A stretch of DNA of 42,781 nucleotides, taken from the NCBI GenBank assembly GCA_013821455.1, contig JACDGS010000036.1, positions 1-42,781 on the forward strand, read 5' to 3'. The DNA comes from Chthoniobacterales bacterium. Its GTDB lineage: Bacteria; Verrucomicrobiota; Verrucomicrobiia; Chthoniobacterales; UBA10450. Shown here piece by piece: positions 1 through 42,781 of this stretch. The translations under genes and the position numbers were made by a program. The stretch's first letter is position 1; each line of letters starts with the position of its first letter. The notes under the pieces were generated by a model that was given only the letters and a program-made list of their open reading frames with translations, did not search any database and was not told the DNA's origin.

Positions 1-47
1 GCACGACGGGGTGGCACCCCGTCCTCCCCTTACTTTGCGCGGGCGTC

Positions 48-1502
48 TTATTTTACCCGGACGTTTTTGCGCAGAAACGTCGGCACATCGAGGTCCTGGC
101 CTTCCACGATGGTTGGCTCGCTCTTTTCGAAACGCCCGCGGTTGACCGATTCGAACTGCATCACTTCCTGACGCGCCTGCGCCTTCTCTTTCCGCGGACC
201 CGCGTTTTTCCCCTGCTCCATCTCGTTAGGCATGGCAGCGGGTTTTGGAAGAGCGACTTTTTTCTCCCTTGGCGGCGGCGGTGGTGGCGCGACGGCCGCG
301 ATCGGTTCGGGGTCGATCAGTGGTGCGGACGTGATCTCGGCTTCAATCCGCGCAGGGGCAGACGGTGCCTCCGCTTCTGCGCGTAACTCTCGTTCCGCTT
401 CGGCGATCGGCGCAGTCTCCTCCGGTGCGGACGAAATCGGCGCCGGATTTTGCAGCACGCGAGTTGGGAAAGGCGTGACCTCCGGCAAGCGCGTTCGCTC
501 CGGCACGAATGGCTGCGCCTCCTCCGGCGAACCAACCGAACTGATCAGCGTCACGCTCATCCGGTTCCCCATTTTCCCATCCACGCTCGTGCCGAAAAGA
601 ATCTGCGTCTGATCCTCCACGTGCCGGTTGAGCTCCTGCATCACCATCTCCACTTCGGTCAGCGTCATGCCGGGGCCGCCGGAAATTTGCACAAGAAGAT
701 GGCGCGCATCGGTCAGCATTTTGCCACGATCCATCAGCGGATTTTTCAACGCGAGCGCGAGCGCTTCGTGCGCGCGGTTGTCGCTGTCGGATTCGCCGTA
801 GCCGAAGAGGCAACGGCTGTTGCGGCTGCGCAAGGCCGCGAGCAATTCGTCGAAACCGATCCGGATCAAGCCCGGTCGCCTAACGACCTGGACAATTGCG
901 CGCACACTTTGGCTGATCGTTAGGTCGGCCGCGGCAAAGGCCTGATGCACGCCGGCCTTCGGCAAAACCATGTCGCCCATCCGGTCGTTTTCGAAACAGA
1001 CGACCGCGTCCGCGAGCTGCTGCAACTGCCGCAGCCCTTCGCTCGCTTGCGCGCCGCGGCGTTTGCCTTCGAAGGCGAAAGGCAAAGTGGCAAAGGCCAC
1101 GACGAGTGCGCCGCTTTCGCGCGCCATTTGCACGATGCACGGCGCGGCGCCCGAACCCGTCCCGCCGCCCAGGCCGGCACAAACAAAAACCATCCGCGCG
1201 CCTTGCAGCGTCTCGCGAATTTCGTCAGCCGATTCGTCAGCCGCGTTGAAACCCAGCTCCGGATCGCCGCCGGCGCCGAGCCCACGCGTCACCGTGCGCC
1301 CGAGCTGTACCTTTTGCGTCGCGACCGAGCTGGCAAGCGATTGCACATCGGTGTTAGCCGCGATGAGATCCACGCGCTCCAGCCCATCGAGAATGATGCG
1401 ATCGAGCGCGTTACAACCCGCGCCTCCGACGCCGATGATTTTAATCGCGAGATCGTCTTCCTGTTTTTCGGGCAGGCTATAATTGCGGCTGAGTTGAATC
1501 AT
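48..1502 (-). CDS. ftsZ: Cell division protein FtsZ with divergent T7 loop
   Basis: Tubulin-like GTPase that forms the division ring at mid-cell. The 484-residue product has the N-terminal nucleotide fold (GVGGAGCNA, residues 24-32) and the G-box GGGTGSG at 112-118, where the usual sixth residue Thr is Ser. FEGKRR (144-149) keeps the Glu and Arg that contact GTP. A Pro/Ala/Glu-rich linker of about 110 residues follows the core, and the tail DLDVPTFLRK matches the C-terminal peptide that binds FtsA. Oddity: the T7 loop reads GLIRIGFDEL (211-220) where the family has GLMNVDFADV, so the Asn and both Asp positions of the NxDxxD pattern are Arg, Gly and Glu. It is the last gene of the dcw cluster. 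No Shine-Dalgarno is seen; two tandem GCCTAACGA words occupy that position. Confidence 0.95.
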   Translation of the reverse strand: MIQLSRNYSLPEKQEDDLAIKIIGVGGAGCNALDRIILDGLERVDLIAANTDVQSLASSVATQKVQLGRTVTRGLGAGGDPELGFNAADESADEIRETLQGARMVFVCAGLGGGTGSGAAPCIVQMARESGALVVAFATLPFAFEGKRRGAQASEGLRQLQQLADAVVCFENDRMGDMVLPKAGVHQAFAAADLTISQSVRAIVQVVRRPGLIRIGFDELLAALRSRNSRCLFGYGESDSDNRAHEALALALKNPLMDRGKMLTDARHLLVQISGGPGMTLTEVEMVMQELNRHVEDQTQILFGTSVDGKMGNRMSVTLISSVGSPEEAQPFVPERTRLPEVTPFPTRVLQNPAPISSAPEETAPIAEAERELRAEAEAPSAPARIEAEITSAPLIDPEPIAAVAPPPPPPREKKVALPKPAAMPNEMEQGKNAGPRKEKAQARQEVMQFESVNRGRFEKSEPTIVEGQDLDVPTFLRKNVRVK

Positions 1503-1503
1503 G

Positions 1504-1523
1504 TCGTTAGGCTTTCGTTAGGC
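1504..1523 (-). repeat. Tandem GCCTAACGA words at the ftsZ translation start
   Basis: Two exact copies of the 9-base word (1504-1512 and 1515-1523) are separated by two bases and end one base before the ftsZ ATG. They replace the place where a ribosome binding site would be expected. Whether they affect translation is unknown. Confidence 0.8.
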
Positions 1524-1560
1524 AAAGGAGTGGCGGCGCTGGCAGGGCGAAGTCGAATTT

Positions 1561-1673
1561 GTCATCCCGAGCGGAGCGAGGGACCCCGCAAACGTTGCTC
1601 GGCGCGATTTTTCCAAGTGGGGTCGAGTGACGCTTGCGGGGTCCTTCGCCGCGCTGCGCCGGCTCAGGATGAC
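1561..1673. repeat. Palindromic repeat family 1, copy a (ftsA-ftsZ junction)
   Basis: An element of about 113 bp with inverted ends: GTCATCCCGAGC on the left and GCTCAGGATGAC on the right, with inner GAGCGGAGCGAGGGACCCC and its near-complement. It fills most of the gap between ftsA and ftsZ. The same architecture recurs at six other places in the window. It resembles REP/MITE-like non-autonomous repeats; spurious peptides such as CHPERSEG come from these elements. Confidence 0.85.
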
Positions 1674-1694
1674 AATGTTGGACGGCAGTTAGTC

Positions 1695-2906
1695 TCATCG
1701 AATGCGTTGCATGAGTTTCCCAAAAATCCCGCGGAGGCCGGTCCGCTGCGGGCGTTCGCCCTGCACGGCCTGAGCATACTTGATCAGCCCGATGGCCGCG
1801 GCGAACTGCGGGTTTTCAAAGGCACTCGTTAGGCCGGACATCGTGCGCGCATGCGTCACGCGCGCGGGGATGCCGAAAACATCCTCCGCCAGGTTATCGA
1901 TGCCGTTGATCTGGCTGCAGCCGCCGGTGAGAAAAATCCCTTCGCCGAGATAATCGAGATACGGCTCGTCTTCGAGGCGGCGCTTGAGCAGCTCGAACGT
2001 CTCGCGCAGGCGCATGTGAATGATCGTGTTCAACGTCTCGCGCTCGACTTCTTTTCCGGCGAAACCGGAGTCGTCTTTCAGCAGCACGGTTTCGCCCGGG
2101 AGACAGTTGCCGAGAACAGTGCTGCCTTCCTCAATCTTGAGCTTTTCCGCGCGCGTCATCGGGATGCGCAAGCCCATCGAGATGTCGTTCGTGATATGAT
2201 CGCCGCCGACCGCGAGGACGCCGCTTTGTTTCACCGCGCCATCGACATAGAGGACGTAGTCAGTCGTGCCGCCGCCGATATCGATCACGAGCGCGCCCAG
2301 ACTTTTTTGATGCGGCGTGAGCACGACCTGCGCGGAAGCGAACGCGGTGAAGACCACATCCTCGACATCGAGCGGCAGCTCCTTCACGCAGCGGATCGTG
2401 TTTTGAATCCGCGTCCGCACGCCGTGGATGATGTGAAAATCCGCTTCCAATTTCTGCCCGAGCATGCCTAACGGATTGAGCACACCCGTTTGTCCCGCGA
2501 CGTGATAATGCTGGATGATCGTGTGCAGAAAAGCGTTCTGCGCCGGGATGCTGACTTCGCGCGCGTTGATTTTTACATCCTCGATATCCTCCTCATCGAT
2601 CTCGTCGCGATCGTCCGGCAGCGCGACGCAGCCGCGGTTGTTGAAGCTCTGAATGTGCGATCCGGTGACGCCGACATAAACGCTACGAATCATGATGTCG
2701 CTTTTCTCCTCGGCGTCGACGACCGCTTCCTGCACGCACTTCATCGCCGTCTCGAAATCGACGATCTCGCCTTTGCGCACGCCACGCGAAGGCGCCTGCC
2801 CGACCCCGAGGATTTTGATCGTGCCGTCCGGGCGACTCTCGCCCACCACGACACAAATCTTCGAGGTGCCAATTTCCAAACCGACCATCAAGTTGCTGCT
2901 AGCCAT
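1695..2906 (-). CDS. ftsA: Cell division protein FtsA
   Basis: Actin-like ATPase that tethers FtsZ filaments to the membrane. The 403-residue product begins MASSNLMVGLEIGTSK, the phosphate-1 motif, and has DIGGGTTDY (phosphate 2), TGGCSQINGI (adenosine region) and a C-terminal amphipathic tail ending GIFGKLMQRIR that would insert in the membrane. The start at 2906 is chosen because upstream codons encode an Arg-rich stretch unlike FtsA and because the ATG overlaps the end of ftsQ by eight bases. A family-1 repeat separates it from ftsZ, so the pair may be uncoupled translationally although probably co-transcribed. Confidence 0.95.
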   Translation of the reverse strand: MASSNLMVGLEIGTSKICVVVGESRPDGTIKILGVGQAPSRGVRKGEIVDFETAMKCVQEAVVDAEEKSDIMIRSVYVGVTGSHIQSFNNRGCVALPDDRDEIDEEDIEDVKINAREVSIPAQNAFLHTIIQHYHVAGQTGVLNPLGMLGQKLEADFHIIHGVRTRIQNTIRCVKELPLDVEDVVFTAFASAQVVLTPHQKSLGALVIDIGGGTTDYVLYVDGAVKQSGVLAVGGDHITNDISMGLRIPMTRAEKLKIEEGSTVLGNCLPGETVLLKDDSGFAGKEVERETLNTIIHMRLRETFELLKRRLEDEPYLDYLGEGIFLTGGCSQINGIDNLAEDVFGIPARVTHARTMSGLTSAFENPQFAAAIGLIKYAQAVQGERPQRTGLRGIFGKLMQRIR

Positions 2907-4095
2907 TACCGTCGTTTCCCTGGTTAAAACGCTGAAGTGGAATCGCCTTCCGCGCTGGTGAAGGCGTCGGGCGAGTATGAAATTGTTCGACGCCCGGACT
3001 AACGAGTGTCGCTCGTGGGATCGGCTTTTGCGCCGCTGTCGCGCGTCGCACTTCCGGTTTCGCCGCGATGGTTGGAGGAGCTTTGTGCGCGATCTTCGTC
3101 GCCGCTGGAACTTTCGCGCTCGGTTCGGTTTTCGTCTCCGGCGCGGCCTCGGGTTCCTCGCCATCATCCTGCAGCTCGGAAATAATTTCCCTCGCCGGCT
3201 TGGTGAAAGTCACCGGAATGTTATGCGCCACGAGAAGATTCACGGTGCCGATCTGACGATGAGCGTCGTCCGCGTAAACGAGAAGCTGCTCGAGCCGCTG
3301 CATTTGTTTCTCGAGGTCGTCGAAACCAAACAAGACCTCGGTGTGATTCTTGTCCGTCACGTCGAGGCAATAACCTTTCCCAACATCGACATCGCGAATC
3401 TGGAAACGGGTCTGCATGAAACTTGTCGTCGTTAGGCGGAGCAGGGCCAGCGCCGTTTTCGCCTCGAACGAATCGACCGGTTTGCCGGGCACGAGCGCGG
3501 CCGTGGGGACACTGGTGATGAGCGGCAGAGCCAGATAATCGGTCGCGAATTCCTTCTCTTTCATCACCACGCCGCGCGCATCGACGAGAAACGCCACGTC
3601 CGATTTGAAAGGATCCATGATCTTTTTTTCAGTCGTGATCCAAGCGACCGGTTTGCGCTCCGTGACGTGGATATCGATCTCGTTAGGCATGCGCCGTTCC
3701 ACCTGCACTTCCTCGATCTGCGCGAGGCGCTGCAGGCGATCGTGCACGCGCGCGAGGTTGATCGAAAAAATATTAATTCCCTCCGCGAGTCCGGCCTCTT
3801 TCAGCACCTGAGCGCGGGGCAACGTTCCATCCGTCTGGACGCTGATAATGCTCAGGCGGTAATCGTTGTTTTCGAAAAAGAAGCGGTCCAAACCCCCGCG
3901 CACGCCGTAGTAGAGCCCCGCGCAACTCGCCACCGCGAGAGCAACCTTCGCGAGCAAAACGAGCACGCGGCGATTGCGGTGATGCGTTGCTCGGCGCGAG
4001 CGCACCCGCACGTCGAGGAGCTGCTGCTGCTTCCGTTGCCGCGAAGTCGAAAGCCGCTGATTGCCCGGACGCGCTGGAGTTTTCTTCGCCTTCAT
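2899..4095 (-). CDS. ftsQ: Cell division protein FtsQ/DivIB
   Basis: Bitopic membrane protein of the FtsQ-FtsL-FtsB type complex. The 398-residue product has a very basic cytoplasmic N-terminus (about residues 1-42), one membrane segment (about 44-65), a POTRA-like region around ISVQTDGTLPRAQVLKEAGLAEGINIF and a FtsQ beta domain ending near residue 290. An unusually long Ala/Pro/Lys-rich tail of roughly 100 residues follows; it looks disordered. The start at 4095 gives an ATGA overlap with ddl and is preferred over an in-frame start 48 bases upstream. Confidence 0.88.
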   Translation of the reverse strand: MKAKKTPARPGNQRLSTSRQRKQQQLLDVRVRSRRATHHRNRRVLVLLAKVALAVASCAGLYYGVRGGLDRFFFENNDYRLSIISVQTDGTLPRAQVLKEAGLAEGINIFSINLARVHDRLQRLAQIEEVQVERRMPNEIDIHVTERKPVAWITTEKKIMDPFKSDVAFLVDARGVVMKEKEFATDYLALPLITSVPTAALVPGKPVDSFEAKTALALLRLTTTSFMQTRFQIRDVDVGKGYCLDVTDKNHTEVLFGFDDLEKQMQRLEQLLVYADDAHRQIGTVNLLVAHNIPVTFTKPAREIISELQDDGEEPEAAPETKTEPSAKVPAATKIAHKAPPTIAAKPEVRRATAAQKPIPRATLVSPGVEQFHTRPTPSPARKAIPLQRFNQGNDGNG

Positions 4096-5018
4096 TTTCG
4101 CTGGGGCCGCGCAGCGAGCGAAAGCTCGATGATGCGCGCGCAAAGTTGCGGATAGGAGATGCCCGCGACCGCCGCCGCCTCGGGCAAGAGACTGACCTCA
4201 GTCATCCCGGGGATGGTGTTGAGCTCGAGCACGTACGGCTTGTTTGCGGTGGAAAGAATGACATCGACGCGCGAATAAACTTTCAAGCCTAACGACCGAT
4301 GCGCGCGCAAGGCGAGCTGTTGGATTTCGTTCGTTAGGCTGGCGGAGAGTTCGGCCGGACAAACATGCTGCGCGCCGCCGCCGGCCTGCGGATTAAGGAA
4401 AGGATACTTGTTGTTGAAATCGTAGATGCCACCCTTCGGAATGATCTCGATGATGGGCAACGCGAGATCGCCCAGCACGCCAATCGTCAGCTCGCGGCCG
4501 GCGATGAATTCTTCGATGAGCAACTGGTCGTCGTATTTCGCCGCGGCTTGTAAAGCGGCGGATAATTCGCTTTCCTGCCTAACGATTTGAACGCCGACCG
4601 TCGAGCCCTGGCGTGGCGGTTTGATGACCAGCGGAAACGGAAGCGCGGGCTTCTGGCCGGCGCCGATGATTTCCCATTCCGGCGTGACGACATCGCCCTC
4701 GCGAAATTTTTCCTTGGAAAGAATCTTATCGAAAGCGAGGCGGCTGCCCTCCACATTTTCGCCGGTGTAAGGGAGGCCGCGATCTTCGAGGATTTGCTGG
4801 AGCTGCCCGTCTTCCCCAAACGTCCCGTGGACGGCGAGGAAAGCGATCGCGGTGTCGTTAGGCAACTTGAAGCTGTCATCGCGGACATCGACCTCGGCGA
4901 CGTCCGCGCCTAACGAACGCAAAGCCTTCGCCACGCCCGCGCCGGTCGCGAGCGAAACATCGCGTTCCGAGCCGGGACCGCCTTTGAGGACGGCGATTTT
5001 TTTTTCGCGAAAATCCAT
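4092..5018 (-). CDS. ddl: D-alanine--D-alanine ligase
   Basis: ATP-grasp enzyme that makes the D-Ala-D-Ala dipeptide for MurF. The 308-residue length is typical. VLKGGPGSERDVSLATG is the N-terminal signature, KPPRQGSTVGV the ATP-grasp loop, and RVDVILS followed by VLELNTIPGMTEVSLLPEAA the C-terminal metal and substrate motif. The start at 5018 is chosen because everything upstream in frame is translated repeat DNA. It overlaps ftsQ by four bases and is separated from murC-murB by a family-1 repeat. Confidence 0.95.
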   Translation of the reverse strand: MDFREKKIAVLKGGPGSERDVSLATGAGVAKALRSLGADVAEVDVRDDSFKLPNDTAIAFLAVHGTFGEDGQLQQILEDRGLPYTGENVEGSRLAFDKILSKEKFREGDVVTPEWEIIGAGQKPALPFPLVIKPPRQGSTVGVQIVRQESELSAALQAAAKYDDQLLIEEFIAGRELTIGVLGDLALPIIEIIPKGGIYDFNNKYPFLNPQAGGGAQHVCPAELSASLTNEIQQLALRAHRSLGLKVYSRVDVILSTANKPYVLELNTIPGMTEVSLLPEAAAVAGISYPQLCARIIELSLAARPQRK

Positions 5019-5054
5019 CACGCGCGCCCTCCTTCTGGCGACGCGTCTCCACGC

Positions 5055-5175
5055 GTCATCCCGAGCCCCGCAGACGGCGAGGGACCCCGCAATTGCAATC
5101 CGCGCGTCCACGTCACCAAAGCGTCGATATTTCCATGGAGGGGTCCCTCGCCGCGCTTCGCCGGCTCGGGATGAC
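5055..5175. repeat. Palindromic repeat family 1, copy b (murCB-ddl junction)
   Basis: About 121 bp, with ends GTCATCCCGAGC and GCTCGGGATGAC and inner arms GGCGAGGGACCCC and GGGGTCCCTCGCC. It occupies the gap between the murC-murB fusion and ddl on the same strand and would fold into a long hairpin in the dcw transcript. Confidence 0.85.
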
Positions 5176-5193
5176 AACTTTGCCGCGACGCCT

Positions 5194-7494
5194 TCACGCC
5201 TCCTCCCCCACGATTTGCACTTCGGTTTCCAATTCGATCCCGCGTTTGTCCCGCGCGGCAGTTTTGATTTTCTCGATCAACTCCAGCATCTCGACGGCTG
5301 TCGCCGCGCCATCATTCACGATAAAATTTCCGTGCACCTTCGAGACCCGCGCGTCGCCCACCCGCATGTCTTTTAATCCCAGTTCATCAACCAATCTGCC
5401 CGCGGGACACGCTGCCGGGTTTTTAAAAATACATCCCGCACTTTTTGCGCTCGGCTGCGAGGTGCGCCGTTTCTCCTGCGACTCTTCCAGGCGCCTAACG
5501 ATCTCCTCCGTGCTCGATTTCTCCCCACGAAAAACCGCCGCGACGGCGAAGTTCTGCGCGAGCGACGGCACATGCCGGTAATGCACTTCCAGTTCGTTAG
5601 GCGATTTTTCCTGCGCCTGACCTTCGCCGTCGAGATAACGGACGCGCACGACTTGTTCGAAGGTCTGCCGCCCCATCGCGCCGGCGTTCATGCGCAGAGC
5701 GCCGCCGACTTCGCCCGGAATTCCCTCCATCCATTCGAAGCCGCCGATGCCCGCGGCTTTTCCGGCGTAAGCCACCTGCTTCAGCTTCGCGCCCGCCCCC
5801 GCGGTGACTTCCACGCCTAACGACTCGATTTTTTCAAATTCGCCGCCGCTCGGGTGGACCACCACCCCGCGAATACCGCCGTCGCGCACGAGCAAATTCG
5901 AACCGCGGCCGATGACGAAGAGCGGCAAATTTTCGCAGCGACAAAAGCGAATCAAATCGGCGAAGGCCGCTTCCGTGCGCGGCTCGACCCAGAACTGCGC
6001 GGGACCGCCGACCCGCAGAGTGGTGTGTTGCGCGAGCGGCTCGCCTAACCGCACCTCGCCTTCCGCGCCAACAATTTCCCGCAACTTCTCCGCCACGACT
6101 AATTCCGCGGCGAGCCGCGCGAGCTGTTCGTGAATATTTCCAGCGCCGAGGCTGAGAACGAGATCGCCTTCCGCGAGCATCTGCCCGACATCGGAATGCA
6201 ACCTTTCCAGGCGCGGTTGATAAGCGACATGGCGATGGCCGTGGCGAATAATTTCTTCGGCGATCGTTAGGCCGCTGATGCCGTCGAGCGGCGCTTCGCT
6301 CGCGGGATAAACGTCGGTCACAACCACGCGATCGGCATCGTCGAAGGCGCAGCCAAATTCCTTGCGCAACGCTTTCGTGCGCGAATAACGATGCGGCTGG
6401 AACATGGTGAGAACGCGCTTGCGCCCGGCCGATTTCGCGGTCGCGAGCGTCGCGCGAATCTCCGTCGGGTGATGCGCGTAATCGTCCACCAGCAGATAAC
6501 GCTCGCTCTGATATTTGATCTCAAAGCGCCGCCGCGCGTGCCGGAAATTGCCTAACGACTTCGCGATTTTCGCAAAGGACACGCCCAGCTCGGTGGCCAG
6601 CGCGATGACGCCCAGCGCGTTGCTGACGTTGTGCTTGCCCGGAACGTTCAAGGTCGCGTCGCCTAGCTTTTCACCGTCGCGCTGCACGCAAAAAGTGGCG
6701 GCGAAATCGTGCAGCTCCAAGTCCGTGGCGCGGTAGCTCGCACGTTCGCTGAAGCCATAGGAAACCGATTTCGCACGCGAGCCGCAGAGGCGCGCGGCGT
6801 GTGCATCATCAGCGCAATAAAAAATGTCGCCGCTGGTTTGCGCCATCAGCCTAACGAACACTTTTTCGATAGCTTCCAAGTCGGCGTAATAATCGAGATG
6901 CTCTTCTTCGATGTTGAGAATGAGCGCGTGCTCGGGATGAAAGAGTTGCAGAGTGCCATCGCTCTCGTCCCCTTCCGCGACGAAATATTCGCCTAACGAG
7001 TCCCAATGCGCGTTGCTTCCGAGGATCGGGATTTCCGCGCCGACATAATGCGATGGATGCAAGCCGCCACTACGCAAAACATGCGCGGCCATCGCCGCGG
7101 TCGTGGTCTTGCCGTGCATCCCGGCGATGACGATGCCGCGCTTGCCGCGCATGATCGCCGCGAGCGCTTCCGCGCGGCGGATCGCCGGAATGCACCGGCC
7201 GCGCGCGCTAACGAGAATTGGATTTTCGTGCTTGATCGCCGACGAATAAATGACCAGCTCCGCGTCCGTAGCGTCCTCGGCACGATGGGGCGAAAAAGCG
7301 CGCAGTCCGAGTTGCGCGAGGCGTTCTGTTTCCAGCGTGCTTACCTTGTCCGAGCCGCGCACGTCGTGCCCGAGTTCGAGAAGCAGCGCCGCGATCCCGC
7401 TCATCCCGCTGCCGGCCACGCCGATCAAATGGATGGCGTGCCGTTCCCGGGTGAGGAAACGCTGGAGGTCGAGATCAGGCGGCGACGGCGTCAT
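5194..7494 (-). CDS. murC-murB: Fused MurC-MurB (UDP-MurNAc L-alanine ligase / UDP-GlcNAc-enolpyruvate reductase)
   Basis: A single 766-residue polypeptide carries two consecutive cytoplasmic peptidoglycan enzymes. Residues 1 to about 465 are MurC: IGVAGSGMSGIA (24-35), the ATP loop GMHGKTTT (125-132) and DDYAHHPTEI (337-346). Residues about 470-766 are MurB: RVGGPAQFWVEP (494-505), FAD-binding GRGSNLLVRDGG (529-540), GIPGEVGGALRMNAG (591-605), SAGCIFKNP with Cys688 at the proton-donor position often held by Ser, and the C-terminal catalytic Glu in LETEVQIVG. MurB makes the substrate for MurC, so the fusion joins steps 2 and 3. No stop or frameshift is seen between the halves. The start at 7494 overlaps the end of murG by 20 bases. 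Confidence 0.93.
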   Translation of the reverse strand: MTPSPPDLDLQRFLTRERHAIHLIGVAGSGMSGIAALLLELGHDVRGSDKVSTLETERLAQLGLRAFSPHRAEDATDAELVIYSSAIKHENPILVSARGRCIPAIRRAEALAAIMRGKRGIVIAGMHGKTTTAAMAAHVLRSGGLHPSHYVGAEIPILGSNAHWDSLGEYFVAEGDESDGTLQLFHPEHALILNIEEEHLDYYADLEAIEKVFVRLMAQTSGDIFYCADDAHAARLCGSRAKSVSYGFSERASYRATDLELHDFAATFCVQRDGEKLGDATLNVPGKHNVSNALGVIALATELGVSFAKIAKSLGNFRHARRRFEIKYQSERYLLVDDYAHHPTEIRATLATAKSAGRKRVLTMFQPHRYSRTKALRKEFGCAFDDADRVVVTDVYPASEAPLDGISGLTIAEEIIRHGHRHVAYQPRLERLHSDVGQMLAEGDLVLSLGAGNIHEQLARLAAELVVAEKLREIVGAEGEVRLGEPLAQHTTLRVGGPAQFWVEPRTEAAFADLIRFCRCENLPLFVIGRGSNLLVRDGGIRGVVVHPSGGEFEKIESLGVEVTAGAGAKLKQVAYAGKAAGIGGFEWMEGIPGEVGGALRMNAGAMGRQTFEQVVRVRYLDGEGQAQEKSPNELEVHYRHVPSLAQNFAVAAVFRGEKSSTEEIVRRLEESQEKRRTSQPSAKSAGCIFKNPAACPAGRLVDELGLKDMRVGDARVSKVHGNFIVNDGAATAVEMLELIEKIKTAARDKRGIELETEVQIVGEEA

Positions 7495-8578
7495 GCGGTT
7501 GGATGTATCTTTCCATCGTATCCACAACCAAAGCGGCTGCGTTTTTCGGCGCGAGGGTGAAGGCCGCGGCGGACATCGCGCGCAACGTTTCCGGCTCACT
7601 TAAAAGCGTTTGGATTTTTTTGCCGAGGAGATCGTCGATCAACTCGGATTCCTTCACGACGACGGCGGCTTTCGACGCGGCGAAAAGCTCGGCGTTGCGC
7701 GTCTGATGGTCGTCGGCCGCGTAGGGATAAGGAATGAGAAGCGAGGGCAACTGGAACGCGGCCAGCTCGGCCAAACTCGCCGCGCCCGAGCGCGCAATCG
7801 CGAAGTCCGCCGCGCTATAAACTTCCTCCATCCGATGATGAAAGGCGGCGACGTGCGCGGGGATGTTTTCGCGCCGGTAATTATCTTCGAGCAGAAGCGC
7901 CTCGCGGCTGCCGGTGAGGTGGATCACTTGCAACGGCGCGTTATGCAGCGCGGGCAGCGCTCGGATCATCGCCTGATTTATTCCACCTGCACCCTGACTC
8001 CCGCCCATCACGAGCAACGTCGAAACGCCCGGTCGCAGATTCAGCCTAACGAGTGCCTCCGTGCGATCGATCCGTTGCAAGCTCGAGCGAATCGGCGTGC
8101 CGGTCCATTCGGTCGAGACCTTGGGGAAAAACGCGGCGCATTCTTTGAATCCGAGCAAAACCGCGCGCACGAAACGCGCGGTGTGGCGATTCGCCCTGCC
8201 GGGGATGGCGTTGGATTCATGGAGAAACGTCGTGCTCCCGCGCATCCGTCCCGCGAGGACCGGCGCAGTGGAAGTAAATCCGCCCATGCCGAGAACAACC
8301 TGCGGCTTGAACTTCCGATATATCGTGCGGCAGAGCGCAAGGCTGTCATTGAATCGCCTAACGAATCGTAAAATCGCCGGCGAGAAGGGCGAAGGCAACG
8401 CGATGGTCGGCAGTTTTTCGAAACGAAAATCGGGATGTTTGGTGACGGCGAGGCTGTCGATTTCTTTTTCGGAAATGAAGACGAGCACTTCGTGGCCGCG
8501 CGCGCGCAACACCTCCGCCACGGCCAATCCCGGGAAGAGATGCCCGCCAGTACCGCCGCATGCGACGACGACGTTCAT
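7475..8578 (-). CDS. murG: UDP-GlcNAc:undecaprenyl-pyrophosphoryl-MurNAc-pentapeptide transferase MurG
   Basis: Glycosyltransferase (GT28) that converts lipid I to lipid II on the inner face of the membrane. The 367-residue product starts VVVACGGTGGHLFPGLAVAE, the diphosphate-binding glycine loop. GMGGFTSTAPVLA, the second loop in VMGGSQGAGGIN, and the UDP-GlcNAc site SGAASLAELAAFQLPSLLIPYPYAADDHQ are all present. The start at 8578 places the glycine loop at the N-terminus as in the family. A 127-bp gap separates it from ftsW. Confidence 0.95.
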   Translation of the reverse strand: MNVVVACGGTGGHLFPGLAVAEVLRARGHEVLVFISEKEIDSLAVTKHPDFRFEKLPTIALPSPFSPAILRFVRRFNDSLALCRTIYRKFKPQVVLGMGGFTSTAPVLAGRMRGSTTFLHESNAIPGRANRHTARFVRAVLLGFKECAAFFPKVSTEWTGTPIRSSLQRIDRTEALVRLNLRPGVSTLLVMGGSQGAGGINQAMIRALPALHNAPLQVIHLTGSREALLLEDNYRRENIPAHVAAFHHRMEEVYSAADFAIARSGAASLAELAAFQLPSLLIPYPYAADDHQTRNAELFAASKAAVVVKESELIDDLLGKKIQTLLSEPETLRAMSAAAFTLAPKNAAALVVDTMERYIQPHDAVAA

Positions 8579-8684
8579 GGGCAAATGGAAGGTTGAAAGC
8601 GAACGACCATGGAAATGAAGCCGACGAAAGGAAAGAGCAGCCCGGCGCGGTCTGGACGCCATCCCTGCACAGGCTTAGTTCGTG

Positions 8685-8700
8685 TTTTTAGAGCTAAAAA
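8685..8700. other. A+T-rich dyad between ftsW and murG
   Basis: A perfect seven-base inverted repeat, TTTTTAG and CTAAAAA with a two-base centre, lies just after the ftsW stop in the 127-bp gap before murG. It could be a weak transcript hairpin or a protein site. The rest of the gap shows nothing recognisable. Confidence 0.35.
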
Positions 8701-8705
8701 TTTCA

Positions 8706-9842
8706 TCAGATTCGCGGCGTAATCCGCGCGCGCACGGGGATTTGTTTTTTGGCCGCGACCGGCTCGAGCACGCCCTGGCGGTAGATGTTTAAGAGCACGC
8801 CGATGGCGAAAAGGGCGACGATCAAATTCGACCCGCCATAGCTGATGAAAGGCAGCGGCATTCCTTTGTTAGGCAAGAGCGAAGTGACGACGCCGATGTT
8901 GATGGCGGCCTGCCAGGCAAGGAGCGAAACGATGCCGCTGGCGAGCAAAAGTCCGAAGCGATCGCGCGCGTGGAGAGCGATCGTTAGGCCGCAAACGATG
9001 ACAACAACGAACAGAAACACGACGAGCAAGCTGAAACGCAACCCGAGTTCCTCGCCGATGATCGGGAAGATAAAGTCGGTGTGCGCGTAAGGCAGGTAGA
9101 GCATTTTCTGCCGCCCCAGACCGAGACCGCGGCCGCTGATTCCGCCGCTGCCCCACGCGATGAGCGCCTGCATTTGCTGAAGCCCGGCGTCCTGTTTGAA
9201 CTCTTCGGGATGAAGGAACGCAGTCAGGCGCGCCATCCGCTCGGAAATGTGCGTGGCGAGAAAAAGAATCCCACCGATTCCGCCTAACGACAGCGCGCCG
9301 AGGAGCGCGAGGTTCGTGCCGGCGATGAACATCACGACGAACGTGGTCGCGCCGAGAAGTGCAGTCGTGCCGAGATCGACCTCGGTCACGATGAGCGAAA
9401 CGAGCAGGCCGATCACGGCCAGCGGCAAAACGAAGCCGCGCCAGATTTGTGCGCTTTCCTTTTCATAACGCGAAAACCAAAAGGCGAGAAAGAAGACGGC
9501 GGCGAGCTTGGCGAACTCCGAAGGCTGCGCGCTCCAGCCGTGAAAAACTATCCAGCGATGCGAGCCGTTGATCGCCGGCCGCAGGAAGCAAACCGCGAGC
9601 GCAACGAGCGCGACGCCGAACCAAATCGCCCAGGTGCGCTGCCAAAAATGGTAGTCGATCAGCGCGGCGGCACAGCAAAAGATGAGGCCAGCGCCAAGCC
9701 AGATGGCGTGTTTCCGGATGAAGAAAAGCGAGTCGCCGCGGCTGTCTTTGGCGAACGCGCCGGTGCTGTAAATGATGACCGCGCCCACCGCCAGCAGTCC
9801 GAGGACGGCGAGGAATAAAAAGTAAGCGCTCTTGCGGTGCAT
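8706..9842 (-). CDS. ftsW: Lipid II polymerase / division protein FtsW
   Basis: SEDS-family peptidoglycan glycosyltransferase partnered with FtsI. The 378-residue product has about ten hydrophobic segments. SEDS landmarks are seen: INGSHRWI, QPSEFAKLA, TEVDLGTTAL, and near the C-terminus LLPNKGMPLPFISYGGSNL. The start is the only sensible ATG, giving MHRKSAYFLFLAVLGLL, which enters directly into the first membrane helix. It lies downstream of the LysM gene with a 36-bp gap holding one GCCTAACGA word. Confidence 0.94.
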   Translation of the reverse strand: MHRKSAYFLFLAVLGLLAVGAVIIYSTGAFAKDSRGDSLFFIRKHAIWLGAGLIFCCAAALIDYHFWQRTWAIWFGVALVALAVCFLRPAINGSHRWIVFHGWSAQPSEFAKLAAVFFLAFWFSRYEKESAQIWRGFVLPLAVIGLLVSLIVTEVDLGTTALLGATTFVVMFIAGTNLALLGALSLGGIGGILFLATHISERMARLTAFLHPEEFKQDAGLQQMQALIAWGSGGISGRGLGLGRQKMLYLPYAHTDFIFPIIGEELGLRFSLLVVFLFVVVIVCGLTIALHARDRFGLLLASGIVSLLAWQAAINIGVVTSLLPNKGMPLPFISYGGSNLIVALFAIGVLLNIYRQGVLEPVAAKKQIPVRARITPRI

Positions 9843-9878
9843 CAGCTTTTCGTTAGGCGGGAATTTGCGGCAGCGACG

Positions 9879-10421
9879 TTATTTCCCTTTCAGCGAGTGC
9901 GATTCCGGAATGCGCAGTTTCTGATTGATCTGCAATTTTCGCGGATCGGTGATCTGGTTCAGTGCGAGCAGGTCGGCCTCGGACACCTTGAAGTGGCGCG
10001 CGATCGTGACCGGGTTGTCGCCCCGCGCGACGACGTAGGTTTTGCCGGAGTCTTTGATTTTGGTTTTGTCGGCCTCGTTGCTCTTCGCGGCGACCGGCGC
10101 GGGCGAGGTCGCGGTCTGCGCCAATTCGTTAGGCGCGGTCGTCCCGGCCGGTCCAACAGACGCTTCGGCCACGGCCGGAGCCTGAGCCTCCGGCGTCGCG
10201 AGCGTGAAATTCTCTCGCGGTTTGATCGTGTTGAAAGCGACGATGCCGGCCACCGCCACGACGTGAAGCACGAGGACGATGAGCAACGCGCGCGACAATT
10301 TCATGTTCGGCTCGCCCATCTCTTCGTAATCCATTTCGTCGGGCAGCCCGAGCGTGCGAGCACGCCGAGCGGTGACGGCGCCGAGCTTTTTTTTGCGGGT
10401 GATGAAGGCTGGTAGTTTCAT
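9879..10421 (-). CDS. LysM-domain single-pass membrane protein inside the dcw cluster
   Basis: A 180-residue protein with a basic cytoplasmic N-terminus (about 1-45), one membrane segment (about 50-72, LSRALLIVLVLHVVAVAGIVAF), an Ala/Pro/Thr-rich spacer and a C-terminal LysM domain (TYVVARGDNPVTIARHFKVS through LQINQKLRIPE). LysM domains bind the glycan of peptidoglycan, so it probably anchors the inner membrane to the wall in the periplasm. The start at 10421 overlaps the murD stop as ATGA, implying coupled translation. Its place between murD and ftsW suggests a role in division or wall synthesis, but no catalytic domain is present. The exact function is unknown. Confidence 0.85.
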   Translation of the reverse strand: MKLPAFITRKKKLGAVTARRARTLGLPDEMDYEEMGEPNMKLSRALLIVLVLHVVAVAGIVAFNTIKPRENFTLATPEAQAPAVAEASVGPAGTTAPNELAQTATSPAPVAAKSNEADKTKIKDSGKTYVVARGDNPVTIARHFKVSEADLLALNQITDPRKLQINQKLRIPESHSLKGK

Positions 10422-11755
10422 GATGCGTGGTCGGACAGGCCCCTGACGAGGCCGCGGAATTGGTCGCCGCGATCGGCGTAGCTCTTGAACATGTCGAAGG
10501 AAGATGTGCCTGGAGAAAAGAGGACTGTCTCGCCGCTTTGCGCGATGGCATGGGCGCGTTCCACGGCCGCGCCTAACGAATTCGCCAGCTCGCATTCTGT
10601 GGTGTCTTGCCAATCCTCCGCGATTCGGCTCGCGATCTCGCCGATGAGGATGGCGTGACGGACTTTTTGCCTAACGAGTGTCGTGATCGACTGGAAGGCA
10701 AAACCCTTGTCCTTGCCCCCGGCGATGAGCACGACGGGTTTCGTCGCGCTGAGCAGCGCTTTCTCCAGGGCGTCGAGATTTGTTGCCTTGGAGTCGTTGA
10801 TGTAATCGACGCCGTTGATCGCACGGATGAACTCGAGACGATGTAATTGCGCGCGATAGGCGCAAAGCGGCGGGACCATTTGCGCGAAGGTAAGTCCGCG
10901 CGCGCGGCCGACGGCGAGCGCGGCCATCATGTTCTCGGCGTTGTGCGGGCCGGTGAGGTGAGCCTCGGAAAGTTTCAGGATCGGCTCCTGCCGATAGACA
11001 ATCCAGCCGTCGCCTAACGAGAAGTCGCCGCCGTTCGTCCAGGCGCTAAAGGTGACAACGCGCGGCGCGATCGGCGGCAGATTTTCAGCCACGTTTACAA
11101 CCGCGGTGTCGTTAGGCATTTGTTTTTCGAAGATGCGCAGCTTCGCCTCGCGATACTCACGAATGGATGGATAACGATCGAGATGATCGGGCGCGAAGTT
11201 CAACCAGACGCTGATCTCGGGATGAAATTCGCGAACCGTTTCGAGTTGAAAAGAGCTGACTTCAACCGTGAGGACGTCCAGATCGTCGCGCTCGCGCGCG
11301 GCTTCGACGAGCGGTTTCCCGATGTTGCCGCAGGCGACGGTTTGCTGGCCGCAGGCGTTGAGCATTTGCGCGATCAACTCGGTCGTCGTCGTTTTACCAT
11401 TGGTCCCGGTGATGCCGATGACGGGAACGCGCGCAAACTGCCAGCCCAGCTCCAGCTCGCCGATGGTCGGAATATTTTTGCGCGCGAAATTTTTGCCTAA
11501 CGACAACTCCGGATCGACGCCGGGGCTGATCACGCCGAGGTCGTAAACGGTCGGGTCTTCATCCGCGGCGGGACCGCAGAGCAGGTAAATTCCTTTCGCG
11601 CGCAACGGTTCCAGCCCGACCAGTTTTTCTTCCGGCGCGCTATCGAGCATGGTCACGCGCGCGCCTTCCTGGGCGAGGAGCAGCGCGGCGGCTTTTCCGC
11701 TTCGGCCCGCACCGAGGACTGCGATGTTTTTGTTGCGGTAATCGGGCGTTTTCAT
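10418..11755 (-). CDS. murD: UDP-N-acetylmuramoyl-L-alanine--D-glutamate ligase MurD
   Basis: Cytoplasmic Mur ligase that adds D-Glu. The 445-residue product has a Rossmann N-terminus (AVLGAGRSGKAAALLL), the ATP loop GITGTNGKTTTTELI, NFAPDHLDRYPS with the conserved His-Leu-Asp-Arg, and YINDSKATNLDA (the DSKATN motif typical of MurD). It overlaps the downstream LysM gene by four bases, while a family-1 repeat separates it from mraY upstream. Confidence 0.95.
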   Translation of the reverse strand: MKTPDYRNKNIAVLGAGRSGKAAALLLAQEGARVTMLDSAPEEKLVGLEPLRAKGIYLLCGPAADEDPTVYDLGVISPGVDPELSLGKNFARKNIPTIGELELGWQFARVPVIGITGTNGKTTTTELIAQMLNACGQQTVACGNIGKPLVEAARERDDLDVLTVEVSSFQLETVREFHPEISVWLNFAPDHLDRYPSIREYREAKLRIFEKQMPNDTAVVNVAENLPPIAPRVVTFSAWTNGGDFSLGDGWIVYRQEPILKLSEAHLTGPHNAENMMAALAVGRARGLTFAQMVPPLCAYRAQLHRLEFIRAINGVDYINDSKATNLDALEKALLSATKPVVLIAGGKDKGFAFQSITTLVRQKVRHAILIGEIASRIAEDWQDTTECELANSLGAAVERAHAIAQSGETVLFSPGTSSFDMFKSYADRGDQFRGLVRGLSDHAS

Positions 11756-11772
11756 GCGGGTGGAAAACGGCT

Positions 11773-11884
11773 GTCATCCCGAGCGAAGCGAGGGAGCCCG
11801 CAAACGCTTTTGGGCGTTGTGACAAATCGGAGATCGAGCGTGCGCGAGGGATCCTTCACCGCGCTTCGCCGGTTCAGCATCACA
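11773..11884. repeat. Palindromic repeat family 1, copy c (mraY-murD junction)
   Basis: About 112 bp with the left end GTCATCCCGAGCGAAGCGAG intact. The right end, CGCTTCGCCGGTTCAGCATCAC, is degenerate relative to the other copies. It fills the gap between mraY and murD. Confidence 0.75.
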
Positions 11885-11912
11885 GCTTTTGCGGACGTCT
11901 CTTTTTGGTGAC

Positions 11913-13013
11913 TCATCGCAGTTTTAAAGTGGCCAGGCCAAGCAGCGCGAAGACGATGGAGAGGATCCAAAACCTCACGATGACGGTGTTCTCCTTCCAT
12001 CCGCTCAACTCGAAATGATGATGAATCGGCGACATGGCGAAGAGCCGTTTGCCGGTGAGTTTAAAGCTCGCGACCTGCAAAATAACGGAGACCGCTTCGA
12101 TGACGAAAACGCCGCCGACAACCGCGAGGAGCAGCTCTTGTTTGCAACAAATGGCGACCACGCCAATCGCGCCGCCGATCGCGAGCGAACCGGTGTCACC
12201 CATAAAAACCTTCGCGGGATGGCAGTTGAACCAAAGAAAGCCGAGGCCCGCGCCGACCAGCGCAGCGCAGAAGACCGCCAGCTCGCCGGAATATTGGTAG
12301 AACGGAACCTGCAAATATTCCGCGATGCGGAAATTTCCCGCCGCATACGAAAGCAGCGCGTAGGCGAACGCGACCGTGATCGTGCAGCCGATGGCGAGTC
12401 CGTCGAGACCGTCGGTGAGGTTGACCGCATTCGACGCGCCGACGAGCACGAGCGCGAAAAAGAAAAAAGTAAACGCGCCCATGTTCACGATGACCGGGAC
12501 TTTGAAAAAGGGCATGTAAAGCGCGCGCGCCTGCACCTCGATCAGCGGATTGAGCAGAAAAAATGCGGTCACAATTCCGGCGAGAAAAAGTTGAAAGAGA
12601 AATTTCAACCGCGCGCTGATGCCGTCGGATTTTTTCTTCGTGACCTTGAGGTAGTCATCCACGAAGCCGAGCGCGCCAAGATAGATCATGCAAAAAAGCA
12701 CGAGCCAGACGAACGGATTGTCCGGCCGCGCCCAGAGCGCGCAGGCGATCACGACCGCGCCGATGACCAGCACTCCGCCCATCGTCGGCGTGCCTTGTTT
12801 GCCGCCGTGCAGCTCGGCCAGCCGGCGCACTTCGGACGCGGAGCGAATGGGCTGGCCGATCTTGAGTGAGATCAGTTTGCGGATGATGTAATTGCCGAAA
12901 AGCAGCGAGATGGCGAAGGCCGTGATCGCGGCGAGAACGGCGCGAAAGGTGACGTAGAAGAAGACGTTGAAACCTTTGAAATCGCCGGTGAAGCGATGCA
13001 AAAAATACATCAT
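11913..13013 (-). CDS. mraY: Phospho-N-acetylmuramoyl-pentapeptide transferase MraY
   Basis: Polytopic membrane enzyme that makes lipid I. The 366-residue product has about ten membrane segments and the family motifs KQGTPTMGG, FVDDYLKV (the DD motif), NLTDGLDGLAIG, and FMGDTGSLAIG with SPIHHHFEL at the last cytoplasmic loop. The ATG at 13013 forms an ATGA overlap with the murF stop and is preferred over a GTG nine bases upstream. No exact GCCTAACGA word was found in this gene. Confidence 0.95.
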   Translation of the reverse strand: MMYFLHRFTGDFKGFNVFFYVTFRAVLAAITAFAISLLFGNYIIRKLISLKIGQPIRSASEVRRLAELHGGKQGTPTMGGVLVIGAVVIACALWARPDNPFVWLVLFCMIYLGALGFVDDYLKVTKKKSDGISARLKFLFQLFLAGIVTAFFLLNPLIEVQARALYMPFFKVPVIVNMGAFTFFFFALVLVGASNAVNLTDGLDGLAIGCTITVAFAYALLSYAAGNFRIAEYLQVPFYQYSGELAVFCAALVGAGLGFLWFNCHPAKVFMGDTGSLAIGGAIGVVAICCKQELLLAVVGGVFVIEAVSVILQVASFKLTGKRLFAMSPIHHHFELSGWKENTVIVRFWILSIVFALLGLATLKLR

Positions 13014-14401
13014 GAGGCGCACCCAACTTCTCTGTGCGCCCGGGCGAATTCTTCCAGCACGCGCTCAGTGCGGGCGGCGCGGCTGCCTTTCACGAGAATG
13101 AGATCGCCGGGTTGCGTGTCGCTCAGCAGCGCGGCGGCTTCTTCCGGGTTCGCGGCGGCGATGCTGTTCGTTAGGCCAACGGCTTTCGCGGCGGCGGCGA
13201 TGATGCGCCCGCCTTCGCCGAGACCGATGAGGCGATCGATGCCTAACGAGGCCGCAGCCTCGCCGACTTCGCGGTGACCGCTGGCGGACTGCGCGCCGAG
13301 CTCCGCCATTTCTCCGAGCACGGCGATGCGCTGACCGTCCGCCTCCAATTCCGCGAGGGTGCGCAACGCGGCTTTCATCGAATCGGGATTGGCGTTGTAA
13401 CTGTCGTCGATGAACTGAACGCCGTGGATGCTCTTGAGTTGCAGACGCGCTTTCGTTAGGGGCGACGTCGCGAGACCGGCGGCGCATTCTTCGAGGGAAA
13501 GGCCGAGCGCGCGCCCCGCCGCGACGGCGAGAAGTGCGTTCTGCACCATGTGCAGTCCGGGCACCGGCAGCATGGCGTGACAGCGGTGCGCGCCTTCCAA
13601 AATGCTGAACTCAGCGCCGTCTGCCGTTTGCGAGATCTCGCTCGCCTGCACCGCGCCCGACTCGATTCCGGCGAGGACAACTTTGGCCGTCGTGCGCGCG
13701 GCGACGGCGGCTGCGAATTCGTCGCCGCTATTTAGAATAAGAATACCGTTAGGCCCTAACGATGCCGCGAGTTCTCCTTTTTCCTGCGCGATCGCTGCGC
13801 GCGAGCCCATGAATTCGATGTGCGCGAGACCGACGTTGGTGATGATGGCGATGTCGGCCTGGGCGAGAGCGGCGAGGGGCGCAATCTCGCCGGGATGGTT
13901 CATCCCGATTTCCCAGACCGCGACTTCGTCCGCCGCAGTCGCGCGCAAAATCGTCTGCGGCAGACCAACGTGATTGTTGAGATTGCCGTGCGTTTTAGTG
14001 ACGCGAAACCGGGTGCCAAGCACGGAAGCGGTGAAATCCTTGGTACTGGTTTTGCCGTTGCTGCCAGTGATGGCGACAACTTTCAAGCCTAACGAACGGC
14101 GATATTCGCCGGCGATTTGTTGGTAGGCCGCGAGAGTAGCCGGGACGCGGAGGAGCGCGAAATCCGGTGGCATTTTTCCGGTCCAGGTTTTTTCGACGAG
14201 TGCGCCAAGTGCGCCGCGCTGCGCGGCTTCAAGGGCAAAGCGATGGCCGTCGTAATTTTCACCGCGGAGAGCGACGAAGAGGTCGCCGGCGCGGATCGTC
14301 CTCGAGTCCGTACTCAGGTTGGCCACGAGCGCGGTGCCGACCCCGTTTTGCCTAACGGCTCCGGCGAACTGCGCGAGTTGATCGAGAGAAAGCGAGTCCA
14401 T
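13010..14401 (-). CDS. murF: UDP-N-acetylmuramoyl-tripeptide--D-alanyl-D-alanine ligase MurF
   Basis: Cytoplasmic Mur ligase that attaches D-Ala-D-Ala made by Ddl. The 463-residue product shows STDSRTIRAGDLFVALRGENYDGHRF at the N-terminus, the ATP loop ITGSNGKTSTKDF, MNHPGEIAPLA, and IDDSYNANPDSMKAAL, the MurF-type DSYNANP motif. Within it, 13747-13761 is a nearly palindromic pair of the 9-base word (encoding SLGPNG). The gap upstream to murE carries a family-2 repeat. Confidence 0.95.
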   Translation of the reverse strand: MDSLSLDQLAQFAGAVRQNGVGTALVANLSTDSRTIRAGDLFVALRGENYDGHRFALEAAQRGALGALVEKTWTGKMPPDFALLRVPATLAAYQQIAGEYRRSLGLKVVAITGSNGKTSTKDFTASVLGTRFRVTKTHGNLNNHVGLPQTILRATAADEVAVWEIGMNHPGEIAPLAALAQADIAIITNVGLAHIEFMGSRAAIAQEKGELAASLGPNGILILNSGDEFAAAVAARTTAKVVLAGIESGAVQASEISQTADGAEFSILEGAHRCHAMLPVPGLHMVQNALLAVAAGRALGLSLEECAAGLATSPLTKARLQLKSIHGVQFIDDSYNANPDSMKAALRTLAELEADGQRIAVLGEMAELGAQSASGHREVGEAAASLGIDRLIGLGEGGRIIAAAAKAVGLTNSIAAANPEEAAALLSDTQPGDLILVKGSRAARTERVLEEFARAHREVGCAS

Positions 14402-14430
14402 TTTCTCTCAGCAGGTCGCGGCAAGTCTTT

Positions 14431-14556
14431 GGGGAGCGCACGCGCCCTCGCGTGCTGGCGATGGCGCCCTCGCCATCGCGAACTTTTTTACGAACGACCC
14501 CGCAAGAAGTTTTCGGCGAGGCGCCGAAAACAGCACGCGAGGCGCGTGCGCTCCCC
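14431..14556. repeat. Palindromic repeat family 2, copy a (murE-murF junction)
   Basis: A 126-bp element with outer inverted ends GGGGAGCGCACGCG and CGCGTGCGCTCCCC. Each end is itself a small hairpin (GCACGCG/CGCGTGC). Two further inner hairpins follow: first ATGGCG...CGCCAT, then TTTTCGGCG...CGCCGAAAA. The second copy at 32159-32293 has the inner hairpins in the opposite order, so it is the same element inverted. Confidence 0.85.
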
Positions 14557-14594
14557 GGACTTCGGCTCCCCGGACCTCTGCGGCGAAACTCTTT

Positions 14595-14613
14595 TCGTTA
14601 GGCATCGTTAGGC
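14595..14613 (-). repeat. Tandem GCCTAACGA words forming the murE C-terminus and stop
   Basis: Copies at 14595-14603 and 14605-14613 are one base apart. In the murE frame they read CCT AAC GAT (Pro-Asn-Asp) and GCC TAA (Ala-stop), so the word provides the termination codon. Confidence 0.85.
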
Positions 14614-16097
14614 AGTTTTAAAAATTCCAAGGGACGATTTTCTAGGGCGCGTTGCGCGGCTTGCAGGTCGTCGAAGGGGATGGTGTGGTCGGCGAATTCC
14701 TGGTAGCTCTCGTGGCCTTTTCCGGCGATGAGGACGATGTCGCGCGGCTGCGCGAGCGCGATGGCGCGCGCGATCGCTTCCGCGCGATCGGGGACTGCTT
14801 CGTAGTTGTTCGAGCGAAATCCTTTTTTCACTTCTTCGATGATCGCGAGCGGATCTTCTTTCCGCGGATTATCGGAGGTGATGATGCTGAAGTCGGCGTT
14901 CTGATCGGCGACGCGGCCCATGAGCGGACGCTTTTGTTGATCGCGATCGCCGCCCGCGCCGAAGACGCAAATGAGACGGCGTGGCGAAAGCTCGCGCAAG
15001 GTTTTGAGGACGTTAAGAAGCGCATCGTCGGTGTGCGCGTAATCGACGAAGATTTGGAATTGCCTCTTTGCCGGGACGGCTTCGAGCCGGCCGGGAACCT
15101 GCGGCGCTTTGCTCAGGCTGAGGACAGCGTCGCGGACGTTGATGCCTAACGAACTCGCGGCGGCGAGGGCGGCGAGGGCGTTGGAAACGTTGAAGCGGCC
15201 AATGAGCGGCACGCGCACGAGATAGCTGCGGCCGCGCGCGTCGAGCTGGAAAGAGGTGCCCCCAAATTCCGTCCGATAATTGGAAGCGCGAAAGTCGGCG
15301 CGTTGCGCCAAACCGTAGGTCGTAACCGGCGCGTCCTCACCGAGGCGCTTGACGATTTGTTCGCCGTAGCGGTCGTCCAGATTGATGACCGACGCCGCCG
15401 ACTTCTTGTTAGGCTGATTCGTTAGGCTGGTGAAAAGTCCGGCCTTCGCTTCGAAGTATTCGTCCATCGTCCGATGAAAATCGAGATGGTCCTGGGTGAG
15501 GTTGGTAAAGATGGCGACGTCCCATTCGAGGCCGCGCGTGCGCTCCTGCGCGAGTGCGTGCGAGGAGACTTCCATGATGGCGGCTTTGCAGCCGGCGCCG
15601 ACCATTTGCGCGAGCAGCTCCTGCAAATCCGCCGACTCCGGCGTAGTGCGTGTCGCGGGCAAAACGCGTTCGCCGATTTGATAGCGCACCGTGCCGATGA
15701 GGCCGCTACGCAGGCCCGCGCTTTCGCAAATGTGCTTGAGCAAAAACGCGGTCGTGGTTTTGCCGTTCGTGCCGGTGACGCCGGCCATTTTCAAACGCAG
15801 CGCCGGTTTTTTGTGAAACGCAAAAGCGAGATCGGCGAGTGCGCGACGGCTGTCATCGACGACGAGACTGGTGGCGCGGGCGTGCGTCTCGGGATGTTCG
15901 ACCACGATTGTGGTCGCGCCTTTTTCTATCGCCTGGTCGGTGAACTGATGTCCATCCACCGCCGCCCCGCGCACGGCGACGTAGAGGCCGTTTTTTTGCA
16001 CGCGGCGCGAGTCGTAATAAATGCCTTCTACTTCACGCTCGAGCGGTCCGATGACCTGCCGAATCGGAATCGCCGGCGTGAGAGTTTTGAGCTGCAT
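14598..16097 (-). CDS. murE: UDP-MurNAc-L-Ala-D-Glu--2,6-diaminopimelate ligase MurE
   Basis: Cytoplasmic Mur ligase adding the third stem residue. The 499-residue product has YYDSRRVQKNGLYVAVRG, the ATP loop VTGTNGKTTTAFLL, and DNPRKEDP. The DNPR motif is typical of enzymes using meso-diaminopimelate, so the organism probably makes mDAP-type peptidoglycan. Its last residues, PNDA-stop, are encoded by two tandem GCCTAACGA words (14595-14613), and the second word supplies the TAA stop. It lies 25 bp downstream of ftsI. Confidence 0.95.
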   Translation of the reverse strand: MQLKTLTPAIPIRQVIGPLEREVEGIYYDSRRVQKNGLYVAVRGAAVDGHQFTDQAIEKGATTIVVEHPETHARATSLVVDDSRRALADLAFAFHKKPALRLKMAGVTGTNGKTTTAFLLKHICESAGLRSGLIGTVRYQIGERVLPATRTTPESADLQELLAQMVGAGCKAAIMEVSSHALAQERTRGLEWDVAIFTNLTQDHLDFHRTMDEYFEAKAGLFTSLTNQPNKKSAASVINLDDRYGEQIVKRLGEDAPVTTYGLAQRADFRASNYRTEFGGTSFQLDARGRSYLVRVPLIGRFNVSNALAALAAASSLGINVRDAVLSLSKAPQVPGRLEAVPAKRQFQIFVDYAHTDDALLNVLKTLRELSPRRLICVFGAGGDRDQQKRPLMGRVADQNADFSIITSDNPRKEDPLAIIEEVKKGFRSNNYEAVPDRAEAIARAIALAQPRDIVLIAGKGHESYQEFADHTIPFDDLQAAQRALENRPLEFLKLPNDA

Positions 16098-16122
16098 GAG
16101 GTGTGGACAGGCGCGACCCGGT

Positions 16123-17871
16123 TCAGCGGCGGGGTTCGGTTAAGGCGACTTGCTTTCCAACTTCCTCATGCGGCTCAAGGTCGAGATAGCGCGCGGCCTT
16201 CTCGGCCAGATGCGCAAAAATCGGACCGGCGACTTTGCCGCCGTAGTTTTCTTCCGCGGTCGCAGTGTGGGCGTCGTCGAGGACGACGAGGGCGACAAAG
16301 GCCGGATTTTCCGAAGGCAGGAATCCGCAGAAGGAGACGATTTCCACACCTTTGAGGTAGCCGGGACCGTTCGGATTGTTTTTGCTCGCGGTGCCAGTTT
16401 TGCCGGAAACAGTGAAGCCGGGCACAGCGGCTTCCGCGGCGGTACCGCGCGAGCTGACGACTCCGCGGAGGGCGAGTGTCACCTGCTCCGCCGCGTCGCG
16501 TGAGATCACTTGCCTAACGACGGCCGGTTTGGGTTCGCTGACGGTGTTGCCTTTGGCGTCGACGATCGATTCGATGATGTGCGGCGCGACCATTTTACCG
16601 CCGTTCGCGATCGTGGCCATGGCGACGATCATCTGCAACGGCGTGACCGCGACTTCCTGCCCCATCGGGATGCGGGTAATGGAAATTTTGCTCCAACCGC
16701 GCGGCGATCCGATGCGGCCGGCGATCTCGCCCGGCAACTCGATGCCGGTCTGCCGCCCGAAGCCAAAGTTGCAGATGTATTGGTAAAATTTCATGTCGCC
16801 GAGCATGAGGGCGATCTTGGCGGCGCCGATGTTGCTCGAGTGCACGAGGACATCGCGCACCGGAAGCTCGCCGTAATATTTGTGCTCGTGCAGGTATTTG
16901 CCGCCGTAGAGCCACGGGCCGTTTTCGCAAAAAATCGGCGTGTCGAGCTGCACTTTATGTTCGTTCAAGGCCGAGCCGACGGTGACGATTTTAAAAGTCG
17001 AACCCGGCTCCATTTGCGCGGCGATCGCGGTGTTCATTTTCTGCTCGTCCTTCGCAGTGCTGCGCTGGTTGAGATCAAAGTTAGGCCGGTTCGCCATCGC
17101 CAAAATCTCGCCGGTCTGCGGACGCATGAGAATGATGGTGGCCTTCTTCGGCGTGTATTTACGCACCGCGGCATTGAGCTCGTCCTCGACGATGTTTTGC
17201 AGATTCAAATCGATCGTGAGGTGGACGTTGTTGCCATCGCGCGGCGGATGCTCGGCGCCGCGATAAAGGACGAGTTCTTTGCCCGTGCGATCGTGCTCGA
17301 TCTCGCGGTAGCCGTCTTCGCCGTGCAGATAATCCTCCATCGATTTCTCCACGCCCTGGATGCCCTTGTGATCATAGTCGGTGAAGCCGATGACATGGCA
17401 GAGCATCGAGCCGTTGGGATATCGCCTAACGAAGTCACGCTCAAACTGGATGCCGCGCAGTTTGGCCGCGGAAAGTTTTTTGCCTAACGAGATCGCTTCC
17501 TCTTCCGGGAAGGCCAGTTTCAAACGGTAATAAAGACGGCCTTCGTCGATCTTCGCCTCGATCTCGCGCGCCGAAATCCGGAGCGCTTCGGCGAGAAGGG
17601 GAACAAGTTTCGCGCGATCGTTAACGAGCGGCGCGTCGAGGATAACGTTCTCGACCGGAACATTCTGAGAGAGAGGTTCGTTGTTGGTGTCGAGGATTGT
17701 TCCCCGTTCCGCATAAATCGGGACTTGCGAGGTGTCCTTCTTCGTCGCGAGCGCTGTGTAGTAATCGTGGCGCACCATTTGCAGGTAAACGAGGCGAAAC
17801 GAGAAAACGCTGAAGAGGACTGCGAACCCGCAGCAGACCAGCGTGCAACGAACGCGGCCGTTCCACTTCAT
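16123..17871 (-). CDS. ftsI: Division transpeptidase FtsI / class B penicillin-binding protein
   Basis: Septal peptidoglycan transpeptidase acting in the periplasm. The 582-residue product has one N-terminal membrane anchor (about 9-31), a dimerisation domain with AERGTILDTNNEPLSQN (the RGxIxDRxG-like box, 54-70), and a transpeptidase domain with STFK (Ser291 nucleophile), SSN (345-347) and KTGT (491-494). No PASTA domain is seen, which favours FtsI over SpoVD-like relatives. ATGA overlap with ftsL upstream. Confidence 0.94.
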   Translation of the reverse strand: MKWNGRVRCTLVCCGFAVLFSVFSFRLVYLQMVRHDYYTALATKKDTSQVPIYAERGTILDTNNEPLSQNVPVENVILDAPLVNDRAKLVPLLAEALRISAREIEAKIDEGRLYYRLKLAFPEEEAISLGKKLSAAKLRGIQFERDFVRRYPNGSMLCHVIGFTDYDHKGIQGVEKSMEDYLHGEDGYREIEHDRTGKELVLYRGAEHPPRDGNNVHLTIDLNLQNIVEDELNAAVRKYTPKKATIILMRPQTGEILAMANRPNFDLNQRSTAKDEQKMNTAIAAQMEPGSTFKIVTVGSALNEHKVQLDTPIFCENGPWLYGGKYLHEHKYYGELPVRDVLVHSSNIGAAKIALMLGDMKFYQYICNFGFGRQTGIELPGEIAGRIGSPRGWSKISITRIPMGQEVAVTPLQMIVAMATIANGGKMVAPHIIESIVDAKGNTVSEPKPAVVRQVISRDAAEQVTLALRGVVSSRGTAAEAAVPGFTVSGKTGTASKNNPNGPGYLKGVEIVSFCGFLPSENPAFVALVVLDDAHTATAEENYGGKVAGPIFAHLAEKAARYLDLEPHEEVGKQVALTEPRR

Positions 17872-18233
17872 CGTCCGCTCCCGTCAGTCGAGGTCGAGTG
17901 CAGTTCGTCATTGCTAATCGGCCGTACCGGCGGACCCAGCCTAACGATGCTCTGCTCCGTGATCGGGACCATCTTGAGATAGCCTTCCTGGAGACGGCGC
18001 TGCAGCGCGGTGCGGGAAGTGAGCGCGGCGAATTGGACGCGTGCGTCTTCGATCTGCACGTGAACTTCGTTCAGCTCGCGCTCGATCTTTTTGCGATCGG
18101 TCCCGAGCGTGTGCAACTGCACCGAGAGATAGACGTAACTCAAGCCGGTGGCGGCGACGAAAATAAAGATGACGATCCAACGCGCGAGCGCAGGGGCGTT
18201 GATCGAGTTGAATTTTTGGTGGCGACGATTCAT
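17868..18233 (-). CDS. ftsL: FtsL-like small bitopic division protein
   Basis: A 121-residue protein with a basic N-terminus (MNRRHQKFNS), one membrane segment (about 16-38, ARWIVIFIFVAATGLSYVYL) and a periplasmic stretch with coiled-coil character (TDRKKIERELNEVHVQIEDARVQFAAL). Sequence identity to FtsL is weak, as usual for this family; the call rests on size, topology and the conserved place between rsmH and ftsI. Start at 18233 shares one base with the rsmH stop (TGATG), and its own stop overlaps ftsI as ATGA. Confidence 0.8.
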   Translation of the reverse strand: MNRRHQKFNSINAPALARWIVIFIFVAATGLSYVYLSVQLHTLGTDRKKIERELNEVHVQIEDARVQFAALTSRTALQRRLQEGYLKMVPITEQSIVRLGPPVRPISNDELHSTSTDGSGR

Positions 18234-19156
18234 CAGATCCTTTCGGCGACGCGAAGTTTGGCGCTGCGCGAACGCGGATTTGCGCGCTGCTCGATCGCGT
18301 CCGGCTCGACGGGTTTGGTTGTGATCAGGTCGAGTTCGTGTTCGGGATTTGGCCTCGGCTCTGGCCATTCCGGGCGATCGAGGAACGCGCGACTGCGATC
18401 GCGGAAGAAATTTTTGACGATCCGATCCTCGAGCGAGTGGAAGGTGATGACCGCGATGCGGCTCCCCGGCTCGAGTCGCCTAACGATCGCGCGCAGACCC
18501 TCCTCGAGCGCGCCGAGCTCGTTGTTCACTTCCATGCGCAACGCCTGAAAAATCTGCGTCGCGGGATGGCGACGACCGTGACGCCCGACGATTTTTTCGA
18601 TCGTCTTCGCGAGCGTGAGGGTTTCGCGAAACGGATTTTCTTTGCGCGCTTTTACGATCTGGGTCGCGATCCGACGCGCGGCCGGCTCTTCGCCCAGCTC
18701 GCGGAAAATGCGGGTGAGCTCCTCTTCGGCATAACCGTTGACGATTTCCGCCGCGGTCAGTTCATTCCGCGGATCCATCCGCATATCGAGTGGACCGTTG
18801 CGCATGAGACTGAAGCCGCGGTCGGCGTTTTCCAATTGGCGCGAGGAAACTCCGAGATCGAGAATCGCGCCGCCGATCTGCGCGATCCCGAGGCGATCGA
18901 GCACCACGCCCGCTTCGCGAAAATTCGCGCGCTGCAAAGTGACGCGGCTGCCGAAGTTCGTTAGGCGAACGCCCGCGAATTCCAGCGCGTCGGGATCCTG
19001 GTCGAGGGCGAGGACATCCGCGCCTGCCTGTAGAATCGCTTCGGTATGCCCGCCTCCGCCGCAAGTGCCATCGAGAATGAGCGAGCCCGCGCGCGGGGCG
19101 AGCAGCTCTAGAACTTCGGTCACGAGAACCGGCCGGTGATAGCTGAAATCCTCCAT
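18233..19156 (-). CDS. rsmH: 16S rRNA m4C1402 methyltransferase RsmH (MraW)
   Basis: SAM-dependent methyltransferase acting on 16S rRNA C1402. The 307-residue product begins MEDFSYHRPVLVTEVLELL, followed by DGTCGGGGHTEAIL (SAM-binding loop), LDLGVSSRQLENADRGFSL, DMRMDPRNELTAAEIVN, and FHSLEDRIVKNFFRD near the C-terminus, all family hallmarks. The start at 19156 is supported by AAGGAGGAG nine bases upstream, one of the few clear Shine-Dalgarno sequences here. A longer in-frame start at 19231 would add 25 residues not usual in the family. Confidence 0.95.
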   Translation of the reverse strand: MEDFSYHRPVLVTEVLELLAPRAGSLILDGTCGGGGHTEAILQAGADVLALDQDPDALEFAGVRLTNFGSRVTLQRANFREAGVVLDRLGIAQIGGAILDLGVSSRQLENADRGFSLMRNGPLDMRMDPRNELTAAEIVNGYAEEELTRIFRELGEEPAARRIATQIVKARKENPFRETLTLAKTIEKIVGRHGRRHPATQIFQALRMEVNNELGALEEGLRAIVRRLEPGSRIAVITFHSLEDRIVKNFFRDRSRAFLDRPEWPEPRPNPEHELDLITTKPVEPDAIEQRANPRSRSAKLRVAERI

Positions 19157-19244
19157 TTCCTGCGCCTCCTCCTTGATGGCGAGCGGGCCAGTCGAGAACC
19201 GGATGGGCCGCTCAAATAACAATGCGTTCATCTCGCTGATCGCC

Positions 19245-19700
19245 CTAAACTCCCATGCGCCGCGCGACGGGTTGATATTCGGGTTGCTCGACCTCAGCCG
19301 TGCGATCCCAGCGCGCCAAATTCCAAATCTCGAAACGTCCAGAACCACCAACGAGCGCGATCCCATCGCCGAGCGTGAATTTCTCGCAAAAATCTTCCGG
19401 TAACACGAGGCGTCCATGACCATCGGGCGCACCGCGACGCGCGGCGGCGTGAAAATGACGAAGGAATTTGGCGGCCTCGATCGGCTCGGTCTCTTCGAGC
19501 TTTTCGCCCTTGGCCGTGACGCGACCGAATTCCTCAACGGTCAGGACAAGCAGGCACTCGCCGCCTTTCGGAACGAGATAGACTTCCTTGACTTCGCCCT
19601 TTCCACGCCAATCAGAAGGAATGGTGAATCGATTTTTCTCGTCGAGCTGCCGGCGAAAAACACCAGGGAAAGAGATTTTACTTTTGGCGGCCGATTCCAT
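19245..19700 (-). CDS. mraZ: Transcriptional regulator MraZ
   Basis: AbrB/SpoVT-fold DNA-binding protein that represses the dcw promoter in bacteria where it has been studied. The 151-residue product has the two duplicated motifs LDEKNRFTIP and DGHGRLVLP, as expected. The start at 19700 gives the normal family length; an earlier ATG at 19742 would lie at the promoter itself. It is the first gene of the dcw cluster and lies directly behind four matching operator boxes, pointing to autoregulation. Confidence 0.93.
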   Translation of the reverse strand: MESAAKSKISFPGVFRRQLDEKNRFTIPSDWRGKGEVKEVYLVPKGGECLLVLTVEEFGRVTAKGEKLEETEPIEAAKFLRHFHAAARRGAPDGHGRLVLPEDFCEKFTLGDGIALVGGSGRFEIWNLARWDRTAEVEQPEYQPVARRMGV

Positions 19701-19716
19701 GACTGTGGGAGAGCAA

Positions 19717-19751
19717 GTCCATTGCCATCCACTACCACCCATTGTAAACCA
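19717..19751 (-). promoter_or_regulatory. MraZ operator: four TGGNN boxes at 10-bp spacing
   Basis: On the minus strand TGG occurs at 19751, 19741, 19731 and 19721 (TGGTT, TGGGT, TGGAT, TGGAC), each exactly 10 bases apart. MraZ is known to bind direct TGGGN repeats separated by five bases. The boxes overlap the -10 and start region of the promoter, so bound MraZ would block transcription of the cluster. Confidence 0.75.
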
Positions 19752-19771
19752 CTGGCCTTCCGCCGGGTCAA
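19741..19771 (-). promoter_or_regulatory. Predicted sigma-70-type promoter of the dcw cluster
   Basis: Reading the minus strand, TTGACC at 19771-19766 is a good -35, and TACAAT at 19746-19741 (19-base spacer) or TTTACA at 19748-19743 (17-base spacer) is a candidate -10. Transcription would begin near 19734, about 35 bases before the mraZ ATG. The first two MraZ boxes overlap the -10. Confidence 0.6.
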
Positions 19772-19828
19772 TACAATAAATGGTGGTTTGCGCGGTTTTC
19801 TGCTGGGAGGTAACCTTGCCAGCGCAGA

Positions 19829-20314
19829 ATGTTTTTGAAGGCTTCTCATCTCCAATCGGCAATTGGGCTCATTATGATGGTTGGCGCGGCGCTCGCTCAG
19901 ACTCCGGATGAAGCAGTGCGCGTGACCGTGACGGTGAACCCTGACGGATCGAAAACGATTTACCACACCGACGCCGCGAAGCACGAGACGGTGGCGACTT
20001 CCACCACGGCCAGCGGCACACCGAGCGGCAAAATCATTTATCATGTCGACGCGGAAGGCCGCTACGAAAGTGGACGTGTCTTCGCCGCGAATGGCGCGTT
20101 TCGTTTTAAGACGCTGTATCGCTACGACGCCGCGGGCCGGCTCAGCGAAGAGTCGCAATTGGATAAGAACGACGTTGTCATGCACAAGATCGTCTATGCT
20201 TTCGACGCCGAAGGACATCCGACCGGCTACGCGATCTACGATGGCGCGGGCGCGCTTGTGGGGCAGACCACGCCCAAGACTTCGGCATCGCCGAACACGA
20301 AGCGACACAAGTAA
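19829..20314 (+). CDS. Secreted YD-repeat-like protein, function unknown
   Basis: A 161-residue protein with a probable signal peptide (MFLKASHLQSAIGLIMMVGAALA, cleavage before QTPDEA). The mature part consists of repeats in the pattern KxIYHxDAxG / LYRYDAAGRLSEES / YAFDAEGHPTGYAIYDGAG, reminiscent of RHS/YD repeats but much shorter than toxins of that class. It is transcribed divergently from mraZ and precedes the ExbB-like gene on the same strand. GGGAGG lies 18 bases before the ATG, too far for a normal ribosome site. No enzymatic motif is seen; a structural or binding role outside the cytoplasm is inferred. Confidence 0.7.
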   Translation: MFLKASHLQSAIGLIMMVGAALAQTPDEAVRVTVTVNPDGSKTIYHTDAAKHETVATSTTASGTPSGKIIYHVDAEGRYESGRVFAANGAFRFKTLYRYDAAGRLSEESQLDKNDVVMHKIVYAFDAEGHPTGYAIYDGAGALVGQTTPKTSASPNTKRHK

Positions 20315-20402
20315 GTGTATCCGCGGTCAAAATTTTATTCGTTAGGCAGGACGCGGGTCGTTCACTTGCCAGCGACGGCAAAGGGAGTTAACAGGTCAAA
20401 GC

Positions 20403-21077
20403 ATGATCGATTACATCCAGAAGGGTGGTCTGCTCATGTGGCCGATTCTGGTCTGCAGCATCATCGCGATCGCTGTCTTTGCGGAGCGGCTTTTCTATTT
20501 TCACCGCGCGGCAATTCACGTTGGGGAATTTCTCCAGGGACTGTCCAACCTGGTGCAGCGACGCAATTTTGCGGAGGCGTTGCACGAATGCGCGGGTACT
20601 CCCGGACCCGTCGCGCGAGTCATTCATGCGGCGATTATTCGCCATGATGCACCGCGCGCGGAGTTGCGCGAGCTCGTGCAGGAAGCAGGTCAACTCGAAG
20701 TGCCGAAGCTGGAACGTTTTCTCGGCGTGCTCGCGACGCTGGCTTATCTCGCGCCGCTGATTGGATTGTTAGGCACGGTCGCTGGAATGATCGAAGCCTT
20801 CGGCATCGTTTCGTCGAATGGTGGTTACGCGACCGTTACGGAACTTTCCACCGGCATTTATAAAAGCCTTCTTACTACTGCGGCCGGCCTGGTCGTCGCG
20901 ACTCCTACTTTTGTTGCTTACAGTTATCTTTCTTCGCGCGTGAATACGCTACTGCACGACATGGAGCGCGCCGGAATCGAAGTGGTACACATGCTCGCCG
21001 ATCGCGCGCCGACGGCTGAGATCATCAGCTTTCAGGAAGCGCAAACAACGCGAGCGGAACAGCGCTTTGATCGTTAG
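20403..21077 (+). CDS. MotA/TolQ/ExbB-family proton channel subunit
   Basis: Inner-membrane component that, with an ExbD/TolR partner, uses the proton gradient to power a TonB- or TolA-like protein. The 224-residue product has an N-terminal membrane segment (LLMWPILVCSIIAIAVFAERLFYF) and the family's long C-terminal pair of helices: LAPLIGLLGTVAGMIEAFGIVSS, then IYKSLLTTAAGLVVATPTFVAYSYL. The following genes are ExbD- and TonB-like, so a dedicated transport or envelope-energising operon is likely. Its stop TAG lies within a GCCTAACGA word that forms the left arm of a hairpin. Confidence 0.9.
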   Translation: MIDYIQKGGLLMWPILVCSIIAIAVFAERLFYFHRAAIHVGEFLQGLSNLVQRRNFAEALHECAGTPGPVARVIHAAIIRHDAPRAELRELVQEAGQLEVPKLERFLGVLATLAYLAPLIGLLGTVAGMIEAFGIVSSNGGYATVTELSTGIYKSLLTTAAGLVVATPTFVAYSYLSSRVNTLLHDMERAGIEVVHMLADRAPTAEIISFQEAQTTRAEQRFDR

Positions 21078-21111
21078 GCAAGGGGCGCGCTCTGATTCTC
21101 TTGCCTAACGA
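21071..21111. repeat. Perfect inverted repeat of GCCTAACGA words between exbB- and exbD-like genes
   Basis: Twelve-base arms TCGTTAGGCAAG (21071-21082) and CTTGCCTAACGA (21100-21111) enclose a 17-base loop. The left arm contains the stop codon of the ExbB-like gene. No T-run follows, so it is not a classic intrinsic terminator; it could be a transcript-stabilising hairpin or a weak attenuator. Paired uptake sequences used as terminators are known in Neisseria, a parallel only. Confidence 0.7.
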
Positions 21112-21147
21112 GCCGTAACGGATGCGTAGCAACGGCCGGGCTTTCAG

Positions 21148-21552
21148 ATGAGACTGACGCGCACCACCACGATCAGCTTCGGCTGGCTCTATGTCTTTCC
21201 GCTGCTCGACGTTCTTTTCCTGCTCATCTTCTTTTTTCTCCTTAGTTCCAACTTCGTCCTGCAACCTGGAATCTCCGTCACTGTTCCCTTCTCGCGCTTC
21301 ACCCTGAGTCCGCAGCCTAACCAACAAATCATCAGCATCACCGGCGGCCCGAGCCCGGCGATTTATTTGCGCGACCAAAAAGTAACTCTGGAACAGTTGG
21401 GCGCCGGCCTCGACGTGACCAAGCGCGAAGGCCGATCAGTTGTGATCAAAGCCGACCGTCTCGTTTCCTACGACCTGGTCATGGCCGTGACGAACGCCGC
21501 GCTCGAACGCGGTATCACTTCCGTGGCTCTCGCGACGACTCCGCAACAGTGA
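21148..21552 (+). CDS. ExbD/TolR-family protein
   Basis: A 134-residue single-pass inner-membrane protein. The membrane segment PLLDVLFLLIFFFLL carries the conserved Asp of ExbD/TolR, and the periplasmic domain ends ADRLVSYDLVMAVTNAALERGITSVALAT, which matches the family's final helix and strand. The stop overlaps the GTG start of the next gene, so translation is probably coupled. It works with the preceding channel subunit. Confidence 0.88.
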   Translation: MRLTRTTTISFGWLYVFPLLDVLFLLIFFFLLSSNFVLQPGISVTVPFSRFTLSPQPNQQIISITGGPSPAIYLRDQKVTLEQLGAGLDVTKREGRSVVIKADRLVSYDLVMAVTNAALERGITSVALATTPQQ

Positions 21553-22325
21553 GCGGCAGCACTTATCCAGCGGGAGACTTACTTTTCCATTGGGAACGCC
21601 CGCGGCGTCGCCGGCTCGCCATCGCCGGGTTTATCTTAGCCTCGTTAGGCTTGCACGCGCTTTGTTTTCTGCTCTTCCAAGTCATCTATCCGCCGACGAT
21701 CTCGCTCCTGCCGCCGCCGGCGCGGGTCAGTGTGATCGCGCCGACTTCAGACGAAGCGCGGAGCTATCTGCAATGGCTCGCGGCCGAGGACCCGGCGCTC
21801 GCTTCGCAGACACAGCGTCCCGCCGAAACGCGCGCCTACCAATTGCCAAAACTCGCGCACATCCCGTCGTACACGACGGTGCCACCACAGTTGAGACAGT
21901 TGCCGCCGCGGCCCGCGAAGAATCTTGCAGTCTCGGCCATGCCGCCGGCGCCGGTGCCGATGAACTCGTTAGGCGAGGAGCCCCCTTCGGTGGCCGTGCG
22001 CAGCACAATCGCTTTTTCTGGCGCACTCCAAAATCTCGCCGCGACTCAACCCGATTTGAAGTTCCATCCTTCCACGCGCGATGCGCCGGAGGACTCGCGT
22101 TTCCGCATCGCGGTCGATACTATGGGCGTGGTTCGTTACAGCTTGCTCGAGTCCTCTTCAGGCGATTCCGCGCTCGACGATCAAGCGCGCAGGTATCTCG
22201 CCCTTTGCCGTTTTGCCCGAACGACAAAGACGAATTTGCCTAACGATAAGCTGATCTGGGCGACAGCGGCGGTTAACTTCGGCAACGATCTCATCACGCC
22301 GCCGGCCGCGGAGCGCGCGCCGTGA
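21549..22325 (+). CDS. TonB-like energy transducer (probable)
   Basis: A 258-residue protein starting at GTG within the end of the ExbD-like gene. It has a basic N-terminus, one membrane segment (about 23-47, RLAIAGFILASLGLHALCFLLFQVI), a long Pro/Ala-rich periplasmic spacer, and a C-terminal region (RFRIAVDTMGVVRYSLLESSSGDSALDDQARRYL) arranged like a TonB C-terminal domain with its Gly-x-Val strand and following helix. Sequence identity is weak, so the call depends on topology and the neighbouring ExbB/ExbD-like genes. No outer-membrane receptor gene is nearby, so the cargo is unknown. Confidence 0.65.
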   Translation: MSGSTYPAGDLLFHWERPRRRRLAIAGFILASLGLHALCFLLFQVIYPPTISLLPPPARVSVIAPTSDEARSYLQWLAAEDPALASQTQRPAETRAYQLPKLAHIPSYTTVPPQLRQLPPRPAKNLAVSAMPPAPVPMNSLGEEPPSVAVRSTIAFSGALQNLAATQPDLKFHPSTRDAPEDSRFRIAVDTMGVVRYSLLESSSGDSALDDQARRYLALCRFARTTKTNLPNDKLIWATAAVNFGNDLITPPAAERAP

Positions 22326-22561
22326 TTCGCGTCAGCCTTTCCGCGCTCGTCACGATTTATCTGCTGCTTTTTCTTGCGGCAGTTTTTCTCCTCTGGATAG
22401 TAGGCGAATGGAATCGGCGCCGCCGTGAACAACGGGCTCTGCGCCACCGCCTGCGGTGCGTGATTTGCGCCTTCGAATTTGAAGACCGCACGCCGACCCT
22501 CCTGCCGCGTTGCCCGCGCTGCGGCAGCTTGAACGAACGTTTTAAACTGGACCGAATTTAA
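22322..22561 (+). CDS. Small membrane protein with C-terminal zinc ribbon
   Basis: A 79-residue protein starting at GTG, overlapping the stop of the TonB-like gene by four bases. It has one N-terminal membrane helix (about 8-26) followed by a basic stretch and four cysteines in two pairs, CVIC and CPRC, spaced like a zinc ribbon. It is translationally coupled to the energy-transducer gene and ends two bases before guaB3. The ribbon would face the cytoplasm if the N-terminus is outside. No function is known to me. Confidence 0.7.
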   Translation: MIRVSLSALVTIYLLLFLAAVFLLWIVGEWNRRRREQRALRHRLRCVICAFEFEDRTPTLLPRCPRCGSLNERFKLDRI

Positions 22562-22563
22562 TC

Positions 22564-23742
22564 ATGGGAATGTGGATTGGCAGAAATCGAAAAGCACGCG
22601 TCACCTACGGCTTCGACGAAATCGCGCTCGTCCCCGGAAGGGTGACGATCAACCCTAACGAAGTCGATATCAGTTGGTGCCTAACGAGTAAAGGAGGTGC
22701 TCCACTCGAATTTAAGATTCCGATTCTGGCGAGCGCGATGGATGGCGTGGTCGATGTGCAATTCGCGATCGCGATGGGCAAGCTCGGCGGCCTCGCCGTC
22801 CTCAACCTCGAGGGCGTGCAAACGCGTTACAAAAATCCCGAGGAAGTCCTGCAAAAAATCGTCGAGGCCGATAAGGCAGAAATCACTTCGCTGCTGCAAA
22901 AAATTTATCAGGAACCGGTGCAGGAAGATCTGATCCGTGCCCGGGTGAAGGAAATGAAAGACGCGGGAATTCCCGTGGCGGTCAGCTCCATTCCGCAACG
23001 CGCGGAGAGCTTCGGCGCGATCGCGCAGGAAGCTGGCGCGGATATTTTCGTAGTGCAAAGCACCGTCTCAACCGCACGCCATATCTCGTCGGAATATGCT
23101 TCGCTCGACCTGAGCAAATTCTGCCGCGAGATGCGCATCCCGATCATCGTCGGCAACACCGTCGGCTACGAAGCCACCCTGGAAATAATGGAATGCGGAC
23201 CAGCAGCAGTGCTCATCGGCGTTGGACCCGGCGCGGCCTGCACTTCGCGCGGAGTTCTCGGTCTCGGCGTGCCGCAAGTCACCGCCACGGTCGATTGCGC
23301 CGCGGCACGCGACGCATATTTTAAGAAAACTGCGCGCTACGTTCCCATCATCACCGACGGCGGCATGAGCAAGGGCGGCGACGTTTGCAAGGCTCTCGCT
23401 TGCGGCGCGGACGCCGTCATGGTCGGGAGCGCGTTTGCGAAAGCCTACGAAGCGCCGGGCAGTGGTTACCATTGGGGAATGGCCACGCCGCACGCGAATC
23501 TTCCTCGCGGGACGCGCATAAAAGTCGGCGCGACCGGTTCTCTCAAACAAATCCTTTTCGGCCCCGCAGAAGTGGACGACGGCTCACAAAATCTCGTCGG
23601 CGCCATCACCACCTGCATGGGCAACGTCGGCGCCAGCTCGCTTCCGGAATTTCAACAAACCGAAATCATCATCGCGCCCTCAATCAAAACCGAAGGCAAA
23701 CTTTTCCAGACCGTGCAAAGCGTGGGCATGGGTACGCGCTAA
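22564..23742 (+). CDS. guaB3: GuaB3 family IMP dehydrogenase-related protein
   Basis: TIM-barrel oxidoreductase of the IMPDH/GMP reductase family. The 392-residue product lacks the CBS pair found in standard IMPDH and has the GuaB3-like layout. FDEIALVPGR is the N-terminal strand, GNTVGYEAT leads to IGVGPGAACTSRGVLGLGVPQ with catalytic Cys226, and TDGGMSKGGDVCKALACGADAVMVGSAFA is the phosphate site. The C-terminus differs from true IMPDH. Experimental function of GuaB3 proteins is poorly settled, so conversion of IMP to XMP should not be assumed. Confidence 0.85.
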   Translation: MGMWIGRNRKARVTYGFDEIALVPGRVTINPNEVDISWCLTSKGGAPLEFKIPILASAMDGVVDVQFAIAMGKLGGLAVLNLEGVQTRYKNPEEVLQKIVEADKAEITSLLQKIYQEPVQEDLIRARVKEMKDAGIPVAVSSIPQRAESFGAIAQEAGADIFVVQSTVSTARHISSEYASLDLSKFCREMRIPIIVGNTVGYEATLEIMECGPAAVLIGVGPGAACTSRGVLGLGVPQVTATVDCAAARDAYFKKTARYVPIITDGGMSKGGDVCKALACGADAVMVGSAFAKAYEAPGSGYHWGMATPHANLPRGTRIKVGATGSLKQILFGPAEVDDGSQNLVGAITTCMGNVGASSLPEFQQTEIIIAPSIKTEGKLFQTVQSVGMGTR

Positions 23743-23828
23743 AAATCAGACTCCGCGCGTAACTTCCGCAGATTCAAGTGACAACCCCCGCGGCATGGTG
23801 AATGGATAGGGCTCGCGCCATTTTCCCG

Positions 23829-25079
23829 ATGCAAGATCGCAGAGTAGTCATTACCGGCATGGGCGTTGCCACACCGTTAGGCAACGAACTGGAAACCTTC
23901 TGGAGCAACCTCCTCGAAGGCCGTAGCGGCATTGGTCTGATCACCAATTTTGATACCACCGACTACAGCACGAAAATCGGCGGAGAAATTCGCAACTTCG
24001 ATCCGAAGCCGGTCTTTAATAACCCCAAGGAGCACAAGCGCACCGACCGCTTCACTCATTTCGCCATGGCGGCTGCGAAAGGCGCGATGGCCGACGCCGG
24101 TTTCGACTTGGAGAAAACCGATCGCGACCGTTTCGGTGTCCTCGTCAGTAGTGGGATCGGTGGATTAAAAACCCTCGAAGATCAGCACACCGCGCTCGTC
24201 GTAAAGGGACCCGATCGCGTTTCCGCGTTCACCATTCCGATGCTCATCAGCAACATGGCGAGCGGTCTCATCTCGATGGAGTGGGGCTTGCGCGGGCCGA
24301 ATATGTGCATCGTCACCGCCTGCGCGACTTCGAACAACGCCATCGGCGAAGCTTGGCGCATCATAAAATTTGGAGACGCAGATGTCTTCCTCGCGGGTGG
24401 GTCCGAGGCCGCGATTATCCCGATCGGCCTCGGCGGTTTCGGCGCGATGAAAGCGCTGAGCACGCGCAACGAGGAACCGCAGCGCGCGTCGCGCCCGTTC
24501 GATCGCGATCGCGACGGTTTCGTCATCGGCGAGGGTGGCGGCGTTGTCGTCGTGGAAGAACTCGAACACGCCAAAGCGCGCGGCGCGAAAATTTACTGCG
24601 AGCTCGCGGGCTATGGCCTGAGCGGCGACGCCTATCACATGACCGCGCCGCCACCCGACGGCGAAGGCGCCGCGCGCGCCATGAAGATGTCGCTGCAACA
24701 CGCCCGCATCGCGCCCGAGCAGGTCGATTACCTGAACGCGCACGCCACCTCCACCGGCCTCGGCGATATTTGCGAAACGCGGGCCATCAAGACTGTCTTC
24801 GGCGATTACGCGAAAAATGGCCTAACGATCAGCTCGACCAAATCGATGACCGGCCATTTGTTAGGCGGCGCGGGTGCGATCGAGCTCGCGGCCTGCGTGC
24901 TCGCGATGCGCGACGGCAAAATCCCTCCCACGATCAACCTCGACAATCCCGATCCCGAGTGCGACCTTGATTACACCGCGCATGTCGCCAAAGAAAAACG
25001 CGTGCGCGTCGCGGTGAACAATTCCTTCGGCTTCGGCGGTCACAACGCGACGCTCGTGATCACCGAATTCAAAGACTAG
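23829..25079 (+). CDS. fabF: 3-oxoacyl-[acyl-carrier-protein] synthase II FabF
   Basis: Elongating condensing enzyme of fatty-acid synthesis. The 416-residue product begins MQDRRVVITGMGVATPLG. The catalytic triad is visible: Cys165 in TACATSNNA, His305 in NAHATSTG and His343 in TGHLLGG, with Lys338 nearby and GFGGHN close to the C-terminus. An in-frame ATG at 23802 would add nine residues that homologues usually lack; neither start has a clear Shine-Dalgarno. No acyl carrier protein gene is adjacent in this window. Confidence 0.93.
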   Translation: MQDRRVVITGMGVATPLGNELETFWSNLLEGRSGIGLITNFDTTDYSTKIGGEIRNFDPKPVFNNPKEHKRTDRFTHFAMAAAKGAMADAGFDLEKTDRDRFGVLVSSGIGGLKTLEDQHTALVVKGPDRVSAFTIPMLISNMASGLISMEWGLRGPNMCIVTACATSNNAIGEAWRIIKFGDADVFLAGGSEAAIIPIGLGGFGAMKALSTRNEEPQRASRPFDRDRDGFVIGEGGGVVVVEELEHAKARGAKIYCELAGYGLSGDAYHMTAPPPDGEGAARAMKMSLQHARIAPEQVDYLNAHATSTGLGDICETRAIKTVFGDYAKNGLTISSTKSMTGHLLGGAGAIELAACVLAMRDGKIPPTINLDNPDPECDLDYTAHVAKEKRVRVAVNNSFGFGGHNATLVITEFKD

Positions 25080-25154
25080 CGCGGCGAGTCGATTATCCTC
25101 TAAACGTCCGCCTCCGCGTTTGCCAGGACGCGAAAAGCAGCGCCATGAAATTTT

Positions 25155-25266
25155 GTCATCCTGAGCCGCGAAGACGGCGAAGGACCCCGCAAGCGTCCCT
25201 CGGTATAATTTGCCAAAAGTGACTTCGAATAACGCTTGCGAGGGCCTTCGCTCCGCTCAGGATGAC
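25155..25266. repeat. Palindromic repeat family 1, copy d (after fabF)
   Basis: About 112 bp, with ends GTCATCCTGAGC and GCTCAGGATGAC and inner arms GGCGAAGGACCCCGCAAGCG and CGCTTGCGAGGGCCTTCG. It lies in the 222-bp gap between fabF and the DUF2905 gene. Confidence 0.85.
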
Positions 25267-25301
25267 AACTCCGTTGCGAGGTGATTTCTTTGCCACTCAT
25301 C

Positions 25302-25514
25302 ATGCCGGAACTCGGAAAAATCCTTATCCTCTTCGGAGCCGTGATTGTCCTCATCGGCTTGGCGCTTTGCAGCGGCTTAGGCGCCAGCTGGCTCGGCCGA
25401 CTTCCCGGCGACATCCACATCAAACGCGGCCACTCCGCGTTTTACTTCCCGATCGTTACCTGCATCGCCGTTAGCATTCTCCTGAGCATCCTGCTCTCGT
25501 TCTTCCGTCGTTAG
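25302..25514 (+). CDS. DUF2905-family small membrane protein
   Basis: A 70-residue protein with two membrane segments (ILILFGAVIVLIGLALCSGLG and FYFPIVTCIAVSILLSILLSFF) around the family signature GRLPGDIHIKRGHSAFYFP. The start at 25302 removes an upstream stretch close to the repeat. Its stop TAG is part of a GCCTAACGA word (25508-25516), and the next gene starts three bases later. The family is widespread and uncharacterised. Confidence 0.82.
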   Translation: MPELGKILILFGAVIVLIGLALCSGLGASWLGRLPGDIHIKRGHSAFYFPIVTCIAVSILLSILLSFFRR

Positions 25515-25517
25515 GCA

Positions 25518-26216
25518 ATGGCCGTCGCGACGCAGCTGCAGGCGCGCCTAACGAGGCACGTCGCGCGTTTGCGCAACTGTCGCCGCTGTCCGCTCATGCA
25601 CCCACCGCCTGTTTCCGGCGGACCTGTCGTCAGCAAAATCCTCCTCGTGGGGCAGGCTCCCGGCGTGCGCGAGCCGGTCGTGGGTAAACCATTCGCCTGG
25701 ACGGCCGGCAGGACGCTTTTCCGCTGGTTCGAGGGAAGCAGTGGCCTAACGGAAAACGAAATCCGCGAGAAGATTTACTTCGCCGCGGTCTGCCGTTGCT
25801 TCCCCGGCAAAGCGCCCGGTGGCAGCGATCGCGTGCCGAATCCCACGGAGATCGCCAACTGCGCTTCCTGGCTCGAGCGAGAGATCGAAATGCTTCAACC
25901 CCAGCTCGTCATCCCTGTGGGCAAACTAGCCATCTCGCAATTTATCCCCGTGGTAAAACTGCACGAGATCATCGGCCGCGCGTTTCGAGTCGAGCGCGCC
26001 GGTTGCACCTTCGATCTCATTCCGCTTCCGCATCCTTCCGGCGCATCGCCGTGGCATCGCATCGCGCCCGGGAAAGAACTGCTGCAAAAAGCGCTGCAGC
26101 TTATCGTTAGGCACGCCGTCTTTCCTACGCCGGTCAGAAACGTCTGTCATCCTGAGCGAAGTGAAGTTCGCGCAGCGAACGCAACGCAGTCGAAGGATCC
26201 CGTGATCGGACCGTGA
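25518..26216 (+). CDS. Uracil-DNA glycosylase superfamily protein with Fe-S cysteines
   Basis: DNA repair enzyme family that removes uracil. The 232-residue product has CRRCPL near the N-terminus, GQAPGVREPVVGKPFAWTAGRTLFRWF (active-site motif), then CRCFPGK and NCASWLEREI, giving cysteines spaced as in Fe-S family 4/5 enzymes, and PLPHPSGASPWH (the HPSG motif). The last 21 or so residues, including CHPERSEV, come from a family-1 repeat that starts at 26145, so the native end was probably near residue 209. This is a likely lengthened C-terminus rather than a domain. Confidence 0.8.
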   Translation: MAVATQLQARLTRHVARLRNCRRCPLMHPPPVSGGPVVSKILLVGQAPGVREPVVGKPFAWTAGRTLFRWFEGSSGLTENEIREKIYFAAVCRCFPGKAPGGSDRVPNPTEIANCASWLEREIEMLQPQLVIPVGKLAISQFIPVVKLHEIIGRAFRVERAGCTFDLIPLPHPSGASPWHRIAPGKELLQKALQLIVRHAVFPTPVRNVCHPERSEVRAANATQSKDPVIGP

Positions 26217-26284
26217 AGCTTTCGCGCACCCTGCTCCCCCGCAGCTCCACGGGATCCTGCGCCTGCGGCTCCGCTCGGGATGAC
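26145..26284. repeat. Palindromic repeat family 1, copy e (overlaps end of UDG gene)
   Basis: About 140 bp from GTCATCCTGAGCGAAG to CCGCTCGGGATGAC with inner arms GGATCCCGTG and CACGGGATCC. It begins inside the reading frame of the glycosylase gene and supplies its last codons and stop. Confidence 0.8.
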
Positions 26285-26347
26285 GTCTAGGCGAAACACT
26301 CAAATTTCCCGCTTTCCTCGACGCGCAATTCACCTTTTCCTTTCCTC

Positions 26348-27133
26348 ATGCCCGACCAAATCCGCGTCACCGTCTGGGGCGAGAATGTTCACGAACAGCA
26401 AAACCAAATCGTCGCCGGCATCTACCCCGACGGCATGCATAACTGCATCGCCGACGGCCTGCGCGAAGACCCGGCTCTTATCGTCCGCACCGCCACCTTG
26501 CAGGAGCCAGAGCATGGCCTAACGAGTAAAGGACTCGCCGAGACCGACGTCCTGTTCTGGTGGGGCCACGCCGCCCACGGCGAAGTGCAGGACGAGATCG
26601 CCGAGCGCGTTGTGCGGCGCGTCTGGGAAGGCATGGGCCTGATCGCGCTTCATTCCGCCCACTACTCGAAAGTCTTCAAACGCCTCATGGGCACGAGCTG
26701 TTCACTCACCTGGCGCGAAGCGGGCGAACGCGAGCGGCTTTGGGTTTGCAATCCCGGTCACCCGATCGCGCGCGGGATCGATCGCTTCATCGAACTCGAC
26801 AATACCGAAATGTATGGCGAGCCCTTCGCCATCCCTAGTCCCGACGAGGTTATTTTCCTTTCCTGGTTTGAAGGCGGCGAAGTCTTCCGCAGCGGCTGCA
26901 CTTGGAAACGCGGCAATGGAAACATCTTCTACTTCCGTCCCGGTCACGAGACTTACCCGATCTACTTTCACCCTCTTATTCGACAAGTCCTGCGCAACGC
27001 GGCGCACTGGGCAGCGCCGCGCGGGCCGCTCTGGGTGGATAGCTGTCCTAACATTCCGGTGAACGCTGCCCGTGAGAAGTTGACCACGAAAGGGCCGCAA
27101 CTTCACCGCGCAGGAGACGAAGGATTCAAATAG
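26348..27133 (+). CDS. ThuA-like protein
   Basis: A 261-residue protein of the ThuA class, which has a class I glutamine amidotransferase-like fold and is linked to sugar metabolism in some bacteria. Supporting stretches are [11 protein letters not shown], the strand [39 protein letters not shown] and [23 protein letters not shown]. The catalytic nucleophile elbow of true amidotransferases is absent, as in the family. No sugar transport or dehydrogenase genes are adjacent. Its stop codon lies inside the dyad array in front of the TetR gene. Confidence 0.8.
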
Positions 27134-27154
27134 CCATTTGAAATAGCTATTTGA
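27126..27154 (+). promoter_or_regulatory. Probable TetR-type operator with two tandem dyads
   Basis: Two adjacent 13-base sites of the form AAATAGCYATTTG lie at 27128-27140 and 27141-27153, and the outer bases TCAAATAGC and GCTATTTGA form a nine-base inverted repeat. The array begins within the last codons of the ThuA-like gene and ends 16 bases before the TetR start. A -35-like TTGAAA (27138-27143) lies within it, with CATAGT at 27160-27165 as a weak -10, which would give a nearly leaderless transcript. Autoregulation is inferred. Confidence 0.6.
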
Positions 27155-27170
27155 TTCGCCATAGTCCGGC

Positions 27171-27839
27171 ATGGCGAAGCGAATTCCTCCCGCATTCCCC
27201 TCTCCCGCGACCGACCCGACGCAGACCGCTCTCTTAGAGGCCGCCGGCGAAATTTTCGCGCGCCGCGGCTACGAAGCCGCCACCGTCGCCGAAATAACCA
27301 AGGCCGCCCGGGCCAATGTCGCGAGTGTGAACTACCACTTCGGCGATAAGCTCGCGCTTTACATCGCCGTGGTGCGCCACTCGCTGCCGCCGACCGACGT
27401 CGCCTTGGCTCCCGAGACGGCGACGAAGCAATCGCCGGAAAAGCAATTCACCGCGTTCGTCATCGAGTTTGTTCGCACTCTTATCGGTGAGGGGCGACCC
27501 AGTTGGTGCTCGCGATTAATGGCGCGGGAGATCGCCCAGCCGACACCGGCGCTTCCCGAAGTTATCCGCCAAGTCATGCAACCGAGGTACGATCGCCTGC
27601 GCGCCATCATCGGCGACTATCTCGGCGAGTCGCCGGCTTCCGAGCGGGTGCGTTTCGCGGCCCATAGCGTGATCGCGCAGTGTGTCCACTGGGCGCATGC
27701 CCAACCGCTCTTTCCGCATATCTGGCCCAAGCTGCGTTTGAACGCGCCACAGGTAGAGCGAATCGCACAACACATTGCCCGCTTCTCGCTCGCGGGATTG
27801 CGCTCCATGCGGACGCGCGGAGTTGGACACAACTCATGA
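27171..27839 (+). CDS. TetR-family regulator, CecR-like
   Basis: A 222-residue repressor with an N-terminal helix-turn-helix (LLEAAGEIFARRGYEAATVAEITKAARANVASVNYHFGDKLALY, about 21-64). The C-terminal domain (SRLMAREIAQPTPALPEVIRQVMQPRYDRL ... IAQCVHWAHAQPLF) resembles E. coli CecR/YbiH, which controls HlyD-linked efflux genes. It is the first gene of a four-gene run with the MFS pump, and its stop overlaps the pump start as ATGA. The ligand is unknown. Confidence 0.88.
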   Translation: MAKRIPPAFPSPATDPTQTALLEAAGEIFARRGYEAATVAEITKAARANVASVNYHFGDKLALYIAVVRHSLPPTDVALAPETATKQSPEKQFTAFVIEFVRTLIGEGRPSWCSRLMAREIAQPTPALPEVIRQVMQPRYDRLRAIIGDYLGESPASERVRFAAHSVIAQCVHWAHAQPLFPHIWPKLRLNAPQVERIAQHIARFSLAGLRSMRTRGVGHNS

Positions 27840-29425
27840 GTAAGTCGACGCCTAACGAGCATAGCCATTGGCGGCCGTCGCATAACCCATGGGCTATCGC
27901 CCTGACGGTGACAATCGCGACTTTCATGGAAGTGCTCGACACCGCGATCGCTAACGTCTCACTGCCACATATCGCGGGCAGCCTTTCCGCCAGTCAGGAT
28001 GAAGCTACCTGGGTCTTGACCAGCTACCTCGTAGCCAACGCTGTCGTCCTCCCACTAAGTGCCTGGGTATCGGATCGAGTAGGTCGAAAACGTTTCTATA
28101 TGACCTGCGTCCTACTCTTTACCATTAGCTCTTTCCTATGCGGCCTCGCGCCTAACCTTGGACTACTAATTTTCTTCCGTGTTCTACAAGGCATTGGCGG
28201 CGGTGGTCTCGCGCCGAGCGAACAGGCTATCCTGGCTGATACCTTTGAACCGGCGAAGCGTGGCGTAGCTTTCGCGGTTTATGGTATGGCCGTCGTCCTG
28301 GCTCCGGCGATAGGTCCAACCCTGGGCGGATTCATCACCGACCATTACTCATGGCACTGGATCTTCTTCATCAATGTTCCAGTAGGTGTATTCTCACTTT
28401 TCCTCACCTCACACTTTGTCGAAGATCCGCCGCAGCTTCAGGAAGCGACTAAGAAATCGCGCGGCTTATCCATTGATTATCTTGGCGCTGGTCTTATCGC
28501 GATAGCTCTCGGCTCGCTTGAAGTGGTCTTGGATAAGGGTCAGGAAGACGACTGGTTTTCGAGCAGCTTCATTGTCTTCTTCACCGTTCTAGCTTTGGTC
28601 TCACTCGCTGTCTTCCTCACTTATGAATGGCAGCAGGAACATCCTATCCTTAATCTGCGCCTCTTTCAGAATCGTAACTTCGCCGTCTGCACCGTCCTTA
28701 TGCTAACTCTCGGTGGGGTGTTATACGGGACAACTGTCTTGATACCGCAATTTGTCCAAACCGTGCTTGGCTACACCGCGCAGCTCGCCGGCGAGGTTCT
28801 CACTCCGGGTGGTTTCGTCGTCATCCTTTGCCTGCCGCTGGTAGGCCGCCTGGTTTCCAAAGTGGATGCTCGCTATCTCATCGCCTTCGGCTTTATCTCC
28901 AGCGCTCTCGCTCTTCTGCACATGACTAATCTCTATGCGGGCATTAGTTTTCGTTCCGCAGTTCTCTTCCGGGTTTATCAGGCGATAGGTCTCGCTTTCC
29001 TTTTTGTTCCGATCAATACCATTGCCTACATTGGCATCCCGCCGGACCAGAACGGTCAGGTCTCCGCGATCATCAATCTCTGTCGCAACCTCGGCGGCAG
29101 CATAGGTATCGCGACTCTTACTACCCTCCTCGCGCGGCGCACCCAGGTACACCAGGATTATCTTGTTTCCCACATCACCTCGGGTAATGCGCCACTGCAG
29201 TCTAGCCTAACGAGCATAAGTCAGGGCCTGAGGCACGCCGGCGTGGGAGCAGTGGACGCGGTCTCGCAGGCCTATGGCCAAATCGCCCGCACTGTCGGCC
29301 AGCAGGCGAACATCCTCGCTTATATCGACGTCATCGAAATTTTCGCCATCGTCTGCCTCGCAGTCGTGCCGTTGCTTTTCCTCGCGCGGCGAAGTGAGGC
29401 GGGGCGGGCGCCGGCCGCGCACTAA
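27836..29425 (+). CDS. MFS drug efflux pump, DHA2/EmrB type
   Basis: Proton-driven multidrug exporter. The 529-residue product has about 14 membrane segments. LDTAIANVSLPHIAGSL in helix 1 and SDRVGRKRFYMTCVLLFTISSFLCGLA in the loop 2-3 region are DHA2 hallmarks, followed by the motif-C-like stretch AVVLAPAIGPTLGG. The start at 27836 overlaps the TetR stop. It probably forms a tripartite system with the next two genes. Many codons end in A or T, unlike the dcw genes. Confidence 0.92.
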   Translation: MSKSTPNEHSHWRPSHNPWAIALTVTIATFMEVLDTAIANVSLPHIAGSLSASQDEATWVLTSYLVANAVVLPLSAWVSDRVGRKRFYMTCVLLFTISSFLCGLAPNLGLLIFFRVLQGIGGGGLAPSEQAILADTFEPAKRGVAFAVYGMAVVLAPAIGPTLGGFITDHYSWHWIFFINVPVGVFSLFLTSHFVEDPPQLQEATKKSRGLSIDYLGAGLIAIALGSLEVVLDKGQEDDWFSSSFIVFFTVLALVSLAVFLTYEWQQEHPILNLRLFQNRNFAVCTVLMLTLGGVLYGTTVLIPQFVQTVLGYTAQLAGEVLTPGGFVVILCLPLVGRLVSKVDARYLIAFGFISSALALLHMTNLYAGISFRSAVLFRVYQAIGLAFLFVPINTIAYIGIPPDQNGQVSAIINLCRNLGGSIGIATLTTLLARRTQVHQDYLVSHITSGNAPLQSSLTSISQGLRHAGVGAVDAVSQAYGQIARTVGQQANILAYIDVIEIFAIVCLAVVPLLFLARRSEAGRAPAAH

Positions 29426-29442
29426 CTAACTCTCCCACACCT

Positions 29443-30507
29443 ATGAGTAACGAGAACAAAGATTCAGAAGAAAAAGAGACGACCGAAAACCCGGAGAAGG
29501 AAGAAGAGTCCTCCGACCAAAACAAAGAAGAGAACGAGAAAGGCAAGGGCAAGGAGAAGCCGAAAAAGAAGGGCAGCCGCAAACCCCTCATCATCCTTGG
29601 CATCGTCCTCGTGCTCGCCGCTATCGCCGGCACGATTTATTATTCACACGCCCGCAATTACGAGTCCACCGACGATGCTTTTGTGGACGGCGATGTCGTC
29701 CAGGTAGGTCCCAAAGTCGCGGGTAACGTGATCGCGGTCCACTTCGGCGACAACGCACACGTGACCAAAGGCGAACTGCTTCTCGAACTAGACCCTCAAC
29801 CTTTCATTGTCGCAGTGGAGAAAGCAAAAGCGCAGCTCGCGCAGGCGGAGGCGCAATCGGTCCAGCAAGGAGCGCAAACAGAAGTAGCCGGGATAAACTT
29901 CGATCGCACGAATGGACTTTACACCAAGGACACTCGCGCAGTTTCGAAGGAACAAGTTGACTCCACCAAGGCCACGCTCGATGCCGCGAAAGGCGCGTCG
30001 GACGCGGCCAAGGCCAGCATCCAGGCGGCGCAGGCTTCCGTGCATGACGCGGAGTTACAACTTTCCTACACCAAAGTCTATGCCATCGCAGATGGTCGGA
30101 TCGCGCGCAAACAGGTAGAGCCAGGTAACTATGCGCAGCCGGGTCAAACCCTTTGCTCGTTAGTCTTACCCGAGATATGGATCACGGCTAACTTCAAGGA
30201 AACGCAACTTACGAAAATGCTGCGCGGTCAGCCCGTTCGCATCAAGGTGGATGCCTTCCCCAAGCGAGATCTTAAAGGTCATGTTGAGAGCTTCCAACCC
30301 GGCACGGGAGCGCGCTTTTCTCTTCTCCCGGCGGAAAACGCCACAGGTAACTATGTCAAAGTGGTGCAGCGCGTCCCGGTCAAAATCCGATTCGATGAGT
30401 CCGAGCAGGACTTACAACGTCTGGCTCCCGGCCAGTCGGTCACACCAACCGTGGATATTACCGTAAAGCCTGACCAACAACAGCAACCGCCGCACGCTAA
30501 CCAATGA
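29443..30507 (+). CDS. HlyD/EmrA-family membrane fusion protein
   Basis: Periplasmic adaptor linking the pump to the outer membrane factor. The 354-residue product begins with about 46 highly charged, Glu/Lys-rich cytoplasmic residues, longer than in typical EmrA. One membrane helix follows (about 48-67), then a lipoyl-like half-motif (STDDAFVDGDVVQVGPKVAGNVIAVHFGDNAHVTKGELLLELDP), a helical hairpin rich in Ala/Gln/Lys (about 125-205), and the second lipoyl half (ADGRIARKQVEPGNYAQPGQTL). Located 17 bp after the pump. Confidence 0.92.
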   Translation: MSNENKDSEEKETTENPEKEEESSDQNKEENEKGKGKEKPKKKGSRKPLIILGIVLVLAAIAGTIYYSHARNYESTDDAFVDGDVVQVGPKVAGNVIAVHFGDNAHVTKGELLLELDPQPFIVAVEKAKAQLAQAEAQSVQQGAQTEVAGINFDRTNGLYTKDTRAVSKEQVDSTKATLDAAKGASDAAKASIQAAQASVHDAELQLSYTKVYAIADGRIARKQVEPGNYAQPGQTLCSLVLPEIWITANFKETQLTKMLRGQPVRIKVDAFPKRDLKGHVESFQPGTGARFSLLPAENATGNYVKVVQRVPVKIRFDESEQDLQRLAPGQSVTPTVDITVKPDQQQQPPHANQ

Positions 30508-31994
30508 GAAGCCTGACCTATCTCACTCTTACGATTAGCCTGTCGCTTTTCCTACTCCTGGGATGCGCGGTAGGACCTCACTACGCCGGTGTGCCTCAAG
30601 ACAAACTTCCGAGTCGGTTTAAGAACGCCTTTGGTTTTCACCGGCACAGCAAGGAAACCGCGGCGCAAGAGCGCAAACCTATCGGACCATGGTGGGAAAT
30701 CTTTCACGATCGCATTCTGAACGAGCTGGAGCGCGAAGCTTATGACGCCAACCAGGATCTACGTATAGCTCTAGCGCGACTTTCAGAAGCGCGTGCGCAA
30801 ACTCGTGTCGCGGCCGCGGATTTCTTTCCCACTGTCAACCTCGATCCCAGCGCGGAGCGGCAAAGGACGAGTAACACTCTGCCGTTTCAACGTGGCAAGC
30901 TAATCGGACCTAATCCTTTTGGCGGCGGGAGCACTGGAAGCGACCTGGTCTTAAACAATCAGCCTCTCTCGCGCACATATAACTTGTTTCGCTTTCCCTT
31001 CGACCTGAACTGGGAAGTCGATCTTTTCGGGCGAGTGAGACATAACGTCGAAGCTGCCAAAGCGACCGTCGAGTCGGGTGAAGCAGACTTGGAAAATCTT
31101 CGCCTAACTGTCACCGCAAATGTCGCTGCGGATTACTTTAACTTGCGTGGATTAGATGCGGAGGTTGCGGTGCTGGAACAGACCATCAAAACGCGGCGTG
31201 ACGCGCTGGAGATCGCCCAGGAACGCCTGCAAGCTGGCCTAACGAGTGAACTAGACGTCGTGCGCGCGCAAAGCGATCTCGCGGGCAACGAAGCCAATCT
31301 TATCTCCGTGCAACGGACGCGCGGTGACATGGAGAATGCGCTCGCCAGCCTCCTCGGCCGAACCGCGAGTAGCTTTGCCTTGCCCGCCGATCCACACGTG
31401 CCCGAACCGCCGCATATACCGGCTGGCATACCGAGTCAGCTATTAGAGCGTCGCCCGGACGTCGCCAGTGCCGAGCGACAGTTAGCGGCGGCGAATGCGC
31501 GCATAGGTGTCGCAACAGCGGCTTTCTTTCCACAAATCAAACTTACTGGCGCAGGTGGATTTGAAAGCGCAGACCTGGGACTTCTTTTCCAGGCACAGAG
31601 TCATATCTGGCAAATTGGTCCCAGTATCACCTTTCCGATTTTCGAAGGTGGTCGTAACACAGCTAACCTCCAAGCGGCGCGGGCTCGCTATGAAGAACAG
31701 GTGGGCAACTATCGCAAACAAGTGTTAGTCGCCTTTCAGGAAGTAGAAACGGCACTCAATGATTTGCGCACGCTGGCGAGCGAGGCCGAGGCTCAGGGAA
31801 GAGCAGTCGCCGCGGCGCAGCGCGGATTGGATCTAAGTGCGCAACAATACGGCAAAGGAGCGGTGACCTATGTGGACGTACTCGATGCGCAACGGACTTT
31901 GCTGTCAGATCAGCGTTCGTCGGTGCAGTTACTCGGCCAACGCGCGCAAGCGACCGTGCAACTTATCAAAGCGCTCGGCGGCGATTGGAGGTGA
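30504..31994 (+). CDS. Outer membrane efflux lipoprotein, NodT/OMF family
   Basis: TolC-like outer-membrane channel. The 496-residue product has a lipoprotein signal peptide ending LLLGC (Cys21) and two copies of the OEP repeat; ERRPDVASAERQLAAANARIGVATAAFFPQIKLTGAGGF is characteristic of the NodT subfamily. The ATG overlaps the stop of the adaptor gene as ATGA, so the pump, adaptor and channel form one operon. Low density of the 9-base word and A/T-ending codons continue here. Confidence 0.92.
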   Translation: MRSLTYLTLTISLSLFLLLGCAVGPHYAGVPQDKLPSRFKNAFGFHRHSKETAAQERKPIGPWWEIFHDRILNELEREAYDANQDLRIALARLSEARAQTRVAAADFFPTVNLDPSAERQRTSNTLPFQRGKLIGPNPFGGGSTGSDLVLNNQPLSRTYNLFRFPFDLNWEVDLFGRVRHNVEAAKATVESGEADLENLRLTVTANVAADYFNLRGLDAEVAVLEQTIKTRRDALEIAQERLQAGLTSELDVVRAQSDLAGNEANLISVQRTRGDMENALASLLGRTASSFALPADPHVPEPPHIPAGIPSQLLERRPDVASAERQLAAANARIGVATAAFFPQIKLTGAGGFESADLGLLFQAQSHIWQIGPSITFPIFEGGRNTANLQAARARYEEQVGNYRKQVLVAFQEVETALNDLRTLASEAEAQGRAVAAAQRGLDLSAQQYGKGAVTYVDVLDAQRTLLSDQRSSVQLLGQRAQATVQLIKALGGDWR

Positions 31995-32158
31995 TTGCGC
32001 GGCGGTAGGTCTGGAGCGATTGCCAAGAAGTTATTTCCGAGCGGGCAATTGATTGGAGCGCGCGCGGCGGCATGGTCGTGGCAGAAGCTTTTTGGCAGAT
32101 ACTCTAAGTGCGCTATGTCAGCTGCCAGATAAGGAGAAAGAAGGGCTGCTTCCGCTCC

Positions 32159-32293
32159 GGGGAGCGCACGCGCCTCGCGTGCTGGTTTCGGCGCCTCGCC
32201 GAAACGAACTTTTCTTCCAGTGCGAAATCGGTCCGGGCAAAAGTTCGCGATGGCGGGGCGCCATCGCCAGCACGCGAGGCGCGTGCGCTCCCC
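32159..32293. repeat. Palindromic repeat family 2, copy b
   Basis: About 135 bp with the same outer ends as copy a: GGGGAGCGCACGCG and CGCGTGCGCTCCCC. Here the TTTCGGCG/CGCCGAAA hairpin comes first and the CGATGGCG/CGCCATCG hairpin second, so it is copy a in opposite orientation. The ends and hairpins are nearly identical while the centre differs. Confidence 0.85.
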
Positions 32294-32379
32294 AGACGCC
32301 GCTCAGCTTCAAACGTTAGGACACGCTATTTAATGCAGCGCAGTCTGACTTGTCTTTTTGTAGTTAGTCGCCAACTCTA

Positions 32380-32496
32380 TCACGCCGAGCGGAGCGAGCC
32401 TTTCTACCTCTATAAGCCATTTTCAACACCGTTATCGAACGGGAGATCGTTTGACACATCCAGCTCCTTCCCCCCGCTTCGCCGGCTCAGGCTGAC
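32380..32496. repeat. Palindromic repeat family 1, degenerate copy f
   Basis: The left part CGAGCGGAGCGAGCC and right part CCGCTTCGCCGGCTCAGGCTGAC match family 1, but the outer ends and the centre have diverged. It is probably an old copy. Confidence 0.55.
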
Positions 32497-32585
32497 ATCT
32501 GCTAAGTCTCAACTCTCGCGAACACCGTTCGTGTCAACGAATCGACCGCATCGAGAATTCTCTACTCGCCGTTAGCTCCCAGCTC

Positions 32586-34499
32586 TTACTGCGAACTTTG
32601 CCCTTCCGCGCTCGCGGTCGCGGGACTTTCCGGCAATACTTCTTTAACCAGCCGACTAATCCCATCTTGGGCAAACTCACTCGCGGGATAAATTTTCCGC
32701 GCCTTGAGATACCACGCCAGACTCGAGCCGACTTCCCCTTTGCTCTCGAGTTGCTCCGCCATGCGCAAGGTGCGAACGAAGTCGGCCGCTTCAGTCGTTA
32801 GGTTCGCCCGCATTTGATTTAACTTACTATCGTCGGGATTCTGTTTGTAAACCTTTTCCAAAGTCTCCCAGGCGCCGGCGTAGTCACCGCGCTTCTCTAT
32901 CTCTCCGGCTTGGATAAGCGCCGTCTCGATGATCTGCATTTGATCGAGGACTTTCTTTAGCTGCTCCTGACGATCCGGGTAAAGCGCGGAGGCGGCGATG
33001 AAACGTAACTTATCGTTGTAGATCTGTCTCAGGTTATGCTGACTGATGAGTTGATCCAGATCGACCAACGCTTTCTGCTGCACATCGGCCTGGGAGAAAA
33101 TAAGCCCCGAGACTTCCGCGAGCGCGGGATTGCGCGGCCAGATTTCGGTCGCTTCCTTTAACTCAGATTCCAGAGTGGCGCGGTCGCCGCTGACAGCGGC
33201 ATTGCGGGCTTTTGCGAGGTGCATTGCGCTGACAGTCTTCGCGGTTTCGATCGCGGCCAAAGGCTTGGACTCATCAAAGTCTTTGGCACTAACTCGTAAC
33301 TCTTTCACGAGCTTAGCAGCGAGGTCATAATCCTTTACTTCGATCGCTGAGATGAGCTGGTAATTCTTTTGCGAGAAGTCTAAGACCTTGCGCTTATCTT
33401 CGCGCGGCAGCGTTCTTACTTCAGGCATAAACTCACCGACACTGAAAGCTTCGGCCAGACGCTTCGAAGCGCTTTCCAACTCATCCTTTTGCACCAGGAA
33501 ATGGAAAGCCTGGATGCTCTCGTTTACATCACGAACGGCTTCATGGGCAAAGGAATCGAGCGTGCCGACAGTTGGCGGCATGCCGCTGCTCTTTTCGAAT
33601 AAGTCTTTTGTATCCTTCCCTACTTCCAACTTACTTTCGCCGCTGCTAAAGATATCGCGGTAGAACCGAGTCCCGATAAGAACATGCTGGAAGCGGCGTT
33701 GCAAAAAGAGCTGCACAAAGAGAGCCTGAAACTCAATCTTGGCCTGAAGGCTACTTAGCTCCTTCTTCGCCTGGTTAGCTTTAATGGTAGCGAGGATTTC
33801 CGCGAGACGCGTGGTGTAAGGCGCCATCGCGGTGTCTCGCGCGAGTTGTTGTTCCTTGGCCCACTGATCCGCGGCGGCTTTGTCCTTGGAAGGAGGGACA
33901 CCATCAAGGTGTGTCTGCTGCGAAGCGAGCTTCGCGTTCCATTCGTTGGCGCGTCGCTCCTGTTCCAAGGCGATATTAGCCTGCGCCAGGCGCTGACTCG
34001 CATCTTGCGCGCGCCACACGCTATAAACGGCATCGGCCAGCGCATCGCAAAGGTGCGCGTCTATCTCATAGTTAGCCGCGCGCTTTAGGAGTCGGAAAGC
34101 TTCATCAACGTTCTCAGTGGAAGCCTGCTCCGGCGCGAGCTTGGCCAGGATGGTGTTAAGAAGTGACTGATAAGCCTTGGTCTGCGCGTCAGTTTCTTCC
34201 GGCGCATTCAGATACTTTTCAAAACGCGCTTCAAAGACACGGTTGTTATTCAGGTTCCAGTTATGACCATCCCAACTCACAATCTCATTCCCGGGATCGA
34301 AGATGGGTACATCCTGGCCGAGGAATTTCGGTCCGGGTGAACCAGAGGCAGACTTAGCCGGCGCAGGTTGCGCGGCGGCCGGAGCCGGCTGCGCGGCAGG
34401 CTGCGGTTGCGCCGGCGCGGCAGCATCGGGCACCTGAGCCTGGGCAGCGGCCAGGAGACTAACAATGCCTAACGAGTAAAGGATGACGAAACGCTTCAT
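32586..34499 (-). CDS. Large exported helical-repeat protein, function unknown
   Basis: A 637-residue protein with a signal peptide (MKRFVILYSLGIVSLLAAAQAQ), an Ala/Pro/Gln-rich stretch to about residue 52, then a long, mostly helical region. The C-terminal third contains TPR-like units (QAGEIEKRGDYAGAWETLEKVYKQNPDD and EQLESKGEVGSSLAWYLKARKIYPAS), suggesting a scaffold. It is coupled by ATGA to the small membrane protein upstream and lies behind an ABC transporter on the same strand. I do not recognise a named family; a periplasmic or outer-membrane assembly role is inferred only. Confidence 0.7.
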   Translation of the reverse strand: MKRFVILYSLGIVSLLAAAQAQVPDAAAPAQPQPAAQPAPAAAQPAPAKSASGSPGPKFLGQDVPIFDPGNEIVSWDGHNWNLNNNRVFEARFEKYLNAPEETDAQTKAYQSLLNTILAKLAPEQASTENVDEAFRLLKRAANYEIDAHLCDALADAVYSVWRAQDASQRLAQANIALEQERRANEWNAKLASQQTHLDGVPPSKDKAAADQWAKEQQLARDTAMAPYTTRLAEILATIKANQAKKELSSLQAKIEFQALFVQLFLQRRFQHVLIGTRFYRDIFSSGESKLEVGKDTKDLFEKSSGMPPTVGTLDSFAHEAVRDVNESIQAFHFLVQKDELESASKRLAEAFSVGEFMPEVRTLPREDKRKVLDFSQKNYQLISAIEVKDYDLAAKLVKELRVSAKDFDESKPLAAIETAKTVSAMHLAKARNAAVSGDRATLESELKEATEIWPRNPALAEVSGLIFSQADVQQKALVDLDQLISQHNLRQIYNDKLRFIAASALYPDRQEQLKKVLDQMQIIETALIQAGEIEKRGDYAGAWETLEKVYKQNPDDSKLNQMRANLTTEAADFVRTLRMAEQLESKGEVGSSLAWYLKARKIYPASEFAQDGISRLVKEVLPESPATASAEGQSSQ

Positions 34500-34894
34500 A
34501 CTTTGCGGATGTCCTGCACGAGAAGGATACCTTTCTCGCCAACCTGGATCTTGAAAAAATAGCGTTGTCCTCTTTGAATGTTCATGCTGTTAAAGGAAGC
34601 CGGAATGAGGAGCGGCAGAACGTCATTGCGATCATCGGCAGCGACGGAATATAAGCGGCCTTTGAGCGGCGCCCAGGCGAGCTGTGTTTCGACGGTGCCA
34701 GTGACTTTATAAACATTCCCGCGCAGGCTGTTGGCGTTATCGAGATAGGCGCTGACATCGAGTGGCGTCAGCGTGCGGAAAGGGTCGCTGACATTCTTGT
34801 AAAGGGCCCAACCTCCGAAGATCGCGGCGACGATCAGCAGGATAACGCCGATCGCCCACCACGGATTTAGAGAGGAACTTGCCCGGCGGACCAT
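34496..34894 (-). CDS. Single-pass membrane protein with a beta-rich periplasmic domain
   Basis: A 132-residue protein with one N-terminal membrane segment (about 11-32, NPWWAIGVILLIVAAIFGGWAL) and a periplasmic domain of alternating strands (GNVYKVTGTVETQLAWAPLKGRLYSV ... QRYFFKIQVGEKGILLVQDIRKV), which looks OB-fold-like. Its stop overlaps the start of the next gene as ATGA and it begins 52 bases after the ABC transporter. Unknown function, probably in the same envelope process as its neighbours. Confidence 0.7.
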   Translation of the reverse strand: MVRRASSSLNPWWAIGVILLIVAAIFGGWALYKNVSDPFRTLTPLDVSAYLDNANSLRGNVYKVTGTVETQLAWAPLKGRLYSVAADDRNDVLPLLIPASFNSMNIQRGQRYFFKIQVGEKGILLVQDIRKV

Positions 34895-34946
34895 CGCGGG
34901 AGACTACCTTTGAAGGTTTTAAATGCAATCCTGCGCACGGGAGTTC

Positions 34947-36617
34947 TCATTCCCAGCGGCTATTCTGGACACCGAGATAGGCGATAAAGATCCCGCCGAG
35001 GGCGTGCATGAGAAGGACCCAGGCGCAGAGCGCAAAAGCGACCAGCTCTGTGGCGGACATACTTTGGATGAAATCGTAGAAGCGTGTATCGCGCATGGTT
35101 TCCCAGTAGCCCGACCAACCCCAATAAGCCGCGATAAACGGCCGCGTCGCCTGCCCGATCAGATGCGGCAAGGCCAGGACCGCGCCGGAGAGCGGGAGCT
35201 GCAAACCCACGAGATAAACGGAGAGCAGGGAAGCATTTTCGGCCGAGCGCGAGAGACTGGAAATGGCCAGGCAAATGAAGGTCATGGCCGCGTTCGTTAG
35301 GCCAAGGATGAAAATTTGTGCAAGAAGATCGCCCGGAAAACGGCAGATCAGGCTAACGAAAAAGGCCATCCAGAGTGATTGCGCGGCGATGAGGAAGCTG
35401 AGAAATGCGACTTTGCTCGCGATGTAACTGGAGGGCCGCAGACCCGCGAATTTTTCCTTCTCAAAAATCGCGCGCTCGCCGGCGATCTCGCGCGCGGCGT
35501 TGTTCGAACCCATGAGGGTGAGAAGGATGACTTGGAACATAATCAACCCGGAAACGAGACTGCCGACGCGATAAGAACTGAGCGCGAAGGCGGCGGTCTC
35601 GAGCATTTGTTGCAACGCGTTCGACGAAATTCCGCTGAGGTTTTGGATTTCGGGCAAGCCGCTCCAGGCGAAAATAACTACGAGGCAGGGAAAGCCGAAA
35701 AGAAGCGCGAGTTGAAGCGCGACCTGGCCGCGATTACGCCGAAACAAAAGCCAGCGTCGTCGCAATAGAGTAGAAAACTGGGTCAGGAAATCCGGACTCG
35801 AAAAGGGCGCGGTTTCAGTCCTTTGCTCGTTAGGCGAAACGTCGGCTGTGGACCGATGCTTTTGCCAAAGCTCCTGCCAATATTCCGCGGGACGCGTCGT
35901 CAAAATCGGGAAAAGATGCCCGGGATCGGCAATCTCGAAGTAATCGCCTAACGAGCGCGGCGCACCCTGGTAAACGAGAATGCCTTCGTAGAGCACGGTG
36001 ACGGTATCGTGCAGATCGAGGTGGCGAAGGCTATGCGTGACCGAGATAACCGCGCGGCCGTCACGCGAAATTTTATGGAGCAACTGCACGACTTCGCTCT
36101 CCGCTTTGGGATCGAGTCCGCTGGTCACTTCGTCGCAAAGAAGGAGCCGCGGTGCGCTCACCAATTCCAACGCGAGTGCGAGCCGGCGCTTTTGGCCACC
36201 GGAGAGCAAGCCGACGCGACGCTCCGAGATCTCTGCCAAACCGACTTCGGCGAGAAAATGCGCCGCGCGCTCGGCCAGCGCTTCCCCCTTTAAACCGCCA
36301 ACCCGCAGACGCAGCGCGGTCTCGACGCTCTCGCCGACGGTGAGCGAGTCGAAGGCGATTCCAAACTGGGGGACGTAGCCAATCTCGTTAGGCGCGAGAT
36401 CGTGCACGTCGAGATCACGCCCCGCCCAATGCACGCTACCCTCGTTAGGCTGCCGAATACCGGCGATCGCTTTTAGCAGTGTGCTCTTGCCGCAGCCCGA
36501 AGGGCCCACCACGGCGTGGAGCTGTCCCGCCGCAAAGTGCGCGCTGATCGCGTCGAGCAAGCGGCTCTTTTCTCCGGAGCGCGCGGATACGACGCTCACC
36601 TCGCGCAACTCCAGCAT
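34947..36617 (-). CDS. ABCG-like ABC transporter (fused ATPase and permease)
   Basis: The 556-residue half-transporter has an N-terminal ATPase: Walker A GPSGCGKST (38-46), Q-loop PQF (83-85), signature LSGGQ (138-142), Walker B LLLCDEVTSGLD (158-169) and switch His195. A C-terminal ABC-2-type permease follows, with about six membrane segments from residue 310. This ATPase-permease order is that of ABCG proteins. The start at 36617 puts a typical first strand (MLELREVSVV) at the N-terminus. Its start codon is 44 bases from that of the divergent AsmA-like gene. Substrate unknown; lipid or drug export would be usual. Confidence 0.88.
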   Translation of the reverse strand: MLELREVSVVSARSGEKSRLLDAISAHFAAGQLHAVVGPSGCGKSTLLKAIAGIRQPNEGSVHWAGRDLDVHDLAPNEIGYVPQFGIAFDSLTVGESVETALRLRVGGLKGEALAERAAHFLAEVGLAEISERRVGLLSGGQKRRLALALELVSAPRLLLCDEVTSGLDPKAESEVVQLLHKISRDGRAVISVTHSLRHLDLHDTVTVLYEGILVYQGAPRSLGDYFEIADPGHLFPILTTRPAEYWQELWQKHRSTADVSPNEQRTETAPFSSPDFLTQFSTLLRRRWLLFRRNRGQVALQLALLFGFPCLVVIFAWSGLPEIQNLSGISSNALQQMLETAAFALSSYRVGSLVSGLIMFQVILLTLMGSNNAAREIAGERAIFEKEKFAGLRPSSYIASKVAFLSFLIAAQSLWMAFFVSLICRFPGDLLAQIFILGLTNAAMTFICLAISSLSRSAENASLLSVYLVGLQLPLSGAVLALPHLIGQATRPFIAAYWGWSGYWETMRDTRFYDFIQSMSATELVAFALCAWVLLMHALGGIFIAYLGVQNSRWE

Positions 36618-36661
36618 GATTTTGGGATCGTCGCGCACTTGCGCTAACGTTGCCAAGCGCG

Positions 36662-37981
36662 ATGACAAAATTTCGGCGACGCGGCTTGTGGGCGCTTCTC
36701 TCTTTGCTGGGGTTATTTGTCCTCGGCGGGATCGCAGCACGGCTCGGAGCTAGTTGGTATCTGCAAAGCGATCGCTTTCGCCAACAGATCACCTTCGCGG
36801 TTGGTAAAGAGCTCCGGGCAGACGGCGATTTTATGTCGCTGCATTTCGCGGATGGAACTTTTTACACCGACGGCTACGTCGCGCGCGGGCAGTCGGGGGC
36901 TTTTTTTTCCGATCTGCGCGCGGAGCAAATTCGCGCGGCGGTCAACTGGCGCGGGCTGCTCGATCATCGCTGGGAAGTGGATGAGTTGAATGTGCAAAAT
37001 CTCGACGTCCGATTCGCTGATCGTAGCTCTCCCACACCTGCGCCAGTCGAAGTCGTTCCGCATCTCCCGAAGAAAAAAAGCGCCTGGAAACTCGATCTCC
37101 GCAGAGCAGCAGTCGCCGAATCTTCCTGGCGCTGGGGAGCGACGCCGGACACGGCCGGCAGCGTAACCCACGCCGCTTTCACGCTTTTGCCTAACGACGG
37201 CGCATGGTTGCTCGACGCGAGCAGCGGCACTCTTGCACAAACGGGCTGGCCCAGCCTAACGATCACGTCGGCGAAGCTGCGTTACACCGGCGCGTCCCTT
37301 TTCGTGACGGAAAGCGAACTGCATAACGGCGCGGGCCGCATCACCGTGAATGGCGAAGTGCGCTTCGCTCACGCTGCGGATTTGCAGGCGCAATTTGAGA
37401 ATGTCGAGATCACGCCGCTGCTTCCAGCCGACTGGCGTTTGCGCCTGCATGGAAATCTCTCCGGCAGCGCTCATCTGACTGCACCGCTGCCCGGCAACGA
37501 TGTGCGCGTCGAGAGTGATTTGCGACTTATTAACGGCCAGCTCGAAGCGGTGCCGCTCCTCGACGAGATCGCGTCCTTCACCCGGACGGAGCGCTTCCGG
37601 CGGCTTGATCTGACTCGTGGTTCTCTCTCGTTCACGCGGCAGGCCGGTGTCATCACGATCAAGAATCTTCTCTTGGAATCCGAAGGCTTAATGCGCGTCG
37701 AAGGCAACTGCACGATCGCGCAGCAAAAGATCGACGGCGTTTTTCAAGTCGGCGTCACTTCAGCGAGTCTGCAGTGGTTACCGGGCTCGCAAGCGCGTGT
37801 CTTCACGGTCGCGCATGATGGTTATTACTGGACGCCGCTGCGCCTAACGGGTTCGGTCGATCATCCGCACGAAGATCTGACCCGCCGCCTCGTGGCCGCG
37901 GCCGCGAACGAGTTGCTGCAAAAATCAGGCGACGATTTGATCGACACCGCGAAATCGCTCCTCGATCTGATGCCGCACTAA
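36662..37981 (+). CDS. AsmA-like membrane-anchored protein
   Basis: A 439-residue protein with one N-terminal membrane segment (about 9-30, GLWALLSLLGLFVLGGIAARLGA) and a long beta-rich periplasmic part with alternating short strands (for example SAKLRYTGASLFVTESELHNGAGRITVNGEVRFA). The C-terminal part (LTRGSLSFTRQAGVITIKNLLLESEGLMRVEGNCTIAQQKIDGVFQVG) matches the AsmA pattern. AsmA proteins act in lipid transport or outer-membrane assembly. A TTG start at 36650 is possible but the ATG is preferred. Its stop overlaps the convergent gene by four bases. Confidence 0.75.
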   Translation: MTKFRRRGLWALLSLLGLFVLGGIAARLGASWYLQSDRFRQQITFAVGKELRADGDFMSLHFADGTFYTDGYVARGQSGAFFSDLRAEQIRAAVNWRGLLDHRWEVDELNVQNLDVRFADRSSPTPAPVEVVPHLPKKKSAWKLDLRRAAVAESSWRWGATPDTAGSVTHAAFTLLPNDGAWLLDASSGTLAQTGWPSLTITSAKLRYTGASLFVTESELHNGAGRITVNGEVRFAHAADLQAQFENVEITPLLPADWRLRLHGNLSGSAHLTAPLPGNDVRVESDLRLINGQLEAVPLLDEIASFTRTERFRRLDLTRGSLSFTRQAGVITIKNLLLESEGLMRVEGNCTIAQQKIDGVFQVGVTSASLQWLPGSQARVFTVAHDGYYWTPLRLTGSVDHPHEDLTRRLVAAAANELLQKSGDDLIDTAKSLLDLMPH

Positions 37982-38499
37982 CTCGGCGGCTGATAACTCC
38001 CGCTGCGGCCCGACTCGAAAGCCTGCTGCACGCTGTTGAAAACTTGCTTCAACTGATCGTCGCTCTCGACCCGATACTCGATCGTGTGCGCGTGCGTGGT
38101 CGTCGGATAATTTTTCACCACGCGCTCCCAAATTTGATCGGCGCCGGCGCGCTGGCCGATTTCCTTCGCCAAATCGCTCGCGCGATCGATGGCGGATTGG
38201 CCGATGCCGGTGGGCGATTTCGCGGCGATTGGTTCGAGATAATAAAAGCGCACCGCCATGTTGCCGTCGGTGTCGATGTTCAACTCATTCACGCGCGCGA
38301 CGCCATCGACGACATACTCGTGCATGCTTACGGAGACGATGGCGCGCAGCGCGACTTCGTAAGTCCCGCCCGGCAAGTCGCAGCGCCAGATCGGCGTGCG
38401 CGAAACCGTGGCCGGTGTCGCTGAAGCTGACGGGGACGGAGTCTGGCCGCGCGCGCTCACATCGAGGGTGAGCAGAAGGAGCAATAAAAGGCGTCTCAT
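37978..38499 (-). CDS. Small exported protein, function unknown
   Basis: A 173-residue protein with a signal peptide (MRRLLLLLLLTLDVSARGQ), a Ser/Ala/Pro linker and a mature domain of about 140 residues with mixed strands and helices (WRCDLPGGTYEVALRAIVSVSMHEYVVDGVARVNELNIDTDG). The start uses ATG at 38499; a GTG lies one codon before. Its last four bases overlap the convergent AsmA-like gene. No motif or family recognised. Confidence 0.65.
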   Translation of the reverse strand: MRRLLLLLLLTLDVSARGQTPSPSASATPATVSRTPIWRCDLPGGTYEVALRAIVSVSMHEYVVDGVARVNELNIDTDGNMAVRFYYLEPIAAKSPTGIGQSAIDRASDLAKEIGQRAGADQIWERVVKNYPTTTHAHTIEYRVESDDQLKQVFNSVQQAFESGRSGSYQPPS

Positions 38500-38518
38500 C
38501 ACATTCGATGATGCGAGA

Positions 38519-39184
38519 TCACTGCACGACGGCGAGCAAAAATCCGTCGTAGCCTTTGCAGCCGACCGTTTGCATCGCGGTGGCTCGCACGCGCGGTTCG
38601 GCAGCGACGAGTGCGTTGAAACGGCGCGCTCCCTGAATGCGCGCGTCGTTGTTACCCGCGTCGATGATTTCGCCTTTACGCACGACGTTGTCAGCGAGAA
38701 GGACGGTGCCGGGTCGCGCTAATTTCAGAGCCCAGGGAAAATAATCCGCATAGCTTTCCTTATCGGCATCAATGAAAATAAGATCGAACGGCCCGGCGTT
38801 TTCGCGGACGAGTTGGGGCAGGGTTTCAATCGCAGGAGCGACGCGAATTTCGACCCGGTCGTGTAACTGCGCGCGCTCCAGATTGCGGCGCGCGACCTCG
38901 GCGTTTTTGGGATCGACTTCCAGACTAACAAGAAGGCCGTCGTTAGGCAAAGCCGCCGCGAGACAGATCGTGCTGTAACCGCCTAACGTTCCCAACTCCA
39001 GGATGCGCCGCGCGCCCATGCTCTGCGCGAGAAAGGTGAGAAAGCGACCTTGCAGGGGAGAGACGCTGATCGCCGGCAGCCCCACCGTTTCGGTCTCGCG
39101 CAACGCGGCATCAAGCGCCGGTTGCTCGCCCAACAAAAGCTCTTCGAAGTAGCGATCGACTTTGCTCCAGGTTTCTTCGCTCAT
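38519..39184 (-). CDS. O-methyltransferase, class I SAM-dependent (COMT-like)
   Basis: A 221-residue enzyme of the small cation-dependent O-methyltransferase family. ILELGTLGGYSTICLA is the SAM loop, VSLEVDPKNAEVARRNLERA follows it, and FDLIFIDADKESYADYF with DNVVRKG supplies the acidic metal ligands. Members methylate catechols or flavonoid-like phenols. Its genomic neighbours give no substrate clue. The strand and 16-bp gap to the next gene allow an operon. Confidence 0.88.
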   Translation of the reverse strand: MSEETWSKVDRYFEELLLGEQPALDAALRETETVGLPAISVSPLQGRFLTFLAQSMGARRILELGTLGGYSTICLAAALPNDGLLVSLEVDPKNAEVARRNLERAQLHDRVEIRVAPAIETLPQLVRENAGPFDLIFIDADKESYADYFPWALKLARPGTVLLADNVVRKGEIIDAGNNDARIQGARRFNALVAAEPRVRATAMQTVGCKGYDGFLLAVVQ

Positions 39185-39216
39185 CTCTTAACTAACAGAC
39201 TCTCCGTCGCCAGCTT

Positions 39217-39296
39217 GTCTTTCTGAGCGGAGCGAAGAACCCCTCGATCTCACGCGGTGTGTTGCTTGTGAGGTCCCTCGCTCCGCTCGGGATGAC
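39217..39296. repeat. Palindromic repeat family 1, short copy g
   Basis: About 80 bp, with the left part TCTGAGCGGAGCGAAG and right part TCCCTCGCTCCGCTCGGGATGAC. It is shorter than other copies because the central part is missing. It lies between the CBS protein and the O-methyltransferase genes. Confidence 0.75.
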
Positions 39297-39391
39297 AAAG
39301 CGCGTAGACATCTTTGCGGTCGCTTTTTGACGAATTACTCCGACGCCGCTGATATAAAACTGCAGCACGAACCGATCCTGTCGAATTCTCG

Positions 39392-39841
39392 TTAGGAAGG
39401 ATAACCGCCAGCGATGTAGTCCTTCAGTTGATCGAGCGTGGCGCTCTGCGCAGAGATGACTTGTTTCACCAGATCGCCGATGGAAATGACGCCGCGTAGC
39501 TCGCCATCGGCCACCACGGGCAAATGACGAATGCGCTTTTCCGTCATGAAGCGCAGGCAATCCTCGACGGTCTCGCGCGGATGCGCGGTCGTCAGCTCGG
39601 TCGTCATGATCTCGTGCACGTGACTGTTGCGCGAGGTCTTGCCTTTGAGCATGACCTTCCGCGAGTAATCGCGCTCGGAAACAATCCCAACCAATTTCCC
39701 CTCCTCCATCACGAGAAGCGCGCCGACATTTTTCTCCGCCATCATCGCGATGGCTTCATAAACGGTGGCTTCGGGGGAAACGGACCAGACGGCGCGCGGT
39801 TTTTGCCCGAGGATGACTTCGATCGTGCCGCAAACATCCAT
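39392..39841 (-). CDS. CBS-domain pair protein
   Basis: A 149-residue cytoplasmic protein consisting of two CBS domains. The first spans about 14-66 (VSPEATVYEAIAMMAEKNVGALLVMEEGKLVGIVSERDYSRKV) and the second about 78-130 (TTAHPRETVEDCLRFMTEKRIRHLPVVADGELRGVISIGDLVKQV). Such proteins bind adenine nucleotides and regulate partner enzymes. The partner cannot be told from context. It lies 39 bp downstream of sufD with no obvious terminator. Confidence 0.88.
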   Translation of the reverse strand: MDVCGTIEVILGQKPRAVWSVSPEATVYEAIAMMAEKNVGALLVMEEGKLVGIVSERDYSRKVMLKGKTSRNSHVHEIMTTELTTAHPRETVEDCLRFMTEKRIRHLPVVADGELRGVISIGDLVKQVISAQSATLDQLKDYIAGGYPS

Positions 39842-39880
39842 GAGTCGAGAATAGCGACCTCGTTAAAATGACGCAAACAA

Positions 39881-41230
39881 TTATCGGCCGCGACGAGCAA
39901 ACTTGGCCGCGATCAATTCTTCCAGCCTAACGACAAGCGCCGGCTCAGGCAGGCGATCGAGCACTTCGTGCAGGAAACCGCCAACGAGAAGCTGCCGCGC
40001 GACATCGGCTGGAATGCCGCGGGCGAGCAGGTAAAACCTTTCGTCTTCGTTGAGCTGACCCGAGGTGGCACCGTGACTGCACTTCACATTGTCGGCCATG
40101 ATTTCGAGGCCGGGCATGGAGTTGGCCTCGGCATCATCGCTCAGGAGAAGGTTGCGCACTTTTTGGTAGGCATCAGTGAAATGCGCCTGTGGCTCGACGC
40201 GGATGAGTCCGCCAAACGTTGCGCGCGCACGATCGTGCAAGGCATTTTTGAAAAGCAGATCGCTGTAGGTGTGCGGCGAGGCGTGATCCTGCAAAGTGCG
40301 CGCGTCGAATTCCTGCGCGCCATCGCCGACCGAAACCGCGAGCATGTCGCTGCGGCCGCCTTCACCCGTTAGGCGGCTGAGGCTTTCGAGACGGGAAAAT
40401 TTGCCGCCGAGATTGAGGTAAAGATTCAGCGCGGAAGCTTCGCGCGCGACGGTGGTGGCGTTGATCTGAATGCCGAGCGCGCGATCACTCCAATCCTGCG
40501 TGCAAACGTAGTGCACCTTCGCACCCTGGCCGACGACGAGATCGTTCACGCCGCAGGAAAAACCAGCGCGGTGACGATCGGCGGAGCGGAAATGTTCGAC
40601 CAGCGTGACCTTGGAATTTTCTTCCGCGACGAGAAGTGTGTGCGGAAAAATCGCCGCGTTCTCGCCCTGCAACCAATGGAAGGTTTCGAACGGAAGCTCG
40701 ACTTCCACGCCGCGCGGCACGTAGAGAAATGTCCCCGACCTAACGAACGCCCGATGGAGCGCGGCGAACTTCGCCGAGCCCAGGTTCGCGGGCTGCGTCA
40801 TAAAATGGCGGCGAAATAAATCCTCGTGCTCGAGCATCGCTCGCTCGAGCGGCTGGAAGATGACTCCGCGTGCGCTCAGGTTTTCCGCGAGCACGTCGCG
40901 CTCGAGGAATTGGTCGTCCGCGAAAACCAGTCGGCCGCTAATTTCACGCAGGTCCGTGGAGCGTTCGAGTAAGGCGTGGGCGTTAGCGTCCGAGAGTTCG
41001 TTAGGTAAAAAATAAGGGGCGAGATCAAGCGCCTGCACGTTGGAGAAACGCCAAGCCTGATCTTTCGCCGTCGGCGTTGGCAGGCCTTCGAATTCTCTCC
41101 AAGCCACGTTTTGCTGTTCGCGAAACCAGCCAGGAAAATCGGAGTTTCTCGACTGAGCGCCTTCGAGCACGGCGCGCGTCTTCGGCGGGATGGCGCTGAT
41201 TTCTTCGAGGAGAGCGGATGGATTACTCAT
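39881..41230 (-). CDS. sufD: Fe-S cluster assembly protein SufD
   Basis: Scaffold subunit of the SufBCD complex for iron-sulfur cluster assembly. The 449-residue product starts MSNPSALLEEI and has the beta-helix core with VPRGVEVELPFETFHWLQG, HASPHTYSDLLFKNALHDRARATFGGLIRVEPQAHFTDAYQKVRNLLLSDDAEANSMPGLEIMADNVKCSHGATSGQLNED and the C-terminal helices. These sections contain the conserved SufD His and Cys positions. The start at 41230 is preferred over an upstream one that would read through the hairpin. SufB lies upstream but is separated by a toxin-antitoxin pair. SufC and SufS are not in the window. Confidence 0.93.
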   Translation of the reverse strand: MSNPSALLEEISAIPPKTRAVLEGAQSRNSDFPGWFREQQNVAWREFEGLPTPTAKDQAWRFSNVQALDLAPYFLPNELSDANAHALLERSTDLREISGRLVFADDQFLERDVLAENLSARGVIFQPLERAMLEHEDLFRRHFMTQPANLGSAKFAALHRAFVRSGTFLYVPRGVEVELPFETFHWLQGENAAIFPHTLLVAEENSKVTLVEHFRSADRHRAGFSCGVNDLVVGQGAKVHYVCTQDWSDRALGIQINATTVAREASALNLYLNLGGKFSRLESLSRLTGEGGRSDMLAVSVGDGAQEFDARTLQDHASPHTYSDLLFKNALHDRARATFGGLIRVEPQAHFTDAYQKVRNLLLSDDAEANSMPGLEIMADNVKCSHGATSGQLNEDERFYLLARGIPADVARQLLVGGFLHEVLDRLPEPALVVRLEELIAAKFARRGR

Positions 41231-41244
41231 GTTGATCGAGAAGC

Positions 41245-41273
41245 GAAAACGGCGGCCAGAGACCGCCGTTTTC
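41245..41273 (-). terminator. Terminator-like hairpin just upstream of sufD
   Basis: A perfect 11-base stem, GAAAACGGCGG (41245-41255) and CCGCCGTTTTC (41263-41273), with a seven-base loop lies 15 bases before the sufD start codon. On the minus strand the stem is preceded by A-rich and followed by T-rich bases, so it could stop transcription on either strand or act as an attenuator. It would separate sufD from the toxin-antitoxin and sufB transcripts. Confidence 0.6.
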
Positions 41274-41295
41274 ATTCTCACGCTGGCCGACGAAA

Positions 41296-41331
41296 TTAGC
41301 CGACAGAGCGGTCTATCTCAAGCTCGACCAG
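41296..41331 (-). pseudogene. Remnant of a sufB 3' end next to the antitoxin gene
   Basis: Twelve codons reading LVELEIDRSVG-stop directly follow the antitoxin stop (41335-41337). They match the final codons of sufB at 41776-41811, [11 protein letters not shown]-stop, at 28 of 36 bases and 7 of 11 residues, and are in the same orientation. The repeat brackets the toxin-antitoxin pair. Because most differences are conservative, the two ends may derive from different sufB alleles. Read as the scar of an insertion; a chance match of this length and placement is unlikely but not excluded. Confidence 0.65.
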
Positions 41332-41334
41332 CGT

Positions 41335-41517
41335 TCATTCCGCGAAAAGCTGCTTCACCTCATCGTGCGTGAGACGCGGTTTTCCGGCATCGCGCGCCTT
41401 CGTTTCCACCACATCGAGATAATCCAGCAGGTCTTCGATCTCTTCCCGAATGGCAATGAGCTGCTGCCGTTTCGCCGTCACGGTTTGTGCCACTTCGCGT
41501 TCCAAGGTTTTAGTCAT
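41335..41517 (-). CDS. Antitoxin of a RelE/ParE-type pair
   Basis: A 60-residue acidic protein (MTKTLEREVAQTVTAKRQQLIAIREEIEDLLDYLDVVETKARDAGKPRLTHDEVKQLFAE) with strong helical heptads. It is the second gene of the pair: its ATG lies inside the last codons of the toxin, overlapping by eight bases. Order (toxin first) is the reverse of classic relBE but like higBA. Family not identified beyond the pattern. It sits at the 3' end of sufB, before sufD. Confidence 0.7.
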   Translation of the reverse strand: MTKTLEREVAQTVTAKRQQLIAIREEIEDLLDYLDVVETKARDAGKPRLTHDEVKQLFAE

Positions 41518-41764
41518 AGACGTTTTTTCTGTTCCCGATTCGGCGAATAATGATGAGGTCGTCCGAAACATCGAATAGGATGCGATGATTTCCCATCCTT
41601 AAACGATATACGCGATCGGCTTCGCGCAATCGTTTGATATCCCCATGCAAGCCGCTCTGGAAGCGACCAATTTTTCGCAACACTTGTTGCCGAATCCGCG
41701 CGGGAAGCGACTCAAGATCCTCGATAGCCCGATTCCCGTATTCGATTCGAAAACGGCGGGCCAT
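41510..41764 (-). CDS. RelE/ParE-superfamily toxin
   Basis: An 84-residue basic protein. RFRIEYGNRAIEDLESLPARIRQQVLRKIGRF is the typical N-terminal strand-helix-helix, and GDIKRLREADRVYRLRMGNHRILFDVSDDLIIIRRIGNRKNVYD is the C-terminal sheet with the RxRxGxxRxxF pattern and final I-x-H/N-R-x-x-x-Y. RelE-like ribonucleases cleave mRNA on the ribosome while ParE members poison gyrase; the sequence alone does not decide. It starts 11 bases after the sufB stop. Confidence 0.85.
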   Translation of the reverse strand: MARRFRIEYGNRAIEDLESLPARIRQQVLRKIGRFQSGLHGDIKRLREADRVYRLRMGNHRILFDVSDDLIIIRRIGNRKNVYD

Positions 41765-41775
41765 AACCGCGGCGT

Positions 41776-42781
41776 CTAGCCGACGGACCCTTCCATCTCA
41801 AGTTCGATCAGGCGTTTCAGCTCGACGGAATACTCCATGGGGAATTGCCTAACGAGATCATTGACGAAACCGTTGACGCTCAAACTCATCGCCTGCGCTT
41901 GGGTCAATCCGCGCTGTTGCATGTAGAAGATCTGCTCGGCCGAGACCTGGCTGACGCTTGCTTCGTGCTGCACCGCGTTGCCGGTGCCGCGGACGGTGAT
42001 CGCTGGATAAGTATCGGTACGGCTATTCGAGTTGATCAGAAGCGCGTCGCACTCGGTGTTGTTCTTGCAGTTTTTCAGATGCTTGGGCACGTGGACGAGC
42101 CCGCGATAAGTAGCGCGGCCGGTGCCGATGCTGATCGATTTGGAAATGATGTTGCTCGTCGTTTCATCGGCGGCGTGAACCATTTTCGCGCCGGTATCCT
42201 GGTGCTGACCGTCACCGGCGAGCGCGATGGAGATGACTTCGCCGCGGGCTTTGCGGCCTTTCATAACCACGCCGGGATATTTCATCGTTAGGCGCGAGCC
42301 GATGTTGCAGTCGATCCATTTTACCTCGGCGTTTTCGTGCGCAAGTCCGCGTTTGGTCACGAGGTTGAAGACGTTGTTCGACCAGTTTTGCACGGTGATG
42401 TATTGGATCTTCGCGCCCTTCAGCGCGACCAATTCCACAACCGCGCTGTGCAAAGTCGCGGTGTTGAATTTCGGCGCGGTGCAGCCTTCCATGTAGGTCA
42501 GCTCGGAGCCTTCATCGCAGATGATGAGCGTGCGTTCGAACTGGCCGAAATTCTCGGCGTTGATGCGGAAGTAAGCCTGCAATGGGTGTTTCACTTTCAC
42601 ACCCGGCGGCACGTAGATGAACGAGCCGCCGCTAAAAACCGCGCTGTTCAGCGCGCTGAATTTGTTGTCGCCGGTCGGGATGACTTTGCCAAACCACTTC
42701 CGGAAAATCTCCGGATGTTCCTTCAAACCATCCGCGCTGCCGACGAAGATGACGCCCTGTTCGCCAACGGCTTTTTTGATG
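41776..42781 (-). CDS. sufB: Fe-S cluster assembly protein SufB (partial, runs off the window)
   Basis: C-terminal 335 residues of SufB. The reading frame is open to the window edge, so the N-terminus and start codon lie outside. Hallmarks are [99 protein letters not shown] and [60 protein letters not shown]. The final codons are duplicated beyond the toxin-antitoxin pair. Downstream order is sufB, toxin, antitoxin, sufD. Confidence 0.95.

Follow-up and report, generated by a model that had tools for sequence, protein, structure and literature searches.

FtsZ of a soil Chthoniobacterales bacterium (phylum Verrucomicrobiota), encoded by the first gene of the 42,781-nucleotide stretch of DNA analysed here (the window), lacks the first of the two T7-loop aspartates and retains an acid only at the place of the second. 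In standard teaching, these two aspartates form the conserved pair of catalytic residues in FtsZ. As judged by sequence comparison, the change is old: it characterises a whole clade and would have arisen long ago in that clade's ancestor, and a second clade of the same phylum shows the opposite loss. Our analysis makes it reasonably probable that these proteins have an active site with a single carboxylate and that GTP is still hydrolysed there, probably at a lower rate than in E. coli.

The window ftsZ encodes the regular division protein of this bacterium. Its scores for both FtsZ domains (Table 1) exceed the curated Pfam cut-offs (Tubulin, 33 bits; FtsZ_C, 27 bits), and it has the other traits of the family as well, namely a GGGTG(S/T)G G-box, the FtsZ fold, the C-terminal peptide and a dcw site beside ftsA. 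A phmmer search of the PDB gave 53 matches, nearly all of them FtsZ, with M. jannaschii and S. aureus FtsZ among the best. The gene order is ftsQ-ftsA-ftsZ, with ftsZ at the end of the dcw cluster. Upstream of ftsZ on the same strand, Pfam identifies ftsA, ftsQ, ddl, a murC-murB fusion, murG, ftsW and murD, and mraY, murF, murE, ftsI and mraW are found further upstream. The cluster is intact and holds a single ftsZ copy. In the genome (4.3 Mb, 97% complete), neither a tubulin gene nor a second ftsZ, whose presence the sequence-only reading had proposed to check, was found; no second copy was seen in any of 57 genomes of the class, of which 56 had one ftsZ and the remaining one (74% complete) had none.

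Several other features of the cluster deserve mention. The murC-murB fusion encodes one protein of 801 amino acids (window 5194-7599), and such a fusion is also known from V. spinosum (PMC12283558). Two reading frames (17868-18368 and 19541-20308) that occupy the positions of ftsL and mraZ in the cluster have no Pfam match. Between ftsA and ftsZ there is a strong palindromic repeat (1556-1680; predicted fold -79 kcal/mol, z -8.2), of which about 40 copies were scored elsewhere in the genome at 77-93% identity (345 candidates). The GTCATCCCGAGC end of the repeat is found again at window positions 11773, 25244 and 39274. The repeat looks like a REP/MITE-type element within the ftsQAZ part of the cluster.

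Table 1 Features of the window ftsZ gene and its neighbour (residue numbers are those of the window FtsZ unless a species is given)
Feature	Window position	Strand	Equivalent or role	Basis or remark
ftsZ, 484 aa	48..1502	(-)		Pfam Tubulin 151 bits, FtsZ_C 71 bits
C-terminal conserved peptide DLDVPTFLRKNVRVK	51..95	(-)	FtsA-binding tail type	
T7 (synergy) loop and start of H8, GLIRIGFDEL, residues 211-220	843..872	(-)		
Glu219	846..848	(-)	E. coli D212, S. aureus D213, alpha-tubulin E254	retained carboxylate
Asp218	849..851	(-)	E. coli A211	new acid, adjacent to the retained carboxylate; alignment
Gly216	855..857	(-)	E. coli D209, S. aureus D210	alignment
Arg214	861..863	(-)	E. coli N207, S. aureus N208 (K+ contact)	alignment
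Arg149	1056..1058	(-)	E. coli R142, S. aureus R143 (arginine-finger-like)	conserved
G-box GGGTGSG, residues 112-118	1149..1169	(-)		intact, Ser for Thr
Gln54	1341..1343	(-)	E. coli Q47, S. aureus Q48 (locks K+)	conserved here
Asp52	1347..1349	(-)	E. coli D45, S. aureus D46 (Mg shell)	conserved
ftsA, next upstream of ftsZ	1695..3167	(-)		Pfam FtsA 121 bits, SHS2_FTSA

The register of the T7 loop is secure. GLIRIGFDEL aligns to GLINVDFADV of M. jannaschii FtsZ with no gap in or near the loop (phmmer) and to GLMNVDFADV of E. coli in identical register (MAFFT), giving the changes N207R, D209G, A211D and D212E (E. coli numbering, used for alignment positions below). Where canonical FtsZ has NxDxxD (N207, D209, D212), the window protein reads RxGxxE, which bears out the departures described by the sequence-only reading; its limits for the loop, 839-872, are slightly too wide, the exact coding positions being 843-872 on the minus strand. 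In an AlphaFold2 model (mean pLDDT 91.6, with 80-90 for the block around the T7 loop), the loop sits between H7 (185-208) and H8 (217-224), so that Gly216 would close the loop and Asp218 and Glu219 would fall in the opening turn of H8. Compared with solved FtsZ structures, the model reaches a Z of about 42 over 305 residues, and the top 50 PDB entries by fold match are all FtsZ (Z 39-43). Another register with an Asp at the catalytic position was looked for and is ruled out by the ungapped alignment, by MAFFT and by the predicted structure.

Since D212E is a conservative change, a carboxylate still stands at the second acid place. The proposal that the catalytic residues had been lost is therefore right for D209 (S. 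aureus D210) but not for the second acid, and Glu219, at the D213 place of S. aureus, is the only one of the two upper-subunit acids that the window protein keeps. The lower-subunit parts of the site are all present, comprising Asp52, Gln54, Arg149 and the G-box, the last with the Ser for Thr that had been noted from the sequence; this Ser form occurs in 54 of the 55 members of the clade described below. In families f14 and f17, the Gln54 place is occupied by Arg.

The alignment around the loop that had been proposed as a check was made with 172 FtsZs of the phylum and that of E. coli, and trees were built with the T7-loop columns left out; the alignment is less sure for the most diverged FtsZs outside the class than for the clades named here. 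The window's order and families f14 and f17 form one clade of 55 FtsZs (SH-aLRT 97), recovered with support 100/100 on a smaller, careful tree (54 rows, of which the clade makes up 24). Position 209 is never acidic in this clade (Gly 49, Thr 3, Ser 2, Ala 1) and position 212 always is (Asp 39, Glu 16), while Arg, Asn, Gln, Lys, His and others occur at 207. A basic residue is found at 47 or 207 in 47/55 members, compared with 7/28 in the opposite clade and 0/16 in the families with both acids. Gly at 209 goes with Asp at 211 in 16 further genomes of the window's family, and all four Gly codons are used for Gly209 across the clade, so a sequencing error is not the cause; the use of four codons is a sign of selection on the residue. 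What could be taken for an oddity of one gene is in fact, on this comparison, a trait shared by 55 FtsZs. D209 occurs in the families with both acids, in 45 of the 54 FtsZs sampled from other classes, and in the E. coli, M. jannaschii and S. aureus proteins, which points to a loss of this residue in the clade rather than a gain in other FtsZs.

The mirror image is seen in a second clade, made up of families f13, f16, f20 and f21 (28 FtsZs, support 100; 100/100 on the careful tree). N207 and D209 are kept in 28/28 of its members and D212 is lost in 28/28, being replaced by Thr (18), Ala (5), Ser (3), Gly (1) or Gln (1); an f16 loop, for example, reads LINLDFATL. Families f69, f70, f72, f74 and f82 keep N207, D209 and D212 in all 16 of their FtsZs, as in LINLDFADL of an f72 member. 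Across the 170 readable loops of the phylum, 46 have both acids, 71 have D212 only, 50 have D209 only and 3 have neither, so that single-acid FtsZs account for 121/170. Parsimony requires a minimum of 10 changes at 209 and 12 at 212. The near-constant retention of at least one acid is, at the level of these sequences, a striking pattern with few independent events behind it: mutual exclusion of the D209 and D212 losses, assessed with independent pairs on the phylum tree, did not reach significance with only 6 supported pairs, and neither did a dependence of D209 loss on an Asp at 211 or on a basic side chain at 47 or 207. Outside the class, D209 is kept and D212 lost in 19 of 53 FtsZs (L048, L041, L056, L122 and others). 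The FtsZs of three family f15 genomes (L166, L168 and L169 in G177, G080 and G068; 2.2-2.5 Mb) have lost both T7 acids and have a degenerate G-box (GGAMGSA), and each is the only FtsZ found in its genome.

How could such a site work? By the established structural alignment of the family, we take the D212 place of FtsZ to be that of Glu254 in alpha-tubulin. Alpha-tubulin resembles the window FtsZ in having Glu as the retained acid at this place and differs in that its T7 loop keeps the Asn and the first Asp, both of which are missing here; in beta-tubulin, Lys at 254 makes the GTPase-dead type of interface. The window protein has Glu219 and so does not have a GTPase-dead interface of the tubulin type, which lacks an acid at this place. 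Glu254 is the catalytic residue of alpha-tubulin (PMC13394414), and with Glu219 at its place the catalytic acid has probably not been lost from the window FtsZ.

The T7-loop aspartates have been described as conserved across species, and in the S. aureus FtsZ filament D210 and D213 of the upper subunit hold the water that attacks GTP, with D210 swinging to position it (PMC8936486). In the same filament, N208 contacts a K+ of the loop that Q48 of the lower subunit locks, and R143 acts in the manner of an arginine finger; a D210N structure has the loop without K+, D210N and D213N both stop assembly and N208L does not assemble (PMC8936486). In E. coli, D212G lowers the GTPase almost tenfold and gives static rings in which treadmilling stops (PMC7320174), D212A leaves 7% of the GTPase activity (PMC8142252), and D209A forms aggregate-like structures in yeast (PMC3684127). 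Canonical FtsZs such as those of E. coli, S. aureus and M. jannaschii share with the window protein the fold, the G-box, the nucleotide contacts, R142/D45/Q47, FtsZ_C, the tail and the dcw site, and differ from it in the T7 loop, where it has Arg and Gly for N207 and D209, Glu for D212 and an extra Asp at 211.

The mechanism that we favour is one in which D209 was replaced by Gly in the ancestor of the clade, with the carboxylate at the D212 place (here Glu219) kept. Glu219 of the upper subunit would then bind and polarise the water molecule beside the gamma-phosphate, in the way of Glu254 in alpha-tubulin, assisted by Arg149, Asp52 and Gln54 of the lower subunit and perhaps by Asp218, and GTP hydrolysis would persist at a rate probably below that of E. 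coli. Slow hydrolysis is what the E. coli D212G, D212A and D209A mutants lead one to expect. Against this mechanism stand the failure of S. aureus D210N and D213N to assemble and the aggregates of E. coli D209A; with D210 swinging into place to set the water in S. aureus, loss of this aspartate would be expected to do the most harm. A basic side chain at either of the two places that hold K+ in S. aureus FtsZ, N208 (Arg214 in the window FtsZ) or Q48 (Arg in the sister families), may substitute for the K+ that is missing from the S. aureus D210N structure. This replacement of the T7-loop K+ by a built-in charge is an attractive but weakly supported idea, given the few events behind it. We found no GTPase measurement for any FtsZ of the D209-less clade in the literature, and no earlier description of the Verrucomicrobia T7-loop change in the literature searched.

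The sequence-only reading had also raised the possibility that catalysis has shifted to the neighbouring Asp. If Asp218 took over the job of the lost D209, the two carboxylates would be at 211 and 212 instead of 209 and 212, and the distribution of acids at 211 speaks for this: Asp is found there in 48/55 FtsZs of the D209-less clade as opposed to 0/44 in the two comparison groups of the class, 49 of the 52 acids at 211 across the phylum accompany a lost D209, and lineage L178, with D209H, has Asp at 211. However, seven clade members, including both Verrucomicrobium-like FtsZs, have Ala, Gly or Asn at this position, other lineages outside the clade have lost D209 without gaining the Asp, and in the model residue 218 belongs to the opening turn of H8 and comes two residues after the D209 place. 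Since the seven FtsZs without an acid at 211 include the closest sampled relative of V. spinosum, Asp218 is not a general solution; such a shift is possible but not needed, and as a full account of the site we consider it rather unlikely.

A crippled GTPase, with very slow filament turnover and a Z-ring that is static or dismantled by other factors, in line with the unusually stable polymers suggested by the sequence-only reading, seems to us improbable. In its favour, the static rings of E. coli D212G demonstrate that a ring can assemble without much hydrolysis (PMC7320174), and S. aureus N208L and D210N fail to assemble (PMC8936486). On the other hand, every member of the clade has an acid at 212, and R142, D45 and the G-box are retained as well, which would be unexpected if hydrolysis were no longer needed, and where the site has been relaxed in the same class, in the three f15 members, both acids and the G-box have been lost together. 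The chance that the loop is an artefact, whether of a wrong register, of misassembly or of a divergent extra copy accompanying a normal FtsZ, is negligible in view of the ungapped alignment, the presence of the loop in 16 further genomes and the whole clade, the single gene and the modelled structure, which is in register. A single-carboxylate site built around Glu219, probably slower than that of E. coli, is the reading that we retain.

Comparison with other divergent FtsZs helps to place the window protein. The FtsZ of Nitrosopumilus maritimus also lacks the NVDFAD loop, but it has no GTP-binding motif and does not polymerise (PMC3684127), while the window FtsZ keeps the whole nucleotide site. 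Another case is V. spinosum, whose FtsZ was called canonical by Yee et al. 2007, who noted eight diverged conserved places and Ser in the G-box; the text of that paper does not name the T7 loop (PMC1845146). It has GGGTGSG, as in the window, and a linker much longer than the window's, and we place it in the same clade through family f17. In an 8.6-Mb genome of this family (G241), FtsZ (689 aa; loop GIVRMGIADL) belongs to the D209-less clade, and the four published V. spinosum ftsZ primers match this genome with 1, 3, 3 and 5 mismatches, compared with 5 to 8 for another genome of the family. The primer match to this relative makes it very likely that V. spinosum FtsZ is of the D209-less kind. 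Symmetric binary fission is the mode of division of V. spinosum, a species in which targeted mutagenesis is available and in which ftsZ, like almost all of the dcw cluster, is essential (PMC12283558). Taken with the loop of G241, this supports the view that cells can depend for division on an FtsZ without D209.

The chief interest of these results is the pair of opposite single-acid clades. Whole clades do without one or the other catalytic aspartate, with a single FtsZ gene and with a cluster that is essential in V. spinosum, so that one T7 acid is apparently enough in nature. A broader reading, which we offer tentatively, is that Verrucomicrobiota contain two opposite natural kinds of one-carboxylate FtsZ, that neither aspartate is individually needed for essential FtsZ-driven division, and that the D212-only kind may be alpha-tubulin-like, with a fixed basic side chain for the structural K+. 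These proteins are natural variants for asking which acid does what and how slow a hydrolysis a Z-ring tolerates, and they bear on how catalysis in FtsZ and tubulin is related. Inhibitors directed at the T7 loop may not work in these bacteria.
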